Origin: a virus
Strand: one strand, 5' to 3'
Virus record (IMG/VR): IMGVR_UViG_3300030102_005682
Coordinates: 1-58,146 of that record
DNA: 58,146 nt
In this document: positions 1-58,146 of the stretch, in pieces
Layout of the letters: each line of letters starts with the position of its first letter
Numbering within the stretch: the stretch's first letter is position 1
Notes under the pieces: model-generated
Database searches by the model: none
Seen by the model: only the letters and a program-made list of their open reading frames with translations
What the model was told of the DNA's origin: nothing
Program-made: the position numbers and the translations under genes

Positions 1-558
1 CAATGAGTGCTCTGACTTGCTTCAAGTTAAATTAAAAAACGCAGATAAAACTGTAGATAATTACGGTGCTTTCGTAGCTGAGGATATTTATATGCAGCTT
101 ATAAATTTAGCTAAAGTTACAAACGAGCCTTTAAATAAAGTGTTTCATGAATATGGTCATGTGCCTGGAGGTTGGTTGAAGTTAGACTATGTTGACAGAG
201 CTTTGAAAAGATACAAGGAGGAAAGAAACTTATTTGATTATACAGATATGGTCATGGAATATAATAAACAAAAGCCACAGTGTAAGTTAGAGGTGTTGAT
301 AGTTGATGAGGCTCAAGACTTATCTTACATACAGTGGCAGATGATAAACAACATGAAAGATCAGGTAGAAAGGGTTTATATAGCTGGAGATGATGATCAA
401 GCCATATTCAAATGGTCAGGTGCACAGCCTGATTTTTTAATAAAATTAGAGGGAAAGAGAGAAATACTAAATCAATCATATAGAGTGCCAATAGCAGTGC
501 ATAGAGTGGCAAATAGTTTAGTGTCAAGGATAGATAATAGGGTGCCAAAAGAATACAT
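1..558. repeat. Left copy of divergent terminal overlap
   Basis: Positions 1-558 align without gaps to 57589-58146. I counted 42 mismatches (about 92.5% identity), nearly all silent third-base changes within the UvrD-like helicase frame. A true terminal redundancy should be identical, so this looks like an assembly closure joining two strain variants of one circular or circularly permuted genome. Confidence 0.9.
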
Positions 559-1249
559 GCCTAAGCCTGTGTCAGGATTTTTAGAAAGACATATACATCG
601 CTTTGACTCGGTTGACTTGAAACATGGATCATGGCTCCTCCTGGCCAGGACTAATTACATTGCTGATCAGCTCGTCATGGAGTTACGGGACATGGGTATG
701 TATTATGAGAAGTTTGACAATCCATCTGTGTCACAAAAATTAGTAGAAGCAATACGAACTTGGGAAACTTTACAAAAAGGTGATAAGGTTTCTTTTGATC
801 AAGTAAAGAATTTGTATTCATATTTTAAATTAGAGAAAGATGTAGCTAGAGGTCATAAAGGTTTGACAGGTGTAGATGAAAAGAAAATGTTTAATATCGC
901 AACACTGGGCACGGAACATGGACTTAAAGTAGAGCAACAAACGCCATGGCATTACGCACTAAGTTTAGTGTCAGAAACAATGAAAGTTTATGTATTATCC
1001 TTATTGCGTAATAATGAGGAGATAGATTTTAAACCAAGAATAAAAGTATCAACTATTCATGGTGCAAAAGGTGGTGAGGCTGACAATGTTATGTTGTTAA
1101 CTGATATTACAAAAAGAGTAGAAGAAGGTTATCTGATGAACCCAGATGACGAGAGAAGGGTATTTTACGTTGGAGCTACAAGAGCAAAACAGTCCTTGCA
1201 TCTAATAGCAAGTCAAAGTAACTTAGAATTCTCAGAAATATTTAGATGA
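2..1249 (+). CDS. UvrD-like SF1 DNA helicase, C-terminal part (5' truncated by contig end)
   Basis: This is a superfamily 1A helicase that would unwind DNA during phage replication or repair. The frame is open from base 2. Visible motifs are Walker B (LIVDEAQDLS), motif III (GDDDQAIFKWSGA), motif IV (NQSYRVP), motif V (VSTIHGAKGGEADNVML) and motif VI (RVFYVGATRAKQ). Walker A is missing here and is found at the right end (57317-58146), where the same gene begins; joined, they give a protein of about 505 residues. The first in-frame start, at 17, is internal and not the true start. The stop overlaps the DNA polymerase start by 4 bases (ATGA), so the two genes are translationally coupled. Confidence 0.93.
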   Translation, partial: NECSDLLQVKLKNADKTVDNYGAFVAEDIYMQLINLAKVTNEPLNKVFHEYGHVPGGWLKLDYVDRALKRYKEERNLFDYTDMVMEYNKQKPQCKLEVLIVDEAQDLSYIQWQMINNMKDQVERVYIAGDDDQAIFKWSGAQPDFLIKLEGKREILNQSYRVPIAVHRVANSLVSRIDNRVPKEYMPKPVSGFLERHIHRFDSVDLKHGSWLLLARTNYIADQLVMELRDMGMYYEKFDNPSVSQKLVEAIRTWETLQKGDKVSFDQVKNLYSYFKLEKDVARGHKGLTGVDEKKMFNIATLGTEHGLKVEQQTPWHYALSLVSETMKVYVLSLLRNNEEIDFKPRIKVSTIHGAKGGEADNVMLLTDITKRVEEGYLMNPDDERRVFYVGATRAKQSLHLIASQSNLEFSEIFR

Positions 1250-3162
1250 ATGAATTTAATTGGATACTACCAGAATACAAAGAAGAAAGGATTGAGCCCT
1301 ACATGAGCAACCAAATACCAATGTTTCAACCACCAAGTGAATGGTTGCCACCTGAGAGCATTCCTAATTTAAGTGATGCAAAAGAAATAGCAGTAGATTT
1401 AGAAACAAGAGATGAAAAAATAAAAGAGTTAGGACCTGGTTGGGCTACTGGAGAAGGAGATGTTATTGGTGTAGCTGTGGCTGTGGAGGGTTGGAAAGGT
1501 TATTTTCCTTTGAAACATCCTGGTGGTGGTAACTTTGATGAAAAAATATTTTATAGAAATTTTAAAAAATTAATGTCTTTGCCAAATCGTAAAATTTTTC
1601 ACAATGCAATGTATGACGTGGGTTGGCTAAAGCAAAAAGATATTCAGGTAAATGGTAATTATATTGATACAATGATTGCAGCTCAAATTATTGATGAGAA
1701 TCGTATGGGTTACTCTCTCAATGCTGTTGCTAAAGATTACCTGGGTGAAAAGAAAAACGAAAATTTATTGTATGAAGCTGCAAAAGAATGGGGTGTTGAT
1801 CCAAAAGGTGAGATGTTTAAACTCCCCGCTCAGTTCGTAGGACCCTATGCAGAACAAGACGCTGACCTGACTTTACGTTTATGGCATCGTTTAGAATCAG
1901 AAATATATAAACAAGATCTAGTTTCCGTCTTCTCTCTTGAAACCAATATACTTCCTGCGTTGATAGAGATGAAGTGGAGAGGCGTGCGGGTTGACACCAG
2001 TCGTGCTACTCAAATTAAAGAGAATCTTTTGGAAGAAGAGAATGCCCTCCTTACAAAAATAAAATCTATTTCAGGAGTTTCTGTTGATGTTTGGGCAGCA
2101 CGATCCGTCGCCAAAGCCTTTGATGCTATGGGTATACCTTACAATAGAACTGAAAAAGCAAAAGAGCCAAAGTTTGATAAAAATTTTCTAGCCACACATA
2201 ATAGTGATCTTGCCAAGCTTGTAGTTCAGACTCGTGAGATAAACAAGGCCAGGACCACATTTATTGACACAATTATGAAACATCAAAAGAACGGTCGTAT
2301 ACATGCAGAGATACATCAAATGAAATCTGATGTAGGAGGCACAGTGACCGGTAGATTTTCCATGAGCAATCCAAACTTACAACAGATACCTGCTCGTAAT
2401 GAAAAAATAGGTCCTATGATTAGAAGTTTATTTATACCTGAGGAGGGAGCGAAGTGGGGTTGTTTTGATTACAATCAACAAGAGCCCAGACTTGTGGCTC
2501 ACTATGCAGCTATAACCAGGAATGGCCTGGAGGGCGCTGATAAAGTTATTGATGGTTATAATAGTGACCTGGACTTTCATGGCACCGTGGCTGAAATGGC
2601 TAACATTGATCGTAAGATTGCAAAGACAATTAACCTAGGATTGTTTTATGGTATGGGTAAAGGTAAATTAAAAAGTCAATTAGGATTAAATGATGAGCAG
2701 GCTGATGAGTTATTTAAAACTTATCATAGTAGAGTTCCTTTTGTAAAACAGCTCACGGACCAAGCGTCAAAGTCTGCACAAGAAAATGGTTTTGTTAGAA
2801 CTTTACTTGGACGTAAGTGTCGTTTTGATTTGTGGGAGCCAAACAGTTTCGGTATTCATAAACCATTGAACAGGGACCAAGCGACAAAAGAACATGGAAA
2901 AAATATTAGAAGAGCTTTTACATACAAAGCGCTCAATAGATTAATACAAGGCAGTGCAGCTGACATGACCAAGAAAGCAATTTTAGATTTATATAAAGAA
3001 GGGATAGTCCCGCACATTCAAGTTCATGATGAGTTAGACTGTTCTTTTGACTCTGAGATCCAAGCAAAGAAGATTGAGAAGCTCATGGTTGAATGTGTTA
3101 ATTTAAAAGTTCCAGTAAAGGTAGATTGTGAAATTGGCGATAATTGGGGAGAAATCAAGTAA
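1246..3162 (+). CDS. polA: DNA polymerase I, family A, with 3'-5' exonuclease domain
   Basis: This is the replicative polymerase of the phage, 638 residues. The N-terminal proofreading exonuclease shows the D51-x-E53 pair (VDLET), Exo II (FHNAMYDVGWL) and Exo III (YAEQDADLTLRL). The polymerase part has motif A (DYNQQEPR), motif B (R456 to Y468, INLGLFYG) and motif C (VHDE). There is no 5'-3' exonuclease domain, as is usual in phages. The residue equivalent to E. coli Phe762 is Leu464. The gene starts inside the helicase stop codon and belongs to the replication operon that continues across the contig junction. Confidence 0.97.
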   Translation: MNEFNWILPEYKEERIEPYMSNQIPMFQPPSEWLPPESIPNLSDAKEIAVDLETRDEKIKELGPGWATGEGDVIGVAVAVEGWKGYFPLKHPGGGNFDEKIFYRNFKKLMSLPNRKIFHNAMYDVGWLKQKDIQVNGNYIDTMIAAQIIDENRMGYSLNAVAKDYLGEKKNENLLYEAAKEWGVDPKGEMFKLPAQFVGPYAEQDADLTLRLWHRLESEIYKQDLVSVFSLETNILPALIEMKWRGVRVDTSRATQIKENLLEEENALLTKIKSISGVSVDVWAARSVAKAFDAMGIPYNRTEKAKEPKFDKNFLATHNSDLAKLVVQTREINKARTTFIDTIMKHQKNGRIHAEIHQMKSDVGGTVTGRFSMSNPNLQQIPARNEKIGPMIRSLFIPEEGAKWGCFDYNQQEPRLVAHYAAITRNGLEGADKVIDGYNSDLDFHGTVAEMANIDRKIAKTINLGLFYGMGKGKLKSQLGLNDEQADELFKTYHSRVPFVKQLTDQASKSAQENGFVRTLLGRKCRFDLWEPNSFGIHKPLNRDQATKEHGKNIRRAFTYKALNRLIQGSAADMTKKAILDLYKEGIVPHIQVHDELDCSFDSEIQAKKIEKLMVECVNLKVPVKVDCEIGDNWGEIK

Positions 3163-3255
3163 ATTAAATCGGTTTTAAGGACCGTACAGGGGTGTTTTAG
3201 ATGTGCCCGTGTATGATTGCATTCGGAAAAAAATTAAGAAAATAACTAATTAGGA

Positions 3256-3288
3256 CTTGTAATTACATTATGAGATAATATATAATTA
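3256..3288 (+). promoter_or_regulatory. Promoter P1 of the CTTGTAATT-N16-TATAATTA family
   Basis: CTTGTAATT at 3256-3264 is followed by 16 bases and TATAATTA at 3281-3288. This gives a -35 of TTGTAA and a perfect -10 TATAAT with 18-base spacing. The same layout with the same spacing occurs at 52923-52955. It would drive the small-gene cluster starting at 3320. The 157-bp gap before it holds only a doubtful 14-codon frame at 3201. Confidence 0.65.
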
Positions 3289-3319
3289 GTTATAAACAGA
3301 AAGTAGAAAGGAGATCGAC

Positions 3320-3397
3320 ATGGAATATACAATACCAAGTTGGATCGAACTAATATTAATACAGAACGAGGAAATGGAGAGTGAATGCTCAGAGTAA
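3320..3397 (+). CDS. Hypothetical 25-residue protein
   Basis: A very short frame beginning MEYTIPSWIEL, with a strong ribosome binding site (AAAGGAG) about 7 bases upstream. It lies just downstream of promoter P1 and overlaps the next small gene. The product is acidic at its C-terminus. I do not recognise it; it may be a leader peptide for the genes that follow. The support is the site quality and position, not homology. Confidence 0.5.
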   Translation: MEYTIPSWIELILIQNEEMESECSE

Positions 3398-3450
3398 TAA
3401 TCGGTTGTTGCATTGCTATTGCCATCTTCGTATGGATGGGATGGTTGTAA
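3385..3450 (+). CDS. Tiny single-span membrane peptide (21 residues)
   Basis: The frame encodes a basic start (MLR) followed by a hydrophobic run (VIIGCCIAIAIFVWMGWL) that fills one membrane span. It overlaps the preceding small gene, and its stop overlaps the next start (TAATG), as expected for coupled translation. The function is unknown; small inner-membrane peptides like this can be toxins, holin partners or exclusion factors, which is speculation here. Confidence 0.5.
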   Translation: MLRVIIGCCIAIAIFVWMGWL

Positions 3451-3611
3451 TGACAGACACGGGTAAATACAAATCGGTAGCGGTAAAGAAACCAAGCTAC
3501 CAAAAACTCAAAAGCATGGCTGAACAAGATTACAGATCTGTTGCTAGCTTTATAGAGTTCTTAGTTGACAAGGAAGCTGAAGAAAGGAGAAAGTCAAATG
3601 CCAACAAGTAA
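3450..3611 (+). CDS. Small ribbon-helix-helix-like DNA-binding protein
   Basis: A protein of 53 residues. The pattern YKSVAVKKPSYQKL, then two helices (KLKSMAEQDYRSVASFIEFLVDK in outline) fits the Arc/CopG ribbon-helix-helix fold: a beta strand followed by two helices. Such proteins are usually dimeric repressors or antitoxins. I chose ATG 3450, which overlaps the stop of the preceding peptide; upstream in-frame codons at 3381 would run antisense to that arrangement. A toxin partner is not evident. A transcriptional regulator acting near promoter P1 is the simplest reading. Confidence 0.6.
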   Translation: MTDTGKYKSVAVKKPSYQKLKSMAEQDYRSVASFIEFLVDKEAEERRKSNANK

Positions 3612-4230
3612 AAAGAAAGAGCCAGAGAATATTCAAGTACCTGGAATAAAACTACAAGACTGCGTAATCACAGTGAAGGGGAGTTCACCTTTAATCTGTA
3701 ACAAGTGGTCAGAAAAAGCAAAACAAGAAATCAGAGATAAGCAGATGAAAATAGCTAAAGCTGCAGGTAGAGAAGCGAAGGATCCTGAAAAGTGTTTTAA
3801 CGATTCTTTGTATAAGATGCCTGATGGTAAGGGTTATGGTTTTCCTGCAATTGCATTTAAAGCAGCTGCGGTTAACGCTTGCTCTCACATTGAGGGTTTA
3901 ACAAAAGTCTCTGCACGTGGATCATTTCACATACCTTGTGATCTTATTCCTATTAAGGGTAAGCCAATCATGAGAGAGGATATGGTTCGTGTAGGTATGG
4001 GCGCTGCTGATCTTAGATACAGAGGTGAGTTTACAGATTGGGAAGCTAGTATTCCTGTTAAGTATAACTCTAACGCTTGGTCAATTGAACAGTTGATCAA
4101 CGTATTTAACGTTGCTGGATTTGCGTCTGGTGTTGGTGAGTGGAGACCACAGAAGAATGGTAACTTCGGTATGTTCTCAGTCACTGAGGTTCAAAAGATG
4201 GAATATAATGAGGAGGTAAAAATTGCCTAG
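3598..4230 (+). CDS. Conserved phage protein of unknown function (210 residues)
   Basis: I start it at ATG 3598, which has AAGGAG 6-10 bases upstream, rather than at the earlier in-frame ATG 3565. Recognisable stretches are SSPLICNKWSEKAK near the N-terminus and GYGFPAIAFKAAAVNAC, a pattern I recall from uncharacterised phage early proteins. It is soluble, with no signal or membrane segment. It overlaps the next gene by 8 bases, so the two probably act together. I assign no function. Confidence 0.85.
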   Translation: MPTSKKKEPENIQVPGIKLQDCVITVKGSSPLICNKWSEKAKQEIRDKQMKIAKAAGREAKDPEKCFNDSLYKMPDGKGYGFPAIAFKAAAVNACSHIEGLTKVSARGSFHIPCDLIPIKGKPIMREDMVRVGMGAADLRYRGEFTDWEASIPVKYNSNAWSIEQLINVFNVAGFASGVGEWRPQKNGNFGMFSVTEVQKMEYNEEVKIA

Positions 4231-4732
4231 AGTAAAAGTAGTAAGTGATAAAGAGTACGTTTGGAGACAAGGTACAAGATATTCAGTGGAGGCACAGGTT
4301 GCTGGAGAGCATCTTGAGTCTTTGGAATACAAGCACGGGGCTCTCACCCCAGACCTGGTTGTGCGGGAGGCTAGAAAGAAGAGTTCACCTCTCCACCCAT
4401 GCTTTACGTGGGACGATACAAAAGCAGCTGAGAGCTATCGAAGGTTTGAGGCCAGGAAACTAACAGGATCAGTCCTCGTCGTGACTCAGCAAACAACTGA
4501 ACCTGTTCGTGCTTTTCATAGTGTTCCTATAACCATAACGTCTGACGATGAGCAGGCTCGAGGTTATGTTTCACTGGACGTGGCGATTGCAGACGAAGGT
4601 CATAGAAATCATTTGTTGCAACAAGCGTTTCGTGACTTAGCGGCCTGGAGAAATAAATATGCGGAGTTGAAAGAACTTCATAGTATTTTTTCCCAGGCAG
4701 ATCGCCTTGTGGAGAAATATTCTATTAGATAA
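4223..4732 (+). CDS. Conserved phage protein of unknown function (169 residues), TTG start
   Basis: The start codon is TTG at 4223, chosen because a perfect AGGAGG lies at 4211-4216 with ideal spacing and no ATG is available. The product (MPRVKVVSDKEYVW...) is soluble, with a helical C-terminus (WRNKYAELKELHSIF). It follows the 210-residue protein with an 8-base overlap and is followed directly by a terminator, so it closes a transcription unit. Its function is unknown; I recall phage homologues sharing the LTPDLVVREARKKSSPLH stretch. Confidence 0.8.
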   Translation: MPRVKVVSDKEYVWRQGTRYSVEAQVAGEHLESLEYKHGALTPDLVVREARKKSSPLHPCFTWDDTKAAESYRRFEARKLTGSVLVVTQQTTEPVRAFHSVPITITSDDEQARGYVSLDVAIADEGHRNHLLQQAFRDLAAWRNKYAELKELHSIFSQADRLVEKYSIR

Positions 4733-4743
4733 TAGAATGATTG

Positions 4744-4773
4744 GTAGCGGAGGTAATACTCCGCTACTATTTT
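4744..4773 (+). terminator. Rho-independent terminator
   Basis: A perfect 9-bp stem (GTAGCGGAG at 4744-4752 with CTCCGCTAC at 4759-4767), a 6-base loop and a TATTTT run. It ends the transcription unit that begins at promoter P1. Confidence 0.8.
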
Positions 4774-4788
4774 AGAAAGGAAAGAAAG

Positions 4789-4893
4789 ATGGAAAAATAT
4801 AATTTTGATCACATAATTAAAATTTTATTAACTAAAGCAGGATGGATAAGGGTTCCTTTATACCTTCCAAGAAAGGAAGAAAATGGTAAGTAA
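4789..4893 (+). CDS. Hypothetical 34-residue protein
   Basis: A short frame (MEKYNFDHIIKILLTKAGW...) with the ribosome binding site AAAGGAAAG upstream. Its last codons overlap the start of the next gene (4883) by 11 bases, a coupled layout typical of this genome. The product is basic, with no recognisable domain. Confidence 0.5.
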   Translation: MEKYNFDHIIKILLTKAGWIRVPLYLPRKEENGK

Positions 4894-5116
4894 AGTAGGA
4901 TGGTCGATGGAAGAAGAGTTACAGGAATATAGAGAGTTATATGATAAAGTAGAAGAGGCTGTTATTGCATTAAAAGCAGCTCAAGAGTTAAAAGCTTTTC
5001 TTTATCTTGATCCTCTGCAACAAGAACATTTTAAAGTTACAATTCATGATCTTGAAAGTTTCTTGTCTGTGATAGATGAGGCTTCGACTGTCGAGATTGA
5101 TCAGTCGCCTGTATAG
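4883..5116 (+). CDS. Small helical protein of unknown function (77 residues)
   Basis: An acidic, largely helical protein (MVSKVGWSMEEELQEYRELYDKVEEA... in outline) with coiled-coil potential. The ATG sits after AAGGAAGAAA inside the previous small gene. It has no recognised family. It ends at the left edge of the G-rich tract, so transcription of this gene would probably run into that tract. Confidence 0.65.
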   Translation: MVSKVGWSMEEELQEYRELYDKVEEAVIALKAAQELKAFLYLDPLQQEHFKVTIHDLESFLSVIDEASTVEIDQSPV

Positions 5117-5537
5117 GCAGGAGAGGTGGGGCTGGGTGCGTTGTTATGAGGTAGTTTACGGCAGGAGTGGTGAGGTCGGGTACGTTCTGGTGGTAGCAAG
5201 GCGTGTTGTGGCAGGCTAGGTGAGTTATGGTGAGGTGAGATTAGTTCAGGAGTGGCAGGTGTGGTGAGTTGTGTCTCGGTGGGTTACGATTGCGGACAGG
5301 TTGAGTCAGTTCGGGGCATGGTGTTGTGAGGCGTGGATTGGTGAGGCAGGCCAGGTATGCCCAGGTTTGGTATGATCCGGACGGTTTAGGCAAGGCAGGC
5401 GGGGCGAGGTCGGGCTAGTTGCGGAGGGGTAGGTCACGGCAGGCGTGGTAAGTTTGAGCGAGGTATGGTCGGTCTTGTTGCGGCAGGTGGGGTGAGGCGC
5501 TGTCAGGTGAGGAGTGGTATAGGCATGTTGAGGCTGG
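5115..5537 (+). repeat. G-rich strand-asymmetric tract with five-base periodicity
   Basis: About 420 bp with no plausible plus-strand gene. G makes up nearly half of the top strand and C about one eighth (29 G and 8 C in 5161-5220). GG pairs recur every five bases: 10 of 18 pentamers in 5161-5250 end in GG, and 10 of 21 pentamers in 5291-5395 do so in the same register, with one-base slips elsewhere. Units look like NNRGG (gcagg, tgagg, ctagg). The tract ends just before the ribosome binding site of the 5551 gene. Possible roles are an R-loop or quadruplex-forming origin, a recombination hotspot, or a structured RNA; none is proven. Confidence 0.85.
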
Positions 5538-5550
5538 AAAGGAGTTTTGA

Positions 5551-5682
5551 ATGGATGATAAAATGAAAGCGTTGCAGGTTGTAAATGATTACATAAGATT
5601 TGACCGTGCATCATCGAACGTGACCGCAGCTTGGGAGACTGTGTTACGTTACATAAAGAGTTTGGAAAAGAGTGTAAAATAA
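5551..5682 (+). CDS. Hypothetical 43-residue protein
   Basis: The frame starts at ATG 5551 after a good ribosome binding site (GGAAAGGAG) that immediately follows the G-rich tract. The product (MDDKMKALQVVNDYIRFDRA...) is a short helical protein with no recognised domain. It is the first plausible product of any transcript crossing the tract. Confidence 0.55.
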   Translation: MDDKMKALQVVNDYIRFDRASSNVTAAWETVLRYIKSLEKSVK

Positions 5683-5887
5683 TTATACTTGTAAGTGGAT
5701 TCTTTATCCCACTTAGATCCAAGAAAGCCGACACCTGGCTGGCCTAGTAGTGTTAACGAACCCCCTGGTGGTGTGACTGATGGAGAGACATCTTTCAGAA
5801 AGTCAAGAAAACAATTTTAAAAAAATCTTTTGAGGTTGGGATTGTAATTTTATATATTGGAGTTTCGACACTAAATAGGAGGTCCGA

Positions 5888-6016
5888 ATGGAAAACTTAG
5901 AAGAGAAATATCAAGAAGCGTTGCAAGCGATAGCTTACCTGCACAATGAGTTACTAGCTGTAAAGCATTGTCAGTGTGGCGATGATGAAGCAACAGAAGA
6001 GGATGACGAGGCCTAA
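5888..6016 (+). CDS. Small acidic hypothetical protein (42 residues)
   Basis: ATG 5888 follows a strong site (AGGAGG at 5878-5883). The product begins MENLEEKYQEALQAIAY, contains a CQC pair, and ends in a run of acidic residues (EATEEDDEA). The 205 bp upstream hold a weak inverted repeat (AAGTGG / CCACTT near 5693-5715) and an AT-rich stretch but no gene. Its stop overlaps the stop of the convergent minus-strand gene, with a GGCCT/AGGCC hairpin across the junction (6009-6025). Confidence 0.55.
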   Translation: MENLEEKYQEALQAIAYLHNELLAVKHCQCGDDEATEEDDEA

Positions 6017-6228
6017 TACAGGCCTTCGTGTCCCTGCTCGAAGTATTTATTTTTTAAGTGCCTGTCCCAGAAAGACTTTCCATTCGCTACAATGATGTTC
6101 CACTCTCGATGACTAAAGCGCTCTGTTGAGCCATCTTTGTATTCCACCTCGTAGACCATGTCATGACCTCCTGAGTCAGTCTGTTGTTCAAACACCCTTA
6201 GCTGCTTAATTATATCTTTTAGCTTCAT
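6013..6228 (-). CDS. Hypothetical 71-residue protein
   Basis: The last gene of a four-gene minus-strand operon (7247 down to 6013), overlapping the gene before it by 23 bases. It is soluble, with a central stretch YEVEYKDGSTERFSHREW that looks like a small beta structure. It has no recognised family. The upstream sequence lacks a clear ribosome binding site, so translation is probably coupled. Confidence 0.6.
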   Translation of the reverse strand: MKLKDIIKQLRVFEQQTDSGGHDMVYEVEYKDGSTERFSHREWNIIVANGKSFWDRHLKNKYFEQGHEGLY

Positions 6229-6487
6229 GGTATTTTAAATACTTAATCTCTTTTACCATACCTTTGGGAATAATTGCAACCCTTCCTCCTTCCTGGCCAC
6301 CATCATCACACCAGTCTGCCATCAAAGATATTTGAGTTTCATCGTCTTTTACTAGCCAACCTATTGAAAAACAACCCGCAGGGGTCTTTTTTACAATGTC
6401 TTTGTATTCTACCCACCCAGAAAACGGCTCGGTAGCGTCTTCCCATCGGACTATCACAATCGGTGTAGTCTTCAGGTTAAATTTCAT
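6206..6487 (-). CDS. Hypothetical 93-residue protein
   Basis: I start at the ATG whose complement is 6485-6487, because it overlaps the stop of the methyltransferase gene as ATGA; a longer frame from 6532 would overlap that gene by 48 bases. The product (MKFNLKTTPIVIVRWEDATEPFSGW...) is rich in beta-type residues and contains GCFSIGWLVKDDETQISL. I recall small phage proteins with this outline but know no function. Confidence 0.65.
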   Translation of the reverse strand: MKFNLKTTPIVIVRWEDATEPFSGWVEYKDIVKKTPAGCFSIGWLVKDDETQISLMADWCDDGGQEGGRVAIIPKGMVKEIKYLKYHEAKRYN

Positions 6488-7122
6488 GCTTTCTTTCTTA
6501 AGGTATTTTGACCAGGGACCAATTTTAAACATTTAGTGTGTTCTGTTCCTTTTGATACTGCGAACCATTGCTCGTGTCCTTGTATGAAATCAATTGAGCT
6601 GTTACCTGGGCACTTTCCTTTTGAAAAAGTATCATTCACAGCCTGTTGAACTGATGCTAATGCCATGTCATCGCCGACCATGGTCCCGCCTTCTTTAAGC
6701 TTGGGCCACCAGTTTAGTATGTCTTCCATAACTGGCTCATACTCGTGGGCTCCGTCTATAATGATGGCTTGAAAATGTTTGTTATGAAATCTTTTTAATG
6801 TGTTTACATCATCTGATCTTGATTTAACAGGTGTTACTATACCTTTGTCTATGAATACTTGGCAGTTTTTTAAGAACTTGTCATAGAAACCACCTACGAT
6901 ATCTAAGTTTGCATGTTCAGAGCTACCTTCGAAAGTGTCTAATGCGTAGACATGTAGCTTTTTACCTGAGTTGATAATGCTAGTGGCCAGGTAAGATGTT
7001 GACCTGCCCATGAAACTACCTATCTCTAAGATCTCATCACCGTCTTCACATAGATCTATGAGTTGGTCGTACGCTTCGTGCATGTTAAACCATCCAGGTA
7101 TTTTAAAGTAAGTTTGTTTCAT
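6484..7122 (-). CDS. SAM-dependent methyltransferase, Methyltransf_24-like
   Basis: A class I methyltransferase of 212 residues. The glycine-rich SAM motif is EILEIGSFMGRSTSYLA (near residues 33-49), followed by an acidic end of strand 2 (YALDTFEG) and motif IV region AIIIDGAHEYEPVMEDI. The family transfers methyl groups to small molecules or sugars; the substrate cannot be read from sequence. It overlaps a 42-residue gene upstream and a 93-residue gene downstream by 4 bases each, forming a coupled minus-strand operon. Confidence 0.85.
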   Translation of the reverse strand: MKQTYFKIPGWFNMHEAYDQLIDLCEDGDEILEIGSFMGRSTSYLATSIINSGKKLHVYALDTFEGSSEHANLDIVGGFYDKFLKNCQVFIDKGIVTPVKSRSDDVNTLKRFHNKHFQAIIIDGAHEYEPVMEDILNWWPKLKEGGTMVGDDMALASVQQAVNDTFSKGKCPGNSSIDFIQGHEQWFAVSKGTEHTKCLKLVPGQNTLRKKA

Positions 7123-7247
7123 TTTATTCTGTCCTTTATAAATTCTAATATTCGTCTGATACTAATGCCATAGCCGATCAAGGTCAAAGAAACTTTTTCC
7201 CCTGTGTTTTGGTCCGTGACTGTGACGGTTATATCTCTATATTTCAT
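7119..7247 (-). CDS. Hypothetical 42-residue protein heading the minus-strand operon
   Basis: The frame MKYRDITVTVTDQNTGEKV... ends in a TGA that overlaps the methyltransferase ATG, the same 4-base coupling used in the rest of the operon. It looks like a short beta-rich domain with a basic helical tail (ISIRRILEFIKDRIK). No strong ribosome binding site is visible. It is supported by the overlap pattern rather than by homology. Confidence 0.5.
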   Translation of the reverse strand: MKYRDITVTVTDQNTGEKVSLTLIGYGISIRRILEFIKDRIK

Positions 7248-7258
7248 TTCTTGGAGAC

Positions 7259-7314
7259 TTGTGGGACATTAAGTCTTTGCGGAGACATCGTTATTAGGAG
7301 GAACGGTCCCACAA
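7259..7314. promoter_or_regulatory. Inverted repeat in divergent intergenic region
   Basis: TTGTGGGAC at 7259-7267 is matched by GTCCCACAA at 7306-7314, nine perfect pairs, with a smaller inner stem (GTCT / AGAC) between them. It sits between the minus-strand methyltransferase operon and the plus-strand 7356 gene. It could be an operator for both or a structured RNA leader. Confidence 0.45.
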
Positions 7315-7355
7315 ATCAGTGTACAATCCTAACATATTCTATTAGGTTTTGATAT

Positions 7356-7559
7356 ATGAAATATTTTTTAATTATATGGTTATGTGTTAACGATCCGAAC
7401 TTGCCTTTGAGCAATACCTGTCAACAACTGACCATGGACAATGAACCATTTGATACAGTGATAGGCTGTAACGAAGAAGCGGCTAAAATATACCAAAGTG
7501 TCAAACCAGCTGGTAATGTTTACTTAACAAGCTTTTGTTCATTAAAGCCTTCAACATAA
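7356..7559 (+). CDS. Small secreted or membrane-anchored Cys-containing protein (67 residues)
   Basis: The N-terminus MKYFLIIWLCVND is a short hydrophobic segment with a cysteine at residue 10, followed by three more cysteines. It may be a signal or anchor with disulfides or a lipid-modified cysteine. I recall proteins opening MKYxLIIWLC in marine phage genomes near terS, without known function. The gene lies downstream of the 7259-7314 inverted repeat and has no strong ribosome binding site. Confidence 0.65.
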   Translation: MKYFLIIWLCVNDPNLPLSNTCQQLTMDNEPFDTVIGCNEEAAKIYQSVKPAGNVYLTSFCSLKPST

Positions 7560-7562
7560 TGC

Positions 7563-7803
7563 TGTTACGCATATAGTTTATTAAATTAAAATAAAAAAAT
7601 AAAAAATAAAAAAATGGACCGTTTGTTACGTAACACTATATATTTATTAATATAATATATATATATCAATCGTTTTAGCTGTTACGTGGGTGTTACGTGG
7701 TTATCCCAACGTTACGTAACAGTGGGAATAATTAGGATTGATTTTACTTTAAATCTATGAGAAGTGTATCCTAATGACAAAAACAGACGTAACAGACGTA
7801 ACA
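7563..7803. promoter_or_regulatory. TGTTACG iteron and palindrome cluster beside an AT-rich stretch (candidate pac or origin)
   Basis: TGTTACG or its complement occurs at 7563-7569, 7624-7635 (as the perfect palindrome TGTTACGTAACA), 7680-7686, 7691-7697, 7710-7721 (GTTACGTAAC core, flanked by TCCCA and TGGGA) and twice inside the start of terS (7788-7794, 7797-7803), where it encodes TDVTDV. An A/T-only-like stretch lies at 7576-7670. Repeated binding sites just upstream of terS fit a packaging initiation site recognised by TerS; an iteron origin or an autoregulatory operator is also possible. Confidence 0.65.
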
Positions 7804-8310
7804 ACTAAGTTACAAGAAAGATTTGATCACTTCCCAGGACTAACACCAAAGCAGGCTAAGTTTGCTCAGCTGATAGTTTTGTACGAAGGTAGAAAGACCG
7901 CAACACAAATAGCGATCGAAAGTGGTTTCTCTGAAAAGACTGCAAGACAACAAGCTAGTAACATGCAAAACCCAAAGATGTTTCCTAAAGTTGTTGATGC
8001 CATACAGCATTACAGAGTTCAATTTTATAGAAAGTATGAAACAAGTTATGATAAGCATTTAAAAAGAATGTATGAATTATCTTCAAGAGCAGAAGAGGCA
8101 GGCAATTGGAATGCTGCCGTAGCTGCTGAGAAAAATAGAGGCCAGGTGGCAGGGCTGTATATTGATAAAAAAGAAATAAAATATGGAACTATTGATAGTA
8201 TGAGTATGGAGGAAGTCGATGCAAAAATTGTTGAACTTGAGAAAAGATTATCTGGCGAATCGGCTAAAGTTATAAATGCCAGTGACGAACAAGAAACAGC
8301 TCAAAGGTAG
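7774..8310 (+). CDS. terS: Terminase small subunit
   Basis: The 178-residue protein contains the typical TerS opening LTPKQAKFAQLIV and a helix-turn-helix with TATQIAIESGFSEKTARQQAS (about residues 45-65), followed by a helical oligomerisation region. TerS forms a ring that recognises phage DNA and directs TerL to start packaging. The gene starts within the palindrome cluster and is separated from terL by two nuclease genes and a repeat-rich noncoding region, which is unusual. It overlaps the next gene by 35 bases. Confidence 0.85.
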   Translation: MTKTDVTDVTTKLQERFDHFPGLTPKQAKFAQLIVLYEGRKTATQIAIESGFSEKTARQQASNMQNPKMFPKVVDAIQHYRVQFYRKYETSYDKHLKRMYELSSRAEEAGNWNAAVAAEKNRGQVAGLYIDKKEIKYGTIDSMSMEEVDAKIVELEKRLSGESAKVINASDEQETAQR

Positions 8311-8665
8311 TTGGGCACATCAAGCTGCCTTGTTATGGCTTTTAGATAGGGGGTATTATGTATTCAGTAATGTTTTTGGCTATGGCCCAATTGACGTTGT
8401 TGCTGTTAATGACCTGGGTGATATAGAGTTGTTTGATGTTAAGGTTGCAGGATTTAGAAACAATAAAGACACAAAGGGCTCTAAACAATTAATAAATAGA
8501 ATGTTGACTGAAGAACAGAAAGATATGGGAGTCAAATTATTATATGTTTTTGAGGATGGTACGTGTAGAGTTCAGATGGAGAGAGGCGAATGGTTGAAAA
8601 AACAAAAAGAAAAAAGAGACAAGAAAGGTAGATACATAGGCAGTGGCATCGACACCGGAGAGTAG
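8276..8665 (+). CDS. PD-(D/E)XK-type nuclease-like protein (129 residues)
   Basis: The core pattern GYGPIDVVAVNDLGDIELFDVK supplies an Asp (IDVV) and the D-x-K pair, as in small restriction-fold nucleases and Holliday junction resolvase-like proteins. The C-terminus is very basic (KKQKEKRDKKGR), suiting DNA binding. ATG 8276 overlaps terS by 35 bases; GTG 8282 is an alternative start. A role in DNA processing before packaging, or in host DNA attack, is inference. Confidence 0.65.
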   Translation: MPVTNKKQLKGSWAHQAALLWLLDRGYYVFSNVFGYGPIDVVAVNDLGDIELFDVKVAGFRNNKDTKGSKQLINRMLTEEQKDMGVKLLYVFEDGTCRVQMERGEWLKKQKEKRDKKGRYIGSGIDTGE

Positions 8666-9077
8666 ATTATCAAAAAAAGTAAGAACTAATTTTACTAATG
8701 TACACTTCCTTAAAATAGATTCTTGGTCGACACCAGGTATGCCTGATTTATATGGTCTTTACAAATGGGGTAATAATAACCCAGGTACATTTTGGATGGA
8801 ACTCAAGTGTACAAAAATTAACAAGTTGGGACTGAGTCCACAGCAAGTTGCTATAAATCTCAAGCTATCTGAGTACAACATACCTAATTACATACTTGCC
8901 GAAAGCCTCTCTCGGCGGCAGCTCAAAATATTTCCAGGAAGCGTGGTTCAAGATTGTGCGAAGGATGGTTTTAAGTCCATGAGTCATGTTGCATGCTTCG
9001 ATGGCCCCTACGATTGGACAGCCGTGGAAAAATCCGTGGTCCAAGTCTCCCCACACCATACCGATCTTATAGTATAA
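8643..9077 (+). CDS. VRR-NUC-like PD-(D/E)XK nuclease (144 residues), GTG start
   Basis: Start GTG 8643 overlaps the previous gene by 23 bases. The active-site pattern is PGMPDLYGL, then FWMELKCTK and a downstream Gln (LSPQQ), the PD...ExK...Q arrangement of VRR-NUC and related phage nucleases. The last 17 or so codons run through repeat element A (9028-9077), so the C-terminal tail is encoded by repeat sequence. That suggests the repeat inserted into or fused with the end of the gene. Confidence 0.75.
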   Translation: MASTPESRLSKKVRTNFTNVHFLKIDSWSTPGMPDLYGLYKWGNNNPGTFWMELKCTKINKLGLSPQQVAINLKLSEYNIPNYILAESLSRRQLKIFPGSVVQDCAKDGFKSMSHVACFDGPYDWTAVEKSVVQVSPHHTDLIV

Positions 9078-9118
9078 AAAGTTCCCGCGCTCCCGCTCGC
9101 GAGCAGCTTTTCTTCTCC
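9028..9118 (+). repeat. Dispersed repeat copy A
   Basis: It opens with AAAAATCCG, then GTCTCCCC at 9045-9052, an A/T-rich TATAGTATAA, and a GC-rich tail containing the palindrome GCTCGCGAGC. It begins inside the 3' end of the upstream nuclease gene. Confidence 0.6.
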
Positions 9119-9142
9119 TGAATCACGATTCAACACTACATC

Positions 9143-9228
9143 TTGAAAAATCCGAAGCGACTAACACCGGATCTTGTGTTATGCCTATGATAGAACTGGG
9201 AGCGGCCCAGGCAGGATGCAGCTGGAAA
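9143..9228 (+). repeat. Dispersed repeat copy B (most degenerate)
   Basis: It has TTGAAAAATCCGAAG at 9143-9157, then a diverged middle and a GC-rich tail (GGGAGCGGCCCAGGC). The preceding GAATCACGATTC (9119-9130) resembles the sequence before copy D. Confidence 0.45.
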
Positions 9229-9232
9229 TCCT

Positions 9233-9320
9233 GAAAAAATCCGAAGGTCAAGTCTCCCCATTTTTGGTATGATATATAATAAATTAACCGGATCCCGCTC
9301 GCGCCGGAGTTGGGTGAAAG
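9233..9320 (+). repeat. Dispersed repeat copy C
   Basis: It has GAAAAAATCCGAAG at 9233-9246, GTCTCCCCATTTTTGG, TATGATATATAATA (promoter-like) and then GGATCCCGCTCGCGCCGG. It is closely matched by copy D. Confidence 0.65.
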
Positions 9321-9383
9321 TCCTTTTTTCAAGGGTTTTTGCCGAATCGTGATCCGTGATTCAGGGTAAAAGTGCCGATATAC

Positions 9384-9465
9384 TTGAAAAATCCGAAGCT
9401 GCGGTCTCCCCATTTTTGAGATGGTATATAATATAAGTGGGAGCTCCGGGCCAGGTGAGTTGTTC
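9384..9465 (+). repeat. Dispersed repeat copy D
   Basis: It has TTGAAAAATCCGAAG at 9384-9398, GTCTCCCCATTTTTGAGATG and TATATAATATAAG, then a GC-rich inverted region (GGGAGCTCCGGG). It lies upstream of the 9578 gene and could act as its promoter. Confidence 0.65.
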
Positions 9466-9577
9466 GATTTTCTTCATGAAAAGGCTTGAAAAATAAGGGC
9501 AAATCACTATATATATAGCATGCAGCTGCATCCCTGGTGAAGATTAGCAGGTGATACAGCTCAGTCAGGAGAAAGAT

Positions 9578-9736
9578 ATGAATTTATTAGCAATTGCAGG
9601 TCTCATTTGGGCATTCCTCTTAGCCATTGGGTTCGAGATGAAAGGGGGGACCTTGATAATACTGGTCTTCTTGGTCATCGCTGGACTGGTCGAAGGTGCA
9701 CGTGAGGTAGGGGGTTTCATCAATGTGCTCCTATAA
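9578..9736 (+). CDS. Small two-span membrane protein (52 residues)
   Basis: I start at ATG 9578, with AGGAGAAAG just upstream, rather than the longer frame from 9551. Two hydrophobic segments are visible, LLAIAGLIWAFLLAIGF and GGTLIILVFLVIAGLV, separated by a short polar turn (EMK). No family is recognised. It lies between repeat copies D and E, and its stop codon is part of copy E. The 500 bp before it (9078-9577) contain only repeat copies and no other supportable gene. Confidence 0.6.
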   Translation: MNLLAIAGLIWAFLLAIGFEMKGGTLIILVFLVIAGLVEGAREVGGFINVLL

Positions 9737-9812
9737 AATCCGAAGCACGAGTATCCCCGTTGATATGGGACGTACTAATAAAAAAAGTTCCCGCTCGCGA
9801 GCAGCGCGGGTA
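9735..9812 (+). repeat. Dispersed repeat copy E
   Basis: AAAATCCGAAG at 9735-9745 begins within the stop codon of the 9578 gene. It continues with GTATCCCC, TACTAATA, and TTCCCGCTCGCGAGCAGC, which nearly repeats the tail of copy A. CCCGC and GCGGG can pair around the GCTCGCGAGC palindrome. Confidence 0.6.
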
Positions 9813-9816
9813 AAAA

Positions 9817-9900
9817 TCTTCGGAAAATCCGAAGGTTGAGTATCCTTGATAACATAGGATCTTACCAATAGAAAATCTGGGCGCAGACCAGCTGATGCCA
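9817..9900 (+). repeat. Dispersed repeat copy F
   Basis: CTTCGGA-AAA-TCCGAAG (9818-9834) forms a perfect 7-bp hairpin. It is followed by GTATCC, an ATCCT/AGGAT stem and TACCAATA, matching copy E. A GC-rich tail follows. Between 9737 and 10041 there is no gene, only copies E and F, a long inverted repeat and promoter P3. Confidence 0.55.
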
Positions 9901-9944
9901 AAAGTGAAAAAAAATTTTCGAGTTTCTTGTTTGGTTGACAAGAT

Positions 9945-10005
9945 AAGTTGGGGTAAAAAACAATTAACATTTTTTTTATTTTGTTATTGTAATTTATCCC
10001 AACTT
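9945..10005. promoter_or_regulatory. Long inverted repeat upstream of the 10042 gene
   Basis: AAGTTGGGGTAAA (9945-9957) and TTTATCCCAACTT (9993-10005) pair at 12 of 13 positions (the exception is G-U in RNA), and the inner ACAAT/ATTGT can extend the stem. A TTGACA -35-like hexamer lies just before it (9935-9940). It may be an operator, or a terminator or attenuator with the T-run in its loop. Confidence 0.45.
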
Positions 10006-10017
10006 CATATTTAATAT
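9987..10017 (+). promoter_or_regulatory. Promoter P3, diverged member of the TTGTAATT family
   Basis: TTGTAATT begins at 9987 and TAATAT lies at 10012-10017, followed by TAGTTAGAAAGGAG. The sequence after the -10 matches the other members (TTAGTTA, TTACGTTA). Spacing is 19 bases, one more than in P1 and P2. Confidence 0.4.
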
Positions 10018-10041
10018 TAGTTAGAAAGGAGAAAGTAAGGT

Positions 10042-10317
10042 ATGTCAACTGAACTAGAACAAGTCTTACAGATAATTCAAGGTGGAAAAAAAGCAAGTAC
10101 TTCGCACCTTAATTCTGCTTGGCAAAAACAAATGCTAGGTTGGGTTTACTCAACTGCATTAGAGTCTGCCATTATGACTTATCTAACATCAAATGATATG
10201 AGTAAAGAAAATCTTATTAGAACTTTACTTACTATCATTCAGAATAAACCTAGTGATATGCAAAGTTCAATATCTGAACAAGTCCAGTCAGAACTTGAAA
10301 AAGTCCTGAACAACTAG
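10042..10317 (+). CDS. Hypothetical protein (91 residues)
   Basis: Good ribosome binding site (AGAAAGGAGAAAG) after candidate promoter P3. The product (MSTELEQVLQIIQGGKK...) is a soluble helical protein with a coiled-coil-like C-terminus (EQVQSELEKVLNN). No family is recognised. It is the only gene between the repeat array and terL; the 264 bp that follow hold a hairpin, a palindrome and a pyrimidine tract but no gene. Confidence 0.7.
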   Translation: MSTELEQVLQIIQGGKKASTSHLNSAWQKQMLGWVYSTALESAIMTYLTSNDMSKENLIRTLLTIIQNKPSDMQSSISEQVQSELEKVLNN

Positions 10318-10342
10318 GGTTATACCTGTAAAACAATTTCCT

Positions 10343-10366
10343 GTGATGGTGGTTCTCTGCCATCAC
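10343..10366 (+). other. Hairpin after the 10042 gene
   Basis: GTGATGG (10343-10349) pairs with CCATCAC (10360-10366) around a 10-base loop. No U-tract follows, so it is not a classic terminator. It may protect the 3' end of the upstream transcript. Confidence 0.4.
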
Positions 10367-10406
10367 CAAATCCACCCCCCACATATCCACACACACAAAG
10401 TCAGCA

Positions 10407-10420
10407 TACTAGATCTAGTA
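10407..10420. promoter_or_regulatory. 14-bp perfect palindrome upstream of terL
   Basis: TACTAGATCTAGTA reads the same on both strands. About 30 bp further on is a homopyrimidine tract (runs of T, C, C and T at about 10449-10481). Both lie in the terL leader and could be protein-binding or DNA-structure signals. Confidence 0.4.
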
Positions 10421-10581
10421 GTCCCATTGGTTTTGGAAAGTCAAAACTGTTTTTTTTTGCACCCCCCACCCCCCTTTTTTACTTAGTATAGGACAGAAGA
10501 GTGTAAAGACCAAGTTTTGCACATACACAACCTCCCATAAAAAGTTTTGAAAAAGGGGACCCAATTTGTTATACAAAGTCA

Positions 10582-12048
10582 ATGGGAATCAACATTGAGG
10601 GGCTGACCCCCTTAGAACAAGAAGAGACGTTAAAGAAACTCCTCTTAAGAAAAAAAATTTTAGAATTACAAAAAGATCAGAAAGAAGATTTTTTGACCTT
10701 TGTAAGATCTGTGTGGCCAGAGTTTATTGCTGGACGACATCATAAAATTATTGCAAAAAAATTTGAGGCTATCGCCAACAAGAAAATTAAAAGACTTATT
10801 GTCAACATGCCTCCACGACATACGAAATCTGAATTTGCATCTTACCTCTTTCCAGCGTGGATGATGGGCCGTGAACCACGGCTCAAGATAATTCAAACAT
10901 CACACACGGCAGAATTAGCACAACGCTTTGGTCGTAAAGTCAGAAACTTAATCGACACACAAGATTATCAAAATATCTTTCCTGGCATGGAATTATCGGC
11001 GGACTCCAAAGCAGCGGGTCGTTGGGAAACGAACCAAGGAGGAGAATACTTTTCTGCGGGTGTCGGTGGAGCAATAACAGGTCGTGGTGCTGATCTATTA
11101 ATTATAGACGACCCACATTCCGAACAAGACGCACTTAGTGCAACAGCGTTAGAAAATGCGTGGGAGTGGTATTCATCAGGTCCTCGTCAGCGTTTACAGC
11201 CAGGTGGTGCTATCGTCATTGTCATGACTCGTTGGAATACAAAAGATATCACTGGAGAACTGATCAAGGCCCAAGGACAACCGAAAGCGGATCAATGGGA
11301 AGTAATAGAGTTTCCAGCTATCATGCCGTCAGATAAACCAGTGTGGCCTGAGTATTGGCAAAAAGAAGAATTAGAATCTGTTAAAGCTTCTATCTCCCTT
11401 GCTAAATGGAATGCTCAGTGGCAACAGAACCCTACAGCCGAAGAAGGAGCAATCATCAAACGGGAGTGGTGGCAACCATGGGAAAGTTCCAAGATGCCTG
11501 GCCTGGCACACGTGATACAATCGTATGATACTGCATTTAGCAAAAAAGAAACGGCGGACTATTCCGCTATCACTACATGGGGTATTTTCTGCCCTGATGA
11601 AAAAACACCAAATATAATTTTACTAGATATGAAAAAAGGTAGGTGGGACTTTCCTGAGATGAAAGAGGTCGCCTATGATAGTTACAAGTATTGGGAACCG
11701 GAGTCCGTGGTCATCGAAGCAAAAGCATCGGGCACACCGTTAACGCAAGAATTACGAATGCGTGGTATTCCTGTTATCAACTTTACACCGAGCAAAGGCA
11801 ATGATAAGTTGAGCAGAGTAAACTCAGTAGCCCCTCTATTTCAATCTGGGGTCGTATGGTACCCAGAAGGGGAAGCTTGGGCGGAAGAGTTAATCGAGGA
11901 ATGTGCAGCTTTTCCTTATGGAGAGTATGATGACCTTGTTGACTCAACGACCCAAGCCTTGATGAGATTTAGACAAGGTCGTTGGATAGAGTTGTCTGAT
12001 GATTTTGATGACGAACCAATAGGTAGAAAAAAAAGGGAATATTATTAA
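10582..12048 (+). CDS. terL: Terminase large subunit
   Basis: The packaging motor ATPase and nuclease, 488 residues. The N-terminal ATPase has the Walker A variant MPPRHTKS (76-83), Walker B LLIIDDP (173-178) and coupling motif VMTRWNTKD. The C-terminal RNase H-like nuclease shows D316 (QSYDTAF), E379 (VVIEAKAS) and the D450/D454 cluster (EYDDLVDS). It uses ATP to pump DNA into the prohead through the portal and cuts the concatemer. It begins the long plus-strand structural operon, with the next gene starting on its last base. Confidence 0.96.
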   Translation: MGINIEGLTPLEQEETLKKLLLRKKILELQKDQKEDFLTFVRSVWPEFIAGRHHKIIAKKFEAIANKKIKRLIVNMPPRHTKSEFASYLFPAWMMGREPRLKIIQTSHTAELAQRFGRKVRNLIDTQDYQNIFPGMELSADSKAAGRWETNQGGEYFSAGVGGAITGRGADLLIIDDPHSEQDALSATALENAWEWYSSGPRQRLQPGGAIVIVMTRWNTKDITGELIKAQGQPKADQWEVIEFPAIMPSDKPVWPEYWQKEELESVKASISLAKWNAQWQQNPTAEEGAIIKREWWQPWESSKMPGLAHVIQSYDTAFSKKETADYSAITTWGIFCPDEKTPNIILLDMKKGRWDFPEMKEVAYDSYKYWEPESVVIEAKASGTPLTQELRMRGIPVINFTPSKGNDKLSRVNSVAPLFQSGVVWYPEGEAWAEELIEECAAFPYGEYDDLVDSTTQALMRFRQGRWIELSDDFDDEPIGRKKREYY

Positions 12049-14492
12049 TGCCAAGTAATTTTGAAAGTTTGAACTCTTTAGATTTTTTAAGAGGCTTTAA
12101 AGAGGGTGATCAAGTAGATAACGATCGTTTTAAAGAAACTTCAGACATCGTCACCGACATGGCAGAAAATAGAATAGAAGGAGTAAGTGAAGACGAGGCT
12201 CGAAGCTTAGGAGAAACTATCCGTGATTTTTTTTCTAGTAAAAATAAAATGGAGGAGTTTAGAGAAAAAAACAAAGCTAAGATCGAGGCAGATAAAAAAT
12301 TAATTGGAAAAATTTTAAACAGCACTCCTGCTGGACAAGTTAGAAAATTTATAACCAAAGCTATTGTTAAAAACTACGGTCCACAGTTTATGGACATGAC
12401 TGAAAATTTTTTCAAAAACATTCTTCCTATAGAAGATAAGTCTGTGCCAACTCAGATTAATTGGGCAGACTCATTAAGTAATCAACCTTATCAAAACAAA
12501 GCATATAACAACGATCAATATTTAGAAGCAGGAGCAGGAATCGATACAAACTTTTCCAATATCCGTGCTTATCTAAACATGCTTCCTGACAACCAACAAA
12601 TTAGCACAAAAGATTTATTAGGTGAGCTTAGAAGATTAGGGACAGAGAAATATAACGAAACCCCTTTTGGTAAATTTTATAATCCTGCTGAATTAAGAGA
12701 ATCAGGTTTTGAATATTCATTATTGCAAATGCTTAACAAAGATCCTAACGCAGCTATGACTACGACTGAGTATATAAACATGTTTAATAAAACAGATCCA
12801 AAAACAAGTTTTAAAGGATTTGAAAGCCGATTATCTACTCAGGACAACCTCTTACAAAACTATCGTGTTGGTTTAGAAAACTTAGAGGCTCAAAGGGGAG
12901 GTACAAAAGAATTTAATCAGTTTAAATTTTCGTTAACTAGCGATCTACAAAATCAGTTTGAGAAATTAAATGAAACTTTAAGAGGTCTACCTGAAGATGT
13001 AGATAAAGGAGAGTTCGTTGGTAAGATGATCAAAGATGCAGGCAAACCTATCTATGAGCAAATTAAAGCAAATACAAAACAAATTAAAAGACTTAAACAA
13101 GGTATTCTTCCTTTTAACAGAGCAGGAAGAGCAAGAGACATTGCATACTTAGAAACACAAAACCAAGAGTTACAGCAGTTGTTAAGCGCTGTGATGGATA
13201 TGGGTGGAAACACAGGATTTCAAACAGCCACTCAAGCGTATTTATCTGCGGGGCAAAGCAGTTACTCATTAGGGGGAGGTAGAAATTATACCGTTAAAGG
13301 AATAACCTTCCAACCTAGAGATGTCCCTGGATTTAGTGAAAAATTTAAGTCAAGCACTCACTTCGCAAAGAATTTTGGCGCAATGGATACTTTTCATGTT
13401 AGGAGCGCAGACTACAAAGATATATCAGGTTTAGATACAACAATTATACAAGAGGTTCAATCAGATCAAGAGGAGCCTCGAAGAAAAGAAAAAAGTGTTC
13501 AAGACCCATCAGCAGACTTAAAAATAAATACTCTTATGAAAGAAATAGAGGACTACACAGCAAACTCAGTTTTGCCTGAAATGGAAAAAAGAAATATTGA
13601 ACCTGGCATTTTAGCTGAAATAGAAACTCTTTACGCTGAAATGATGAAAGAGTTTCGACAAAATGTTCAAGAGGCTGAAGGTAAAATAGTAAACTTACCT
13701 AGTTTTGATAAATACATTAATGAGTTTTTAGCAAGGTCTGAACTAGAGGGAATAATTACTAATGATAGAAGAAAGGAAATCTATCGTTTCTATAAAAGAA
13801 TTAAACCTCTCTACAGTTTAAAAAATCAATTATACAACCTTGAACAAAAATCAGGTGGTGACTACAGCGCAATAATGCCTTTTGTGTCTAACCCACAGTT
13901 GTATGCAGAGCAGGCTATTTGGCAAACATCTTTGGACTCTTTAAAAAGAGGAGTTAATTTTTTATCTTGGTTACCTGGTGAAGTGCAAACACAGGTTCAA
14001 CATGGTAGCTCAAGTGTTGATTTTAGTAATACTGAAGAAGTTTTAGCACAATACGGTAAACAAGCTCAGGGTCATTTTAATTTTTATGGTTCAGCAAAGA
14101 ACCCTGAGAACAACACAATGTACAAAGCTGCAGAAAATGTAATTAAAAAATATGATAAAATGGCAGAGATTTTAGGATGGGAGAACTATGAGTCACCTAA
14201 ATTATACGCTCAGGGCAATGAATTTTTTAACCTTCAAGGAGATCAGTTTGGCACGGGTAATCAGTATGATCAACAGCCTATGTTGTCAAATAATCAAGTA
14301 AGAGGTAAAGTTCCTAGTTTAAAAACAGGTTATGGTTTCATAGACTTTACTCCTATGATAAACTCCTTAACTGATAAACAGAAAGAAAGGTTGGAAACGA
14401 TTAATTTAAATAACTTTCCATCTTACAAACAAGGTGGACAAGTGGATAGTCCTAGTTTAGTTTCTTTAGAAGAGGTTATAAATGGCAGTTGA
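12048..14492 (+). CDS. Large virion-associated protein of unknown function (814 residues), possible polyvalent-protein-like
   Basis: Located between terL and portal and overlapping both. The N-terminus carries the tag RGFKEGDQV (15-23), also found in two large proteins at 42877 and 45549; the C-terminus has YKQGGQVDS. Around residue 467 there is IIQEVQSD, and later SLKRGVNFLSWLPGEVQ. I recall an (E)EIQSD motif followed by such a segment in large phage polyvalent proteins. It is very charged and helical in the middle. A role as an injected virion protein is inference from position and tags; no catalytic residues can be assigned. Confidence 0.75.
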   Translation: MPSNFESLNSLDFLRGFKEGDQVDNDRFKETSDIVTDMAENRIEGVSEDEARSLGETIRDFFSSKNKMEEFREKNKAKIEADKKLIGKILNSTPAGQVRKFITKAIVKNYGPQFMDMTENFFKNILPIEDKSVPTQINWADSLSNQPYQNKAYNNDQYLEAGAGIDTNFSNIRAYLNMLPDNQQISTKDLLGELRRLGTEKYNETPFGKFYNPAELRESGFEYSLLQMLNKDPNAAMTTTEYINMFNKTDPKTSFKGFESRLSTQDNLLQNYRVGLENLEAQRGGTKEFNQFKFSLTSDLQNQFEKLNETLRGLPEDVDKGEFVGKMIKDAGKPIYEQIKANTKQIKRLKQGILPFNRAGRARDIAYLETQNQELQQLLSAVMDMGGNTGFQTATQAYLSAGQSSYSLGGGRNYTVKGITFQPRDVPGFSEKFKSSTHFAKNFGAMDTFHVRSADYKDISGLDTTIIQEVQSDQEEPRRKEKSVQDPSADLKINTLMKEIEDYTANSVLPEMEKRNIEPGILAEIETLYAEMMKEFRQNVQEAEGKIVNLPSFDKYINEFLARSELEGIITNDRRKEIYRFYKRIKPLYSLKNQLYNLEQKSGGDYSAIMPFVSNPQLYAEQAIWQTSLDSLKRGVNFLSWLPGEVQTQVQHGSSSVDFSNTEEVLAQYGKQAQGHFNFYGSAKNPENNTMYKAAENVIKKYDKMAEILGWENYESPKLYAQGNEFFNLQGDQFGTGNQYDQQPMLSNNQVRGKVPSLKTGYGFIDFTPMINSLTDKQKERLETINLNNFPSYKQGGQVDSPSLVSLEEVINGS

Positions 14493-16866
14493 TAAAGGCA
14501 TAAATCAAAACGAAACAATTGAAGTTGCAAAGGTGGGGACAGAAGTTCAAATGAGTGGTCCTGCAACTGACGATAGATTTTTAATTGAAGAGGACGGCTC
14601 TGCCGTGATGAATCCTGAACAGGTTCAAGAACAAGTTGATTTTGGTTCTAACTTAGCAGAGTTCATGGAAGACGATGAGCTAGAGATGTTATCTAATGAA
14701 TTAAAATCTGAATATGAATCAGATAAAGCATCTCGTGAAGAATGGGAGATGGGATACACTAAAGGGTTAGATCTTTTAGGATTTAAGTATGAAGAAAGAA
14801 GCAGACCATTTGATGGAGCCAGTGGTGTTTATCACCCGCTACTCTCAGAGTCTGTTGTTCAGTTTCAAGCACAAGCATATAAAGAAATGTTACCAGCTGG
14901 AGGACCAGTCAGAACACAGTTAGTTGGTGTTAGAACTCCTCAAGCAGAAGCGCAAGCAGACAGAGTTAAAGAGTTTATGAATTATTACATTACAGATGTA
15001 ATGGAAGAGTATGATCCTGAAATGGATCAAATGTTATTTCACTTACCTTTGGCAGGTTCTGCATTTAAAAAAGTTTATTATGATGGAGCAATGAATAGAG
15101 CAGTATCAAAATTTGTTGCTGCTGAGGATCTTGTTGTTCCTTACATGACAGCGGATTTAGAATCTGCTGAGCGTGTGACTCATCTTGTAAAAATGACAGA
15201 AAACGAAATTAGAAAACAACAAGTGTCAGGTTTTTATAGAGACGTAAAAATTAATCCTTATGAAGAAGAAAGTGATATTCAAGAAAAATATGATGAATTA
15301 GAGGGAAATAAAAAAGAAGAAAGTTATCAAGATTACACTTTGTTAGAAATGCACGTTTTGTTAGACTTAGATAATTTTGGTGATGTTAATGAAAAAGGCG
15401 AAAAGACAGGAATTAAAATACCGTACATTGTTACTATTGATGAAGGCTCAGGCAAAATTTTATCAATCTATAGAAACTTTGGTAGAGGTGATCCTCTTAA
15501 AAAGAAGACTCAATATTTTGTACATTACAAATTTTTACCCGGTCTTGGTTTTTATGGCTTTGGTCTTATTCATATGTTGGGTGGTCTTACACGAACTGCA
15601 ACTGCATCGCTTCGTCAACTGCTTGATGCAGGAACGTTGTCAAATTTACCTGCTGGGTTCAAGTCTCGTGGTTTCAGAATAAGAGATGATGATCAACCGA
15701 TTCAGCCTGGAGAGTTTAGAGACGTAGATGCACCTAACGGTATACTAAGAGACTCACTTCTTCCTCTACCTTATAAAGAACCGTCAGGCACATTATTTCA
15801 ATTACTAGGATTTTGTGTTGATGCAGGCAGACGCTTTGCAGCTATCGCTGATATGAAAATGCCTGAGGGCGGATCAGAGATGCCTGTTGGAACAACCATG
15901 GCACTTCTTGAGCGGGGGACAAAAGTTATGTCAGCCATTCACAAAAGATTACACAACGCTCAAAGAGCAGAGTTTAAATTATTATCAAAAATATTTGCTT
16001 CTTACTTACCACCCAACTATCCATACATGACTCCTAATGGAGATAATTTTGTTAAACAAGCAGACTTTGATAGTAGAGTAGATGTGCTTCCTGTTTCAGA
16101 TCCAAATATTTTTTCAATATCACAAAGGGTTACTATGGCTCAGATGCAATTACAATTAGCACAGAGCAAACCTGAAATGCACAATTTGTATGAAGCTTAT
16201 AGAAGAATGTATGAAGCTTTAGGTGTTCAACAAATCGAAACTATTTTACCACCTCCCTCTCAACCAATGCCTGAAGATCCTGGTGTTGAAAATTCAAAGG
16301 CTTTGAAAGGTGGTCAGCTACAAGCTTTTCCTCAACAAAACCATGATGCTCATATTGAAGCTCATAGGTCATTCATGTCGTCTCAACTTGTAAGATCTCA
16401 AGTAGCAGTGCTTGCGATCTTACAAGGACACGTATCTGAACACGTATCTTTAGCTGCAAGGGCATCAATCATGCAAGTTGTGCAACAGCAAATCACTCAG
16501 TTGTCAGAACAATTTGGTGGTCAAATACCTCCACAAGTTCAACAACAAATCATGAATGAAGCAGAATCTCAAGTTGCACAGATTGTTGCTGTGGTAACAA
16601 ACAAAATGGTGCAAGAAGAGACAGAAGGCATGTCACAACAAGCTCAAGATCCAATTATTGAATTAAAAAATAAAGAATTAGATCTAAGAGCTGCTGAGAT
16701 TCAAAGAAAAGCTCAAGAATCTATGATGCAGTTCCAAATGGATCAACAAAAATTAGATCAAGACAGAACCTTGGCGGAAAATAAGTTGCAAAGCCAAGAA
16801 GATTTGACAGAATATAGACAGGAAATGGCAATAAAAAGGGATCAATTGAAAGCAAACAGAGGATGA
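14482..16866 (+). CDS. Portal protein, P22-like
   Basis: 794 residues, in the size range of P22-type portals. Recognisable stretches are YEERSRPFDGASGVYHPLL and QFQAQAYKEMLPAGGPVRT near the N-terminus, then a long helical C-terminal part rich in Gln (about residues 620-790), fitting a helical barrel. Twelve copies form the ring through which TerL packages DNA and to which the tail attaches. It overlaps the preceding gene by 11 bases and the next by 4. Confidence 0.92.
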   Translation: MAVDKGINQNETIEVAKVGTEVQMSGPATDDRFLIEEDGSAVMNPEQVQEQVDFGSNLAEFMEDDELEMLSNELKSEYESDKASREEWEMGYTKGLDLLGFKYEERSRPFDGASGVYHPLLSESVVQFQAQAYKEMLPAGGPVRTQLVGVRTPQAEAQADRVKEFMNYYITDVMEEYDPEMDQMLFHLPLAGSAFKKVYYDGAMNRAVSKFVAAEDLVVPYMTADLESAERVTHLVKMTENEIRKQQVSGFYRDVKINPYEEESDIQEKYDELEGNKKEESYQDYTLLEMHVLLDLDNFGDVNEKGEKTGIKIPYIVTIDEGSGKILSIYRNFGRGDPLKKKTQYFVHYKFLPGLGFYGFGLIHMLGGLTRTATASLRQLLDAGTLSNLPAGFKSRGFRIRDDDQPIQPGEFRDVDAPNGILRDSLLPLPYKEPSGTLFQLLGFCVDAGRRFAAIADMKMPEGGSEMPVGTTMALLERGTKVMSAIHKRLHNAQRAEFKLLSKIFASYLPPNYPYMTPNGDNFVKQADFDSRVDVLPVSDPNIFSISQRVTMAQMQLQLAQSKPEMHNLYEAYRRMYEALGVQQIETILPPPSQPMPEDPGVENSKALKGGQLQAFPQQNHDAHIEAHRSFMSSQLVRSQVAVLAILQGHVSEHVSLAARASIMQVVQQQITQLSEQFGGQIPPQVQQQIMNEAESQVAQIVAVVTNKMVQEETEGMSQQAQDPIIELKNKELDLRAAEIQRKAQESMMQFQMDQQKLDQDRTLAENKLQSQEDLTEYRQEMAIKRDQLKANRG

Positions 16867-17174
16867 GCATAGGAAGAAACCCAACAAAACTGTCTAGAAG
16901 ACAAATTGAACAGATTCAAAAGCTAGTAAAGAACCAAAGTCGTCAAAAAAGACTAACTCCCGAAAATTATAGGGCGGCTTTGATGAAAAATTTAGCTTTG
17001 AGAGCAAAAAATGGCGGAAAAATGTCGGTTTCAGCGGCCTTTAAAGAGTTAAAAAAGAACCCACCTAAAGTTTTAGGCAAAACGGCAAAAAAATATGGCA
17101 AAAAAAGAGCAGAAAAACAAAAAGTTGCAATCGCCCTCTCAAAAGCAGGTAAAACTCGTACCAAAAGGGCTTAA
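16863..17174 (+). CDS. Small Lys/Arg-rich protein (103 residues)
   Basis: It starts in the portal stop codon (ATGA). The product is strongly basic, with a helical N-terminus (LSRRQIEQIQKLVKNQSRQ) and a Lys-rich tail. It may bind DNA or coat the portal region. Its last 80 bases overlap the next gene in another frame, a longer overlap than elsewhere in the operon. Family unknown. Confidence 0.75.
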   Translation: MSIGRNPTKLSRRQIEQIQKLVKNQSRQKRLTPENYRAALMKNLALRAKNGGKMSVSAAFKELKKNPPKVLGKTAKKYGKKRAEKQKVAIALSKAGKTRTKRA

Positions 17175-17418
17175 ACATCAACTTAAAGCAATAACACCTG
17201 AGCAATTAGAGGATTTGCAAACGGTAATCCGTGATCAAACAACAAATAGTCTTCAATATATTACAGAAGAGTTCGATCCGTTGATAGTTGCGAGTGCATA
17301 CTTGTCAATCGTCCGACAACTCTACATGTTATATCTAAATAAAGACGAGGCTGACGCATTATTCGAGTGGGCAAAGATGAATATGGACCCAAACTTCAAA
17401 AGGGAGCACTTGCATTAG
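17095..17418 (+). CDS. Hypothetical protein (107 residues)
   Basis: The helical C-terminal half (YITEEFDPLIVASAYLSIVRQ and on) looks like a real folded domain. The start is uncertain: ATG 17095 lies 80 bases inside the previous gene and has no clear ribosome binding site, while TTG 17125 is a shorter option. No family is recognised. It sits among portal-proximal head genes. Confidence 0.7.
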   Translation: MAKKEQKNKKLQSPSQKQVKLVPKGLKHQLKAITPEQLEDLQTVIRDQTTNSLQYITEEFDPLIVASAYLSIVRQLYMLYLNKDEADALFEWAKMNMDPNFKREHLH

Positions 17419-17443
17419 AACAAAAATAATGTAATTTTTTCGT

Positions 17444-17821
17444 ATGACTACTGACCCAAAAAAATTATCTTCATCAATGAGACCGCTCATTGAAAGTATT
17501 TTAAAAAAAGCTGTAGCTGCAGGAAATATTTCTCCAAAAGTTTTGGAACAAAGAATCAAAGATCTTGATTTAATAGATGCAGGTAAAAAACCCACTGGTA
17601 AAAAAGCAGGTGGACTAGCAGAAGCTACCGCTAAACTAAAAGCTCAAGGATTAAAAAAAGGTAGTCAGGTAAAAAAGAAGAAGAAAAAGAAAAGTTTCCC
17701 AGATTTAAATAAAGATGGCAAAGTAACAATGAAAGATATTCTTATTGGTCGTGGTGTTATTAAAAAAGCTAAAGTCGGCATGCAAATGAAGGGCACAAGC
17801 CCATTGATTAAAAAGAGATAA
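17444..17821 (+). CDS. Small basic protein with EF-hand/dockerin-like loop and GTSPLI tag (125 residues)
   Basis: Residues 87-98 (DLNKDGKVTMKD) match the calcium-binding EF-hand or dockerin loop D-x-N-x-D-G-x-V-x-x-x-D, preceded by a run of lysines. The C-terminus (116-125, KGTSPLIKKR) is almost the same as that of the next gene product. The middle has KKAGGLAEATAKLKAQGL. No Shine-Dalgarno sequence precedes the ATG. A calcium-dependent virion assembly role is speculative. Confidence 0.75.
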   Translation: MTTDPKKLSSSMRPLIESILKKAVAAGNISPKVLEQRIKDLDLIDAGKKPTGKKAGGLAEATAKLKAQGLKKGSQVKKKKKKKSFPDLNKDGKVTMKDILIGRGVIKKAKVGMQMKGTSPLIKKR

Positions 17822-17823
17822 TT

Positions 17824-18129
17824 ATGGCTGTACAACAACTAGCAAAAGATCAAGCAAAAAGAGAAAAGAAAAATCAAAAAAATTTAGATAAAAAGTTTCA
17901 AGAAGATGAAGAGAACGCTCTAAAGGACACAGAACGAATGATAGAGTTAATGGAAAGAATTTATAAGCAACCCGAGCAACCAACTCGCCCAACACCCTTT
18001 GGACTTCCTCCTAGAGAAAGAGGGCCTGGCGGACCAATGTTAGAAGCCAAAGCAGGCAAGCTAGTTAAATGCGGAGCACAGATTAAAGGCACGAGCCCAC
18101 TAATCAGAAAAAGAAAGGGGAAAAAGTAA
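17824..18129 (+). CDS. Small charged protein sharing the GTSPLI C-terminal tag (101 residues)
   Basis: The N-terminal half is a charged helix (about residues 6-47), followed by a proline-rich linker (QPTRPTPFGLPPRERGPGG) and a C-terminal tag KGTSPLIRKR at 88-97 preceded by KLVKCGAQI. The tag matches the upstream gene product, although the rest of the proteins differ. It overlaps the next small gene by one base. Function unknown; a virion-incorporation signal is one idea. Confidence 0.75.
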   Translation: MAVQQLAKDQAKREKKNQKNLDKKFQEDEENALKDTERMIELMERIYKQPEQPTRPTPFGLPPRERGPGGPMLEAKAGKLVKCGAQIKGTSPLIRKRKGKK

Positions 18130-18272
18130 TGGACAAAGCTACAGATAATAGTACCGTGATTGACGGTAAAAAAGTTCCTTACAAGTCACCTGCAACTGAC
18201 CCTGCAAAATCTAAGACTCAAGGTCAAAAGCCAGTGCAAGTAAAGAAAAAACCATTTAAAGGAGTATTCTAA
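18129..18272 (+). CDS. Small Lys-rich protein (47 residues)
   Basis: Starts on the last base of the previous gene and ends on the first base of the next (TAATG). The segment VIDGKKVPYKS resembles VIDGKKVPVYS in the 40262 protein, so a short shared motif exists. The C-terminus is basic (KKKPFKGVF). No known family. Confidence 0.6.
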   Translation: MDKATDNSTVIDGKKVPYKSPATDPAKSKTQGQKPVQVKKKPFKGVF

Positions 18273-18397
18273 TGGACTACATTAAAATGAAATGGAACCA
18301 CCTAGTTCACTGGTGGGGTAGACTAAATAAAAAAGGAAAGATGTTAGTTGGTGGAGCAGCTGTCGTTGTTATCTACTTAATAGTTACTAATGTTTAA
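18272..18397 (+). CDS. Small membrane protein next to holin (41 residues)
   Basis: A polar, Trp-rich N-terminus (MDYIKMKWNHLVHWWGRLNKK) precedes one hydrophobic segment (MLVGGAAVVVIYLIVTNV). The ribosome binding site is AAAGGAG. It overlaps the holin start by 8 bases. It could be a lysis partner of the holin, but this is inferred from topology and position only. Confidence 0.6.
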   Translation: MDYIKMKWNHLVHWWGRLNKKGKMLVGGAAVVVIYLIVTNV

Positions 18398-18785
18398 TCT
18401 TTTAGTAGGTCCCCTCTCAAACTTAGTCGGTAATGCGGTCAAAGGTTTTGTCGAGACTAAAAAGGCAAAAGCTGAATTAGCATTAACAGAAATCAAAGCA
18501 CAGAAGTCTCTCAAAGAACAGCAGATCGCAGGTAAAATTGGATGGGAGGCTTCTGCTGTCGATCAAATGAAAGGCAGCTGGAAAGACGAGCTAATTTTAA
18601 TATGCCTGTTGGTTCCGGCGGTGGCAGTCTTTATACCTGGATGGACACCACATATTAAAGCGGGTTTTGAAGCTTTACACTCACTCCCTGATTATTACAA
18701 GCATCTCTTATATATCGCCTGCTCGGCTAGCTTCGGTATCAAGGGGGCAAAAGGTGCGATGGGCCTTATCACTAAAAAGAAATAG
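18390..18785 (+). CDS. Holin, 3TM type resembling gene-transfer-agent holins
   Basis: 131 residues. An amphipathic N-terminal segment and coiled helix are followed by MKGSWKDELILICLLVPAVA and a second hydrophobic stretch (HLLYIACSASFGIKGAKGA). The SWKDE-hydrophobic pattern and size match the GTA_holin_3TM family as I recall it. It would form membrane lesions at the end of infection, releasing the lysozyme encoded far away at 49283. It is placed among head genes, which is common in marine podovirus-like genomes. Confidence 0.8.
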   Translation: MFNLLVGPLSNLVGNAVKGFVETKKAKAELALTEIKAQKSLKEQQIAGKIGWEASAVDQMKGSWKDELILICLLVPAVAVFIPGWTPHIKAGFEALHSLPDYYKHLLYIACSASFGIKGAKGAMGLITKKK

Positions 18786-18976
18786 TGGATATATTTCAAT
18801 TATTCACTTTGTTTAAAAAACAAATAGAAGAGCGTGAGGCAAATTTAGTTGAGACAGTAACTTCTGGTGTCAAAGATTGGGACGAATATAAGTATTTGAC
18901 AGGCAAGTTAGAAGCATTAAAGTCAACAAAATTAGAAATGCAAGAAACAATGAAGAGGTTTGAAGAACATGAGTAA
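18785..18976 (+). CDS. Small coiled-coil protein (63 residues), GTG start
   Basis: GTG 18785 overlaps the holin stop. The product is a single long amphipathic helix (FKKQIEEREANLVETVTSG and LEALKSTKLEMQETMKRF). Family unknown; similar short helical proteins sit near holins in other phages. It overlaps the chaperonin gene by 8 bases. Confidence 0.65.
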   Translation: MDIFQLFTLFKKQIEEREANLVETVTSGVKDWDEYKYLTGKLEALKSTKLEMQETMKRFEEHE

Positions 18977-19376
18977 ATTAATATTGCCTGATTATTTGGC
19001 AAAAAAAGAAGAGAAAGCAAAAGAATTATCCGATATGCAAAAACTACCTCAACCAACAGGTTGGAGGCTTTTAATAATGCCACATACTGGTATCCGAAAA
19101 ACAAAAGGTGGTGTTCACCTTACGGATAAGGCACAAGAAGAAATTCAATTGACAACTAATGTAGGATTAGTCTTGAAAGTTGGACCAGATGCGTATAAAG
19201 ATAGTAATAGATTTCCTGAGGGTCCTTGGTGCAAGGAAAAAGATTGGGTTCTTTTTGCCAAGTATGCGGGCTCTAGGATTAAGATCGAAGGTGGGGAGCT
19301 AAGACTTTTGAACGATGATGAAGTTTTAGCAGTTATAGAGGATCCAGAAGACATATTACATGCAACATATAAATAG
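18969..19376 (+). CDS. GroES-like co-chaperonin (Cpn10)
   Basis: I start at ATG 18969, giving 135 residues. The segment from PTGWRLLIMPHTGIRKTKGG through NVGLVLKVGPDAY to DDEVLAVIEDPEDIL follows the Cpn10 beta barrel, including the mobile-loop region after IMPHTG. A phage GroES replaces or retunes the host cap of GroEL to fold capsid protein, as T4 gp31 does. Its location just before scaffold and capsid genes fits. The sequence is longer than typical GroES (about 95), with an extra N-terminal helix. Confidence 0.85.
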   Translation: MSKLILPDYLAKKEEKAKELSDMQKLPQPTGWRLLIMPHTGIRKTKGGVHLTDKAQEEIQLTTNVGLVLKVGPDAYKDSNRFPEGPWCKEKDWVLFAKYAGSRIKIEGGELRLLNDDEVLAVIEDPEDILHATYK

Positions 19377-19396
19377 ACTCATGGAGGTCATGGCCC

Positions 19397-20329
19397 ATGC
19401 CGGAAAAAATGGTAGATATAGACACATCAGGCAATCCTGTTGATGTAGATATAAAAGAAGAACAGAAACAAGAAGAAGTTGAAGTTCAGCAAGAAAAAGA
19501 ACAGGATACTTCCGTTCGTGAAGTTAAATCAGATCAACCACAAGAAGATACTGAGTTAGATGAACACTCTGACAAAGTTCAGAAGCGTATTGATAAGCTT
19601 ACTGCTAAAATGCGTGAGGCAGAACGCAGAGAAGCAGCTGCTCTTGAATATGCGGAAGGAATAAAAAAACAGTATTCTGAATTAGATAATAAATATAAAA
19701 AACTTGACGATGGTTATTTAAACGAGTTTAAAAATAGAGTAGAAGTCTCAAAGGCAGCTTTACAAGAAAAATATGCAAGCGCAGTTAAAGCAGGGGATGT
19801 CAAAGCTCAAGTTGAAGCTCAAGAAGAATTAACCAAGTTAACAATAGACTCTGAGAGGTTAAGAGCGACACAAGCTCGTCAAAGTAAAGAGGGTGAGCAA
19901 GGAACTGAAGTTAAAGCAGAAGAGCCTCAAAAAGCTCCTCAACAGAAAAAACCAGATCCAAAAGCAGAAGCTTGGGCTGAAAAGAACCCTTGGTTTGGTT
20001 CAGACGAGCCTATGACTTATACTGTGTTCTCAATACATAAGAAACTTGTGTCAGAAGAAGGGTTTGACCCAACCTCAGATGAGTATTATAGTGAGATAGA
20101 TAAACGTATGAAAAAAGAGTTTCCTCATAAATTCAGTCATGAGGCTGATGTGAATGTGTCTACTGACGACAGACCCGTGCAGGCTGTAGCCAGTGCAAAC
20201 CGTTCACAATCTAAAACTGCACGCAGCAAGACCGTGAGACTCACACCTTCACAGGTCGCTATTGCTAAGAAGCTCGGTGTGCCACTAACAGAGTACGCAA
20301 AGTACGCAAACAAAGGAGGTCAGGCATGA
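19397..20329 (+). CDS. Probable scaffolding protein
   Basis: 310 residues, strongly charged and helical. An acidic, Gln/Glu-rich N-terminus is followed by a long coiled coil (about 60-165), and the C-terminus is basic (SKTARSKTVRLTPSQVAIAKKLG), as needed to bind capsid protein. Position immediately before decoration and major capsid genes supports scaffolding, which shapes the prohead and is then lost. GGAGG at 19383-19387 precedes the ATG. Confidence 0.82.
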   Translation: MPEKMVDIDTSGNPVDVDIKEEQKQEEVEVQQEKEQDTSVREVKSDQPQEDTELDEHSDKVQKRIDKLTAKMREAERREAAALEYAEGIKKQYSELDNKYKKLDDGYLNEFKNRVEVSKAALQEKYASAVKAGDVKAQVEAQEELTKLTIDSERLRATQARQSKEGEQGTEVKAEEPQKAPQQKKPDPKAEAWAEKNPWFGSDEPMTYTVFSIHKKLVSEEGFDPTSDEYYSEIDKRMKKEFPHKFSHEADVNVSTDDRPVQAVASANRSQSKTARSKTVRLTPSQVAIAKKLGVPLTEYAKYANKGGQA

Positions 20330-20784
20330 CAACTAAAACCTCAAGAACTGCTGACACGCGGGAGAAAACTCAACGTAAACGTGTTTGGCAGAGACCGTCA
20401 TCACTTGATGCACCACCTGCGCCAAATGGATATATCCATCGTTGGATAAGAGCAGAAGTCCAGGGATATCAGGACACTAAGAACGTGATTAACCGTCTTC
20501 GTGAGGGTTATGAGCTAGTAAGAGCGGACGAACATCCAGACTGGCACTTACCAACAATTGAAGATGGAAAACACGCAGGGGTCATAGGAGTAGGTGGCTT
20601 ATTGCTGGCTCGTATCCCAGAAGAGCTTATTGCTCAACGAAATGACTATTATGCTGGTCTTACTAAAGATCAGATAACAGCAGTTGACAATGATCTCATG
20701 AAGGATGCTCACCCCAGTATGCCAATCAGTAAACCTGAGAGGCAAAGTAGGGTGACTTTCGGTGGCTCACAAAAGACTGAATAA
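20326..20784 (+). CDS. Conserved head-region protein (152 residues)
   Basis: Overlaps the scaffold gene by 4 bases and has AAAGGAGG upstream. It contains PPAPNGYIHRWIRAEVQGY and GYELVRADEHPDWHLP, a pattern I recall from proteins encoded between scaffold and capsid genes in marine phages. It is soluble. The exact role is unknown; it may assist capsid assembly. Confidence 0.8.
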   Translation: MTTKTSRTADTREKTQRKRVWQRPSSLDAPPAPNGYIHRWIRAEVQGYQDTKNVINRLREGYELVRADEHPDWHLPTIEDGKHAGVIGVGGLLLARIPEELIAQRNDYYAGLTKDQITAVDNDLMKDAHPSMPISKPERQSRVTFGGSQKTE

Positions 20785-20843
20785 GTTTTTTTAAAAGCCA
20801 TTGTTAGTTACATTTATTAACTTTACTTTTAAGGAGTAAAACA

Positions 20844-21422
20844 ATGGCAAACCAAAACGGTAATTTTGGATTTCGTCCTGTTCTAATGCAAGGTTCCGCT
20901 TACAACGGACAAGGTCAACAAGAGATGACTATTGCAAGTAACGAGACAAACTCCATATTCATGGGAGATCCTGTTGTGCTAAACGCAAACGGATCAATTT
21001 CTCGTGGTGGATCTGCTGGTGCTGAGCTTGTTGGTATATTTAATGGTTGTTTCTACACAGACCCAACCACACAAAAACCAACTTTCTCAAATCATTATCC
21101 TGGTGGCATTGTAGCTGACGATATAGTTGCAAATGTGATCAGTGATCCCGATGTAATATTCGCAGTTAAAGTGGATGATACAAACGGTGGAAGAGCACAA
21201 GTGGGTTCAACAGCGAATATCGCAACATACAGCGCAGGATCTACCAAATCAGGTATATCAAACGTAGCACTAGATGGTGGCAGTTTTGCAACCAGTAACG
21301 CTTCAAACTTTGCTGTATATGACTTATCAACAGACCCTGATAACAGTGACTATAGTTCTGCTAACGCTAACATTCTTGTTAGAATTAACAAACATCAGTA
21401 CAGGGATACTACAGGCATATAG
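20844..21422 (+). CDS. Probable capsid decoration protein (192 residues)
   Basis: Begins MANQNGNFGFRPV and is rich in Gly, Ser, Thr and Asn, with beta-type spacing throughout. It lies directly upstream of the major capsid gene with a strong ribosome binding site (AAGGAG). Proteins of this size and position in related genomes act as head decoration or stabilisation proteins; the assignment rests on position and composition. Confidence 0.8.
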   Translation: MANQNGNFGFRPVLMQGSAYNGQGQQEMTIASNETNSIFMGDPVVLNANGSISRGGSAGAELVGIFNGCFYTDPTTQKPTFSNHYPGGIVADDIVANVISDPDVIFAVKVDDTNGGRAQVGSTANIATYSAGSTKSGISNVALDGGSFATSNASNFAVYDLSTDPDNSDYSSANANILVRINKHQYRDTTGI

Positions 21423-21433
21423 GAGGTTAAACT

Positions 21434-22357
21434 ATGGCTATATCTAGAAGTCAACTCGTTAAAGAGTTAGAGCCAGGTTTGAACGCCCTGTTCGGCTTGG
21501 AGTACGCAAGGTACGAAAATGAACACGCAGAAGTTTTCGATGAAGAAACTTCAGATCGTGCCTTCGAAGAAGAGGTAATGTTAGCTGGATTCGGTTCCGC
21601 ACCAACTAAATCAGAGGGTGCTGGTGTATCATTTGATACAGCAACCGAAGCATTCACATCACGTTACACACATGAAACAATTGCATTAGCTTTCGCAATC
21701 ACAGAGGAAGCTATCGAAGATAATCTCTACGATAGACTAGCTGCTAGATACACAAGAGCTCTTGCAAGATCAATGGCTAATACAAAACAAGTAAAAGCCA
21801 TGGATGTTTTAAACACAGCTTTTGCAGCTGCGGGTGCCGCAGGAACTAATCCTGGTGGTGACGGTGTATCACTTATCAACACAGAACACCCACTTGCACA
21901 AGGCGGTAATTTCTCAAATAGATTAGCAACAGACGCTGATCTAAACGAGACATCATTAGAACAGTCTTTAATTGACATCGCTGCATTCGTAGACGAGAGA
22001 GGTTTAAAGATTGCTGCTCAGGGTAGAAAACTAATCATTCCAAAGGAATTACAGTTTACTGCTGACAGACTAATGGCCTCTGCACTTAGAACTGGAACTG
22101 CTGACAATGACATTAACGCTATCAGAAACATGGGTATGATTCCTGACGGATACACAGTTAACCACTTCTTAACTGATACCAATGCTTTCTTTATCAAAAC
22201 TGACGTGCCTAACGGTTTCAAAATGTTTAACCGTTCACCAATCAGAACTTCTATGGAAGGTGATTTTGATACAGGAAATGTCAGATATAAAGCTAGGGAG
22301 AGATATTCTTTTGGATTCTCAGATCCTAGATGTGTGTTTGGTACATCAGGTGCATAA
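21434..22357 (+). CDS. Major capsid protein
   Basis: 307 residues. The opening (MAISRSQLVKELEPGLNALFG), the EEAIEDNLYDRL helix and the C-terminal RYSFGFSDPRCVFG pattern resemble Mu gpT-like HK97-fold capsid proteins. A long helical spine region is followed by a P-domain-like stretch (GRKLIIPKELQFTADRL). It has an AGGAGG site and is followed immediately by a strong terminator, as expected for the most abundant transcript. No delta-domain extension is obvious, consistent with a separate scaffold. Confidence 0.92.
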   Translation: MAISRSQLVKELEPGLNALFGLEYARYENEHAEVFDEETSDRAFEEEVMLAGFGSAPTKSEGAGVSFDTATEAFTSRYTHETIALAFAITEEAIEDNLYDRLAARYTRALARSMANTKQVKAMDVLNTAFAAAGAAGTNPGGDGVSLINTEHPLAQGGNFSNRLATDADLNETSLEQSLIDIAAFVDERGLKIAAQGRKLIIPKELQFTADRLMASALRTGTADNDINAIRNMGMIPDGYTVNHFLTDTNAFFIKTDVPNGFKMFNRSPIRTSMEGDFDTGNVRYKARERYSFGFSDPRCVFGTSGA

Positions 22358-22380
22358 TCTTTAATTTAAACAATAATCTA

Positions 22381-22414
22381 AAAGGGCGGTTGTCTTTGAC
22401 TCCGCCCTTTTTTT
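22381..22414 (+). terminator. Strong rho-independent terminator after capsid gene
   Basis: AAAGGGCGG (22381-22389) pairs with CCGCCCTTT (22402-22410), followed by a T-run. It separates the capsid message from the downstream structural genes. Confidence 0.92.
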
Positions 22415-22442
22415 ATGCCATATTGAAAGTCTAGCACTTAAC

Positions 22443-22498
22443 AGTCATACACACTGAGCTAGCAGACGGTATAGAGACTGTATGACTATGGTCTATAC
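22443..22498 (+). promoter_or_regulatory. Possible pseudoknot leader of the 22516 gene
   Basis: AGTCATACA (22443-22451) pairs with TGTATGACT (22479-22487), and GTATAGA (22469-22475) pairs with TCTATAC (22492-22498). The order A-B-A'-B' is that of an H-type pseudoknot or of two competing hairpins. The second stem ends 6 bases before AAGGAGG of the next gene, so it could control its translation. Confidence 0.5.
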
Positions 22499-22515
22499 AA
22501 CCAAGGAGGTTTATT

Positions 22516-23274
22516 ATGGCTACACACTTTAAAGGGCCAATATTATTTTCAGCGCAAAGAGCTGCACTAGAAAATTTAAATATTGCCAGATGGAATGATC
22601 AATTCATTCAGTTCGATGATTACGATCATGGAGCAATTGACGAGACACTAAGATGGACAATCGTTAAAGATTCAGGAGCGGCCGCAGCTATCGTTGCAGA
22701 TGCTAGATCGGGTGAGCTCAACTTAACTTCAGCGAACACAACAGATAATGACGGTGCTTCAATTCAAGGAAAGCAAGAGTATTTTTCTCTTCCTTCAACA
22801 GCAGGTAATAAGTTGTATTATGAAACAAGAATTAAAATGTCTGATGTTGATCAGATGGATGTTCTCGTTGGATTAACAGAAACTTTTACAACCAATCCTG
22901 AAGCTGCTTTAGCATCATCAAACATCATTGGTTTCTTATTAACTGATGGTAGTGCTGTTATTGCTGGTGTAACAGAGGCTTCTGATACAGCAACTACTGT
23001 AACTTTAGACACAACTTTATCAACTTTAACAAACGATACTTACGTAACTTTAGGTTTTGTTGCAACAAAAGCTAACAGTGATGGTAATAATAAGGTTGAT
23101 TTTTACATCAACAGAAAATATGCAGGAACAAGCACAACAAACATTCCAACAGCTAATATGAAAATGATGGCGATGAGTGTATCAGGTGATGCTACAGGTC
23201 AAAAGATAACAACTTTAGATTACATGATGGGTGCTCAAGATAGAGATGTAACATACTCTGACGGACCTGCGTAA
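22516..23274 (+). CDS. Probable virion structural protein, beta-sandwich (252 residues)
   Basis: Downstream of the capsid terminator and candidate pseudoknot. The sequence is beta-rich, with a lectin-like jelly-roll appearance (YFSLPSTAGNKLYYETRIKM, NDTYVTLGFVATK, KVDFYINRKYAG). Concanavalin-like proteins of this kind decorate heads or tails. No catalytic motif is seen. Strong AGGAGG site. Confidence 0.75.
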   Translation: MATHFKGPILFSAQRAALENLNIARWNDQFIQFDDYDHGAIDETLRWTIVKDSGAAAAIVADARSGELNLTSANTTDNDGASIQGKQEYFSLPSTAGNKLYYETRIKMSDVDQMDVLVGLTETFTTNPEAALASSNIIGFLLTDGSAVIAGVTEASDTATTVTLDTTLSTLTNDTYVTLGFVATKANSDGNNKVDFYINRKYAGTSTTNIPTANMKMMAMSVSGDATGQKITTLDYMMGAQDRDVTYSDGPA

Positions 23275-23284
23275 GGAGTAAACA

Positions 23285-23557
23285 ATGATTAACTATAGAT
23301 CGGCTAAAGTAACTGCTACAGGAAATGTAGGAACAGGTCCCGCAAGACTGATAGCTATTCATGCTGTCTGTGGTGGAACTGCTGGTAGTATCGTTTTAAA
23401 AGATGGTAGTGGAGGAGCAACTAAACTAGATTTGGATACTCCTGCATCAGCAACAGCAGTCATTGAAACTTACATTGGAGATACAGGTATGAGATTTGAA
23501 GATAGAATACATGCTACATTAACTAATGTAACTTCACTAACCTGTATATTTGCGTAA
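23285..23557 (+). CDS. Small beta-rich structural protein (90 residues)
   Basis: The sequence MINYRSAKVTATGNVGTGPAR... has regular beta strands and Gly turns (GGTAGSIVLKDGSGG). It follows the jelly-roll protein with its own AAGGAG site. I recall small proteins of this pattern in marine phage head or tail operons. Its stop overlaps the next start. Confidence 0.75.
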   Translation: MINYRSAKVTATGNVGTGPARLIAIHAVCGGTAGSIVLKDGSGGATKLDLDTPASATAVIETYIGDTGMRFEDRIHATLTNVTSLTCIFA

Positions 23558-23832
23558 TGGCAGATAAACAGCCACCAAAAACTAAAAAATATTTCCGCCC
23601 CACTAAAGCAGGGGCGGGAATGACTAAGGCTGGAGTTGCTCGCTATAGACGAGAAAACCCAGGCTCTAAATTAAAAACAGCAGTCACAGGCAAAGTGAAG
23701 AAAGGTAGTAAAGCTGCAAAACGTAGAAAGTCTTTCTGTGCTAGATCTGCTGGTCAAATGAAAAAGTTTCCTAAAGCAGCAAAAGATCCAAATTCGAGAT
23801 TAAGACAAGCAAGAAGACGTTGGAGGTGTTAA
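23557..23832 (+). CDS. Small Lys/Arg-rich protein with KSFCARSAG motif (91 residues)
   Basis: About a third of the residues are Lys or Arg. It ends with RRKSFCARSAGQMKKFP, PNSRLRQARRRWRC; this SFCARS...RRWxC pattern is one I recall from T4-like cyanophages and some giant viruses. Such basic proteins could bind packaged DNA. It starts in the stop of the preceding gene. Confidence 0.75.
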   Translation: MADKQPPKTKKYFRPTKAGAGMTKAGVARYRRENPGSKLKTAVTGKVKKGSKAAKRRKSFCARSAGQMKKFPKAAKDPNSRLRQARRRWRC

Positions 23833-24387
23833 GTGTTCAAGGGTTATTTTTATTTATTCTGTGCTTTTCTATCTTTATGTTTTTTATTTTTTTCAATACA
23901 AAACTCATGGGCTGAAACTAATACTGTGTCTAGCACAGTAGTTAACAATACGCCACCAACAGCAAATGCACCAGTTCTGCCCAATTCTAACAGTGATATT
24001 TGTAAGGTGGGAATCGGCGGAGCAGTTCAAAATAATGTTTTAGGTATTGCTACAGGCGTTCTTATAGACGACGAGCTGTGTCAGCTTCTTAAGCTTTCTC
24101 GCTCCCAGTACGCATTTGGCATGAAAGTGTCGGCGGTGGCAATCTTGTGTCAGGATGCTCGTGTTTGGGACAGCATGGCTGATGCGGGGACTCCGTGTCC
24201 TGTGCGTGGGCTCATTGGAGCCGAGGCAGAACAATACTGGTTAGATCATCCTCAAGAAATTCCTGAGGGTAGTAGATATAAAGCAGGATATGTTGCGCAA
24301 GTTAAAGTAGAAGAACAACCAAAAGGGGATGTAAATGCTATTAAGAATTTTGGTCTTATTGCTCTCTCTATGCTACTCTTACTCTAA
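23833..24387 (+). CDS. Secreted protein with signal peptide (184 residues), GTG start
   Basis: GTG 23833 follows TGGAGG at good spacing. The N-terminus (YLFCAFLSLCFLFFSIQNSWA) is a clear signal peptide. The body carries four cysteines and the stretch DAGTPCPVRGLIGAEAEQYW, and the C-terminus is again hydrophobic (NFGLIALSMLLLL), giving a possible tail anchor. Found here together with the 24335 protein, which it overlaps by 53 bases. The role is unknown; a periplasmic or membrane-linked lysis or exclusion function is possible. Confidence 0.75.
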   Translation: MFKGYFYLFCAFLSLCFLFFSIQNSWAETNTVSSTVVNNTPPTANAPVLPNSNSDICKVGIGGAVQNNVLGIATGVLIDDELCQLLKLSRSQYAFGMKVSAVAILCQDARVWDSMADAGTPCPVRGLIGAEAEQYWLDHPQEIPEGSRYKAGYVAQVKVEEQPKGDVNAIKNFGLIALSMLLLL

Positions 24388-25771
24388 AGCAGATTGTTTA
24401 CCTGACGTTACAGGTCTTTGCACTCCAGGTGTAACTATTACAGAAGAAGAGAATGTTGTTGTCACTGAAGAGGACAAAGGCACAGAAATAATTACAACCA
24501 CCACAACTACAACTACGACTACTACCACGACTGTTACTAACGAGGACTCGGGTAATATTCTAGATAGCTCTAATGGTTATGTGACCTCTGCTGATGATGG
24601 TAATATGAATATTGATTGGGGTGGGCAAGGTCCCGCCACTATGCCTAGCGGTAATACTTGTGGTGAGTTAGGAGCAGATAAATGTGCACAGATTACAGGA
24701 TCAGGTAACAGTACATCAACGATGGGTGTCTCAGGCATGGGCACAACCTTCATAATTAATAATATTAATATTTCTGATTTAGAAATAGACAGAGGTGGTC
24801 AAGTAAGATACTCAATTGAAGTCGAAAAACGAGATGCTCAAGATAGAATATACATGCACATTACAGGACGTAATGGATCTAACACAGTCTTTCAAGGAAC
24901 TGATATCTTGTCTGAATCTGGCATTGCATCAGGTTACCAATCATACACTGGGTCTTTCGATTTCAGTGGTGTTTTAAATAGAATTACTGTTGAGGTAGGC
25001 GGGAGAGATATTAATCTTGCTATAGGTCCTTTGTTTGACGATGTCACAGTTAATGTTTTTTATAATGTCATCAACACAATTATCACACAGCAAATAACCT
25101 CTATTGAAGAAATATATTATTTAAATCTTTTTGACTCTGTTGAGTTAGATTTTGTGGAAGAAGTTTTTGAATTTAACGATGTAAGCATGAATGACGGAGA
25201 AATAGAGTTTGTGCCTATCGAAGCTCCTGTAGAAGAGATAACTGTTGCCAGTGTTGAAATAGAAATAGCTGAGATTGAAATAAATTTACCCGAGCCTGAG
25301 GTTGAAATCATTGAGGTTGAAACCGAAGTAGAATTAGAAATTGAGATGGAGATGGAAGAAATCGTGGTCGTAGAGGCTGAACCTGAGGAAGAAGTTATCG
25401 AAGAATCTCAAGAAGAACCACAGGAATCAGAACCAGAGCAACCACAGACACCACAAAAAGAAGAAGATTCAAAAGAAACGGTAGAAGAAGAGAAACCATC
25501 AGAACCTAAAATATCAAAGAAAGAAAAAGCAGCTACTCAAATCGTAAAGAAAATTGATGATAAGGCCAGGTATGATGACGCTGCTCAAACTAAAACTTTA
25601 ATTGTTATGCAAATATTAGGCAATACAAAAACTTTTTTTGATTCTCAATCTTTCATACAAGATACAAATGTTACTGAGTATTTAAACAAGACAATAGATG
25701 ATCAGTATGGTATGCTGTTTGACATGGCTCAAAATAATACACTTCAGGAGATGATAGATGCCCAGTATTGA
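24335..25771 (+). CDS. Secreted Thr- and Glu-rich protein (478 residues)
   Basis: A signal peptide (MLLRILVLLLSLCYSYSKA) is followed by a short Cys segment, a run of 13 threonines in a row at about residues 54-66 encoded by mixed Thr codons, a beta-rich domain (about 120-240), and a long Glu/Val/Ile-rich region (about 280-375), then a basic helical end. The low-complexity acidic part suggests an extended stalk. It overlaps genes on both sides. Function unknown; export by the host is the main inference. Confidence 0.75.
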   Translation: MLLRILVLLLSLCYSYSKADCLPDVTGLCTPGVTITEEENVVVTEEDKGTEIITTTTTTTTTTTTTVTNEDSGNILDSSNGYVTSADDGNMNIDWGGQGPATMPSGNTCGELGADKCAQITGSGNSTSTMGVSGMGTTFIINNINISDLEIDRGGQVRYSIEVEKRDAQDRIYMHITGRNGSNTVFQGTDILSESGIASGYQSYTGSFDFSGVLNRITVEVGGRDINLAIGPLFDDVTVNVFYNVINTIITQQITSIEEIYYLNLFDSVELDFVEEVFEFNDVSMNDGEIEFVPIEAPVEEITVASVEIEIAEIEINLPEPEVEIIEVETEVELEIEMEMEEIVVVEAEPEEEVIEESQEEPQESEPEQPQTPQKEEDSKETVEEEKPSEPKISKKEKAATQIVKKIDDKARYDDAAQTKTLIVMQILGNTKTFFDSQSFIQDTNVTEYLNKTIDDQYGMLFDMAQNNTLQEMIDAQY

Positions 25772-26219
25772 GTATTCGGGGATGAAGATAACTGGAGGCA
25801 AGGTCTTCGCTATCTTCACTTTATTAGGTGCACTAGGTGGTGCTGCATGGACTGGCTTCACTTTTTACCAGGACTACCTTGATATGAAGGAAAAGATAAC
25901 TCTGTATACTGAGCCAGACCTCTCTCAATATGATGAGGGCATGGCTGTATTAAAATCAGAGATAGATATGATATTGCAAGAAATAACCATAATCAGTGAC
26001 GTAGCTCGTGATATGCGTTCAGATATGAAGGCCGATCTTCGTCAAATGAATGGTGATATAAGACACATAACAGAGATTGTGAATGACGTGGAAGACAGGC
26101 AAAAAGAAGATGCAAGAGAGCTTCTTGATGAGATGAAATTGTTAGAAGAAAGCCTTGACTTAAAGATAGATAAGGCTTTAAATAATCCATTGAGTGGGAT
26201 GAATGCGAAGACAAAGTAA
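25758..26219 (+). CDS. Membrane-anchored coiled-coil protein (153 residues)
   Basis: One N-terminal membrane span (VFAIFTLLGALGGAAWTGFTF) is followed by a long periplasm- or cytoplasm-facing coiled coil (about residues 60-140). The layout is like an inner-membrane spanin or a regulator of lysis, but there is no lipoprotein partner that I can identify. It overlaps the secreted protein by 14 bases. Confidence 0.7.
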   Translation: MPSIEYSGMKITGGKVFAIFTLLGALGGAAWTGFTFYQDYLDMKEKITLYTEPDLSQYDEGMAVLKSEIDMILQEITIISDVARDMRSDMKADLRQMNGDIRHITEIVNDVEDRQKEDARELLDEMKLLEESLDLKIDKALNNPLSGMNAKTK

Positions 26220-26229
26220 GGAGTGTGCC

Positions 26230-26283
26230 ATGTGCGATTGTAAAACAGATGAGGATTGTGTATGTCGTTTAAGATCGAAGTAA
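26230..26283 (+). CDS. Tiny Cys-rich peptide (17 residues)
   Basis: AAGGAG precedes ATG 26230. The peptide MCDCKTDEDCVCRLRSK has four cysteines in a CxC...CxC layout that could bind a metal ion. It overlaps the next gene by 22 bases. Evidence is limited to the ribosome binding site and its resemblance in type to the 26545 product. Confidence 0.4.
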   Translation: MCDCKTDEDCVCRLRSK

Positions 26284-26489
26284 AAACAGTATTGCCTTAC
26301 GTAGTGCTGATAGCTACTATCGGCATGACGTGGGGTATGTGGTCCGAAAGATTAAATGCAGTCGAAAAGAAGGCAGACAGTGTTTCTGAAATGCAACAGG
26401 ATATTGCTATAATTAAATCTAAAATATTAGATATGGATGATAGAATAGCCTGGATAGAAGAGTTTTTGATTAAAACTACGGATTATTGA
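26262..26489 (+). CDS. Small membrane-anchored coiled-coil protein (75 residues)
   Basis: ATG 26262 is preferred over TTG 26256. The N-terminal hydrophobic segment (VLPYVVLIATIGMTWGMW) is followed by a coiled coil (EKKADSVSEMQQDIAIIKS). The shape repeats that of the 25758 protein, so the pair may interact in the membrane. Function unknown. Confidence 0.7.
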   Translation: MSFKIEVKTVLPYVVLIATIGMTWGMWSERLNAVEKKADSVSEMQQDIAIIKSKILDMDDRIAWIEEFLIKTTDY

Positions 26490-26548
26490 TGGAAGATGAA
26501 CTTGACATTATTTGGGAACCTGACTTTGAGATTGGGACATTACATTGA
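26489..26548 (+). CDS. Possible 19-residue acidic peptide
   Basis: ATG 26489 overlaps the preceding stop (TGATG), and its own TGA overlaps the TTG start of the Cys-rich protein. The peptide (MEDELDIIWEPDFEIGTLH) is acidic. It may be only a coupling peptide. Confidence 0.35.
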   Translation: MEDELDIIWEPDFEIGTLH

Positions 26549-26679
26549 ATTGCGAAATTTGTGGATGTATATGTCACTGTTCCTTAGGAACACCTTGTAT
26601 CTGCGAATGTCCGAGGTGTTTACATGGTGATCAGTCGAGCCCAAATGAGACAACAAATAACGAAACCGAAGAGGAGTAA
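26545..26679 (+). CDS. Cys-rich metal-binding-type miniprotein (44 residues), TTG start
   Basis: Nine cysteines fall within the first 25 residues, in CxxCxCxCxC and CxCxCxxC patterns, followed by a polar, acidic tail (TTNNETEEE). Such density implies zinc or iron-sulfur binding or a copper metallothionein-like role. The TTG start overlaps the previous stop (TTGA), and no ATG is available. The shape is reminiscent of viral metallothionein-like peptides but I know no named family. Confidence 0.55.
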   Translation: MNCEICGCICHCSLGTPCICECPRCLHGDQSSPNETTNNETEEE

Positions 26680-26684
26680 AAAAA

Positions 26685-27005
26685 ATGACAAAACTATGTC
26701 CAAGAGGAAAAGCCGCCGCAAAAAGAAAATTTAAAGTATACCCTTCGGCTTATGCTAATGCTTATGCTTCAAAAGTTTGCGCTGGTAAAATTAAAGATGA
26801 TAGGGGCACAAAAAGAAAAGACTTTAGAGGTCCTAAACCATCAGGAAAAGCAGACGGAGGAATGATTAACGGTGTTTCTCAACAAAGAAAACAAGTTTCT
26901 GCTCAGAGAATGTCTAACGGTGGTAGAATTGTGGCAGCTGGTTGCGGTATGGTAGAGGGTAGTAGACGTAAGAAAACTAAATTACCTCGAAGTATTTATG
27001 CCTAA
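26685..27005 (+). CDS. Small basic protein with YPSAYANAYASKVC motif (106 residues)
   Basis: The N-terminal motif LCPRGKAAAKRKFKVYPSAY is one I recall from T4-like cyanophages and some giant viruses, with unknown function. The C-terminal half has glycine motifs KADGGMINGV and MSNGGRIVAAG, similar to GG-x-M segments in the large virion proteins. Very Lys/Arg-rich. Overlaps the next gene by 8 bases. Confidence 0.75.
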   Translation: MTKLCPRGKAAAKRKFKVYPSAYANAYASKVCAGKIKDDRGTKRKDFRGPKPSGKADGGMINGVSQQRKQVSAQRMSNGGRIVAAGCGMVEGSRRKKTKLPRSIYA

Positions 27006-27288
27006 AGACCCAGTAAAAGGAACTGGTAAAAAACCTAAAGGTTCAGGAAGAAGATTATACACAGATGAGAATCCGAAAGACACTGTGCGCATTAAGTTCG
27101 CTACTCCTGCTGATGCACGGGCAACGGTTTCGAAAGTGCGAAAAGTTAAAAAGCCGTTTGCAAGAAAAATTCAAATCCTTACTGTTGCTGAGCAACGTGC
27201 TAAAGTAATGGGTAAAACACAAGTTGCTAGTATCTTTAAAAAAGGTAAAAATAGTATAAGGAAACAACATGGCAAAAAGCGGACTTAA
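26998..27288 (+). CDS. Small basic protein (96 residues), KGSGRRLYTDENPKDTV type
   Basis: The segment KPKGSGRRLYTDENPKDTV and a later FARKIQILTVAEQRAKVMGK are conserved, as I recall, in small proteins of marine phages. Strongly basic throughout. It is one of four consecutive Lys-rich genes, suggesting a joint role such as DNA condensation or capsid lining. It overlaps the following gene by 20 bases. Confidence 0.75.
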   Translation: MPKDPVKGTGKKPKGSGRRLYTDENPKDTVRIKFATPADARATVSKVRKVKKPFARKIQILTVAEQRAKVMGKTQVASIFKKGKNSIRKQHGKKRT

Positions 27289-27553
27289 AGAGTGGTTTAA
27301 GCAGGACTGGGTTGATATCGGTTCTAGGAAAAAAGGTGGGGGCTTTGCTAAATGTGGTAGGTCCAAGCAAAAGAAAGATGCTAAACGAAAGTATCCTAAG
27401 TGTGTCCCTAGAGCGAAAGCTAATAGAATGAGTAAAGCTCAAATTAAATCAGCAGTATCTAGAAAAAGATCAGTAGCACAAGGAGTTGGTGGTAAGCCAA
27501 CTAATGTAAAAACAATTGTCTCGAAAAAAACAAGCAGAAAAAATAAAAGATGA
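27269..27553 (+). CDS. DUF5872-like small basic protein (94 residues)
   Basis: The pattern GLKEWFKQDWVDIGSRKKGG, then CGRSK...KRKYPKCVPRAKA...MSKAQIKSAVSRKR is, from memory, the DUF5872-type protein found in T4-like cyanophages and some large eukaryotic viruses; the domain name should be verified. Two Cys (CGRS, PKCVP) may bind metal. Function unknown. Confidence 0.75.
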   Translation: MAKSGLKEWFKQDWVDIGSRKKGGGFAKCGRSKQKKDAKRKYPKCVPRAKANRMSKAQIKSAVSRKRSVAQGVGGKPTNVKTIVSKKTSRKNKR

Positions 27554-28133
27554 TGTAATTCAATGGTCTAAGCAAGTCTTAGAGCCAATGAATAAACACA
27601 TAGGGTTTCCGGCCTGTCCGTTTGCAGCTAAATGGAGAAAAGATAATAAATTACGAATTGAAGTTCGTATGGATAAATCTAAGTACGAAAAGCATGTCAA
27701 TGCTGTTTTGAGAGATTGGAATAAAAAGAAACATGATATTATTATATTTTGTGACCCTTTTTGGGATCAATATTCTTTCGATCAGTTTCAAGACAAGATA
27801 AATTTCTATAATAAATTATATAACAAAAGAGATGTGTATTTTATGGGATTTCATCCTGAAGTGCCCGCTAACGAAGAGGAGCATGAGTTTTTGGTGGATC
27901 CGACAGATAATTGCACCTATGAGGGTAACATCGAATATTCCATGATGTTAATACAAAAATTTAAACAGTTATATGATGCAAGTTGCAAACTACATAAGAT
28001 AGGTTATTATGATAAGTGGCCGACCGAGTATTACAACGAGGTTGTGAAAACTCGACAAGACAAATACGAACAACTTTTTAAAAAGGAGAAAAAAAATGCC
28101 AGGTATGAAAAAAACAAAAAACATAGTAGGTAA
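27516..28133 (+). CDS. Conserved hypothetical protein (205 residues), TTG start
   Basis: TTG 27516 lies inside the preceding gene (38-base overlap). The segment IGFPACPFAAKWRKDNKLRI and the acidic stretch EVPANEEEHEFLVDP are distinctive; I recall marine phage homologues but no function. It is soluble, with a Lys-rich C-terminus. The PACPFA motif with its Cys could be functional. Confidence 0.75.
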   Translation: MSRKKQAEKIKDDVIQWSKQVLEPMNKHIGFPACPFAAKWRKDNKLRIEVRMDKSKYEKHVNAVLRDWNKKKHDIIIFCDPFWDQYSFDQFQDKINFYNKLYNKRDVYFMGFHPEVPANEEEHEFLVDPTDNCTYEGNIEYSMMLIQKFKQLYDASCKLHKIGYYDKWPTEYYNEVVKTRQDKYEQLFKKEKKNARYEKNKKHSR

Positions 28134-28254
28134 GATGCGTGGTGGCGGTAAAGTCAACAAAATGCGTGGTGGTGGAAAAGTCATGATGGCTAAAGCAGGC
28201 AAAATGATGAAAAAGGGAAAGAAGAAATCTGTAGTTAAGAAAAAACGAGGATAA
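28096..28254 (+). CDS. Small Lys-rich repeat protein (52 residues)
   Basis: AAGGAG precedes ATG 28096. The protein contains two tandem copies of KMRGGGKV and ends in a Lys-rich tail (KKGKKKSVVKKKRG). It overlaps the previous gene by 38 bases. The GGGKV units recall the GG-x-V/M motif of other virion-type proteins here. A DNA- or scaffold-binding role is possible but unproven. Confidence 0.6.
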   Translation: MPGMKKTKNIVGKMRGGGKVNKMRGGGKVMMAKAGKMMKKGKKKSVVKKKRG

Positions 28255-28259
28255 CCTGA

Positions 28260-28931
28260 ATGGCCACATCTGGAACAACAACTTTTAATTTAGAGCTTGA
28301 TGACATCATACAAGATGCGTATGAAAGATGTGGCATGTCAGGAAGCAGAACTGGTTATCAATTACAGTCTGCAAGAAGAAGTTTAAATCTTTTGTTGTCT
28401 GAATGGGGCAACAGAGGTGTTCACATTTGGAAGGTTGAGAATCACACTCAAAATCTTACTGCTGGGTCCACTACTTATACAGCCCCTTCAGATGCAAGTG
28501 ACGTTTTAGAAATGGTTTTTAGAAACGGTGATACTGATACTACAATGACAAAAATTTCAAGATCAGAGTATCAAGCTATACCAAATAAAAGTTCTCAAGG
28601 TCAACCAACACAATATTTTATTCAAAGAAATTTATCTAATGTTCAAATTAATTTATATCTAACTCCTAGTACAACAGATACTCAAATTAATTATTATTAT
28701 TTAGGAAGAATTGAAGATGCGGGTGATTATACAAACACACCAGATGCTCCTTATAGATTTTTACCTTGCATGGTTTCAGGGTTAGCTTATTTCTTATCAC
28801 AAAAGATATCCCCCGATAGAACACAGGCTCTAAAATTATATTATGAAGATGAAATGCAAAGAGCTCTTACAGAAGACAGTCAATCAACTTCTGTTCACAT
28901 AGTTCCTCAAAATTATTTCATAGGAAGTTAA
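28260..28931 (+). CDS. Head-tail adaptor protein, P22 gp4-like
   Basis: 223 residues. The opening FNLELDDIIQDAYERCGM and the WxxxVHIWKVE stretch are typical of the phage connector proteins annotated as P22 gp4-like adaptors. It would sit below the portal ring and start the tail. It is followed by other connector genes, which supports the assignment. Confidence 0.8.
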   Translation: MATSGTTTFNLELDDIIQDAYERCGMSGSRTGYQLQSARRSLNLLLSEWGNRGVHIWKVENHTQNLTAGSTTYTAPSDASDVLEMVFRNGDTDTTMTKISRSEYQAIPNKSSQGQPTQYFIQRNLSNVQINLYLTPSTTDTQINYYYLGRIEDAGDYTNTPDAPYRFLPCMVSGLAYFLSQKISPDRTQALKLYYEDEMQRALTEDSQSTSVHIVPQNYFIGS

Positions 28932-28932
28932 A

Positions 28933-29265
28933 ATGGGAAATTTTGCTACTGGTAAACATGCCATAGCGCTATGCGATCGTTGTGGTCAACAATATAAATT
29001 TCATAGATTACGTCAGGAGTGGAATGGTCTTAAAACCTGTCCTTCATGTTTTGAGCCTAAACATCCACAACTCGATCCACCTCACCATAAAGCGGATGCT
29101 CAAGCGTTACCTTGGTCAAGACCCGCAAGACAAGAACCTATGACTGTGTTTGTTGGAGCACCAGGCGATACTGCTTTTGAATCTAATGGAATGCAACCAG
29201 CTCAAGAAAGCAGAGAGTTGATTATTGGATCAAGTGTTGGTATTGTTACAGTGGTAATATCATGA
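28933..29265 (+). CDS. Small zinc-ribbon structural protein (110 residues)
   Basis: Two CxxC pairs (CDRCGQ near residue 14 and CPSC near 36) form a zinc ribbon, followed by EPKHPQLDPP and a glycine-containing beta tail. I recall this zinc-ribbon protein between connector genes in marine podovirus-like genomes. Probably a connector or tail accessory protein. Confidence 0.78.
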   Translation: MGNFATGKHAIALCDRCGQQYKFHRLRQEWNGLKTCPSCFEPKHPQLDPPHHKADAQALPWSRPARQEPMTVFVGAPGDTAFESNGMQPAQESRELIIGSSVGIVTVVIS

Positions 29266-29957
29266 ATTATTCTGAACTTTTAGACAATGTAAGAAATTAT
29301 ACAGAGGTAACTTCTGATGTATTATCTAACACTGTAATAAATGTTTTTTTAACTAATATAGAAAATAGAATAGATAGGGCTGTTGATGGCGATTATCAAA
29401 GAAGGTATGCCACCAGTGTTTTTGAAGCTAACAATGCTTTTTTAGATATATCAGGTCCTGAGGGTGGGTTTAGGTTTGCAAGAGGTTTAGAGCTTGTTGA
29501 ATCTGATAACACTAGAACTTGGTTAGAACAAAAAGATACAACATTTATTGATGAGTATATTCCTAAGAGATCTATTGCAAATACAAGTTTTACAGGTAAG
29601 CCAAAATATTGGGCTAATTGGGATGCAACCACTTTAATAGTGGCACCCACACCAAATTTAGCTTACACAGTTGAAATGTGGTATCAGGAAACTCCTGAAA
29701 GACTTGGAAACGGGTCAGGCACTACAAGCACAACCACTTTTATATCAAACAAAGCACCTGAGGTTCTTCTGTATGGAACTCTCGCAGAAGCATATTCTTA
29801 CTTGAAAAATACACAGGATATGCAAATATACGAACAGAAGTTCCAAACTGCTTTAAGTGAATTTGCACAAGAGCAGATGGGACGTAAACGTAGAGACGAG
29901 TATGTAGACGGTGTGTTACGACTCCCTCTAAGATCAGTAGACCCAGGAGGTAAATAA
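29262..29957 (+). CDS. Head-tail connector/stopper-type protein (231 residues)
   Basis: The N-terminus (MNYSELLDNVRNYTEV) and the central NIENRIDRAVDGDYQRRYA, followed by a beta region (YWANWDATTLIVAPTP), match the phage adaptor class found next to gp4-like proteins. It overlaps the zinc-ribbon gene by 4 bases. It likely joins the portal adaptor to the tail nozzle. Confidence 0.78.
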   Translation: MNYSELLDNVRNYTEVTSDVLSNTVINVFLTNIENRIDRAVDGDYQRRYATSVFEANNAFLDISGPEGGFRFARGLELVESDNTRTWLEQKDTTFIDEYIPKRSIANTSFTGKPKYWANWDATTLIVAPTPNLAYTVEMWYQETPERLGNGSGTTSTTTFISNKAPEVLLYGTLAEAYSYLKNTQDMQIYEQKFQTALSEFAQEQMGRKRRDEYVDGVLRLPLRSVDPGGK

Positions 29958-29959
29958 AC

Positions 29960-30403
29960 ATGGCAATAAATCAAGCAGTCTGTGCTTCCTTTAAAAAGGA
30001 GTTATTGGCAGGGGATCACGATATTGATGGTGACACAATCAATCTTGCTCTTTACACAAACTCTGCAACATTAAACGGAAACACTACAGCATTTTCAGCA
30101 ACTAACGAAGTTCCAAACTCTGGCACATACGCTAGTGGTGGGGCAACCCTAACTGGTGCAACCATTGGATTAACAGCAACTAGCGCAACAGCATCAACAG
30201 CATTTGTTGACTTTGCAAACGTAAGCTTCACTTCAGCAACAATATCTGCTCAAGCGGCTTTAATTTACAATAGATCATCAAGTAATACTAATGCAGCTAT
30301 TGCGGTTCTAGACTTTGGTAGTGTTAAGACATCAACAAACGGAACATTTACGATTGCATTTCCAACTAACGATGCTTCAAGTGCTATACTAAGACTTTCA
30401 TAG
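29960..30403 (+). CDS. Structural protein, beta-rich (147 residues)
   Basis: Begins MAINQAVCASFKKELLAGDH and consists mainly of Thr/Ala/Ser-rich beta strands. Strong GGAGG site. I recall such proteins in cyanophage-like tail operons. Probably a tail or head-fibre subunit. Confidence 0.72.
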   Translation: MAINQAVCASFKKELLAGDHDIDGDTINLALYTNSATLNGNTTAFSATNEVPNSGTYASGGATLTGATIGLTATSATASTAFVDFANVSFTSATISAQAALIYNRSSSNTNAAIAVLDFGSVKTSTNGTFTIAFPTNDASSAILRLS

Positions 30404-30412
30404 GAGGTCTAA

Positions 30413-31891
30413 ATGACCACCTACACTGTTACTGTTGTAAGCACCGGGGGTGGTAATAAGTATTTCATTAACGGTGTCCAACAGGACACAGTATATTTAG
30501 ACACTAACGGATCATTTGTTTTTGATCAGAGTGCAGGCTCTAACGATGGGCACCCTCTACAACTTAGTACTACATCAGGGGGAACTCATAGTGGCGGCAC
30601 TCGATATGATACAGGAGTAGTCTATACAGGAGATGGATCTACTGTAAGCGCTTCTGATTACATAAGTAATTTTAACACTTATACAACTAGAAGTGTTACG
30701 ATATCTCCAACAGCTTCAACACCTAATTTATTTTACTATTGTGCTATTCATCCAGCTATGGGTGGATCTGCTCCTGTGAGCGACAGGAACAGTTGGGGCA
30801 GACAGGCTTGGGGTAATGGTCAGTGGGGTGATCAAGCAGATGTAGATGAAACCTTAGGTTCTTTAACAGCATCTACAGCAGTGTCGTCTGCAACTGTAGA
30901 GGCAACAATAGGTTCGGGTTGGGGTAGAGATGCTTGGAGTAGTCTTGCTTGGGGCGTATCTCACTCTGCGGAGTTAGAATCATTACAATCAACATTTGCG
31001 GCAGGAACTCTCTCTGTAGAGGCCGATGCTTTAGTTCAACCAACAGGTGTATCAGCAACAACAGCTTTAGGCACCGCTACAGGCGAGCCCGAACATAGAA
31101 TATTTCCAACAGGAGTTTCTTCAACTACATCATTAGGTTCTGTAACCATTTTAGAGGGAGCGGGCACTATCTTAAATAGTCTTGCCATGACTTTTGCAAC
31201 TGGTGATGAAACAGGGTCTGGTACAGTCGATGTAGGTTGGGGTAGAAATACTTGGGGTTCATTCGCATGGAATGAAAATATAGAGTTTTTTGCAAACGTA
31301 ACTAGCGTTTCAATGACTTCAAATTTAGGAAATTTGACTGTGCCTGTTGCAGGTACGGGTGTCATAGTCAACGCTACAAGTTTAAGTATGACTGCAACTG
31401 CCGGAACATTATCAGTTTCAGGTGCATCAGCCTTAGTTGAACCAACTTCTCTTACAATAAGCGCCGCTCTTTCAGGAGTTACAGTTTCAGGTGAGGGTAG
31501 TGTTGGTGTTGTGGCTCCTTCAGATCAATTAGATTTTGCTATTGGAACACCTGTCATTGATATATTTACACAAGCAGACGTTACTGGTGTAGCACTGACA
31601 ACTAACTTAGGAGCTATAGGTACGGTTTCTGACGCATTAGTATCAGTTACGGGAGTGAGCTCTAGTTTTGCCTCAGGAACACCAAGCACAAACGTTGGAA
31701 CTGGTGTTATTGTGAACGTTTCAACAGTTGCGTTAAGTTTTAGTCCTGGTAGCGTTACACCAATCGCAGCTGCAGTGGTAAATTTAACAGGTTTAGAAAC
31801 AACCGCTACATTAGGAGATACCTTTGAAACACCATGGGCAAATGTGGTTACAGGAGCAAGTAATACATGGACAGAGGTAGATGCAGCATAA
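30413..31891 (+). CDS. Fibre-type protein with N-terminal cupredoxin-like domain (492 residues)
   Basis: Residues 1-120 resemble a cupredoxin: H47 (NDGHPLQL) and C110-x-x-H113-x-x-M116 (FYYCAIHPAMGG) reproduce the type 1 copper ligand set. Three Trp motifs follow: SWGRQAWGNGQWGD, GWGRDAWSSLAWG and GWGRNTWGSFAWN. The rest is Thr/Ser/Val repeats of beta strands, as in fibre shafts. Copper binding is inferred; the domain may only be structural. Its stop overlaps the 2OG oxygenase start. Confidence 0.75.
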   Translation: MTTYTVTVVSTGGGNKYFINGVQQDTVYLDTNGSFVFDQSAGSNDGHPLQLSTTSGGTHSGGTRYDTGVVYTGDGSTVSASDYISNFNTYTTRSVTISPTASTPNLFYYCAIHPAMGGSAPVSDRNSWGRQAWGNGQWGDQADVDETLGSLTASTAVSSATVEATIGSGWGRDAWSSLAWGVSHSAELESLQSTFAAGTLSVEADALVQPTGVSATTALGTATGEPEHRIFPTGVSSTTSLGSVTILEGAGTILNSLAMTFATGDETGSGTVDVGWGRNTWGSFAWNENIEFFANVTSVSMTSNLGNLTVPVAGTGVIVNATSLSMTATAGTLSVSGASALVEPTSLTISAALSGVTVSGEGSVGVVAPSDQLDFAIGTPVIDIFTQADVTGVALTTNLGAIGTVSDALVSVTGVSSSFASGTPSTNVGTGVIVNVSTVALSFSPGSVTPIAAAVVNLTGLETTATLGDTFETPWANVVTGASNTWTEVDAA

Positions 31892-32381
31892 TTCAAATTT
31901 GTTTGACGTAATCGATAATTTTTTACCACAAGACTATTTTAAACAACTACAAGATTTACTTATTTATAATGATAATTTTCCTTATTATTTAATAAAAGGT
32001 AAGGTCATTGAGGAAGACGATGACTATCAATTTACACATCTTATAGTTGATAGAGGAAATGTAAACTCTGCTTATTTAGATAAATTTATTCCAGTTTTTG
32101 AAAAATTAAATGCAAAAAGAATACAAAGAGCTAAAATTAATTTACAACCAAGATCTGCAAATATTGAATTAAGCCGTGCTCATAAAGACTATGATGAGGG
32201 GGACATAAAAGCATGTGTATTGTATTTAAATACTAATAATGGATTTACTTATTTTGGTGAAGAAAAGGTGTACTCGGTGGAAAATAGAGTTGTGTTATTT
32301 AATGGAAATCATTTACACGGAGGTAGCACTTGCACCGATCATAATGTTAGAGTAGTATTAAATATCAACTATTTTGATTAA
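31881..32381 (+). CDS. 2OG-Fe(II) oxygenase (166 residues)
   Basis: The prolyl hydroxylase-like double-stranded beta helix shows H101-x-D103 (AHKDY), H146 (HLHGG) and R157 (VRVV), the iron triad and the 2-oxoglutarate arginine. It would hydroxylate a protein or nucleic acid substrate. It starts inside the end of the cupredoxin-bearing fibre gene, so a fibre subunit is a plausible substrate. One of five such candidates in the tail region. Confidence 0.82.
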   Translation: MQHNSNLFDVIDNFLPQDYFKQLQDLLIYNDNFPYYLIKGKVIEEDDDYQFTHLIVDRGNVNSAYLDKFIPVFEKLNAKRIQRAKINLQPRSANIELSRAHKDYDEGDIKACVLYLNTNNGFTYFGEEKVYSVENRVVLFNGNHLHGGSTCTDHNVRVVLNINYFD

Positions 32382-32401
32382 ATATCATTATAAAAAAAGT
32401 G

Positions 32402-32429
32402 TTGCTAGGATATTAAAAAAGGATATATT
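32402..32429 (+). promoter_or_regulatory. Candidate promoter for tail fibre genes
   Basis: TTGCTA (32402-32407), a 16-base spacer and TATATT (32424-32429), just before AGAGAGG and the 32446 gene. The match is moderate and it lies in the only sizeable gap in this part of the operon. Confidence 0.35.
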
Positions 32430-32445
32430 TTAGAGAGGTAAAAAG

Positions 32446-33462
32446 ATGAGCACATACTCAAGCAGACTTAAATTCGAACTCATGGCAACTGGCGCTAATG
32501 CCAATACATGGGGTACTAGAACAAATAATAATTTAGATGTTGCAGATGCCTTTATTGGTGGATATTTATCAAAATCTGTTGCTGGTTCAGCTGATGTAAC
32601 ATTAACAACTGCAAATTCAGATCCGTCTGCGGAAGCCTCTAACAAAGTAATTGAACTTACAGGTGCTTTAACAGGAGATATAAAAGTTTTAATTCCTGCT
32701 GCTGAGTCTAATTACCTTATTTATAACAATACTTCTGGCACACAAACCTTAACCATAGCTGCCACAGGACACACTGCGAATGGAACTACAATTTCTCAAG
32801 GTGGTTGGCATTGGGTTTATTGTAAAGGTTCATCAAATTTCAACGTGGTTGAAGCAGCTTTTACAACAACAGATGCCTCTGCTTTAACTTCAGGAACATT
32901 AGCTAACGCTAGATTAGATGCACAACTTCAAGACGTTGCTGGACTAGCCACTACTGATGGTGGTGTTATAGTCGGTGATGGCGCTAACTTTGTTTTAGAA
33001 ACTGGGGCAACATTACGAACAAGCTTAGGTTTAGGAACAGCATCTGATGTTCAGTTTAATGACATGCAAGTAGATTCACTCGGTGTCGCCACAGCCGCAT
33101 CAGGCACAAGTGGTGAGATTAGAGCTACGAATGATATTACTGCTTTTTATTCTTCAGACGTTGCATTGAAAGAAAATATTGAAAATATTTCATCACCAAT
33201 GGATAAAGTTCAAAATCTTAATGGTGTATTGTTTGACTGGAAACAAGAGTTTATTGACGCAAAAGGTGGCGAAGACGGATACTTTGTTCGTAAAAGAGAT
33301 GTCGGTGTTGTAGCACAAGACGTAGAAAAAGTTTTACCAGAGGTTGTGGGTACACGACCAGATGGTGTTAAAGCAGTCAAATATGATAGATTATGCGCTT
33401 TATTAATAGAGTGCGTAAAGGATTTACAAGATCAGGTTAACGATATAAAAAAGGATAACTAA
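32446..33462 (+). CDS. Tail fibre with C-terminal S74 chaperone domain (338 residues)
   Basis: An N-terminal fibre-like part is followed by an intramolecular chaperone autoprotease of family S74. The start of the domain is SSDVALKENI, with S237 and K242 at the Ser-x4-Lys spacing of the catalytic dyad, then VGVVAQDVEKVLPEVV and KYDRLCALLIECVKDL. The chaperone trimerises the fibre and then cuts itself off. The gene ends on the first base of the next start. Confidence 0.88.
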   Translation: MSTYSSRLKFELMATGANANTWGTRTNNNLDVADAFIGGYLSKSVAGSADVTLTTANSDPSAEASNKVIELTGALTGDIKVLIPAAESNYLIYNNTSGTQTLTIAATGHTANGTTISQGGWHWVYCKGSSNFNVVEAAFTTTDASALTSGTLANARLDAQLQDVAGLATTDGGVIVGDGANFVLETGATLRTSLGLGTASDVQFNDMQVDSLGVATAASGTSGEIRATNDITAFYSSDVALKENIENISSPMDKVQNLNGVLFDWKQEFIDAKGGEDGYFVRKRDVGVVAQDVEKVLPEVVGTRPDGVKAVKYDRLCALLIECVKDLQDQVNDIKKDN

Positions 33463-34745
33463 TGCCTACTCCTTCAGGACAAATAGGGTTATCAGACGTT
33501 AATGACGAAATAGGCAACGCTACCACAGCACAAATTAATATGAACAACGCCGATGTTAGAAGTTTGGCGGGTGTTTCTTCTGGTGCTATTAGCATGTCAG
33601 ATCTTCAAGACAAAGCGTTTAATCCAACTATTAGTTCAATTACAGGTACAATATTAACGGGAATCGCAACTAGTTTAACAATTGCGGGCACTAGATTTAA
33701 CGCACCAAATAACGTTACAGTTAATTTCACTCAATCATCTGATAGCATAAACGAAAATGTTGTAGTGACACCTGCAAGTGATACCTCTCTTACAGTTGCT
33801 GTTCCTGCAAATGTTTATAACAATGTTACCGCAGGTAATGACGTAACTCTTACAGTGACTAACTCTGATGCTAAAACATCATCAGGTTCAAACACTACTG
33901 CTGTTGCTTCACCTAGTGGTGGTTCAATTACCACAAGTGGTGATTTCAGAATTCATACTTTCACGTCTTCAGGGACTTTCACCAACACTATTTCAAACTT
34001 AGAGGTTGAATATCTTGTTATTGCTGGTGGTGGCGGTGGTTCACAGTCAAGAGACGCTACTGGTGGTGGCGGCGGTGGAGCAGGTGGTTATCGTACCTCT
34101 GTTGTCGGTCAGACATCAGGTGGCGGTTCATCTGCTGAATCAAAATTAACTCTATCAACTGGAGGTAAGACAGTTACTATCGGCGCTGGTGGTGGAAACC
34201 AAGCTAACGGTAATGACTCTGTTTTTGACTCAGTCACATCATTAGGTGGTGGACGTGGTGCAGGATACAGCAGAAACAACGGTGGTAATGGTGGCTCAGG
34301 CGGTGGATGGGCGTACAATCAGTCTCAAGGTTCAGGAACATCAGGTCAAGGAACTGATGGTCAAGGAAACATTGGCGTAGCTGGTGGAGGAGGCGGTGGT
34401 GCCTCTTCAACTGGATCAGGCGGTGGAGGAAGTACTGGTGGTAACGGCGGTGCAGGACAATCATCAAACATAACTGGCTCATCTGTTACTAGAGCTGGCG
34501 GAGGAGGCGGTGGATCAAGTACAGGATATGGCACTATCGGAAGAGGTCAAGGCGGATCCGGTGGTGGAGGCGCAGGTGGCTGTGAAGGTCAGCCAGGCGG
34601 TGACTCACCTCAAAACGGCTCAGCTAACACTGGTGGCGGTGGCGGAGGCCCAATCGGTAATGGTGGCACAAACAGTGGTGGTCAAAGCGGAGCCACTGGT
34701 GGATCAGGTATCGTTATTGTAAGGTATGATGTAACAAGTATATAG
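33462..34745 (+). CDS. Glycine-rich tail fibre/adhesin with IPT/TIG-like domain (427 residues)
   Basis: An N-terminal fibre head-binding stretch (SGQIGLSDVNDEIG) is followed by an immunoglobulin-like IPT/TIG segment (about 55-150), and a C-terminal domain of many glycine runs (about 185-420) interrupted by variable loops. This resembles T4-like gp38 adhesins, where poly-Gly motifs support receptor-binding loops. It probably determines host recognition. Several overlapping minus-strand frames here are only shadows of Gly codons. Confidence 0.82.
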   Translation: MPTPSGQIGLSDVNDEIGNATTAQINMNNADVRSLAGVSSGAISMSDLQDKAFNPTISSITGTILTGIATSLTIAGTRFNAPNNVTVNFTQSSDSINENVVVTPASDTSLTVAVPANVYNNVTAGNDVTLTVTNSDAKTSSGSNTTAVASPSGGSITTSGDFRIHTFTSSGTFTNTISNLEVEYLVIAGGGGGSQSRDATGGGGGGAGGYRTSVVGQTSGGGSSAESKLTLSTGGKTVTIGAGGGNQANGNDSVFDSVTSLGGGRGAGYSRNNGGNGGSGGGWAYNQSQGSGTSGQGTDGQGNIGVAGGGGGGASSTGSGGGGSTGGNGGAGQSSNITGSSVTRAGGGGGGSSTGYGTIGRGQGGSGGGGAGGCEGQPGGDSPQNGSANTGGGGGGPIGNGGTNSGGQSGATGGSGIVIVRYDVTSI

Positions 34746-34753
34746 GATAACAA

Positions 34754-35119
34754 ATGGCACATTTTGCATTAGTAGAAAATAATTTAGTAGTAAAAGTAAT
34801 AGTTGCAGAACAAGAATATATAAACACTCTTGAAGGAACCTGGGTTCAAACTTCATATAATACTAGAGGTGGTATTCACTACCAACCCAACACTAATACT
34901 CCTAGTGAGGATCAGTCAAAAGCATTGAGAAAAAACTTTGCAGGTATTGGAGATACTTATGACTCTACAAGAGATGCTTTTTATGCACCAAAACCTTTTG
35001 ATTCATGGGTGCTAAGAGAAGATGACTGCGTATGGCACGCACCAGTAGAGTACCCATCAGACGGTAAAAATTATAAGTGGGACGAAGAAAATAAACAATG
35101 GATAGAAATAGAAAGTTAG
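34754..35119 (+). CDS. Conserved tail-region protein (121 residues)
   Basis: Contains HFALVENNLVVKVIVAEQEY and NFAGIGDTYDSTRDAFYAPK, a pattern I recall from cyanophage tail operons, where the protein often follows fibre genes. It is a small beta-rich domain ending KWDEENKQWIEIES. Probably a fibre accessory or assembly factor. Confidence 0.78.
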   Translation: MAHFALVENNLVVKVIVAEQEYINTLEGTWVQTSYNTRGGIHYQPNTNTPSEDQSKALRKNFAGIGDTYDSTRDAFYAPKPFDSWVLREDDCVWHAPVEYPSDGKNYKWDEENKQWIEIES

Positions 35120-35135
35120 TAACAAACTAACTCAA

Positions 35136-35723
35136 TTGAGCGATACTTACGACATATTTCGCATACCTGTTTTTGCAGAGTATACAGATTTAGATAATAA
35201 AGCCATGAGTGATTATTCTTTATCGCTTATGGAAAAAGATGAAGGACGTAAACTTTCTAACGAAGGAGGATGGCAGTCCAAAGATTTGACAGGTGTGCAC
35301 ATGCCTCTCAACGATTTATTTAAAAACATTACTACCGCAAGTAATAACTTTGCATCACAATTATTCTTACCTAAACAACAAATAAGTAATATTTGGATTA
35401 ATATAAATGGCTACAAAGATTTTAATACAAGTCATAGACATCCTAATTCTTTTTTGTCAGGTGTTTACTATTTACAAACACATGAAAATTGTGGTTGCAT
35501 ATCAATGACTAATCCTTGTGCATCTCTTATTGAAGGCTATTGGTCCCCACATTTAACTGTTGTTAATGAAAATAAACTTAATTTAAAATGGGAGTTTCTA
35601 GCGGAAACAGGCAGAATGTTTATCTTTCCGAGTTGGATGGAGCATGAAGTAAAACCCAACTTAGACAAAGATAAAAAAAGAATTTCAATATCTTGGAACA
35701 CATGTGTTGATAAAGGAGAATAG
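35136..35723 (+). CDS. 2OG-Fe(II) oxygenase, TIGR02466-like (195 residues), TTG start
   Basis: TTG 35136 is the only usable start. The NTSHRHPNSFLSGVYYL stretch and the C-terminal MFIFPSWMEHEVKPN...RISISWN follow the family I recall as TIGR02466 (putative 2OG-Fe(II) oxygenase), with His from SHRHP and EHEV and an Arg in the last strand. The exact iron ligand assignment is uncertain. It lies in the fibre-modification gene cluster. Confidence 0.78.
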   Translation: MSDTYDIFRIPVFAEYTDLDNKAMSDYSLSLMEKDEGRKLSNEGGWQSKDLTGVHMPLNDLFKNITTASNNFASQLFLPKQQISNIWININGYKDFNTSHRHPNSFLSGVYYLQTHENCGCISMTNPCASLIEGYWSPHLTVVNENKLNLKWEFLAETGRMFIFPSWMEHEVKPNLDKDKKRISISWNTCVDKGE

Positions 35724-36542
35724 ATGATAAAACCAGAAGAATTAAAAGAAAAAGATTTTAGAATATATTTAGGAATGCCAATGTATGGGGGAATGTTATG
35801 TGAAGCCACATTACATGGTCTTCTTGAGGTACAGCAATGGAGTATGGCTAAGGGAGTAGGATTACGTTTTCAATCCATGGGTAATGAAAGTTTAATAACT
35901 AGAGCGAGAAATACAATTGTTTCAATGATGTTTGACGATAAAGATTTTATAGGAACTCATCTTTTATTTATTGATGCAGATATAGGTTTCTCTTGGAGAA
36001 ATATTGAGAGGCTATTGTGTGCAGATAAAGATGTTGTGTGTGGTATTTATCCAAGAAAACATTTGCATCTTGAAAAAGCATCTAAATGGATAAATGAAAA
36101 CCCTAATATTAAACCTGATGAATTAGAAGCAAAGATGTTAGGATATAATCTTAACTTTGATGATCCTAATAACCTAAGAGGTGAGAATGGTTTTTTTAGA
36201 GTTAATGAAGCTGCAACAGGTATGATGTTAGTTAAGAGAGAAGTTTTTAGAACTATGTTTAAAAAGTTTCCTGAGAGAAAATATGAATCTGATCAAATAG
36301 TTAATGGTGAGTATCTTAAGTCTGATAATTGTTATGACTTGTTTGCTGTTGGTCCTTATGAAACACAACACGTTGATGGCACACCAATGATTAGATATCT
36401 ATCAGAAGATTATTACTTTTCAAGATTATGGCAAGAGTGTGGCGGGGAGATATGGGCTGACCTGGCCATGCCATTAACACACTTTGGTAACAGAGCATTT
36501 AAAGGTCATGTTGGATCTTTAGTGGCAGCTAAAAATGCGTGA
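35724..36542 (+). CDS. GT-A type glycosyltransferase (272 residues)
   Basis: The DxD-type motif LLFIDADIGFSW (about 80-91) and the downstream EAATGMMLVKREVF and YLSEDYYFSRLW segments match phage GT-A glycosyltransferases. It would transfer a sugar to a virion protein, DNA or host surface. Directly follows an oxygenase gene, and its end overlaps another, so hydroxylation followed by glycosylation of a fibre is an attractive inference. Confidence 0.82.
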   Translation: MIKPEELKEKDFRIYLGMPMYGGMLCEATLHGLLEVQQWSMAKGVGLRFQSMGNESLITRARNTIVSMMFDDKDFIGTHLLFIDADIGFSWRNIERLLCADKDVVCGIYPRKHLHLEKASKWINENPNIKPDELEAKMLGYNLNFDDPNNLRGENGFFRVNEAATGMMLVKREVFRTMFKKFPERKYESDQIVNGEYLKSDNCYDLFAVGPYETQHVDGTPMIRYLSEDYYFSRLWQECGGEIWADLAMPLTHFGNRAFKGHVGSLVAAKNA

Positions 36543-37113
36543 GTTTAATTTACCAAAAAACACTCTCATGGGTGGTTGGTTTATCAATGGTAAAATTTGT
36601 GATGACATCATCAAGTCTTATAAAGATAATAGTATAAGAGCTAAAGAGGGTAAGGTATATGATGAACAACAAAACTCTATTGTTGAAAAAAAAACTAAAG
36701 AAAGTTTTGATTTACACTTTGAGGCAAGCATGCTTTTTTCACCCTATAGAGATTATTTAGATGAATTACAAAAAGCCTTAGATCTTTATCATAACAAATA
36801 TCCCATGCTTAATGAGATACAAAGGTTTACCATTAGAGAGTTTATTTACATACAAAAGTATCCACCAGGAGGGGGTTTTAAAAAGTGGCATTTTGAAGAA
36901 CCAGGAAATTTGAGAAGATGTCTCGTTTTTATGACTTTCTTAAATGACTTGACTGATGAAGGAGGAACTGAGTTTCTTTATCAAGACTTAAAAGTAGAAC
37001 CTAAAAAAGGATTAACTCTAATATGGCCATCTTACTGGACTCACACTCATCGTGGTGTTATTAGTAAAACTCAAGAAAAATACATTGTTACTGGTTGGTA
37101 CAGTAATTTTTAA
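36535..37113 (+). CDS. 2OG-Fe(II) oxygenase, HxE variant (192 residues)
   Basis: Overlaps the glycosyltransferase by 8 bases. The pattern KYPPGGGFKKWHFEEPG supplies an HxE pair in place of HxD, and WPSYWTHTHRGV supplies the distal His. The strand YIVTGWYSNF closes the fold. Uses iron and 2-oxoglutarate for hydroxylation; substrate unknown. Confidence 0.78.
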   Translation: MREFNLPKNTLMGGWFINGKICDDIIKSYKDNSIRAKEGKVYDEQQNSIVEKKTKESFDLHFEASMLFSPYRDYLDELQKALDLYHNKYPMLNEIQRFTIREFIYIQKYPPGGGFKKWHFEEPGNLRRCLVFMTFLNDLTDEGGTEFLYQDLKVEPKKGLTLIWPSYWTHTHRGVISKTQEKYIVTGWYSNF

Positions 37114-37150
37114 TATAGAAAAATGACTGTTTATATATTATTTTAACACC

Positions 37151-38977
37151 ATGCCATTAGTAAATTTTAGACCAGCACCAGGAATCAATAAGGAAGTCAC
37201 TGATTATACAGGTCAGGGCAAGTGGACTGATGGAGATATGGTGCGTTTTTTTCAAGGATCTGCACAAAAAATCAAAGGATGGGAGAAATTTCTTAGCACG
37301 ACTTTAGTGGGTGTTGCTAGAGATATGCACGCTTGGGTAGCATTAGATGGCACAAGGTATAACGCCATAGGAACAGACAGAAAGCTCTATGTCATAGAAG
37401 AGGGACTGGCATCAGATATAACACCTCTAAGAAGAACGCAAGCAAGAACAAACCCTTTCACAACAAATGCAACAACTTCTGTTTTAGTTTCAGATGCAGG
37501 TCATGAGGCTGTAGCAGGTAGTTTTGTTACGTTTGATTCATTTAGTGCTATTGATGGTTTAGATATGAACAAAGAGTTTGAAGTTACATCTGTTGTTAAC
37601 ACAGCTGCCTATGTTGTAACACACACTAGTGCCGCATCAGGCTCCACTTCAGGCGGTGGTGGAACAGGTAATATGAAATATCAAATCAATCCAGGTCCTG
37701 AGTTTTCTACTCCTGCTTTTGGATGGGGAACAGATGGTTATGGAGCAGGAGGTTGGGGATCTCCTTCCACAACATCTAATGTTACTCTAGAGGCCAGGAA
37801 CTGGTCACTTGATAACTTTGGTGAGGATCTTATTGCAACCGCTCTTAATGGTGGAGCTTTTAAATGGGATACATCAGCAGGTGTATCTACTAGATGTGTG
37901 GCTATTACTAACGCTCCAACTAAATCTAGAATAAGTTTAGTATCCACACCTGACAGGCATTTATTATTTATGGGCACACAACCGACTATCGGTGGTCTTA
38001 ATCCACAAGATGATTTGTTAATTAGATTCTCAAGTCAAGAAGACATTGAAACCTATCAACCGACAGCAGAAAATACTGCGGGTTCTTTAAGAATTGCTGA
38101 TGGATCACGGATCGTGGCAGCAGAACGATCAAGAGGTCAGATACTTGTTTGGACAGACACCTCATTACACTCTTTACAATTTATTGGTCCTCCTTTTACT
38201 TTTGGTTTAAGACAATTAGGTCAAAACTGTGGAATAGTAGGAAGTCATGCGGGTGTAGATATTAATGGTGTCAGTTATTGGATGTCACAGGATTCTTTCT
38301 TCTTATTTGATGGTTCGGTTAAGAAGCTACCGTGCACCGTGGAACAATTCATTTTTAATAATCTTAACGTTACTGGAGCAGAAAATGCCATCGCAGGACA
38401 CAACGGTGAATTTAACGAGATAATGTGGTTTTATCCTAGAACAGGCTCAGATCAAATAAACGCAATCGTAGCTTACAATTACTTAGAACAAACATGGTGG
38501 ACAGGAACACTATCAAGAACCACTTGGATAGATAGAGAAGTTTATGATAACCCTGTGGCTACCGAATATTCAAGCACAACTACAGCAAACAACGAAGTAA
38601 TTTTAGGTTTGACTGATGGTGCTACACAAGTGTTCTCACATGAGATTGGCACTAATGCTGACGGTGCTGCCATAACAGCCTTTGTAAAGTCAGGAGTTGT
38701 ACAGATCGGTGAGGGTAATGATTTTGCTTTTGTATCAAAATTAATACCTGATATTGAGGATCAAGAAGGCACATTGAATGCAAAGCTTGAATTTAAGAAT
38801 TATCCAAACAACAGTACAAGTGTAACAAAAACAGTTTCGTTTCAAGACAATACAGACTTTGTAAGTCTTCGTGGCAGAGGTAGAGAGTTTACTGTAAACG
38901 TAGTTTCTAACACGACAGGAACAGCGTGGAGATTAGGAACACAACGTTTTGACATACAGCCAGATGGTAGAAGATAA
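37151..38977 (+). CDS. Tail nozzle/hub protein, P22 gp10-like (608 residues)
   Basis: Starts MPLVNFRPAPGINKEVTDYTG, followed by a propeller-like beta region, as in the P22 gp10-type DNA stabilisation or nozzle proteins commonly found in marine podovirus-like genomes. It forms the distal tail through which DNA exits. There is no Shine-Dalgarno sequence; an AT-rich -10-like TATATT lies about 12 bases before the ATG, so a near-leaderless message is possible. Confidence 0.8.
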   Translation: MPLVNFRPAPGINKEVTDYTGQGKWTDGDMVRFFQGSAQKIKGWEKFLSTTLVGVARDMHAWVALDGTRYNAIGTDRKLYVIEEGLASDITPLRRTQARTNPFTTNATTSVLVSDAGHEAVAGSFVTFDSFSAIDGLDMNKEFEVTSVVNTAAYVVTHTSAASGSTSGGGGTGNMKYQINPGPEFSTPAFGWGTDGYGAGGWGSPSTTSNVTLEARNWSLDNFGEDLIATALNGGAFKWDTSAGVSTRCVAITNAPTKSRISLVSTPDRHLLFMGTQPTIGGLNPQDDLLIRFSSQEDIETYQPTAENTAGSLRIADGSRIVAAERSRGQILVWTDTSLHSLQFIGPPFTFGLRQLGQNCGIVGSHAGVDINGVSYWMSQDSFFLFDGSVKKLPCTVEQFIFNNLNVTGAENAIAGHNGEFNEIMWFYPRTGSDQINAIVAYNYLEQTWWTGTLSRTTWIDREVYDNPVATEYSSTTTANNEVILGLTDGATQVFSHEIGTNADGAAITAFVKSGVVQIGEGNDFAFVSKLIPDIEDQEGTLNAKLEFKNYPNNSTSVTKTVSFQDNTDFVSLRGRGREFTVNVVSNTTGTAWRLGTQRFDIQPDGRR

Positions 38978-39111
38978 TGGCGCAACGTAAAAACGCTAAG
39001 TATTTAAGTGTTGTAGCAGGCGTGCCAGTTGGTATGATTAACAATGCTATTAAAGAAATAGCTAAAACACGTAAAGTGTTAAAGAAAAAAAGAGTTGGTA
39101 AAAAAAGATAA
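38977..39111 (+). CDS. Small basic protein (44 residues)
   Basis: Starts on the last base of the nozzle gene and ends on the first base of the next (TAATG both sides). Basic, with a helical body (GMINNAIKEIAKTRKVLKKK). Unknown function; its tight coupling suggests a real gene. Confidence 0.6.
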   Translation: MAQRKNAKYLSVVAGVPVGMINNAIKEIAKTRKVLKKKRVGKKR

Positions 39112-39284
39112 TGGCTAAATTAACGATAACTAGATTTCCCGATCCTAGACCTGAATACGATGCACAACAGTCTGCTGAGTTGATAAGACAATTGGAGGAT
39201 CTTATCCAACAGCTAAATAGTTCTTACACTCAAGACACACAAGAGGAGTCAACAAGAAGGAGTTGGTTTTTAAGTAATGGCTGA
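39111..39284 (+). CDS. Small helical protein (57 residues)
   Basis: MAKLTITRFPDPRPEYDAQQ is followed by a short helix with coiled-coil potential (LIRQLEDLIQQLNSS). It overlaps both neighbours. I recall short proteins beginning in this way downstream of tail nozzle genes in marine phages. Function unknown. Confidence 0.65.
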   Translation: MAKLTITRFPDPRPEYDAQQSAELIRQLEDLIQQLNSSYTQDTQEESTRRSWFLSNG

Positions 39285-39633
39285 CGTATTTAGAAGATTT
39301 ATAACAAATGTTACAACTACAGATTTAACGACTGTTTTTACTGTGCCAACTGCTAATGTTGCAGCTACGCCTCCAGTTCCTGTTTCGACATTTATAGTAA
39401 AAACTATAAATGTTCATAACTATGATGGGTCCTCGTCCGTAACTTTAGATATAGATCATAATGATGGTAGCTCTGACTTACAAATATTTCAGGTTGACGT
39501 ATCCGCTACAAATACAAACACCATTAGTACAAGCATGGTGTATGAAGAAGGAGACGCTATGAAAGTGCAGGCTAATGCAGCATCAAGAGCAATGATAGAA
39601 GTATCAGTGTTGGAGGTAAAACAACAACTGTAA
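39277..39633 (+). CDS. Small beta-rich structural protein (118 residues)
   Basis: Regular beta strands (STFIVKTINVHNYDGSSSVTL, QIFQVDVSATNTNT) and no catalytic motif. It is similar in style to the 23285 protein. Probably a tail or head decoration subunit. Confidence 0.72.
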   Translation: MADVFRRFITNVTTTDLTTVFTVPTANVAATPPVPVSTFIVKTINVHNYDGSSSVTLDIDHNDGSSDLQIFQVDVSATNTNTISTSMVYEEGDAMKVQANAASRAMIEVSVLEVKQQL

Positions 39634-40223
39634 TGTACGTTTTAGGTAAATTACCACAAGAAATAATTACTAAACTAGATGAGATTGTAAGTAAGAAACA
39701 TACAGTCAAAGCAAATTACGACTTAGCGGGAAACATAAAAAAAGAATTTATGATACCTGATGCAAAACCATATGTATGGCCTATGCTTGATGCTCTAATA
39801 AAAGAGTGGAAAGATAGATATCCTCATGAGTTTGCGTATATAGGTAGCATGTCAAACTCAAAAGAATTTAAATTAAGACTTTTCAACACTTGGGTTAATT
39901 TTCAAGAAAAATATGAATTTAATCCTATACATACTCATGATGGTATATTTAGTTTTGTTATTTGGCATAAGGTGCCATTCACTAAAAAAGATGAATATGC
40001 TAGGTTTCCTAACATGAAAGAAGACCAAATAAAAGCAGGACACTTTGCTTTTGTGATGACTGATCAAATGGGAGGTATAAAACAACACGACATTTGTGTT
40101 GATAAAGAGTGGGAGGGTAAGATAGCTTTATTTCCTGCAAAATTAAATCATCTCGTTTACCCTTTTTATACTTCTGATGAGCCTAGAATATCTATATCTG
40201 GTAACATAGGCTTCGCTACTTAA
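39633..40223 (+). CDS. 2OG-Fe(II) oxygenase-like protein (196 residues)
   Basis: The pattern NPIHTHDGIFSFVIWHKVPF supplies His residues and an Asp, while FPAKLNHLVYPF gives a distal His and EPRISISGNIGF a basic residue in the last strand, as in the jelly-roll oxygenase fold. Fourth candidate oxygenase in the tail region. It starts in the preceding stop codon. Confidence 0.72.
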   Translation: MYVLGKLPQEIITKLDEIVSKKHTVKANYDLAGNIKKEFMIPDAKPYVWPMLDALIKEWKDRYPHEFAYIGSMSNSKEFKLRLFNTWVNFQEKYEFNPIHTHDGIFSFVIWHKVPFTKKDEYARFPNMKEDQIKAGHFAFVMTDQMGGIKQHDICVDKEWEGKIALFPAKLNHLVYPFYTSDEPRISISGNIGFAT

Positions 40224-40261
40224 CTGTTGATTTCATAGCTTTTCGCCTATAAAACTATACT

Positions 40262-40513
40262 ATGGCGAAAATTGTAGATGAACCCGTTCTATTACGTCAT
40301 GACGTAATTGACGGTAAAAAAGTTCCTGTTTACAGTGCAAAGGTAGAAACAACAGTAACCAACACTAAAACAGGCAAAGAGTATAGTTCACATGAGGAGT
40401 GTCAGGCAGATATTGACGATCCTAATACAGAAACAAAAGAAGAAGACATTAGAAGAGATGTCAACGTAATAGCTCCTAACTTATTTAGTGGAGCAGCTAC
40501 AGGCGAGGAATAA
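40262..40513 (+). CDS. Conserved small protein (83 residues)
   Basis: Contains VIDGKKVPVYSAKVETTVTNTKTGKEYSS, of which VIDGKKVP is shared with the 18129 product. No ribosome binding site is present; TATAAA ends 8 bases before the ATG, suggesting leaderless transcription. Function unknown; it leads the ejection-protein block. Confidence 0.72.
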   Translation: MAKIVDEPVLLRHDVIDGKKVPVYSAKVETTVTNTKTGKEYSSHEECQADIDDPNTETKEEDIRRDVNVIAPNLFSGAATGEE

Positions 40514-40515
40514 AA

Positions 40516-41973
40516 ATGTTAAAAAACTTTATCAAAGGTATTAAAGAAGCCTTACCTGCCGTAGGCGGTATTATTGGTTACAGCGTTGCTGGACCACTTG
40601 GTGCTGGTATTGGTTCAGGTATTGGTTCTTTAGCTGCTGGTAAAGAAGCTGACGATGCTTTTAGAGATGCCCTTGTAGGTGGAGCGATAGGTTATGGCGG
40701 TCAAACATTCTTTGGTAGAGACCCGTCTAGAAATACTTTAGGTCTAGGATCTTTCTTTAGAGAAGGTAAAATACCTGGAGTAAGTAATATCATAACACCG
40801 TTCAGTCAAAGAGGAACTGAATCTACTCTTGCAAAGATGGCTAGTCTAACTGCCCCAAAAGCAAAAGTCGGTGCAACAACAATGTCTGTTGATGATTTTA
40901 TAGCTCAAAGAGTTGCTGAAGTGGGTTCAACTGATCCTGAGGTATTAGAATATGCTAAGGACGAGGCGATAAAAGATTTTTACGGTCAAAAAGATAAGTT
41001 TGATGTTAGTGACTTTTTTGTAAACAACGCAGGATATATTATTCCTGCTGCAATCGTAGCAGGTGCTACTGGAGGCTTCGATGAAAAGACAGAAACTTTA
41101 GATCTGCCTATGATAGAAGCAGGTAGTCAAGGAGCATTGCCCACGGGTCTTGCAACATTAATCAATCCTATGATGAACCCTGACGGAACATATACTTATA
41201 ATGTTAATCAAGGTGGTATCATGACTGCTAAAGAAGGTAAGCAAGCTAAGAAGTTTGTAGTAGGTCCAGATGATCTTGAAGAGTTTTTAAATGATTCAAG
41301 TAGGTTTATTCAAACTTCTCCTAATGCCCCTAAAATTTATGATAGAGACCAAAAATTTAAGATTCTTGAAAAGCTAGGTGTTGTAGGTAGAGCCAAAGAC
41401 GGTGGTATCATGAATGCTGCAGAAGGTACGCAGGCTAAGTCCCCTGTAGTTCCTAGATTTAATGAAACTTATGAAGAATTTCAACAAAGAAAACAAGAGG
41501 CTGAGGGTGGTTTAACTGATAGGCAAAAAGAACTTCTTAAAATGTTGGAAGAACAGCGTATGCAAGAGATACTTGAAATGATGCAAAATGAAAAATTTAA
41601 AATGGATCAGTTTCAAAACCCTAAGATTATTCCTACTGGTCCAGGAAAAGGTGTTCTAACAATAGGAGCTGCAGAGGGTATGATGATGGACGGCAGTATA
41701 AGTAATTTTCAAATGAATAGTCCAAGAAGAGATTTATTTTTAGAGAGAGAAGGTCCGATATCCGATGACCGTGGATCACCGGACAAGGACACTGTTTACG
41801 CAAAACTAGCTGACGGAGAGTTTGTAGTTAATGCTGACACGGTGGCTGATATAGGTTATGGTATGGGTGCAAAAAGTTTAGATCAGGCAAAAGAAATGGG
41901 TGGATCTTTCTTTTACGGATTACAAGATGCACAGAAAAAAGGTATATTAGGTAACATGGTAGGTAGGGCGTAA
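40516..41973 (+). CDS. Putative internal virion/ejection protein (485 residues)
   Basis: A glycine-zipper hydrophobic N-terminus (GGIIGYSVAGPLGAGIGSGIG, about 17-37) may insert in membranes. Two repeated motifs follow, GGIMTAKEGKQAK at 233-245 and GGIMNAAEGTQAK at 296-308, then a coiled coil (about 325-360) and the C-terminal YAKLADGEFVVNADTV, a segment I recall from marine phage structural proteins. Position after the tail nozzle and before other very large proteins suggests an ejected protein. Confidence 0.72.
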   Translation: MLKNFIKGIKEALPAVGGIIGYSVAGPLGAGIGSGIGSLAAGKEADDAFRDALVGGAIGYGGQTFFGRDPSRNTLGLGSFFREGKIPGVSNIITPFSQRGTESTLAKMASLTAPKAKVGATTMSVDDFIAQRVAEVGSTDPEVLEYAKDEAIKDFYGQKDKFDVSDFFVNNAGYIIPAAIVAGATGGFDEKTETLDLPMIEAGSQGALPTGLATLINPMMNPDGTYTYNVNQGGIMTAKEGKQAKKFVVGPDDLEEFLNDSSRFIQTSPNAPKIYDRDQKFKILEKLGVVGRAKDGGIMNAAEGTQAKSPVVPRFNETYEEFQQRKQEAEGGLTDRQKELLKMLEEQRMQEILEMMQNEKFKMDQFQNPKIIPTGPGKGVLTIGAAEGMMMDGSISNFQMNSPRRDLFLEREGPISDDRGSPDKDTVYAKLADGEFVVNADTVADIGYGMGAKSLDQAKEMGGSFFYGLQDAQKKGILGNMVGRA

Positions 41974-42875
41974 TGGCGGTTCAAGAACAATTAATTAGAC
42001 AACCACAGTTTATAGAACAAAGAACAGAGCAACTTCTCGAGTCTGTGTTTGGTCCTCAAGGTGTTGCAAATACTGCAATGACAGTGCCCACTGCTCAAGT
42101 GGCACAATTTACAGCGCCTCAACAAACAGCAGCTAATTTAGCTACAGCAGGTGTCGGTTCTTATTCACCTTTCTTACAAGCAGCGGCTAACACACAGGTT
42201 ATGGCAGCTAATACTGCGTTAGGTGCTACTCAAATGTATGACCCTAATATTACGTCACAGTTTATGAATCCGTATCAGCAACAGGTTACACAACAAGCCT
42301 TGGCTGAGATGGACAGACAAGCCGCTATCGCACAAAATCAAGCAGCTGCTCAGGCTGTAGGCGCTGGAGCGTTTGGTGGTGGTCGTGAGGGTGTTGTTCA
42401 AGCAGAACTTGCTAGAAACTTACAAGATATAAAAACAAGAAGAATATTTGAAGATCAATCAAGAAATTTTTTACAAGCACAACAAGCTGGATTAGCTGCA
42501 CAACAAGCTCAGCAAGCAAGACAATTACAAGCTGCAGGTATATTAGGTGGTGTAGGAGCACAACAATTAGGATTAGGTCAGTTTGCTCAACAGGGATTAC
42601 AAGGCGATATCAGTCAATTGTTAGGTATTGGCGGAATGCAACAAGCACAAGATCAAGCACAGTTAGATGTTGCACGTCAAAACGTATTAGAGGCTCAAAG
42701 AGAGCCTTTTGGTAGAATACAGTTTGCTTCTGACATATTAAGAGGAGTTCCTTCGGGTCAACAAGTCTTCACAACACAGCCGTCTCCTTCACCATTATCT
42801 CAATTACTAGGTGCTGGAGTTAGTTTAGCGGGTATCGGCTCGTTGTTTGGCGGTGGCTCAGGAATACAGTTGTGA
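41973..42875 (+). CDS. Gln/Ala-rich putative ejection protein (300 residues)
   Basis: The long helical middle is rich in Gln and Ala (about 100-210), with a hydrophobic Gly-rich end (LLGAGVSLAGIGSLFGGG). Such helical proteins are typical of internal core or injected proteins of podoviruses. Starts on the last base of the upstream gene. Confidence 0.72.
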   Translation: MAVQEQLIRQPQFIEQRTEQLLESVFGPQGVANTAMTVPTAQVAQFTAPQQTAANLATAGVGSYSPFLQAAANTQVMAANTALGATQMYDPNITSQFMNPYQQQVTQQALAEMDRQAAIAQNQAAAQAVGAGAFGGGREGVVQAELARNLQDIKTRRIFEDQSRNFLQAQQAGLAAQQAQQARQLQAAGILGGVGAQQLGLGQFAQQGLQGDISQLLGIGGMQQAQDQAQLDVARQNVLEAQREPFGRIQFASDILRGVPSGQQVFTTQPSPSPLSQLLGAGVSLAGIGSLFGGGSGIQL

Positions 42876-42876
42876 T

Positions 42877-45546
42877 ATGGCAAATGATATACTTAAACGA
42901 AAAATGTTTGTCAGAGGGTTTCAACCCGGTGGCACTGTAGGCGGACCAGGATCTACAATAAATCAAATTATTGAAGGTAGCTTTCCTTTTCAAATGGGTC
43001 AGACTTTTGGCCAGGAGATGAAGCAAGGGTTTGAACCAGGTTATTTAGCTAACGTAGCTGGAGCAGGTATAGGTTCCGCTTATGAAAATTTAGCTAATAT
43101 TCAAAACTATTTTATTTCTCCTGTTCTTGATCTAGGTAAAAGGGGGCTAAACGAGTTAAGTACAGGTTTTTTAGGAACCGATAGAACAGAGTTTGCTCCA
43201 ACACCTAGAGTTGTAACGGGTAGTAACCCTTTTGGTTTACCCGTTAACATATTAAATGAAATAACTCCAAATACTTTTAACACATACTATCCACCAGGAA
43301 CTCAGGTTAGAATATCAAAAATAGCTGATATTTACGCTAAAGGCGGTGGAAGTTATCTTAGAAACGTATTAGGTGTTGACGCTGAAGAATTACGAGAAGC
43401 AGGTCTTCTAAAACTACCAAACACACCACCTCCAGGAACTGAGATGAGAATAGCTACTGCTAATGATATTTTAGATAGTGAAATGATTTTAGCTCAGGCA
43501 ACTGACACCACTAAGCCAAACGATCAGATTGAAGCTGAAACAAAAGCAACCATAGAGCAAACTGGCGGTGATGCCTCTGTCATGGAGGAAGTGATGGCGG
43601 AACGAGCCCGACAAGAACAGTTTTTAAGAGAGCCTGGTTCAGGTTATCAAGCAGGAGGAGATAACTCTGTTGCAAATATGGAGGCAGAGCAACAAAACAA
43701 ACAAGACAATCAAAACAAACAAGAAGAAGAATTTAACTTTGGCGCAGAGGTTGAGAAATTAAGAGAAGAATTAAAAAAAGTTACAGGTCCTGAAAATTCT
43801 CAAGATGCTGCCCTACTCTTATTAAAGTTAGGTTCAAACTTAATGAGTGGTAAAACATCTGAAAAGGGACTAACTGGTTTCTTAGATGTATTAGGCCAGG
43901 CTTCAGCTCCTGTTGTAGACACAGCGATTGCTTTAGCAGATAAAAGAAGAACTGAGGAAAGAGAGCTTGGTTTGACTGCTGCAGGTATTGTTGAAGATAG
44001 AAGACAAAAACAATTAGACAGAGAGTATAGTCTGTTGGAAGCACAAGCTAAGAACCTTGGTGAAATAGGAGACAATAGCTATGTGTATGAAATACAGTAT
44101 GACACGGACCCAAGCTCACCCACTTACGGTCAAAAAATAGCAGATACAAACATTGGTATGAGAATAGATAACCCAAATGATTTACTTGGTTATAAAAGAG
44201 CAAATATTGTTTTTGAAATACCACAACCTGACGGATCAACGATGATGGTAGAAAAACCAAGATATAATGTATTAGATACACCGCCATGGGAAATGAAATA
44301 CAATTTTGCTGGTTTGATGAACCCTGAGGGTGATAAATGGAACACCGATCAAACAAGGTTAGGTAGAATTGATAGTTCTATTGGTAAGATAGATCAAGTA
44401 TTGGCTATGTTTGGTGATGGTAATGAAATTGGTTTTTTCTACAATCCAAAGGCTGCGGTTTATACAATCGGAACAATATGGAATCAATTAGCTGGTAAGT
44501 ATCAGGAAGCGGGTAAAGAGTTACCTAATCTTAAGGCAGAAGAAGTAGAGATGGCATATAACCAAATAGCTAATGACCCTGACTTAGGAGAAGAAGAGAA
44601 AGCAATAGCTTTACAAAACTTAGAGCAAATAGTTACAGGTAAAGGTATCTTTGGTGACCAAAACTATTTTGGAAATAAGGATTTCATATCTTATCAAGAA
44701 GAATTAGCAAATTATCTTAACGCTGAATTGAATGACAAACTTGATGTGGCAGGAGGTTTTTCTATTAATGATTTAAGAATAGAGAGCACCACTGGTTATA
44801 TTGTAGGTCAGTTACCTGTCTTGGGTGATGATGCTCTGAAAGATATCAGAGCGATCAGAAACAAGGGTTATTCAGGAACATATTTCGATGTTAACTCAGG
44901 TCAAAATGTTCCTTACGATGGTGGAGAAACAATTGGTGAATTAGCCGATGATAAGTTTGATTATCTAAATGACACAGCAGAAAAGTTTGGATTAGTCTAT
45001 GACCCATCAACAAGAAGATTTGTACCTAGTTTTGATTCTGTTACCGCTCCAGGTGCTGATAGATCTATTACACTTAACTTAGCTGGCAAAGAAGTTGTCA
45101 TACCTTCAACAATCGCAGCTGTTGATATTTACGCAACAATTCTTGGTTTTGATTTTGCTAGATACATACAGCCTGAACAACGATTATTGAAAGATACGAT
45201 TCAATCTTCTGTCGGTAAGTTTGATTTAACTGGTCAGTTCTCTTCACCACAAGTTTTATTATCAAGGGTTAAAGGTTTTAAAAATCAATTAATTCAAGAA
45301 TACAATGAAATAATAAATCAAAACTTCTTACCTGCATATCGTCAAAGACATTTTTATAAACCAAGTGGTTATTTACCTACTACTACTTACGATTATTCAA
45401 ACCCTGAAATAAGATATGATGGACAAATAGAGTCAAGCGCCTCAGGTTCAAATGCAGCATCAGACCCTAGCAACTTATTGAAGTTCTATGATGTTGATGT
45501 AGAATTAAACTTAAATCCAGTAGAAGGGGCTGTATTACCTAATTAA
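42877..45546 (+). CDS. Very large putative internal virion protein (889 residues)
   Basis: I start at ATG 42877, right after the preceding stop, which puts the tag RGFQPGGTV at residues 13-21. A central helical region (about 230-400) contains an acidic, Gln-rich stretch and DAALLLLKLGSNLMSGKTSE. The N-terminal tag resembles those of the 12048 and 45549 proteins. No enzymatic motif found. Probably ejected with the DNA or part of the internal core. Confidence 0.75.
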   Translation: MANDILKRKMFVRGFQPGGTVGGPGSTINQIIEGSFPFQMGQTFGQEMKQGFEPGYLANVAGAGIGSAYENLANIQNYFISPVLDLGKRGLNELSTGFLGTDRTEFAPTPRVVTGSNPFGLPVNILNEITPNTFNTYYPPGTQVRISKIADIYAKGGGSYLRNVLGVDAEELREAGLLKLPNTPPPGTEMRIATANDILDSEMILAQATDTTKPNDQIEAETKATIEQTGGDASVMEEVMAERARQEQFLREPGSGYQAGGDNSVANMEAEQQNKQDNQNKQEEEFNFGAEVEKLREELKKVTGPENSQDAALLLLKLGSNLMSGKTSEKGLTGFLDVLGQASAPVVDTAIALADKRRTEERELGLTAAGIVEDRRQKQLDREYSLLEAQAKNLGEIGDNSYVYEIQYDTDPSSPTYGQKIADTNIGMRIDNPNDLLGYKRANIVFEIPQPDGSTMMVEKPRYNVLDTPPWEMKYNFAGLMNPEGDKWNTDQTRLGRIDSSIGKIDQVLAMFGDGNEIGFFYNPKAAVYTIGTIWNQLAGKYQEAGKELPNLKAEEVEMAYNQIANDPDLGEEEKAIALQNLEQIVTGKGIFGDQNYFGNKDFISYQEELANYLNAELNDKLDVAGGFSINDLRIESTTGYIVGQLPVLGDDALKDIRAIRNKGYSGTYFDVNSGQNVPYDGGETIGELADDKFDYLNDTAEKFGLVYDPSTRRFVPSFDSVTAPGADRSITLNLAGKEVVIPSTIAAVDIYATILGFDFARYIQPEQRLLKDTIQSSVGKFDLTGQFSSPQVLLSRVKGFKNQLIQEYNEIINQNFLPAYRQRHFYKPSGYLPTTTYDYSNPEIRYDGQIESSASGSNAASDPSNLLKFYDVDVELNLNPVEGAVLPN

Positions 45547-45548
45547 CA

Positions 45549-48404
45549 ATGAAAACTTTTACACAATTACCTGACCTATTAAGAGCTCGAATGGAGTTCA
45601 TGCAACAAAATAACAACCCTGAGGTATTTCCTTCTTATACTTTTGATGATGTTGCCAAGATATCAGACGCTGGATTTGATCAAGTCAGAGGTTTTCAAGA
45701 GGGAGATCAAGTAAAAACAGAAGAAGAAGACACACCTAAAATCTCACCCGATCTTCCACCAGGAGCACCTTTACCGACTTTTATGGGTATGACTCAAGCT
45801 GCAGAATCTTATGGTGGCACCACAAGAGAAACAGGAGCTTCTATACCTATTAATCAAATGCAATCTATTCTTGTGCAAATGGCAGAGAACGGTTTGAAAA
45901 AAGGATTACCACAGGCTCAGATTATTAATGATATGGAAAGAATAAAATCTGAATATGGATATACAGATGCCATGATGTATCCACAAACAGCCACTGTTGA
46001 TGACATTAATGATACAGGAGGTTACTTAAACGGTAGACCTAATCCTTTTCCAATGTTGAAATTATCTACTTCTGTGCTTTCAAGCATAGCGGGGACTCTG
46101 AAGGGCGCTAGGATAGGAGCTTTAGCAGGACCATTAGGTGCTGTTTTTGGTGGATTGATAGGCGGAACTGCCGCTTACGTTTCCAACTTAGCAGGCTATG
46201 AAGGATTATTGTCATACTTAAATGGTAAAGGTTTATTATACACACCAACTTACAATGAGTATGGTGAGTTTATGGGACAACAAAAAGGTATTTATAGACC
46301 AAGTGTTGACGAACAAATAGATTATTTAAAAAGAGAGGCTTTGATTGATTTAGCTTTTGGTGGTGCTTTCTTATCAGCAAGACCTGCCTTAGGTCTAATG
46401 AAAGCAACTTTAAATAAAGCTACTGGAGTTAACAAAGAGGCTTACCAACAACTAAAAAATTTAGGCATAGATCCAGGTCGCTCTGAAGTATCAAACATGT
46501 TTATATTTAATTCTTTACCTAACTCTATAGGTAGAACCCCTTTCTTTGGTACAGTATTTAGAAAAGCTTATGAAAAGAACGTTGAGAAATATTTAAAAAA
46601 TGTAGATAAAAACGTCATTCCTGGATTTGATCAACTAGTTAACGCCATGAATGGTGGTGGTCTTGCACCGAAAAGTATGATTGCTGACATGGGTTATGAT
46701 ATGGCAACAACAGTCAGTAAGTATACCAAACAGGCAGTTAATGACATTAATAAAAATTACACCAAAGCAATAGGTTTGGCTGAAAGTTTGGGAGATGTTT
46801 TTAGTATTAAAGGTGCAGGTAATCAAGCAAGAGAACTAGCTAAGTCAATATTTAAAAATGCACCTAAAGACGATGCTGGAAAGTTTATTAACAAAGCAGA
46901 TGAAAGCGTTTTTAGATTCCTAAAAGGATTAGAGGCAGACGCTTTAGCAACAGGTACAGTAAACTTTGGTAAGGTAAAAGGTTATATGAATCAAATTGAT
47001 AATTACATGCAACCTGATTTTAAGTTAAAAACATCCGCAAAAGATATTTCACAAAAAGTAAAAGTCGTTTTAACAGAATTGGAAAAAGGATTGGGTGCCC
47101 CTATACCTTCATTAAAAAGCATTACAGGTAGTTCAAACACAGCCATGAAAGAATACATGAACGCTTTGAAGATCGCTGACGACACTTATCAAAAGTACGC
47201 TGTGTTGTTTGGTGGACCTGATGGTAAACATTTCAAAGGAATAACAAAGTTTCAATTCTTTAATGAGTTTCAACAACAAGGCAGTAAGTATGTTGAAGAT
47301 GTATTTAAAAAAGCTTTTAGACTAGAAACTAAAACATCTGTCGAGAACATGTCTAAAATGATGGGTCCTGAAAAATTTAGAGATGCAGTTAGACTAAGAA
47401 TAGCAGATGCTTTTCAAAATTCTTTTGAAGGTGCACCAGGTTTCATGAGGTCTGCAAAAGATCGAACAGATGACTTTTTTGGTCAGTTAGCAGATATGAA
47501 ATTTAACGTAAATTCTTTTAAAAGTAATTTAGGTCTTGATCAAATTATGAAGTTTGATGCTAACAAGTTAGTAGCTATGGATGAGGCTTTAAAAAGAGCT
47601 GGCTTAGGTATCGGTGTTGAAGATTTAAAGAAATTTGCAGATGCCTCTGAACAATTTTTTAATAATAAAAACTTTAACTTATCAACTTACTTGGCTCGTA
47701 GAACACAGTTGGGTGGTATTAAGTCTACCTTACGTGCTATATCAGGTGGCTTCTTGTTCCCTGGTGGAGCAGCTGCAGGTGCGGCCGCAGTGTCTGGTAG
47801 TGTTGGTTTAATAAACGCTGTTACTTTCTTGGTTCTTGGTAAATATGCCACTAAGATATTTTCTAACCCCTTTAGCATCACTCCTATTAGAGATGCAATA
47901 ACTACACAAGCAACAAACCTAAAAGGTATCCGTAAAAATTATTTAGAGTTGGCCAGGACATTAGAAAAACTTTTAAATGAAAACCCTGATTTAGAAGAAA
48001 ACTTAGAAAACGATTTCAATTCTATACAAAGAAGAATTAATACAACAGTGGGTAACTTAGCTCCTTTAAGTCAAGGATTTATGGATTTTCAAAAAGGTAA
48101 TAGTCAAGATCTAATGGAGTTTTTAGATGGTTTTAAAGACATACCTGACACTAACATTGAAACACCAACCGTGCCCGCAGAAGATAGTCAAGAGCCTGAG
48201 TTCAGAGAACAAACCACAACTGTTCCTCAAGAAATAGGCGTAGCGAGTAACGTTAGACAGCCTGACGAAGCAAATTTTAACGATACTAGATTAGCTTCTG
48301 TTGATGATTTAATATCTCCACCAACAGGAACGTCTGTTCAAAACGCACAAGATTTGTTTCCACAAGATTCTTTATTACAGGCAGCACTTAGAAGGAGGGC
48401 ATAA
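45549..48404 (+). CDS. Very large putative ejection protein with glycine-zipper segment (951 residues)
   Basis: The tag RGFQEGDQV is at residues 47-55. A hydrophobic glycine-zipper region (about 179-218; GARIGALAGPLGAVFGGLIG) could form a membrane channel during injection, and a second hydrophobic Ala/Gly segment lies near 735-765 (PGGAAAGAAAVSG). The rest is helical. The last residues overlap the next start by one base. Function is inferred from size, position and membrane-active segments. Confidence 0.75.
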   Translation: MKTFTQLPDLLRARMEFMQQNNNPEVFPSYTFDDVAKISDAGFDQVRGFQEGDQVKTEEEDTPKISPDLPPGAPLPTFMGMTQAAESYGGTTRETGASIPINQMQSILVQMAENGLKKGLPQAQIINDMERIKSEYGYTDAMMYPQTATVDDINDTGGYLNGRPNPFPMLKLSTSVLSSIAGTLKGARIGALAGPLGAVFGGLIGGTAAYVSNLAGYEGLLSYLNGKGLLYTPTYNEYGEFMGQQKGIYRPSVDEQIDYLKREALIDLAFGGAFLSARPALGLMKATLNKATGVNKEAYQQLKNLGIDPGRSEVSNMFIFNSLPNSIGRTPFFGTVFRKAYEKNVEKYLKNVDKNVIPGFDQLVNAMNGGGLAPKSMIADMGYDMATTVSKYTKQAVNDINKNYTKAIGLAESLGDVFSIKGAGNQARELAKSIFKNAPKDDAGKFINKADESVFRFLKGLEADALATGTVNFGKVKGYMNQIDNYMQPDFKLKTSAKDISQKVKVVLTELEKGLGAPIPSLKSITGSSNTAMKEYMNALKIADDTYQKYAVLFGGPDGKHFKGITKFQFFNEFQQQGSKYVEDVFKKAFRLETKTSVENMSKMMGPEKFRDAVRLRIADAFQNSFEGAPGFMRSAKDRTDDFFGQLADMKFNVNSFKSNLGLDQIMKFDANKLVAMDEALKRAGLGIGVEDLKKFADASEQFFNNKNFNLSTYLARRTQLGGIKSTLRAISGGFLFPGGAAAGAAAVSGSVGLINAVTFLVLGKYATKIFSNPFSITPIRDAITTQATNLKGIRKNYLELARTLEKLLNENPDLEENLENDFNSIQRRINTTVGNLAPLSQGFMDFQKGNSQDLMEFLDGFKDIPDTNIETPTVPAEDSQEPEFREQTTTVPQEIGVASNVRQPDEANFNDTRLASVDDLISPPTGTSVQNAQDLFPQDSLLQAALRRRA

Positions 48405-49222
48405 TGGCACCAAGAAATTTTCCAAGAGGCGGTAAGGGTAGAACTTTAAGCAGATCAGGCATAAAAAGAATTATGGATGCTTCTGATAGCAGTGTACCAG
48501 GTGGTTCTTTTTCTGACTTAGCAAGAGCAGACAGACAGATTCAAGTTAAATACGATAGACCCGCAGACTTACAAAAGTTTGTAGATAGATCACGAAAATT
48601 TCAAGAGGGTATTGATGCAGGAGGTAGGCTTGATGACAGTGGCGTACTACAATTAATTGGCACAGATGTGAAAGACGCACAGGGCAGAACTTTATTGTCT
48701 ATGTCAACACCAAGAGTGACTGCACAGGCACCCACTTTAAGTCAGTTGGCGGGAGACGCAAAAAGATTTTTAACTGGTTATAATACTTTATCTTTTGATC
48801 CTGAAGCCAGGACAAGTCAAAACCCCGAAGGTAGTGTTATTAGTCGTGAACCAGGTATACTAGGTTTGATAGCAAAAGTGGCTCCTTCTCCAGTTTCTTT
48901 CATACCTGGAGCGTCTGCAATTTCAAAAGGTCTTGACATTTTTAGAAATATATTTTTCCCTCCTCCACCAAAAGTTACTTATGGTAGTAAAGTAACAGGC
49001 ACAGTTACTGAAGAACCACTTGATAGTGGTGTGTTTAGCGGATTAAATATTGAACTAAAAGATAAACCTGAACCACCGCCCGTTGAAAACTTTCAATCTA
49101 TTTTAGATCCAACAATGAATCCTGCTTTATATGGTGATGGAACTTTCTTTAATAGATTTGATGAACAACTAGATCAATTAGGAATAGACAGAGATGTTCT
49201 TGAAAATCAAACGCCTGTTTGA
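48404..49222 (+). CDS. Putative virion protein of unknown function (272 residues)
   Basis: Starts on the last base of the preceding large gene. A basic N-terminus (MAPRNFPRGGKGRTLSRSG) precedes a mixed region with a short hydrophobic stretch (VAPSPVSFIPGASAISKG) and a proline-rich linker (FFPPPPKVTYG). No family is recognised. It closes the ejection-protein block before the lysozyme. Confidence 0.7.
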   Translation: MAPRNFPRGGKGRTLSRSGIKRIMDASDSSVPGGSFSDLARADRQIQVKYDRPADLQKFVDRSRKFQEGIDAGGRLDDSGVLQLIGTDVKDAQGRTLLSMSTPRVTAQAPTLSQLAGDAKRFLTGYNTLSFDPEARTSQNPEGSVISREPGILGLIAKVAPSPVSFIPGASAISKGLDIFRNIFFPPPPKVTYGSKVTGTVTEEPLDSGVFSGLNIELKDKPEPPPVENFQSILDPTMNPALYGDGTFFNRFDEQLDQLGIDRDVLENQTPV

Positions 49223-49286
49223 TAGAATTCTGTTTCAGAAAGGAGAACCTGATGAACATGAAATACATTGGGGAATAGGATCATGA
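49200..49286 (+). CDS. Possible 28-residue protein coupled to lysozyme
   Basis: TTG 49200 overlaps the previous gene and the TGA overlaps the lysozyme ATG (ATGA). The peptide (KIKRLFDRILFQKGEPDEHE in the body) is amphipathic and basic at the N-terminus. It may be a coupling or small membrane-binding peptide. Supported only by the overlaps. Confidence 0.4.
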   Translation: MKIKRLFDRILFQKGEPDEHEIHWGIGS

Positions 49287-49732
49287 TGAAAATTACAGAC
49301 GAACTTCGAGCACGGGTACAGGACCATGAAGGCCTACGCACTCAAATGTACTTGGATAGTTTGGGAAAGGCCACGATCGGAATCGGGCACCTTATTCAGC
49401 CTCACGAACGAGAAAGATACGCAGAGGGCGTAGAGATCTCTATGGACGAAGTAAATGAATTATTTGATATTGACTTAAATAAAGCGGCTGCGGGGGCTGA
49501 CCATCTTATAGACGAGTGCATTGGACATGATTTACCACAACACATATCAGAAGTGATTCTTGAAATGGTGTTTCAGCTAGGCACAAACGGCGTTAGAAAG
49601 TTTGCCAAGATGTGGAAAGCGATGAGAGTTAAGGACTGGAAGAAAGCAGCAGAAGAAATGAAAGATTCTAGATGGCATTCACAGACCCCAAAACGTTGTG
49701 AGTCTTTAGCTGAAATTGTGGCAAACACTTAG
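49283..49732 (+). CDS. Lysozyme, T4-type (GH24) endolysin
   Basis: 149 residues from ATG 49283. The catalytic spacing E16-x8-D25-x5-T31 is identical to T4 lysozyme (E11, D20, T26), within HEGLRTQMYLDSLGKATIG. It cuts the glycan backbone of peptidoglycan between MurNAc and GlcNAc at the end of infection. It has no signal peptide and would need the holin at 18390, 31 kb away. Confidence 0.93.
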   Translation: MMKITDELRARVQDHEGLRTQMYLDSLGKATIGIGHLIQPHERERYAEGVEISMDEVNELFDIDLNKAAAGADHLIDECIGHDLPQHISEVILEMVFQLGTNGVRKFAKMWKAMRVKDWKKAAEEMKDSRWHSQTPKRCESLAEIVANT

Positions 49733-49740
49733 ATTCTGCG

Positions 49741-50205
49741 TTGAGTATAATTATTTCTCAAATTGAGAATCCTTATCACTCTTCGTACATAGATTTAATT
49801 CATAAAGAATACGCTGTAAAAAACACTGAGTTTAATAAAAATAAAAAAACAGTTGGTTATGAAACAATAACAACAAATAGTCTTTATTTACATCTTTCTC
49901 ATGAATCTTGTTCGTATATCGCCGATTATGCCTGCTCTCTTTTAAAGTCTAATTACACCACTGTTAATTGCTGGGGAGTGCACTACATGCCTAATTTTGA
50001 ATTTGATAGGCACGACCACGCAGGCTACGATTACACTTTTGTGTATTATGTTTCTGTCCCTGAGAACTCACCTATAATTTTTGATTATTTTTCTTACGCT
50101 CCAAGAAACCGTGATCTCATTATATTTCCAGCCTCTCTTCATCATTGGGTTGAACCAGTGCCTCATGATCGATATATCATCGCTGGTAATTTAAAATCTT
50201 TATAA
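49741..50205 (+). CDS. 2OG-Fe(II) oxygenase-like protein (154 residues), TTG start
   Basis: TTG 49741 is used because there is no ATG. FDRHDHAGYDYTFVYYVSVP supplies the His/Asp cluster, FPASLHHWVEPV the distal His, and DRYIIAGNLK the basic residue of the last strand. It is the fifth candidate of this fold and stands apart from the tail fibre cluster, next to the lysozyme. Its stop overlaps the stop of the convergent gene. Confidence 0.72.
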   Translation: MSIIISQIENPYHSSYIDLIHKEYAVKNTEFNKNKKTVGYETITTNSLYLHLSHESCSYIADYACSLLKSNYTTVNCWGVHYMPNFEFDRHDHAGYDYTFVYYVSVPENSPIIFDYFSYAPRNRDLIIFPASLHHWVEPVPHDRYIIAGNLKSL

Positions 50206-50373
50206 TTTACGTCTAGGAAAATTAGGTAAGGTGCCCTCTTCTAAATACCAATAATAAGCGGCTTTCCAATCTTTTTTATATTCAGCTCTTAAAAAATCTT
50301 TTAATGCTTTGTCAGAATCGTGCTCTAAACTAATAAAGTTAGTTAATCTTTTTAAAAATTCTATCATTGTCAT
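50200..50373 (-). CDS. Small protein at the end of the minus-strand replication operon (57 residues)
   Basis: The complement of 50371-50373 is ATG with AAAGGAT just upstream. The product (MTMIEFLKRLTNFISLEHDSD...) is helical, rich in aromatic residues (YKKDWKAAYYWYLEEG), and ends basic. It overlaps the oxygenase by 6 bases, end to end. No family known. Confidence 0.65.
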   Translation of the reverse strand: MTMIEFLKRLTNFISLEHDSDKALKDFLRAEYKKDWKAAYYWYLEEGTLPNFPRRKL

Positions 50374-50398
50374 ATCCTTTCGAAAAAGAATATAACGA

Positions 50399-50629
50399 TT
50401 ATTTTTTAAGTTTAGATTTGCTTTTTTGAGACTCTAGATGATCTTCTATTGCATCCCATACCTCTACATTAGACCAATGATTTAGAACAGCTTTAGACAC
50501 GTCTTCATGTAAAACTTTTAAAGTTCTAACGCCTATTGGTACAGGTTTTCCTTTGTTTTCATAAAGATGATCAATCTCTTCTCCAGTTAAACTTAAATAA
50601 ACTTCACCGCTTTGATACATTATTCTCAT
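50399..50629 (-). CDS. Small protein coupled to the PP-loop gene (76 residues)
   Basis: I start at the ATG complementary to 50627-50629, which overlaps the upstream stop as ATGA; a TTG at 50650 would overlap more. The product (MRIMYQSGEVYLSLTGEEIDHLY...) is beta then helical, with a Lys-rich tail. Probably works with the PP-loop protein, but no family is recognised. Confidence 0.65.
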   Translation of the reverse strand: MRIMYQSGEVYLSLTGEEIDHLYENKGKPVPIGVRTLKVLHEDVSKAVLNHWSNVEVWDAIEDHLESQKSKSKLKK

Positions 50630-51468
50630 ACTCCACACATCCCTTCGCAATCGTTAATGGCAACGCCACCTAGCTCGTCAAACATTGATATTTGTTTGTC
50701 TTCTGCCTTTTTATCTATATCTATTTCGCTTAAAGGCTTACCCTCTTTGGTAACAAACACGGTATAGCCTTCACGCATACCTTTGAACCCACCATTGATT
50801 TTCTTTTCAAATTCAATGACGTGTTGAAACTCTTCAGGTGAATTATCTTTTAAATATTTCCATTCTTTCCATGTTTTATAAGGACAAAAGGTACAGGCTG
50901 ATCTTGGTGGTTTTGGCATTTCGTGGTCATCAAACCATTTTTTACACATCGCTCTAGTTATGTTTCTTTCAACCAAAGGATATACATTTCTAATCCAAGG
51001 TTTCCTGGCCTCTTTAACACGATACATCTCGTCACGAGATATACCCATGATCATATCAACAACAACGCCTTTCTTAACACGTTGTCCTTTTTTATATCCC
51101 ATGTGAGTTCTAATAAATTTATGAATAGGTTCTATTTTGTAATGACCTGTACACTGCCTGGTAAGAATACCCATGCTATTTTTCTTTGGATCTTTTGTAA
51201 AAAAAGGAGGGGTTCTTGAAGTATGTAAACCCTGCGCAGCTTCTATAGAATCTTGTTCTATATCTCCTGCACTGATTACATGAATAGGATAATTTTTTAT
51301 TTTACTCTTCATCCAATCGAACCAATCATAAACTTCTTTTGGTTCTGCCATGGTGTCAGCAAACACAGCAAAATCAGGCATGGGACCTATCTCACCATAC
51401 TCATACATAAATGCCAAAGTGCTTGATTGCACTCCCGCTCCTAAAGATAATACGTTCAAATCAGCCAT
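50626..51468 (-). CDS. PP-loop ATPase, PAPS reductase-like (280 residues)
   Basis: The PP-loop LSLGAGVQSST (7-17) activates a substrate with ATP, as in PAPS reductases, and the C-terminal half has cysteines in SACTFCPYKTW and further CTGH, suggesting an iron-sulfur or zinc site. Phage members of this family are commonly labelled PAPS reductase or sulfotransferase; some related proteins act in DNA sulfur modification. No dnd or other modification partners are visible. It overlaps the SNF2 helicase by 13 bases. Confidence 0.78.
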   Translation of the reverse strand: MADLNVLSLGAGVQSSTLAFMYEYGEIGPMPDFAVFADTMAEPKEVYDWFDWMKSKIKNYPIHVISAGDIEQDSIEAAQGLHTSRTPPFFTKDPKKNSMGILTRQCTGHYKIEPIHKFIRTHMGYKKGQRVKKGVVVDMIMGISRDEMYRVKEARKPWIRNVYPLVERNITRAMCKKWFDDHEMPKPPRSACTFCPYKTWKEWKYLKDNSPEEFQHVIEFEKKINGGFKGMREGYTVFVTKEGKPLSEIDIDKKAEDKQISMFDELGGVAINDCEGMCGV

Positions 51469-52898
51469 TGTTTTAGCTCCTCTCCCATGACCTCTGTCGC
51501 CAAGTTAATCTTATTTCTTAAACTTTGTACAATCTTCTCATCCACAGTGCCTTCAGTTACTAAGTCAACATAAGTGACTTTTGATGTTTGTCCTATGCGG
51601 TGCACTCTATCCTCCGATTGTAACCGGACTTCTAAGTCATAAGAGTTACTGTAATATATCACAGTGTGGCTCTTGGTTAAAGTTAAACCATAGCCTCCTG
51701 TTTTAGGATTACCCACAAAATAACGAAGCTCTTCGCCATTTTGAAACTCATCCACAATTTGTTGTCTTTCTTCGCTCGGTGTGTCTCCATAAAAAGTAGC
51801 AACTGATCGTGGACCGTGCACCTTTGAAATTTCTGTTGCAATTGTTTGAATGTCATGTCTATAGTTTGCCCAAATCAAAACTTTGCCTGATGTCTCATCT
51901 AATATATTCATTAATTCTTTTAACCTGTTATTCTCTACTGCTTTTACTTCTCCGTTATCTAGCTTCACATGGCCACAAACTATCTGGTGTAGCCTTAGTA
52001 TTTGTGTTAATGCTGATAGCGCTGTCAATCTTTCTCCCTCTAATTCTGCTATGGCCATTCTTTTCATAGTTACATACATCTCTAATTGTTTTGGAGTCAT
52101 TGATACATTACGAACTTGATATATTTTCTCAGGTAGATCTAAACAATCATCTTTTAAAACTCTGTATGAAAAATTATCTAACTTATCGGCTAACTCACCA
52201 AGTCTTTGATAACTGACTATCATACTAAACTGATGTGTAGGCATATTTCTTTTTACCATTACACAATATCTATTCTTAAATGTCCAAAAGGAACTAAACC
52301 CTAGTAAGTCCTCACTTAAAAAAGCACATTGTGCATATAGATCTATTGGTGAACGAGTGACAGGAGAGCCTGTCATAATACGTCTGTATTTGATTAGCGG
52401 GGATAATTTTAAAATATTTTTAGTCCTGGCCGCAGTAGGATTTTTTATAGTAGTGCTTTCATCTACAGCCACCATGGCTTTGTGTGATAACAAAAACTTC
52501 TTTGCAAAATCAACACCTTTCTTTGTGCTGAAAGCCTCCACGTTCATTAGCAAAATTTTAAAATTATCATTAGGTAAAAAAACTTTTTCTAATTTTTTTC
52601 TGTCCTCTGCTTTATTGTCTGACCCCCACACGAATATGTCAGGAGTTATGTGCTCAGGTAAATGACTTTTAAGTTCTCTTTTCCAATTTTTATAAACAGT
52701 CTTAGGCGCTATGACCATTAGCGTTTCAATATCGCCTCTATCCCACAACCAGCTAGCGTTATATATTGCAACTAATGTTTTACCTGTGCCCATCTCCATA
52801 AACCAAGCAAACTCCTCCTTATCAAGGGCAGCGCCCAGTGCAGCTAATTGATGAGCAAAAGGCTCAGTCTTAAACGGATAGTCCTGTAATTTTTTCAT
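51456..52898 (-). CDS. SNF2-family DEAD-like helicase/translocase (480 residues)
   Basis: Motif I MGTGKT (36-41), motif II DEST (146-149) in place of DEAH, motif III RIMTGSPV, and the C-terminal motif VI QSEDRVHRIGQT are all visible. Such SNF2-like phage helicases act in DNA replication or repair. It leads the minus-strand operon and is transcribed away from the primase and ssDNA-binding genes. Confidence 0.9.
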   Translation of the reverse strand: MKKLQDYPFKTEPFAHQLAALGAALDKEEFAWFMEMGTGKTLVAIYNASWLWDRGDIETLMVIAPKTVYKNWKRELKSHLPEHITPDIFVWGSDNKAEDRKKLEKVFLPNDNFKILLMNVEAFSTKKGVDFAKKFLLSHKAMVAVDESTTIKNPTAARTKNILKLSPLIKYRRIMTGSPVTRSPIDLYAQCAFLSEDLLGFSSFWTFKNRYCVMVKRNMPTHQFSMIVSYQRLGELADKLDNFSYRVLKDDCLDLPEKIYQVRNVSMTPKQLEMYVTMKRMAIAELEGERLTALSALTQILRLHQIVCGHVKLDNGEVKAVENNRLKELMNILDETSGKVLIWANYRHDIQTIATEISKVHGPRSVATFYGDTPSEERQQIVDEFQNGEELRYFVGNPKTGGYGLTLTKSHTVIYYSNSYDLEVRLQSEDRVHRIGQTSKVTYVDLVTEGTVDEKIVQSLRNKINLATEVMGEELKQWLI

Positions 52899-52967
52899 TT
52901 CTTTCTAATTTAGAATATAGTGCTTGTAATTCTAATATCAAGTACTATATAATTACGTTAGAAAGAA
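52899..52967. promoter_or_regulatory. Concentric palindromic divergent promoter (P2 on plus, second promoter on minus)
   Basis: Inner arms TATAGTGCTTG (52916-52926) and CAAGTACTATA (52939-52949) and outer arms TTCTTTCTAA (52899-52908) and TTAGAAAGAA (52958-52967) share one centre near 52933. On the plus strand CTTGTAATT (52923-52931), 16 bases and TATAATTA (52948-52955) match promoter P1. On the minus strand TTGATA, 16 bases and TATATT form a second promoter. The outer arms serve as ribosome binding sites on both sides. Confidence 0.65.
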
Positions 52968-52975
52968 GGTAAACA

Positions 52976-53293
52976 TTGAGTAAAGTATATGTAGTACAAG
53001 AAATGCCTGGTAAGGACATTTTATCTGCTGATAAGTATGGTGAACTTGTCCCTGTCATGCCACCCAACTATCAAGTTATCCTGAGTCCAGGACCAGCTGT
53101 TGCTAAGATGAAGCGTGCAATCAAGTCGTTTACAGATGATGATTACATACTTTGTATGGGCGACCCTTCTTTGATAGGCATTGTTTGTGCATATTGCTCA
53201 GAGTTGAATGGTGGTAAATTTAATCTGTTGAAGTGGGATAAAAAACATCAAAAGTATTATCCTATATCAATAGATCTCTATAGGAGAACGTAA
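52976..53293 (+). CDS. Conserved early phage protein (105 residues), TTG start
   Basis: TTG 52976 follows GAAAGAAGG. The protein (SKVYVVQEMPGKDILSADKYG, then YILCMGDPSLIGIVCAYCSE and KWDKKHQKYYPISIDL) has the outline of a small phage protein I often see upstream of replication genes, function unknown. It opens the plus-strand replication operon under promoter P2, and its stop overlaps the next start. Confidence 0.8.
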   Translation: MSKVYVVQEMPGKDILSADKYGELVPVMPPNYQVILSPGPAVAKMKRAIKSFTDDDYILCMGDPSLIGIVCAYCSELNGGKFNLLKWDKKHQKYYPISIDLYRRT

Positions 53294-53859
53294 TGACTAA
53301 CGCATCTATACTTGAGTCTTTAGAAGAATCATCTAAGGATTTAGGTAAACTTGACGATGGATCTTTGTCCTCATTGGGCTCGAAGTGTCATGAAATCGAA
53401 TCAACTGTAGCTGAACTTGAAAATATTGAGTCACATAAAAAAGGTCTCAATCAAAAGTTACAGAAGTTGTACGATGAGACAGCCGAGTTGCTTAGGGCTA
53501 AGAATCTATCTTCACTTACCTTGGCTAATGGATCAAAAGTCACTGCATCAGAAAAAGTAGTAGCACATATCAAAAAAGATATTCAATCTGAAGCTTTTGA
53601 TATACTACGAAAAAAAGGATTCGGTGATCTGATTAAGCGTGAGGTAAAAGCAAACTTCGCTAAGGGCGAAGATTCTCAAGCAGAAATGTTCATACGTGCG
53701 ATCGAAGAGCAAGGACTTCAACCGGTGGATGATGCCAAAATACATCCAAGCACTCTTAAAGCTTTCTTTAAAGAGCAGCTGGATAAAGGCAACCCGCACG
53801 AATTACCTTTAGATCTTTTCGGGGTACATGTTTTGAACGAAATAAAGATAAGGAGATAA
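53293..53859 (+). CDS. Gam-like/host-nuclease-related coiled-coil protein (188 residues)
   Basis: An N-terminal coiled coil (about 1-70) is followed by SLTLANGSKVTASEKVVAHI, GFGDLIKREVKANFAKGED and HPSTLKAFFKEQL...LFGVHV. This string is characteristic of a common phage early protein next to ssDNA-binding proteins. Its role is unknown; a Gam-like or recombination-mediator role is a guess. Confidence 0.75.
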   Translation: MTNASILESLEESSKDLGKLDDGSLSSLGSKCHEIESTVAELENIESHKKGLNQKLQKLYDETAELLRAKNLSSLTLANGSKVTASEKVVAHIKKDIQSEAFDILRKKGFGDLIKREVKANFAKGEDSQAEMFIRAIEEQGLQPVDDAKIHPSTLKAFFKEQLDKGNPHELPLDLFGVHVLNEIKIRR

Positions 53860-53861
53860 TT

Positions 53862-54695
53862 ATGCGTAAGAGAAAAACCGTAAATAAGAAAAAACTGTCT
53901 GCTAATAAAGCAGTGCAGGAAACTAAGACACAGGCAGTTGCAGCTGTGACTCTTGACAGTCTTGAGGCACTCAGTGGTAGAGGGCTTCAGAATGTATCAA
54001 ATGATACTATGGCTACGCCAAGAATTAAAATATTAATGCAACTATCACCAGAACTAGAAGAGATAGAAGGTGCTAAGGCAGGAATGATTTACAACACAGT
54101 AACTCAAGAACTCTATAAATCTGATGAAGGTTTAAGAGTCGTGCCTTGTTATTTTCAGCTTCAATATGTTGAGTGGGCGGACCGTGGCCAGGGGTCAGGT
54201 GCACCTATAAATGTGTATGATGCTAACTCTGATATTCTGATGAAAACAAAAAGAGACGATCAGAATAAGGATAGGCTCGACACTGGTAATTACATTGACA
54301 CTTGTCATAATCATTTTGTTTTGGTTATTGGCAAAGACGATGTGCCATCACCTGCTGTTATCACATTTAAGTCTACACAGCTTAAACACAGTAAGCGTTG
54401 GAATACCATGATGAAGAGACAATTCCTCAAGGGAAAAAACGGAAACTTGTTCGCAGCTCCTGCGTTTGCTCACGTTTATAAGTGGACGACAATGAAGGAG
54501 TCTAATGATAAAGGCACTTGGTATGGTTGGAATGGTCCTACCAAGGAAGCAGTTCTCACTGAACTACCTAACGGTGGTGAGTTGCTAAGCATGGCGAAAG
54601 AGTTTGAAGAGAGTTGTAGAAAAGGTGAAAGAAATGTTTCTTATGAAGAAGCAGAGACATCATCTGGTGACTCAGATTCAAGCATACCATTTTAA
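53862..54695 (+). CDS. Probable ssDNA-binding protein with IPF tip (277 residues)
   Basis: A basic N-terminus is followed by a beta-rich core (GLRVVPCYFQLQYVEWADRG, HNHFVLVIGKDDVPSP) and an acidic, Ser-rich tail ending SGDSDSSIPF. That tail resembles the acidic DxIPF tip of bacterial SSB, which recruits repair and replication proteins. It is located between an early coiled-coil protein and the primase. The DNA-binding role is inferred from the tail and context. A terminator follows directly. Confidence 0.75.
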   Translation: MRKRKTVNKKKLSANKAVQETKTQAVAAVTLDSLEALSGRGLQNVSNDTMATPRIKILMQLSPELEEIEGAKAGMIYNTVTQELYKSDEGLRVVPCYFQLQYVEWADRGQGSGAPINVYDANSDILMKTKRDDQNKDRLDTGNYIDTCHNHFVLVIGKDDVPSPAVITFKSTQLKHSKRWNTMMKRQFLKGKNGNLFAAPAFAHVYKWTTMKESNDKGTWYGWNGPTKEAVLTELPNGGELLSMAKEFEESCRKGERNVSYEEAETSSGDSDSSIPF

Positions 54696-54702
54696 ATTAA
54701 CT

Positions 54703-54728
54703 AGGGGGCGATAAGCCCCCTTTATTTT
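54703..54728 (+). terminator. Rho-independent terminator after ssDNA-binding gene
   Basis: AGGGGGC (54703-54709), loop GATAA, GCCCCCT (54715-54721), then TTATTTTT. It would reduce downstream transcription of the primase relative to the abundant ssDNA-binding protein. Confidence 0.85.
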
Positions 54729-54739
54729 TGGGAGTGCAT

Positions 54740-56242
54740 TTGAAATACGAGAAATTTAGAGAGATATTTAAAGGTTTAGATAGAGCCTATGGTGTCTATT
54801 ATAAAGGTGAAACAAAGGAGAATGGAAAGCTTTCTGGTAAAGCCTACATTAAAAAAGAGCCTTTGTTTGATCAATACTATGATGCTCATCTAGACGGTAA
54901 GGACCCTGGACTAGGGGTAATTCCTATCATGGACGACTCCAATTGTTTTTGGGGTTGCTGTGATATTGATAAGTATCCTCTAGATTTCAAAGCTATAATA
55001 AAAAAATTAAGAAACAAAAATATTCCTATGATTGTGTGTCGTTCTAAGAGTGGCGGGGCACATCTATTTCTTTTTACTAAACAGCCTGTGCCTGCATCTT
55101 TAATGAGAACTAAGTTATCAGAGATAGCTGCCTCTTTAGGATATGCAGATTGTGAAATATTTCCAAAGCAAGAAGAGATAAAAAAAGATAGAGGAGACAC
55201 AGGTAATTTTTTAAACCTACCTTATCACGGTGGTGATGAGAGTATGAGATATGCCATGGATGATGAGGGTAATTCATTATCTGTGGAAGAGTTTTATCAA
55301 CTATATGATAAATATGTTTTGACTCCAAAAGAACTAAAAGATGTAAAGGTTGTTGAAGAGTCAAGAGAGTTAAAGGATGGTCCACCTTGTTTGGAAACTT
55401 TGATGGCTGAGGGTTTCCCTGAAGGTACAAGAGACAATGCTTTGTATCAATATGCAGTGTATGCAAAGAAAGCTTTTCCTGATCACTGGCAAGATAAGAT
55501 ATCTGAGTTCAATCATAAATATATGGACCCAGCTTTATCTGTTAACCAGGTAAATAAAACAATCAGACAGCATGAAAAGAAAGAGTATGCGTACAAATGT
55601 AAAGATCAACCAATGTGTTCACATTGTAATTCTAATTTATGTCGTCAAAGACAGTTTGGTATTGGTGTAGATTATGAACATAAGTTTGGTGATTTAACGA
55701 AGTATCAATCCGATGAATCTGTTTGGTTTCTAAACGTTGATGGTAGGCGTTTAGAGTTAACCACAGATAGCCTGTTCGAGCAGTCTAAGTTTCGAAAAGC
55801 TTGTATGGATAATTTGAATGTACTCCCAAATCCATTGAGTAATAGAGACTGGACTGCTCGTATTCAGCAGCTACTACAATCAGTCGAAATAATAGAAATG
55901 CCCAAAGAGGTTAGAAAGGAAGGTCGCTTTGAACAACATCTCGATAATTTCATTAATGATCAAGGTAAGGCACTCAATATTGAAGAAATTCTTATTGGAA
56001 AAGCCTGGTCAGAAGACGGAAAAATCTACTTCAAAATGTCTTCACTAGAAGAATATTTAATGAAGAAGAGGTTTACTGAGTTTACTACAACTCAGATGGG
56101 AGCACGTATCAAACAAATAGGTGGTGGCGATACTCGTAAGAGAGTTCGTGGTCGCTTGGTTTACATGTGGTACGTGCCCGACCAAGAGAAAGAAGAGGTA
56201 AACTTAGACTTACCTTCTATGAAGGAGGAGATACCATTTTAA
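54740..56242 (+). CDS. AEP-type primase (PrimPol/TOTE-like), TTG start
   Basis: I choose TTG 54740, which has GGGAG 5-9 bases upstream, over TTG 54728 that lies in the terminator. The catalytic D75-x-D77 (CCDIDKYP) and S104-G-G-A-H108-L motif are typical of archaeo-eukaryotic primases, with EIFPKQ and TGNFLNLPYHGG downstream. The middle has a Cys cluster (YKCKDQPMCSHCNSNLC) that fits a zinc site. The C-terminus ends EEIPF, the same tip as the ssDNA-binding protein. It synthesises primers and likely works with the polymerase and helicase genes beyond it. Confidence 0.85.
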   Translation: MKYEKFREIFKGLDRAYGVYYKGETKENGKLSGKAYIKKEPLFDQYYDAHLDGKDPGLGVIPIMDDSNCFWGCCDIDKYPLDFKAIIKKLRNKNIPMIVCRSKSGGAHLFLFTKQPVPASLMRTKLSEIAASLGYADCEIFPKQEEIKKDRGDTGNFLNLPYHGGDESMRYAMDDEGNSLSVEEFYQLYDKYVLTPKELKDVKVVEESRELKDGPPCLETLMAEGFPEGTRDNALYQYAVYAKKAFPDHWQDKISEFNHKYMDPALSVNQVNKTIRQHEKKEYAYKCKDQPMCSHCNSNLCRQRQFGIGVDYEHKFGDLTKYQSDESVWFLNVDGRRLELTTDSLFEQSKFRKACMDNLNVLPNPLSNRDWTARIQQLLQSVEIIEMPKEVRKEGRFEQHLDNFINDQGKALNIEEILIGKAWSEDGKIYFKMSSLEEYLMKKRFTEFTTTQMGARIKQIGGGDTRKRVRGRLVYMWYVPDQEKEEVNLDLPSMKEEIPF

Positions 56243-57324
56243 AACATTTAGATTTATTTTCAGGTATAGGTGGGTTTAGTCTTGGTTTAGAAGAAGCAGG
56301 ATTAGTTGATACGGTAGCTTTTTGTGATTGGGAGGCTTACTGTCAAGAAGTTTTAAGAAAACATTGGCCAGGCGTGCCAGTGTATGGAGATATAAAGGAG
56401 CTAACACATGAAAGACTCAGAGCAGATGGAATTAATTCCATCGACATCATCACAGGAGGATACCCCTGTCAGCCTTTCTCAGTCGCTGGACGACAAAAAG
56501 CTGAAAAGGATCCGAGACATCTCTGGCCAGAGTATTTTAGGCTTGTCAAAGAACTCAGGCCAACTTGGGTCATTGGAGAAAACGTTAGTGGACACGTTAA
56601 ACTCGGTCTCGACACCGTACTCGAGAACTTGGAGAGTGAAGGTTACTCAACAAGGACGTTTAGTATTTCAGCTTCGAGCATCGGTGCCAACCATCAACGG
56701 GAAAGGATCTGGGTTATTGCCCACGCCAACGACACAGGAGATAGAACATCACGACATCAATTTAACAAAGACAGGGAGAAGATTATCAAAGGACGGGAAG
56801 AGCAGTCACAGTTTGAACTTAGCAGATACGGTGAGGGTTTGGAGAACTCCAGATGCTCACAGTGGCCGTGGAGCTTCGAGCAAGGAAAGAATGAAGATGA
56901 AATTAGAGAAGGGTATGCCAATCAGCCTGAACGATCAGGTGGCACATCCGAACTTGATGTGGCCGACTCCAAGAGCATCAGCAGCGATGGCAGAGGACAT
57001 CAAGAATATACAGAAGCGGGGCACGGAGAGGGGCAGGTTAGAGGAGAGAGTGGCTTTAAGATGGCCGACTCCAACTACAAACGACAGCAAGAACAACGGG
57101 GGAGCATCTCAACTACGAGCAGGCAGGAGAGGTTTTGGAAAGAATCTGAATGCCGTAGTAGCGCAGAGATCTCAAAATGGTGGGAGTCTGAACCCGACGT
57201 GGGTCGAGTGGCTCATGGCTTACCCAAAAGGGTGGACAGACTTAAGTGCTTAGGTAATGCAGTTGTACCTATTATTCCTTATCTGATCGGTAAAAGTATT
57301 CTAGAGACATACGACATTGAGTAA
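56236..57324 (+). CDS. DNA cytosine-5 methyltransferase, probable ATT start
   Basis: Motif I DLFSGIGGFSLG (6-17), motif IV GGYPCQPFS with catalytic C78, motif VI ENV (115-117), motif VIII QRERIW (154-159) and motif X RLKCLGNAVVP are intact, so the enzyme should methylate cytosine C5, protecting phage DNA from restriction. No ATG/GTG/TTG lies near the expected N-terminus; ATT 56236 follows AAGGAGG at ideal distance, giving (M)LKHLDLF. The variable target region (about 160-320) has four A(D/N/H)-type repeats (HANDT, LENSR, VADSK, MADSN). A second gene overlaps it in the +1 frame. Confidence 0.93.
   Translation: MLKHLDLFSGIGGFSLGLEEAGLVDTVAFCDWEAYCQEVLRKHWPGVPVYGDIKELTHERLRADGINSIDIITGGYPCQPFSVAGRQKAEKDPRHLWPEYFRLVKELRPTWVIGENVSGHVKLGLDTVLENLESEGYSTRTFSISASSIGANHQRERIWVIAHANDTGDRTSRHQFNKDREKIIKGREEQSQFELSRYGEGLENSRCSQWPWSFEQGKNEDEIREGYANQPERSGGTSELDVADSKSISSDGRGHQEYTEAGHGEGQVRGESGFKMADSNYKRQQEQRGSISTTSRQERFWKESECRSSAEISKWWESEPDVGRVAHGLPKRVDRLKCLGNAVVPIIPYLIGKSILETYDIE
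56408..57253 (+). CDS. Overlapping +1-frame gene inside the cytosine methyltransferase (281 residues)
   Basis: It has its own ribosome binding site (AAAGGAG at 56394-56400, 7 bases before ATG 56408), wholly inside the methyltransferase gene. The product contains SLEKTLVDTLNS, W-x-VKVTQQGRLVFQL, four repeats LLPTPTTQE, VWRTPDAHS, MWPTPRASA and RWPTPTTND, and the end LNPTWVEWLMAYPKGW. From memory, proteins with this same series occur in many phages, labelled hypothetical or methyltransferase. Each WPTP unit uses the same bases as an ADS/ANT-type repeat of the methyltransferase. About 78% of the methyltransferase codons are shared. Confidence 0.85.
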   Translation: MKDSEQMELIPSTSSQEDTPVSLSQSLDDKKLKRIRDISGQSILGLSKNSGQLGSLEKTLVDTLNSVSTPYSRTWRVKVTQQGRLVFQLRASVPTINGKGSGLLPTPTTQEIEHHDINLTKTGRRLSKDGKSSHSLNLADTVRVWRTPDAHSGRGASSKERMKMKLEKGMPISLNDQVAHPNLMWPTPRASAAMAEDIKNIQKRGTERGRLEERVALRWPTPTTNDSKNNGGASQLRAGRRGFGKNLNAVVAQRSQNGGSLNPTWVEWLMAYPKGWTDLSA

Positions 57325-58146
57325 TACAAACATTATCTTTGGTCCACCAGGGACAGGTAAGACGACTAGGTTATTGCGTATCGTGGAAGAAGAATTGGAA
57401 CGTGGAACACCGCCCGACCGCATAGGATATTTTGCATTTACCCGCAAAGCTTCTCGTGAAGCGATTGATCGAGCCTGCACAAAATTTAATTTACAAAGAA
57501 AAGATTTTTCTAATTTTAGAACTTTACATAGTCTTGCCTATCACTCTTTATCTTTAGATAAAACAAATGTTATGAAAGATGAGCATTACAATGAGTGCTC
57601 TGACTTACTTCAAGTTAAATTAAAAAACGCAGATAAAACTGTAGACAATTACGGTGCCTTTGTAGCTGAGGATGTTTATATGCAACTCATAAATTTAGCT
57701 AAGGTTACAAACGAGCCTTTAAATAAAGTGTTTCATGAGTATGGTCACGTGCCTGGGGGTTGGTTGAAACTGGACTATGTTGATAGGGCTTTAAAAAAAT
57801 ATAAAGAAGAAAGAAACTTATTTGATTATACAGATATGGTTATGGAATATAACAAACAAAAGCCACAGTGTAAGTTAGAAGTATTGATTGTTGATGAGGC
57901 TCAGGACTTATCTTACATACAGTGGGAGATGATAAACAATATGAAAGATCAAGTAGAAAGAGTTTACATAGCTGGAGATGACGATCAAGCCATATTCAAA
58001 TGGTCAGGTGCACAGCCTGACTTTCTAATAAATTTAGAAGGTAAAAGAGAAATACTCAATCAATCATATAGAGTGCCGATAGCAGTGCATCGAGTGGCAA
58101 ATAGTTTAGTGTCAAGGATAGATAATAGGGTGCCAAAAGAATACAT
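57317..58146 (+). CDS. UvrD-like SF1 helicase, N-terminal part (3' truncated by contig end)
   Basis: TTG 57317 overlaps the methyltransferase stop. Walker A is FGPPGTGKTTR (8-18), then FAFTRKAS (motif Ia type) and LIVDEAQDLS (motif II), GDDDQAIFKWSGA, NQSYRVP. The frame is open to the last base. The remaining part of the gene is at positions 2-1249. In the overlap the two copies differ mostly at silent sites; I noted only two amino-acid changes (Gln/Glu, Lys/Asn). Confidence 0.92.
   Translation, partial: MSNTNIIFGPPGTGKTTRLLRIVEEELERGTPPDRIGYFAFTRKASREAIDRACTKFNLQRKDFSNFRTLHSLAYHSLSLDKTNVMKDEHYNECSDLLQVKLKNADKTVDNYGAFVAEDVYMQLINLAKVTNEPLNKVFHEYGHVPGGWLKLDYVDRALKKYKEERNLFDYTDMVMEYNKQKPQCKLEVLIVDEAQDLSYIQWEMINNMKDQVERVYIAGDDDQAIFKWSGAQPDFLINLEGKREILNQSYRVPIAVHRVANSLVSRIDNRVPKEY
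57589..58146. repeat. Right copy of divergent terminal overlap
   Basis: Aligned base for base with 1-558 with 42 substitutions and no indels. It supports a circular or circularly permuted genome assembled from a mixed strain population rather than a fixed terminal repeat. Confidence 0.9.

Follow-up and report, generated by a model that had tools for sequence, protein, structure and literature searches.

A candidate VIPR-type guide-RNA array beside a Cas7-like RAMP gene in a viral genome

Introduction

VIPR (Viral Interference Programmable Repeat), reported in a 2026 preprint (PMC13142463, doi 10.64898/2026.04.26.720920) from viruses such as Escherichia phage SUSP1, is presented there as a virus-encoded forerunner of CRISPR, in which a small ancestral RAMP protein (Vipr), whose gene has a vap gene as neighbour, acts with RNAs that alternate GGY triplets and NN dinucleotides. 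According to its main text, each guide RNA (vrRNA) contains 9-16 repeats, the NN positions pair with double-stranded DNA with one skipped base, mostly at codon wobble positions, and the target is repressed, an activity used against competing elements (PMC13142463). A structured, invariant 3' tail is described for the SUSP1 clade alongside other layouts; the "staggered arrays" and "a related consensus" that the main text mentions, with details in its supplements (PMC13142463), may already cover the type of array considered here. Our literature search found no second paper on VIPR.

The stretch of DNA analysed here (the window) is the whole 58,146-base IMG/VR virus record IMGVR_UViG_3300030102_005682, and the genome itself may be incomplete. 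It carries DNA polymerase, helicase and terminase genes, and as a virus record with terminase genes it places its contents, like VIPR, in a phage or provirus. No DNA relative of the window was found in the phage collection, and Rfam and tRNA scans of the window returned nothing. We propose with high confidence that a G-rich tract in the window is a vrRNA array of the VIPR type, which would work with a RAMP protein encoded just upstream (Table 1); expression, binding and repression would then follow the scheme of the preprint (PMC13142463).

Results

Composition and position of the tract

The tract is strongly skewed between strands (G 46.4%, C 12.6% over 5116-5537), close to the 48% and 13% given by a first-pass annotation, which had also described a five-base periodicity of GG dinucleotides with occasional slips. 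This periodicity is borne out by the GG-GG autocorrelation over 5115-5551, which at lag 5 reaches 31 against 14.0 +/- 3.3 in 1000 dinucleotide shuffles (z 5.1; 0/1000 as high) and is likewise high at lags 10, 15 and 20. Because lags 4, 9, 14 and 19 are raised too, the slips are mostly of -1. The annotation was also right to call the tract non-coding and free of simple tandem repeats: no long ORF crosses it on the + strand, and a tandem-repeat search over it found none. On one side lies a 77-aa ORF that ends at 5116, on the other a 43-aa ORF; the tract extends to the Shine-Dalgarno-like GGAAAGGAG, followed by the ATG at 5551. A search for intrinsic terminators found none, and what resembles promoters near the array does so only by matching a consensus.

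Cassettes of pentads

Through the RAMP protein we found 17 relatives; 15 of them extend as far as this region, and each of these 15 carries a G-rich tract there. The tract is therefore not an assembly artefact, the possibility that the annotation had named as fatal to its own reading. When the tracts of the relatives are set side by side, they resolve into common blocks of about 44-64 nt that occur in different orders, each opening with GGCA and continuing in pentads of the form G-K-Y-N-N. Across 14 arrays (excluding L083 and L093, which over the array seem to be the same as L082 and L091), 65 of 93 cassettes have a length of 4+5k, so the slips fall mainly at GGCA cassette borders; they are real, as the annotation had it, but they are not random. 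A further addition to its description is that three positions in every five are conserved: in distinct 4+5k blocks the first is G in 89%, the second G or T in 94% and the third T or C in 84%, followed by two variable bases.

The cassettes reappear in different orders: type c01 is shared by 13 of the 14 arrays, c06 by 10 and c04 by 9, with others confined to one. In the window array G-K-Y is matched by 47 of 61 pentads, and 42 of the 61 have G at position 2. As delimited by sequence, window cassettes contain 6-9 clean pentads and those of relatives up to 12; for vrRNAs the preprint's main text gives 9-16 repeats, a range that the window cassettes reach only at its lower limit. No repeated or invariant 3' tail was seen between cassettes, and no identical repeats, tandem or interspersed, of the kind that define a CRISPR array were found in the tract. 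Strict GG(T/C) arrays occur among wider relatives, for example L158 and L166.

Table 1. Features of the array locus and of related loci (positions refer to the window unless a relative is named)
Feature	Position	Strand	Description
Vipr-like RAMP protein	3598..4230	+	210 aa from ATG 3598; ORF opens at TTG 3565; phrog_4652, no Pfam
Candidate accessory (Vap-like) protein	4223..4732	+	169 aa; phrog_15946, no Pfam
Putative vrRNA-type array	5116..5549	+	eight GGCAGG-started cassettes of G-K-Y-N-N pentads
Cassette 1	5116..5159	+	NN: GA GG TG GC GT GA AG AC; target not found
Cassette 2	5160..5209	+	NN: GT GA CG AC CT GG, then register slip; type c01, in 13/14 arrays; extra base kept in mid-register; target not found
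Cassette 3	5210..5253	+	NN: TA GA AT GA GA TA CA GT; target not found
Cassette 4	5254..5344	+	91 nt, probably two fused; first NN GT GA GT TC GG AC TG
Cassette 5	5345..5393	+	NN: CA AT CA TT AT CC CG TA AA; decodes to HIT-family signature HIHLIPRYK
Cassette 6	5394..5437	+	NN: GG GA CG TA GC GG AG AC; target not found
Cassette 7	5438..5481	+	NN: GT AA TG GA AT CG TT GC; type c06, in 10/14 arrays; weak candidate target ANRISQFT in phage proteins
Cassette 8	5482..5549	+	runs into ribosome binding site of next ORF
43-aa ORF	5551..5682	+	directly 3' of array; short ORF opens at same place in relatives shown in full
tRNA-Cys	L086 3092-3165		upstream of array
tRNA-Cys	L088 3299-3372		upstream of array
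tRNA-Cys	L090 11753-11824		upstream of array
tRNA-Cys	L092 11508-11581		upstream of array

Of the 15 relatives scanned, 4 have a tRNA-Cys gene immediately upstream of the array (Table 1), that of L090 having a body that differs in sequence. In an AT-rich virus (L209, about 7700-8200) a tRNA-like gene, judged by eye, seemingly interrupts the array between cassettes.

Partner genes and the spread of array loci

A simple DNA pattern, GGCAGGNNNGGTNNG occurring twice within 20-50 nt, matches at least 119 stretches in the viral collection, 118 of which are new loci. These range in GC content from 26 to 71%, 112 of them have a lag-5 excess that is at least twofold (table read by eye), and many contain the clean form GGCA(GGTNN)n. 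Profile searches place a homologue of the RAMP gene in 90 of the 118 loci, leaving 28 without one, and a homologue of its neighbour in 89; neither gene is present in 23. Six of these 23 (L123, L147, L168, L186, L192 and L205, with weak period 5) look like chance matches and were retained in all counts. The RAMP homologue is on the strand of the array in 90/90 loci, upstream of it in 82/90 and always within 1.6 kb, and the neighbour is on that strand in 89/89. This agrees with the suggestion in the annotation that the tract acts through its G-rich strand.

Neither partner protein has a Pfam family. The AlphaFold2 model of the RAMP protein (pLDDT 89.8, 60 sequences) has 62 Foldseek matches in the PDB at E<=0.001, and the best 50 of these 62 are CRISPR effector complexes of type III and type VII; VIA-align superposes it on Cas7/Csm3 folds with Z 12.3 over 157 residues at 3.5 A. 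The predicted structure therefore identifies the protein as a RAMP with a Cas7-like fold, as expected of VIPR. Its profile also matches an ORF of phage SUSP1 (28477-29079, E 7e-17) that is flanked by GGY-NN tracts. From this layout we infer that the SUSP1 ORF is the Vipr protein of PMC13142463, whose text gives no coordinates. The AlphaFold2 model of the neighbouring protein (pLDDT 89.0) has weak matches only in the PDB, the top rows being winged-helix-like at E 0.14 or worse. No homologue of it was found in SUSP1 (best E 0.017), a difference between the two loci.

The same gene pair and array are present in two cultured phages, Gordonia phage UmaThurman (gp39-gp41) and Mycobacterium phage Saal (gp50-gp52), where the genes are all annotated as hypothetical proteins and the UmaThurman array is itself annotated as gene 40. 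An array of about 1.5 kb with frequent GGCA punctuation lies at 3930-5500 of L150, a 119-kb contig, and two ORFs there match the RAMP profile.

Selection on the NN dinucleotides

Matching cassettes from different arrays (13 families, 41 distinct sequences) allow the positions of the pentad to be compared. Polymorphic columns number 8 at G1, 22 at K2, 25 at Y3, 8 at N4 and 5 at N5, each of 116, and the changes are mostly G/T at K2 and mostly C/T at Y3. Pooled, K2 and Y3 are polymorphic in 47 of 232 columns against 13 of 232 for the NN positions (Fisher p 3e-6; 0/10,000 within-family permutations). In other words, the scaffold drifts while the NN dinucleotides are conserved; they vary between cassettes but stay constant within one, and so behave as a guide should.

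Decoding with a one-nucleotide skip

If the NN pairs of a cassette are read with one skipped base between them, cassette 5 becomes CAnATnCAnTTnATnCCnCGnTAnAA. This pattern has two exact matches in the whole viral collection, on two different contigs, and both lie in codon phase inside HIT-family genes, at HIHLIPRYK, the histidine-triad signature. In species genomes the pattern matches at least 120 stretches, and among the 120 matches listed 116 are HIT (108 by regular expression and eight by reading) and four are not. In 100 genomes of one bacterial family, a set chosen for containing one cassette 5 match, a skip of 1 gave 12 matches with at most one mismatch, against 0, 1 and 1 for skips of 0, 2 and 3, and 10 of the 12 are HIT-like by reading. 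A sample of 148 genomes from another phylum, centred on a genome with a cassette 5 match, gave five matches at the same tolerance and none with the reversed control.

A second target is suggested by a cassette of the relatives. Type c09, present in L085, L086 and other relatives (7/14 arrays), decodes to [HQ][IM]G[KN]AVPV[KN], a pattern with at least 120 matching viral stretches. Among the 120 matches listed, 119 read as motif X of C5-methyltransferases; 111 lie in open frames of at least 100 aa, and 64 have upstream the two further motifs that were searched for. Type c13 (3/14 arrays) reads Y[KN][HQ][IM]G[KN]AVTV, by eye the same motif.

The viral collection was searched with five decoded patterns in all: two led to clear families, one had no matches, one gave a weak candidate and one was mis-specified. 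The one with 0 matches was a 20-base pattern from the 60-nt cassette of the relatives. The mis-specified pattern, of type c10, disallowed TG and matched five loci with no common gene. Cassette 7 gave 10 matches in about six distinct DNA contexts by reading; ANRISQFT is in wobble phase with two of these, a number too small for this peptide to be claimed as its target. Regular expressions for 19 decoded cassettes matched only HIT among the local ORFs, in two loci that had been fetched for it. In a local skip test (1.9 Mb, 140 of 402 NN strings), on a set that is small and consists mostly of VIPR-bearing loci, the best scores with a skip of 1 were about the same as those with skips of 0, 2 and 3 and with shuffled order. 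The best matches within the window's own genome fall short for all eight of its cassettes, cassette 5 reaching 13/18, and the decoding searches did not find targets for most window cassettes. At the level of sequence, the NN pairs appear to specify DNA with a one-nucleotide skip. The decoded motifs single out no victim organism, because HIT and methyltransferase motifs are widespread, in phages and cells alike.

Discussion

The first-pass annotation is upheld in its description of the tract and only partly in its interpretation, the evidence pointing instead to guide RNAs of a VIPR-type system. The resemblance to VIPR, as its preprint's main text describes it, extends to a small RAMP protein with a neighbouring gene in a phage, to G-rich 5-nt repeats with a fixed triplet and variable NN (here of consensus G-K-Y-NN), and to a one-nucleotide skip that falls on wobble positions; the RAMP protein also has profile homology to the SUSP1 ORF. 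However, the scaffold of the window is relaxed to G-K-Y and thus looser than GGY, and its cassettes are dense, back-to-back and punctuated by GGCA without a visible tail. The Cas7-type fold and the modular guide array also recall class 1 CRISPR effectors (Cas7/Csm3), but here no identical repeats separate spacers, the pentad scaffold lies inside the guide and the small protein stands alone.

We propose that the tract would be transcribed as a string of vrRNAs along which copies of the RAMP protein would align, each gripping the G-K-Y triplet of one pentad and exposing its NN dinucleotide. The NN pairs would jointly recognize double-stranded DNA with one skipped base between pairs. Since the skipped base would be the third codon position, such a guide could recognize a conserved protein motif in any of its synonymous codings. 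Binding would lead to repression of the targeted gene, whose most likely carrier is a competing phage or another mobile element, and we infer that competing phages are the natural victims. In this scheme vrRNA transcription, assembly of the ribonucleoprotein (including one protein per pentad), DNA binding and repression are taken over from what the main text of PMC13142463 reports for VIPR.

Another way to account for a repeated triplet is an RNA that serves as scaffold or sponge for a protein forming a ring or filament, with NN as a mere spacer. TRAP binding sites have just such an architecture, a triplet plus a two-nucleotide spacer, and RAMP proteins do bind RNA. We nevertheless give this reading very little credence, because matching cassettes keep their NN as K and Y drift and because NN reads as HIT and methyltransferase motifs; the array also differs from TRAP sites in the triplet itself, and the partner protein has a RAMP fold instead of the TRAP ring.

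The strand-asymmetric richness in G had led the first-pass annotation to suggest an R-loop or quadruplex, able to prime replication or to block nucleases. The tract contains no canonical G4 (four runs of at least three G with short loops), which leaves the quadruplex unsupported, and its RNA folds no better than shuffles (z +1.7), as expected for guides coated by protein. An R-loop, replication primer or exonuclease block finds no support in these results either: conservation rests on NN and not on runs of G, a RAMP gene is linked in 90 of the 118 loci, and protein motifs emerge when cassettes are decoded. An origin would not be expected to show shuffled cassettes in which NN is conserved, so we also disfavour that role and regard this whole class of explanation as highly improbable. 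A Rho-dependent terminator on the pyrimidine-rich antisense strand, acting against the leftward genes at 6013-7247, would fit the C-rich, G-poor minus strand and the minus-strand ORFs that point towards the tract, but it has hardly any chance of being correct, as it leaves the period of 5, the GGCA borders, the cassette shuffling and the NN code unexplained and in 90/90 loci the partner gene is encoded by the opposite strand. Pac or origin iterons, a CsrA or ribosome sponge, a PAM decoy and a diversity-generating element were also considered for the tract and dropped.

Returning to the guide-array reading, we hypothesize further that GGCA-punctuated arrays form a phage-borne, horizontally exchanged guide library, in which related phages gain, lose and reorder whole cassettes, AT-rich viruses have let the scaffold drift to G-K-Y while the NN code was kept, and the targets chosen for the guides are the most highly conserved motifs of proteins, such as the HIT triad and C5-methyltransferase motif X. 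Aimed in this way, one guide would reach many competitors and would be blind to synonymous escape. We hold this broader picture to be an even call. Coming from a different phage group, our analysis lends independent support, drawn from sequence comparison, to a noncontiguous guide code that so far belongs to one 2026 preprint. To that preprint's main text it adds an evolutionary test, in which NN is held while the scaffold drifts, and it contributes two protein motifs decoded as targets, along with a simple DNA pattern by which further arrays of this kind can be located. Existing metagenomes can thereby serve to test how RNA-guided memory arose and was exchanged before CRISPR.

Elsewhere in the window, the region 9000-10150 contains four diverged copies of a 36-nt element, AAAATCCGAAG..GTCTCCCCATTTTTG.., two of which extend into TATATAATA, together with a second repeated element with TCCCGCTCGCG. 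These resemble promoter or operator sites, repeated ahead of the gene for the terminase large subunit.

Follow-up and report, generated by a model that had tools for sequence, protein, structure and literature searches.

Clustered strong promoters for the host RNA polymerase are found in the phages T5 and SPO1, the middle promoters of T4 consist of a MotA box and a −10 box, and the lambda promoter pR′ works with Q antitermination. To our knowledge, few promoter signals have been described for uncultured marine phages. We analyzed a virus record of 58,146 bases from a tailed phage (the whole stretch is referred to as the window), in which an array of short cassettes lies between the terminase genes terS and terL. 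Judged from sequence comparison, the array is real, clade-wide, specific and promoter-like.

As in T5 and SPO1, several putative promoters of one class, apparently for the host polymerase, stand close together, and their conservation extends beyond the −35 and −10 positions; unlike in those phages, they form head-to-tail cassettes, each with AAATCC at about −50 and with a GC-rich block at the putative start of the transcript. Like the T4 middle promoters, the window's own cassettes (type II, see below) seem to have a normal −10 box and a phage-specific one where a good −35 box would be expected; the phage-specific box of the array is, however, a different one, in two parts and further upstream, and no MotA or AsiA relative was named among the proteins scanned. 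With lambda pR′ the array would share a special promoter sequence, a hold close to the start, and a terminator before the late genes in most relatives; unlike pR′, it is multi-copy, and the terminator is ∼900 nt away, beyond other genes. No relative of Q was found, and a literature search found no array of this sort.

Anatomy of the Array

A sequence-only reading of the window had described a six-copy repeat between the terminase genes. The six copies are confirmed, with AAAATCC starting at 9029, 9147, 9236, 9388, 9735, and 9824 (0–7 nt off the positions first given), and all six are on the + strand, in the head-to-tail order that had been claimed. A search with AAAATCCGAAGN5GTMTCC, allowing up to three mismatches, returned exactly these six in the window (shuffles gave a mean of 0.20 and a maximum of 2), and a 51-position sequence model found the same six copies and nothing more in the window up to E = 5. 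Within the 58-kb record the copies are restricted to the interval between the terS-like gene (7774–8310, + strand; a weak PHROG 641 match) and terL (10582–12048, + strand). The window TerL is 63–68% identical to those of phage 023Pt_psg01, Pelagibacter phages HTVC027P and HTVC023P, and phage DSL-LC04.

Each cassette follows one plan, which we derived from an alignment of 43 diverse cassettes and from spacing counts: AAATCC is followed after 9 nt by a GTMTCC-like box, and this box after 17 nt by a TATAAT-like −10 box; an AT-rich stretch and then about 17 nt of GC-rich sequence complete the cassette. Cassette A (9029–9100) has the box AAAATCC...GTCTCCCC at 9029–9052, the −10 hexamer TATAGT at 9068–9073, and a GC block at about 9084–9100; it overlaps the 3′ end of the second of two genes (8276–8665 and 8643–9077) that lie between terS and the first copy. 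The corresponding elements are at 9147–9170, 9186–9191 (TATGAT), and about 9202–9218 in cassette B (9147–9218); at 9236–9259, 9275–9280 (TATAAT), and about 9291–9307 in cassette C (9236–9307); at 9388–9411, 9427–9432 (TATAAT), and about 9443–9459 in cassette D (9388–9459); at 9735–9758, 9774–9779 (ACTAAT), and about 9790–9806, including GCTCGCGAGC, in cassette E (9735–9806); and at 9824–9847, 9863–9868 (a weak TACCAA), and about 9879–9895 in cassette F (9824–9895), all on the + strand. Cassettes B and F are degenerate: the second box is lost in B (AACACCGG at this place) and partly lost in F (GTATCCTT); the motif GT(C/A)TCCCC, proposed for every copy, is thus missing from B and incomplete in F.

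The promoter-like A/T box that had been pointed out is found in all six copies as a −10-like hexamer exactly 15 nt past the 24-nt box, matching TATAAT at 5, 5, 6, 6, 4, and 3 of 6 positions in copies A to F; this constant offset is a regularity that the first reading did not mention. The cassettes fall in two clusters, four before and two after a gene for a 51-aa hydrophobic protein (9581–9736, + strand), whose stop codon overlaps the copy at 9735, as had been described for a small membrane gene between D and E. Between the last copy and terL lies a gene for a 91-aa protein (10042–10317, + strand) without a Pfam or PHROG match. Ahead of this gene, at about 9945–10003, there is a long inverted repeat (GTTGGGGTAA ... 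TTATCCCAAC), strongly conserved in the relatives L021, L011, and L020, which looks like an operator or leader structure; separately, an operator idea based on GTGATTC and GAATCACGATTC was dropped, as these show no enrichment in most relatives.

Elsewhere in the window, positions 57590–58146 repeat positions 1–557 imperfectly (the same helicase gene, with few residues differing), as though a variant copy had served to close a circular or permuted genome. The segment 5001–6000 has a GC skew of 0.41 and a G+C content of 0.47, above its neighbors, and no long plus-strand gene. A C-5 cytosine DNA methylase (PF00145) is encoded at 56200–57321 and a phosphoadenosine phosphosulfate reductase-like protein (PHROG 424) at 50629–51468, and no tRNA was found in the window.

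Distribution in Related Phages

We collected relatives by a TerL search, keeping 80 loci. The array is present in each of the 24 close relatives that we searched (TerL identity of 92% or more), in the same interval and orientation and with 3–7 cassettes per locus; the 120 matches to the sequence model, which had been trained on 43 cassettes from these close loci and the window, all precede terL and share its strand. The model also gave 25 matches in six larger records, of which one measures 57 kb, with a single cluster in each record, and 65 matches in twelve more loci, chosen because earlier scans had shown the motif there. There were no matches in 47 loci with a more distant TerL, including HTVC027P and HTVC023P; these had been fetched by TerL or annotation, and 32 of them have at least 2 kb upstream of the TerL match. 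Since the array is present in all close relatives searched and has no matches in the 47 distant loci, it is, as far as these comparisons reach, a character of this clade.

Three related distant phages (L108, L128, and L130) show one weak model match near a terS homologue (E 0.038), which is not independent since they were fetched by a pattern scan for the same motif; L139, from the same kind of scan, has no model match. A search for arrays in distant relatives by TATAAT-anchored direct repeats returned mostly AT-rich noise, a scan of genome contigs gave 20 single matches in scattered bacteria, taken as chance, and a phage sequence collection gave no DNA match. Another lineage (L085, L090, and L091) offers a possible independent parallel to the array: 1.0–1.6 kb before terL, a promoter-like block of 40 nt (TATAATCCC) occurs twice, and a GC-rich, hairpin-like stretch comes after each copy. 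The GC-rich relative L062 has repeated GCGCGGGCCTTAGATGCAA units between terS and terL (1072–1242 and 2546–2671).

Two Subtypes of Cassettes

A regular-expression search gave 106 instances, of which 10 were dropped as misregistered type I; of the 96 cassettes that remain, 93 have distinct downstream stretches. The cassettes fall into two subtypes by their second box: GTMTCC in type II, to which the window's own cassettes belong, and GACCCC in type I. The distance from AAATCC to the second box is 9 nt in all 30 type II cassettes and in 61 of the 66 of type I (91/96 overall), so that the upstream box keeps to one face of the helix, as expected of an activator-type arrangement; in 18 of the 96, an extra AATCC is found 11 bp upstream of the main AAATCC. 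The best −10 hexamer of type II is 17 nt past the second box in 24 of 30 cassettes, while type I has TATAATATA, with candidate −10 hexamers at 15 or 17 nt in 50 of 66; shuffled spacers gave a flat spacing distribution.

The subtypes differ in how closely they approach a sigma-70 promoter. Type I reads as near-consensus (TTGACC/TCGACC-N17-TATAAT, with up to 11/12 matches): when scored in the sigma-70 register, 22 of 66 cassettes match at least 9 of the 12 consensus bases, compared to 0.12% of window positions, and the TTGACA-like −35 box is good in part of this type. The −35 box is poor in type II, and none of its 30 cassettes reach 9/12. An independent promoter scan scored three cassettes of the relative L022 at 10–11/12; the same kind of scan picked none of the six copies in the window.

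Promoter Interpretation

We consider it likely that the repeats are promoters of a single class, arranged in tandem and used by the host RNA polymerase. The two-hexamer pattern, the constant upstream box, the single orientation, the gaps of at least 76 nt between neighboring cassettes (74 gaps), and the near-consensus sister subtype together make tandem promoters the best explanation; among the options the sequence-only reading had offered, promoter cassettes are well supported by the fixed spacing, the −10 boxes, the one orientation, the 24/24 relatives, and the sigma-70-like subtype. In such promoters, a sigma-70-type holoenzyme would read the −10 box together with the box near −35, and AAATCC, located at about −50 and in some cassettes accompanied by a second AATCC 11 bp upstream, may be contacted by an activator or by the alpha subunit; an upstream activator box is probably part of these promoters. 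The array could feed the small accessory genes between and behind the two clusters, and the GC block, at about +4 to +20, might slow the escape of the polymerase or give the transcripts a structured 5′ end. We infer the use of the host polymerase, as well as the RNA output, the activator, and the timing of the array, from sequence.

Searches for regulators gave the following. No sigma factor was found in the record (the family matched in 10 of 14 control genomes), and a scan of 33 of the 82 window ORFs found no transcription factor or activator. The search for a single-subunit RNA polymerase of the phage gave no match, but its control matched in no genome; none was named among the proteins scanned.

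Short hydrophobic proteins occupy the same place in the island in all 14 loci compared (three sequence families together), the 91-aa family is found in 14 of 14, and a 134-aa family in 10 of 14. In L022 an island gene has its own TTGACA-N17-TATATA promoter (2504–2532, read from the sequence), so that on paper the array is not needed for that gene. In HTVC027P, which does not have the array, gp30, gp33, and gp34 are annotated between its terS and terL on the other strand. The transcriptome report on this phage places these three genes in unusual temporal clusters with early expression (PMC12753301), only an analogy to the genes of the array.

The GC-Rich Block

The block 31–47 nt past the box has a mean G+C of 81%, compared to 38% for the genome, and 89 of 93 distinct blocks are at or above the genome's 99th percentile for G+C. 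In comparisons with L021 and L011, respectively, 134/144 and 130/144 box positions are conserved, as are 80/102 and 67/102 positions of the GC blocks and 56/96 and 45/96 of the sequence after the block. The block is conserved less than the boxes and more than the flanking 3′ sequence: its letters change and, on these alignments, it stays GC-rich. The GC-rich palindromic tail proposed for the copies was overstated: its GC-richness is universal, but a palindrome is present only sometimes. The occurrence of GCTCGCGAGC in copies A and E was correctly read (window positions 9095 and 9793 only).

Promoters of this kind could instead be small-RNA cassettes, each making a short noncoding RNA that is itself the product, with the GC-rich element as its 5′ part. 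Most cassettes have no RBS or reading frame directly downstream, and directional words recur in the blocks (AAGTTCCC 19 times vs. none for its reverse complement; CGCTCGCG 33 vs. 12), as such RNAs might show. Type II blocks also fold modestly better than shuffles (mean z −1.09, 30 cassettes), but type I blocks do not (mean z −0.05, 63 cassettes); folding gave no common fold for the copies, and a hairpin tail as a general feature was rejected, since folding beyond composition is seen in type II only. Blocks in orthologous slots are unrelated and not alignable, there is no plus-strand terminator-like site in the window's array and none common after each cassette in the relatives, and the Rfam search of the window gave no match at the gathering score and nothing convincing. 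We therefore regard small RNAs as an unlikely purpose of the array. We set aside RNA repeats of the CRISPR-repeat or ToxI kind, as the GC blocks within one phage differ from one another.

Returning to tandem host-polymerase promoters, if transcription starts ∼7 nt past the −10 box, the GC block spans about +4 to +20. In the T5 promoter N25, a change of the initial transcribed sequence between +3 and +20 is reported to have lowered the yield of full-length RNA tenfold, a GC-rich variant gave abundant abortive products, and the laboratory variant N25anti has a GC-rich initial transcribed sequence (PMC12464699). The native N25 sequence is AT-rich, in contrast to that of the array, and N25anti resembles the array in being GC-rich from about +3/+4 to +20; unlike this made variant, the GC blocks of the array are natural. 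Because the position of the block matches the GC-rich N25 sequences that trap the polymerase, the cassettes might be natural escape-limited promoters, where strong recognition is followed by a GC-rich start that holds the polymerase in abortive cycling; by this analogy the idea is a speculative one, with a rather small chance of being right. A structured 5′ end of the transcripts is the tamer alternative and a better fit to type II.

The Terminator Before terL

The array lies just upstream of terL in the same orientation, and could in principle provide late-operon promoters for terL and the structural genes. A 12–13 bp hairpin with a T-run stands 250–283 nt before terL in 15 of 18 loci (e.g., 4239–4268 in L022); it is absent from the window, L020, and L021, as the late-operon idea would have it. 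In the 14 hairpins compared, each of the 12 outer pairs varies and always remains a standard pair (pairs counted by hand); as the hairpins had been selected for pairing, the 14/14 is inflated, and it is the range of pair types that carries information. With pairs that vary yet stay paired, the terminator in most relatives implies that array transcripts should end before terL there, and reading through it would need antitermination. Because a strong terminator separates the island from terL in these 15 loci (the window not being one of them), the array is probably not the terL promoter, and we find a role in driving the late operon quite improbable.

Several direct repeats beside the terminase genes, in which an AT-rich box adjoins a GC-rich block, would also suit a DNA site outside any transcription unit, such as TerS binding (pac) sites or a replication origin; this leaves the two-hexamer promoter spacing and the sigma-70 consensus of type I unexplained, and the cumulative GC skew has no bend at the array, so we give it very little credence. 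For the packaging or recombination region offered by the first reading, no favorable evidence turned up. A degenerate mobile repeat spread by recent duplication, another suggestion of the first reading, is hardly credible: some copies have palindromes and the copy number varies from 3 to 7, but the copies keep to one interval, one orientation, and a constant internal spacing, with boxes better conserved than their surroundings.

Implications

As tandem host-polymerase promoters, the cassettes would provide a promoter class that is readable from comparison alone, with 3–7 natural variants per genome in two subtypes, and the array may serve as a natural library for testing the roles of the upstream box and the GC-rich start region. 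If the promoters are escape-limited, the cassettes multiplied by the phage genome copies could occupy host RNA polymerase, the polymerase could be held poised until a phage factor releases it, or the cell could be flooded with abortive oligonucleotides, rather than mainly long transcripts being made. The array would then be a natural equivalent of a device known until now as a laboratory construct, and possibly a new way for a phage to occupy the RNA polymerase of its host.
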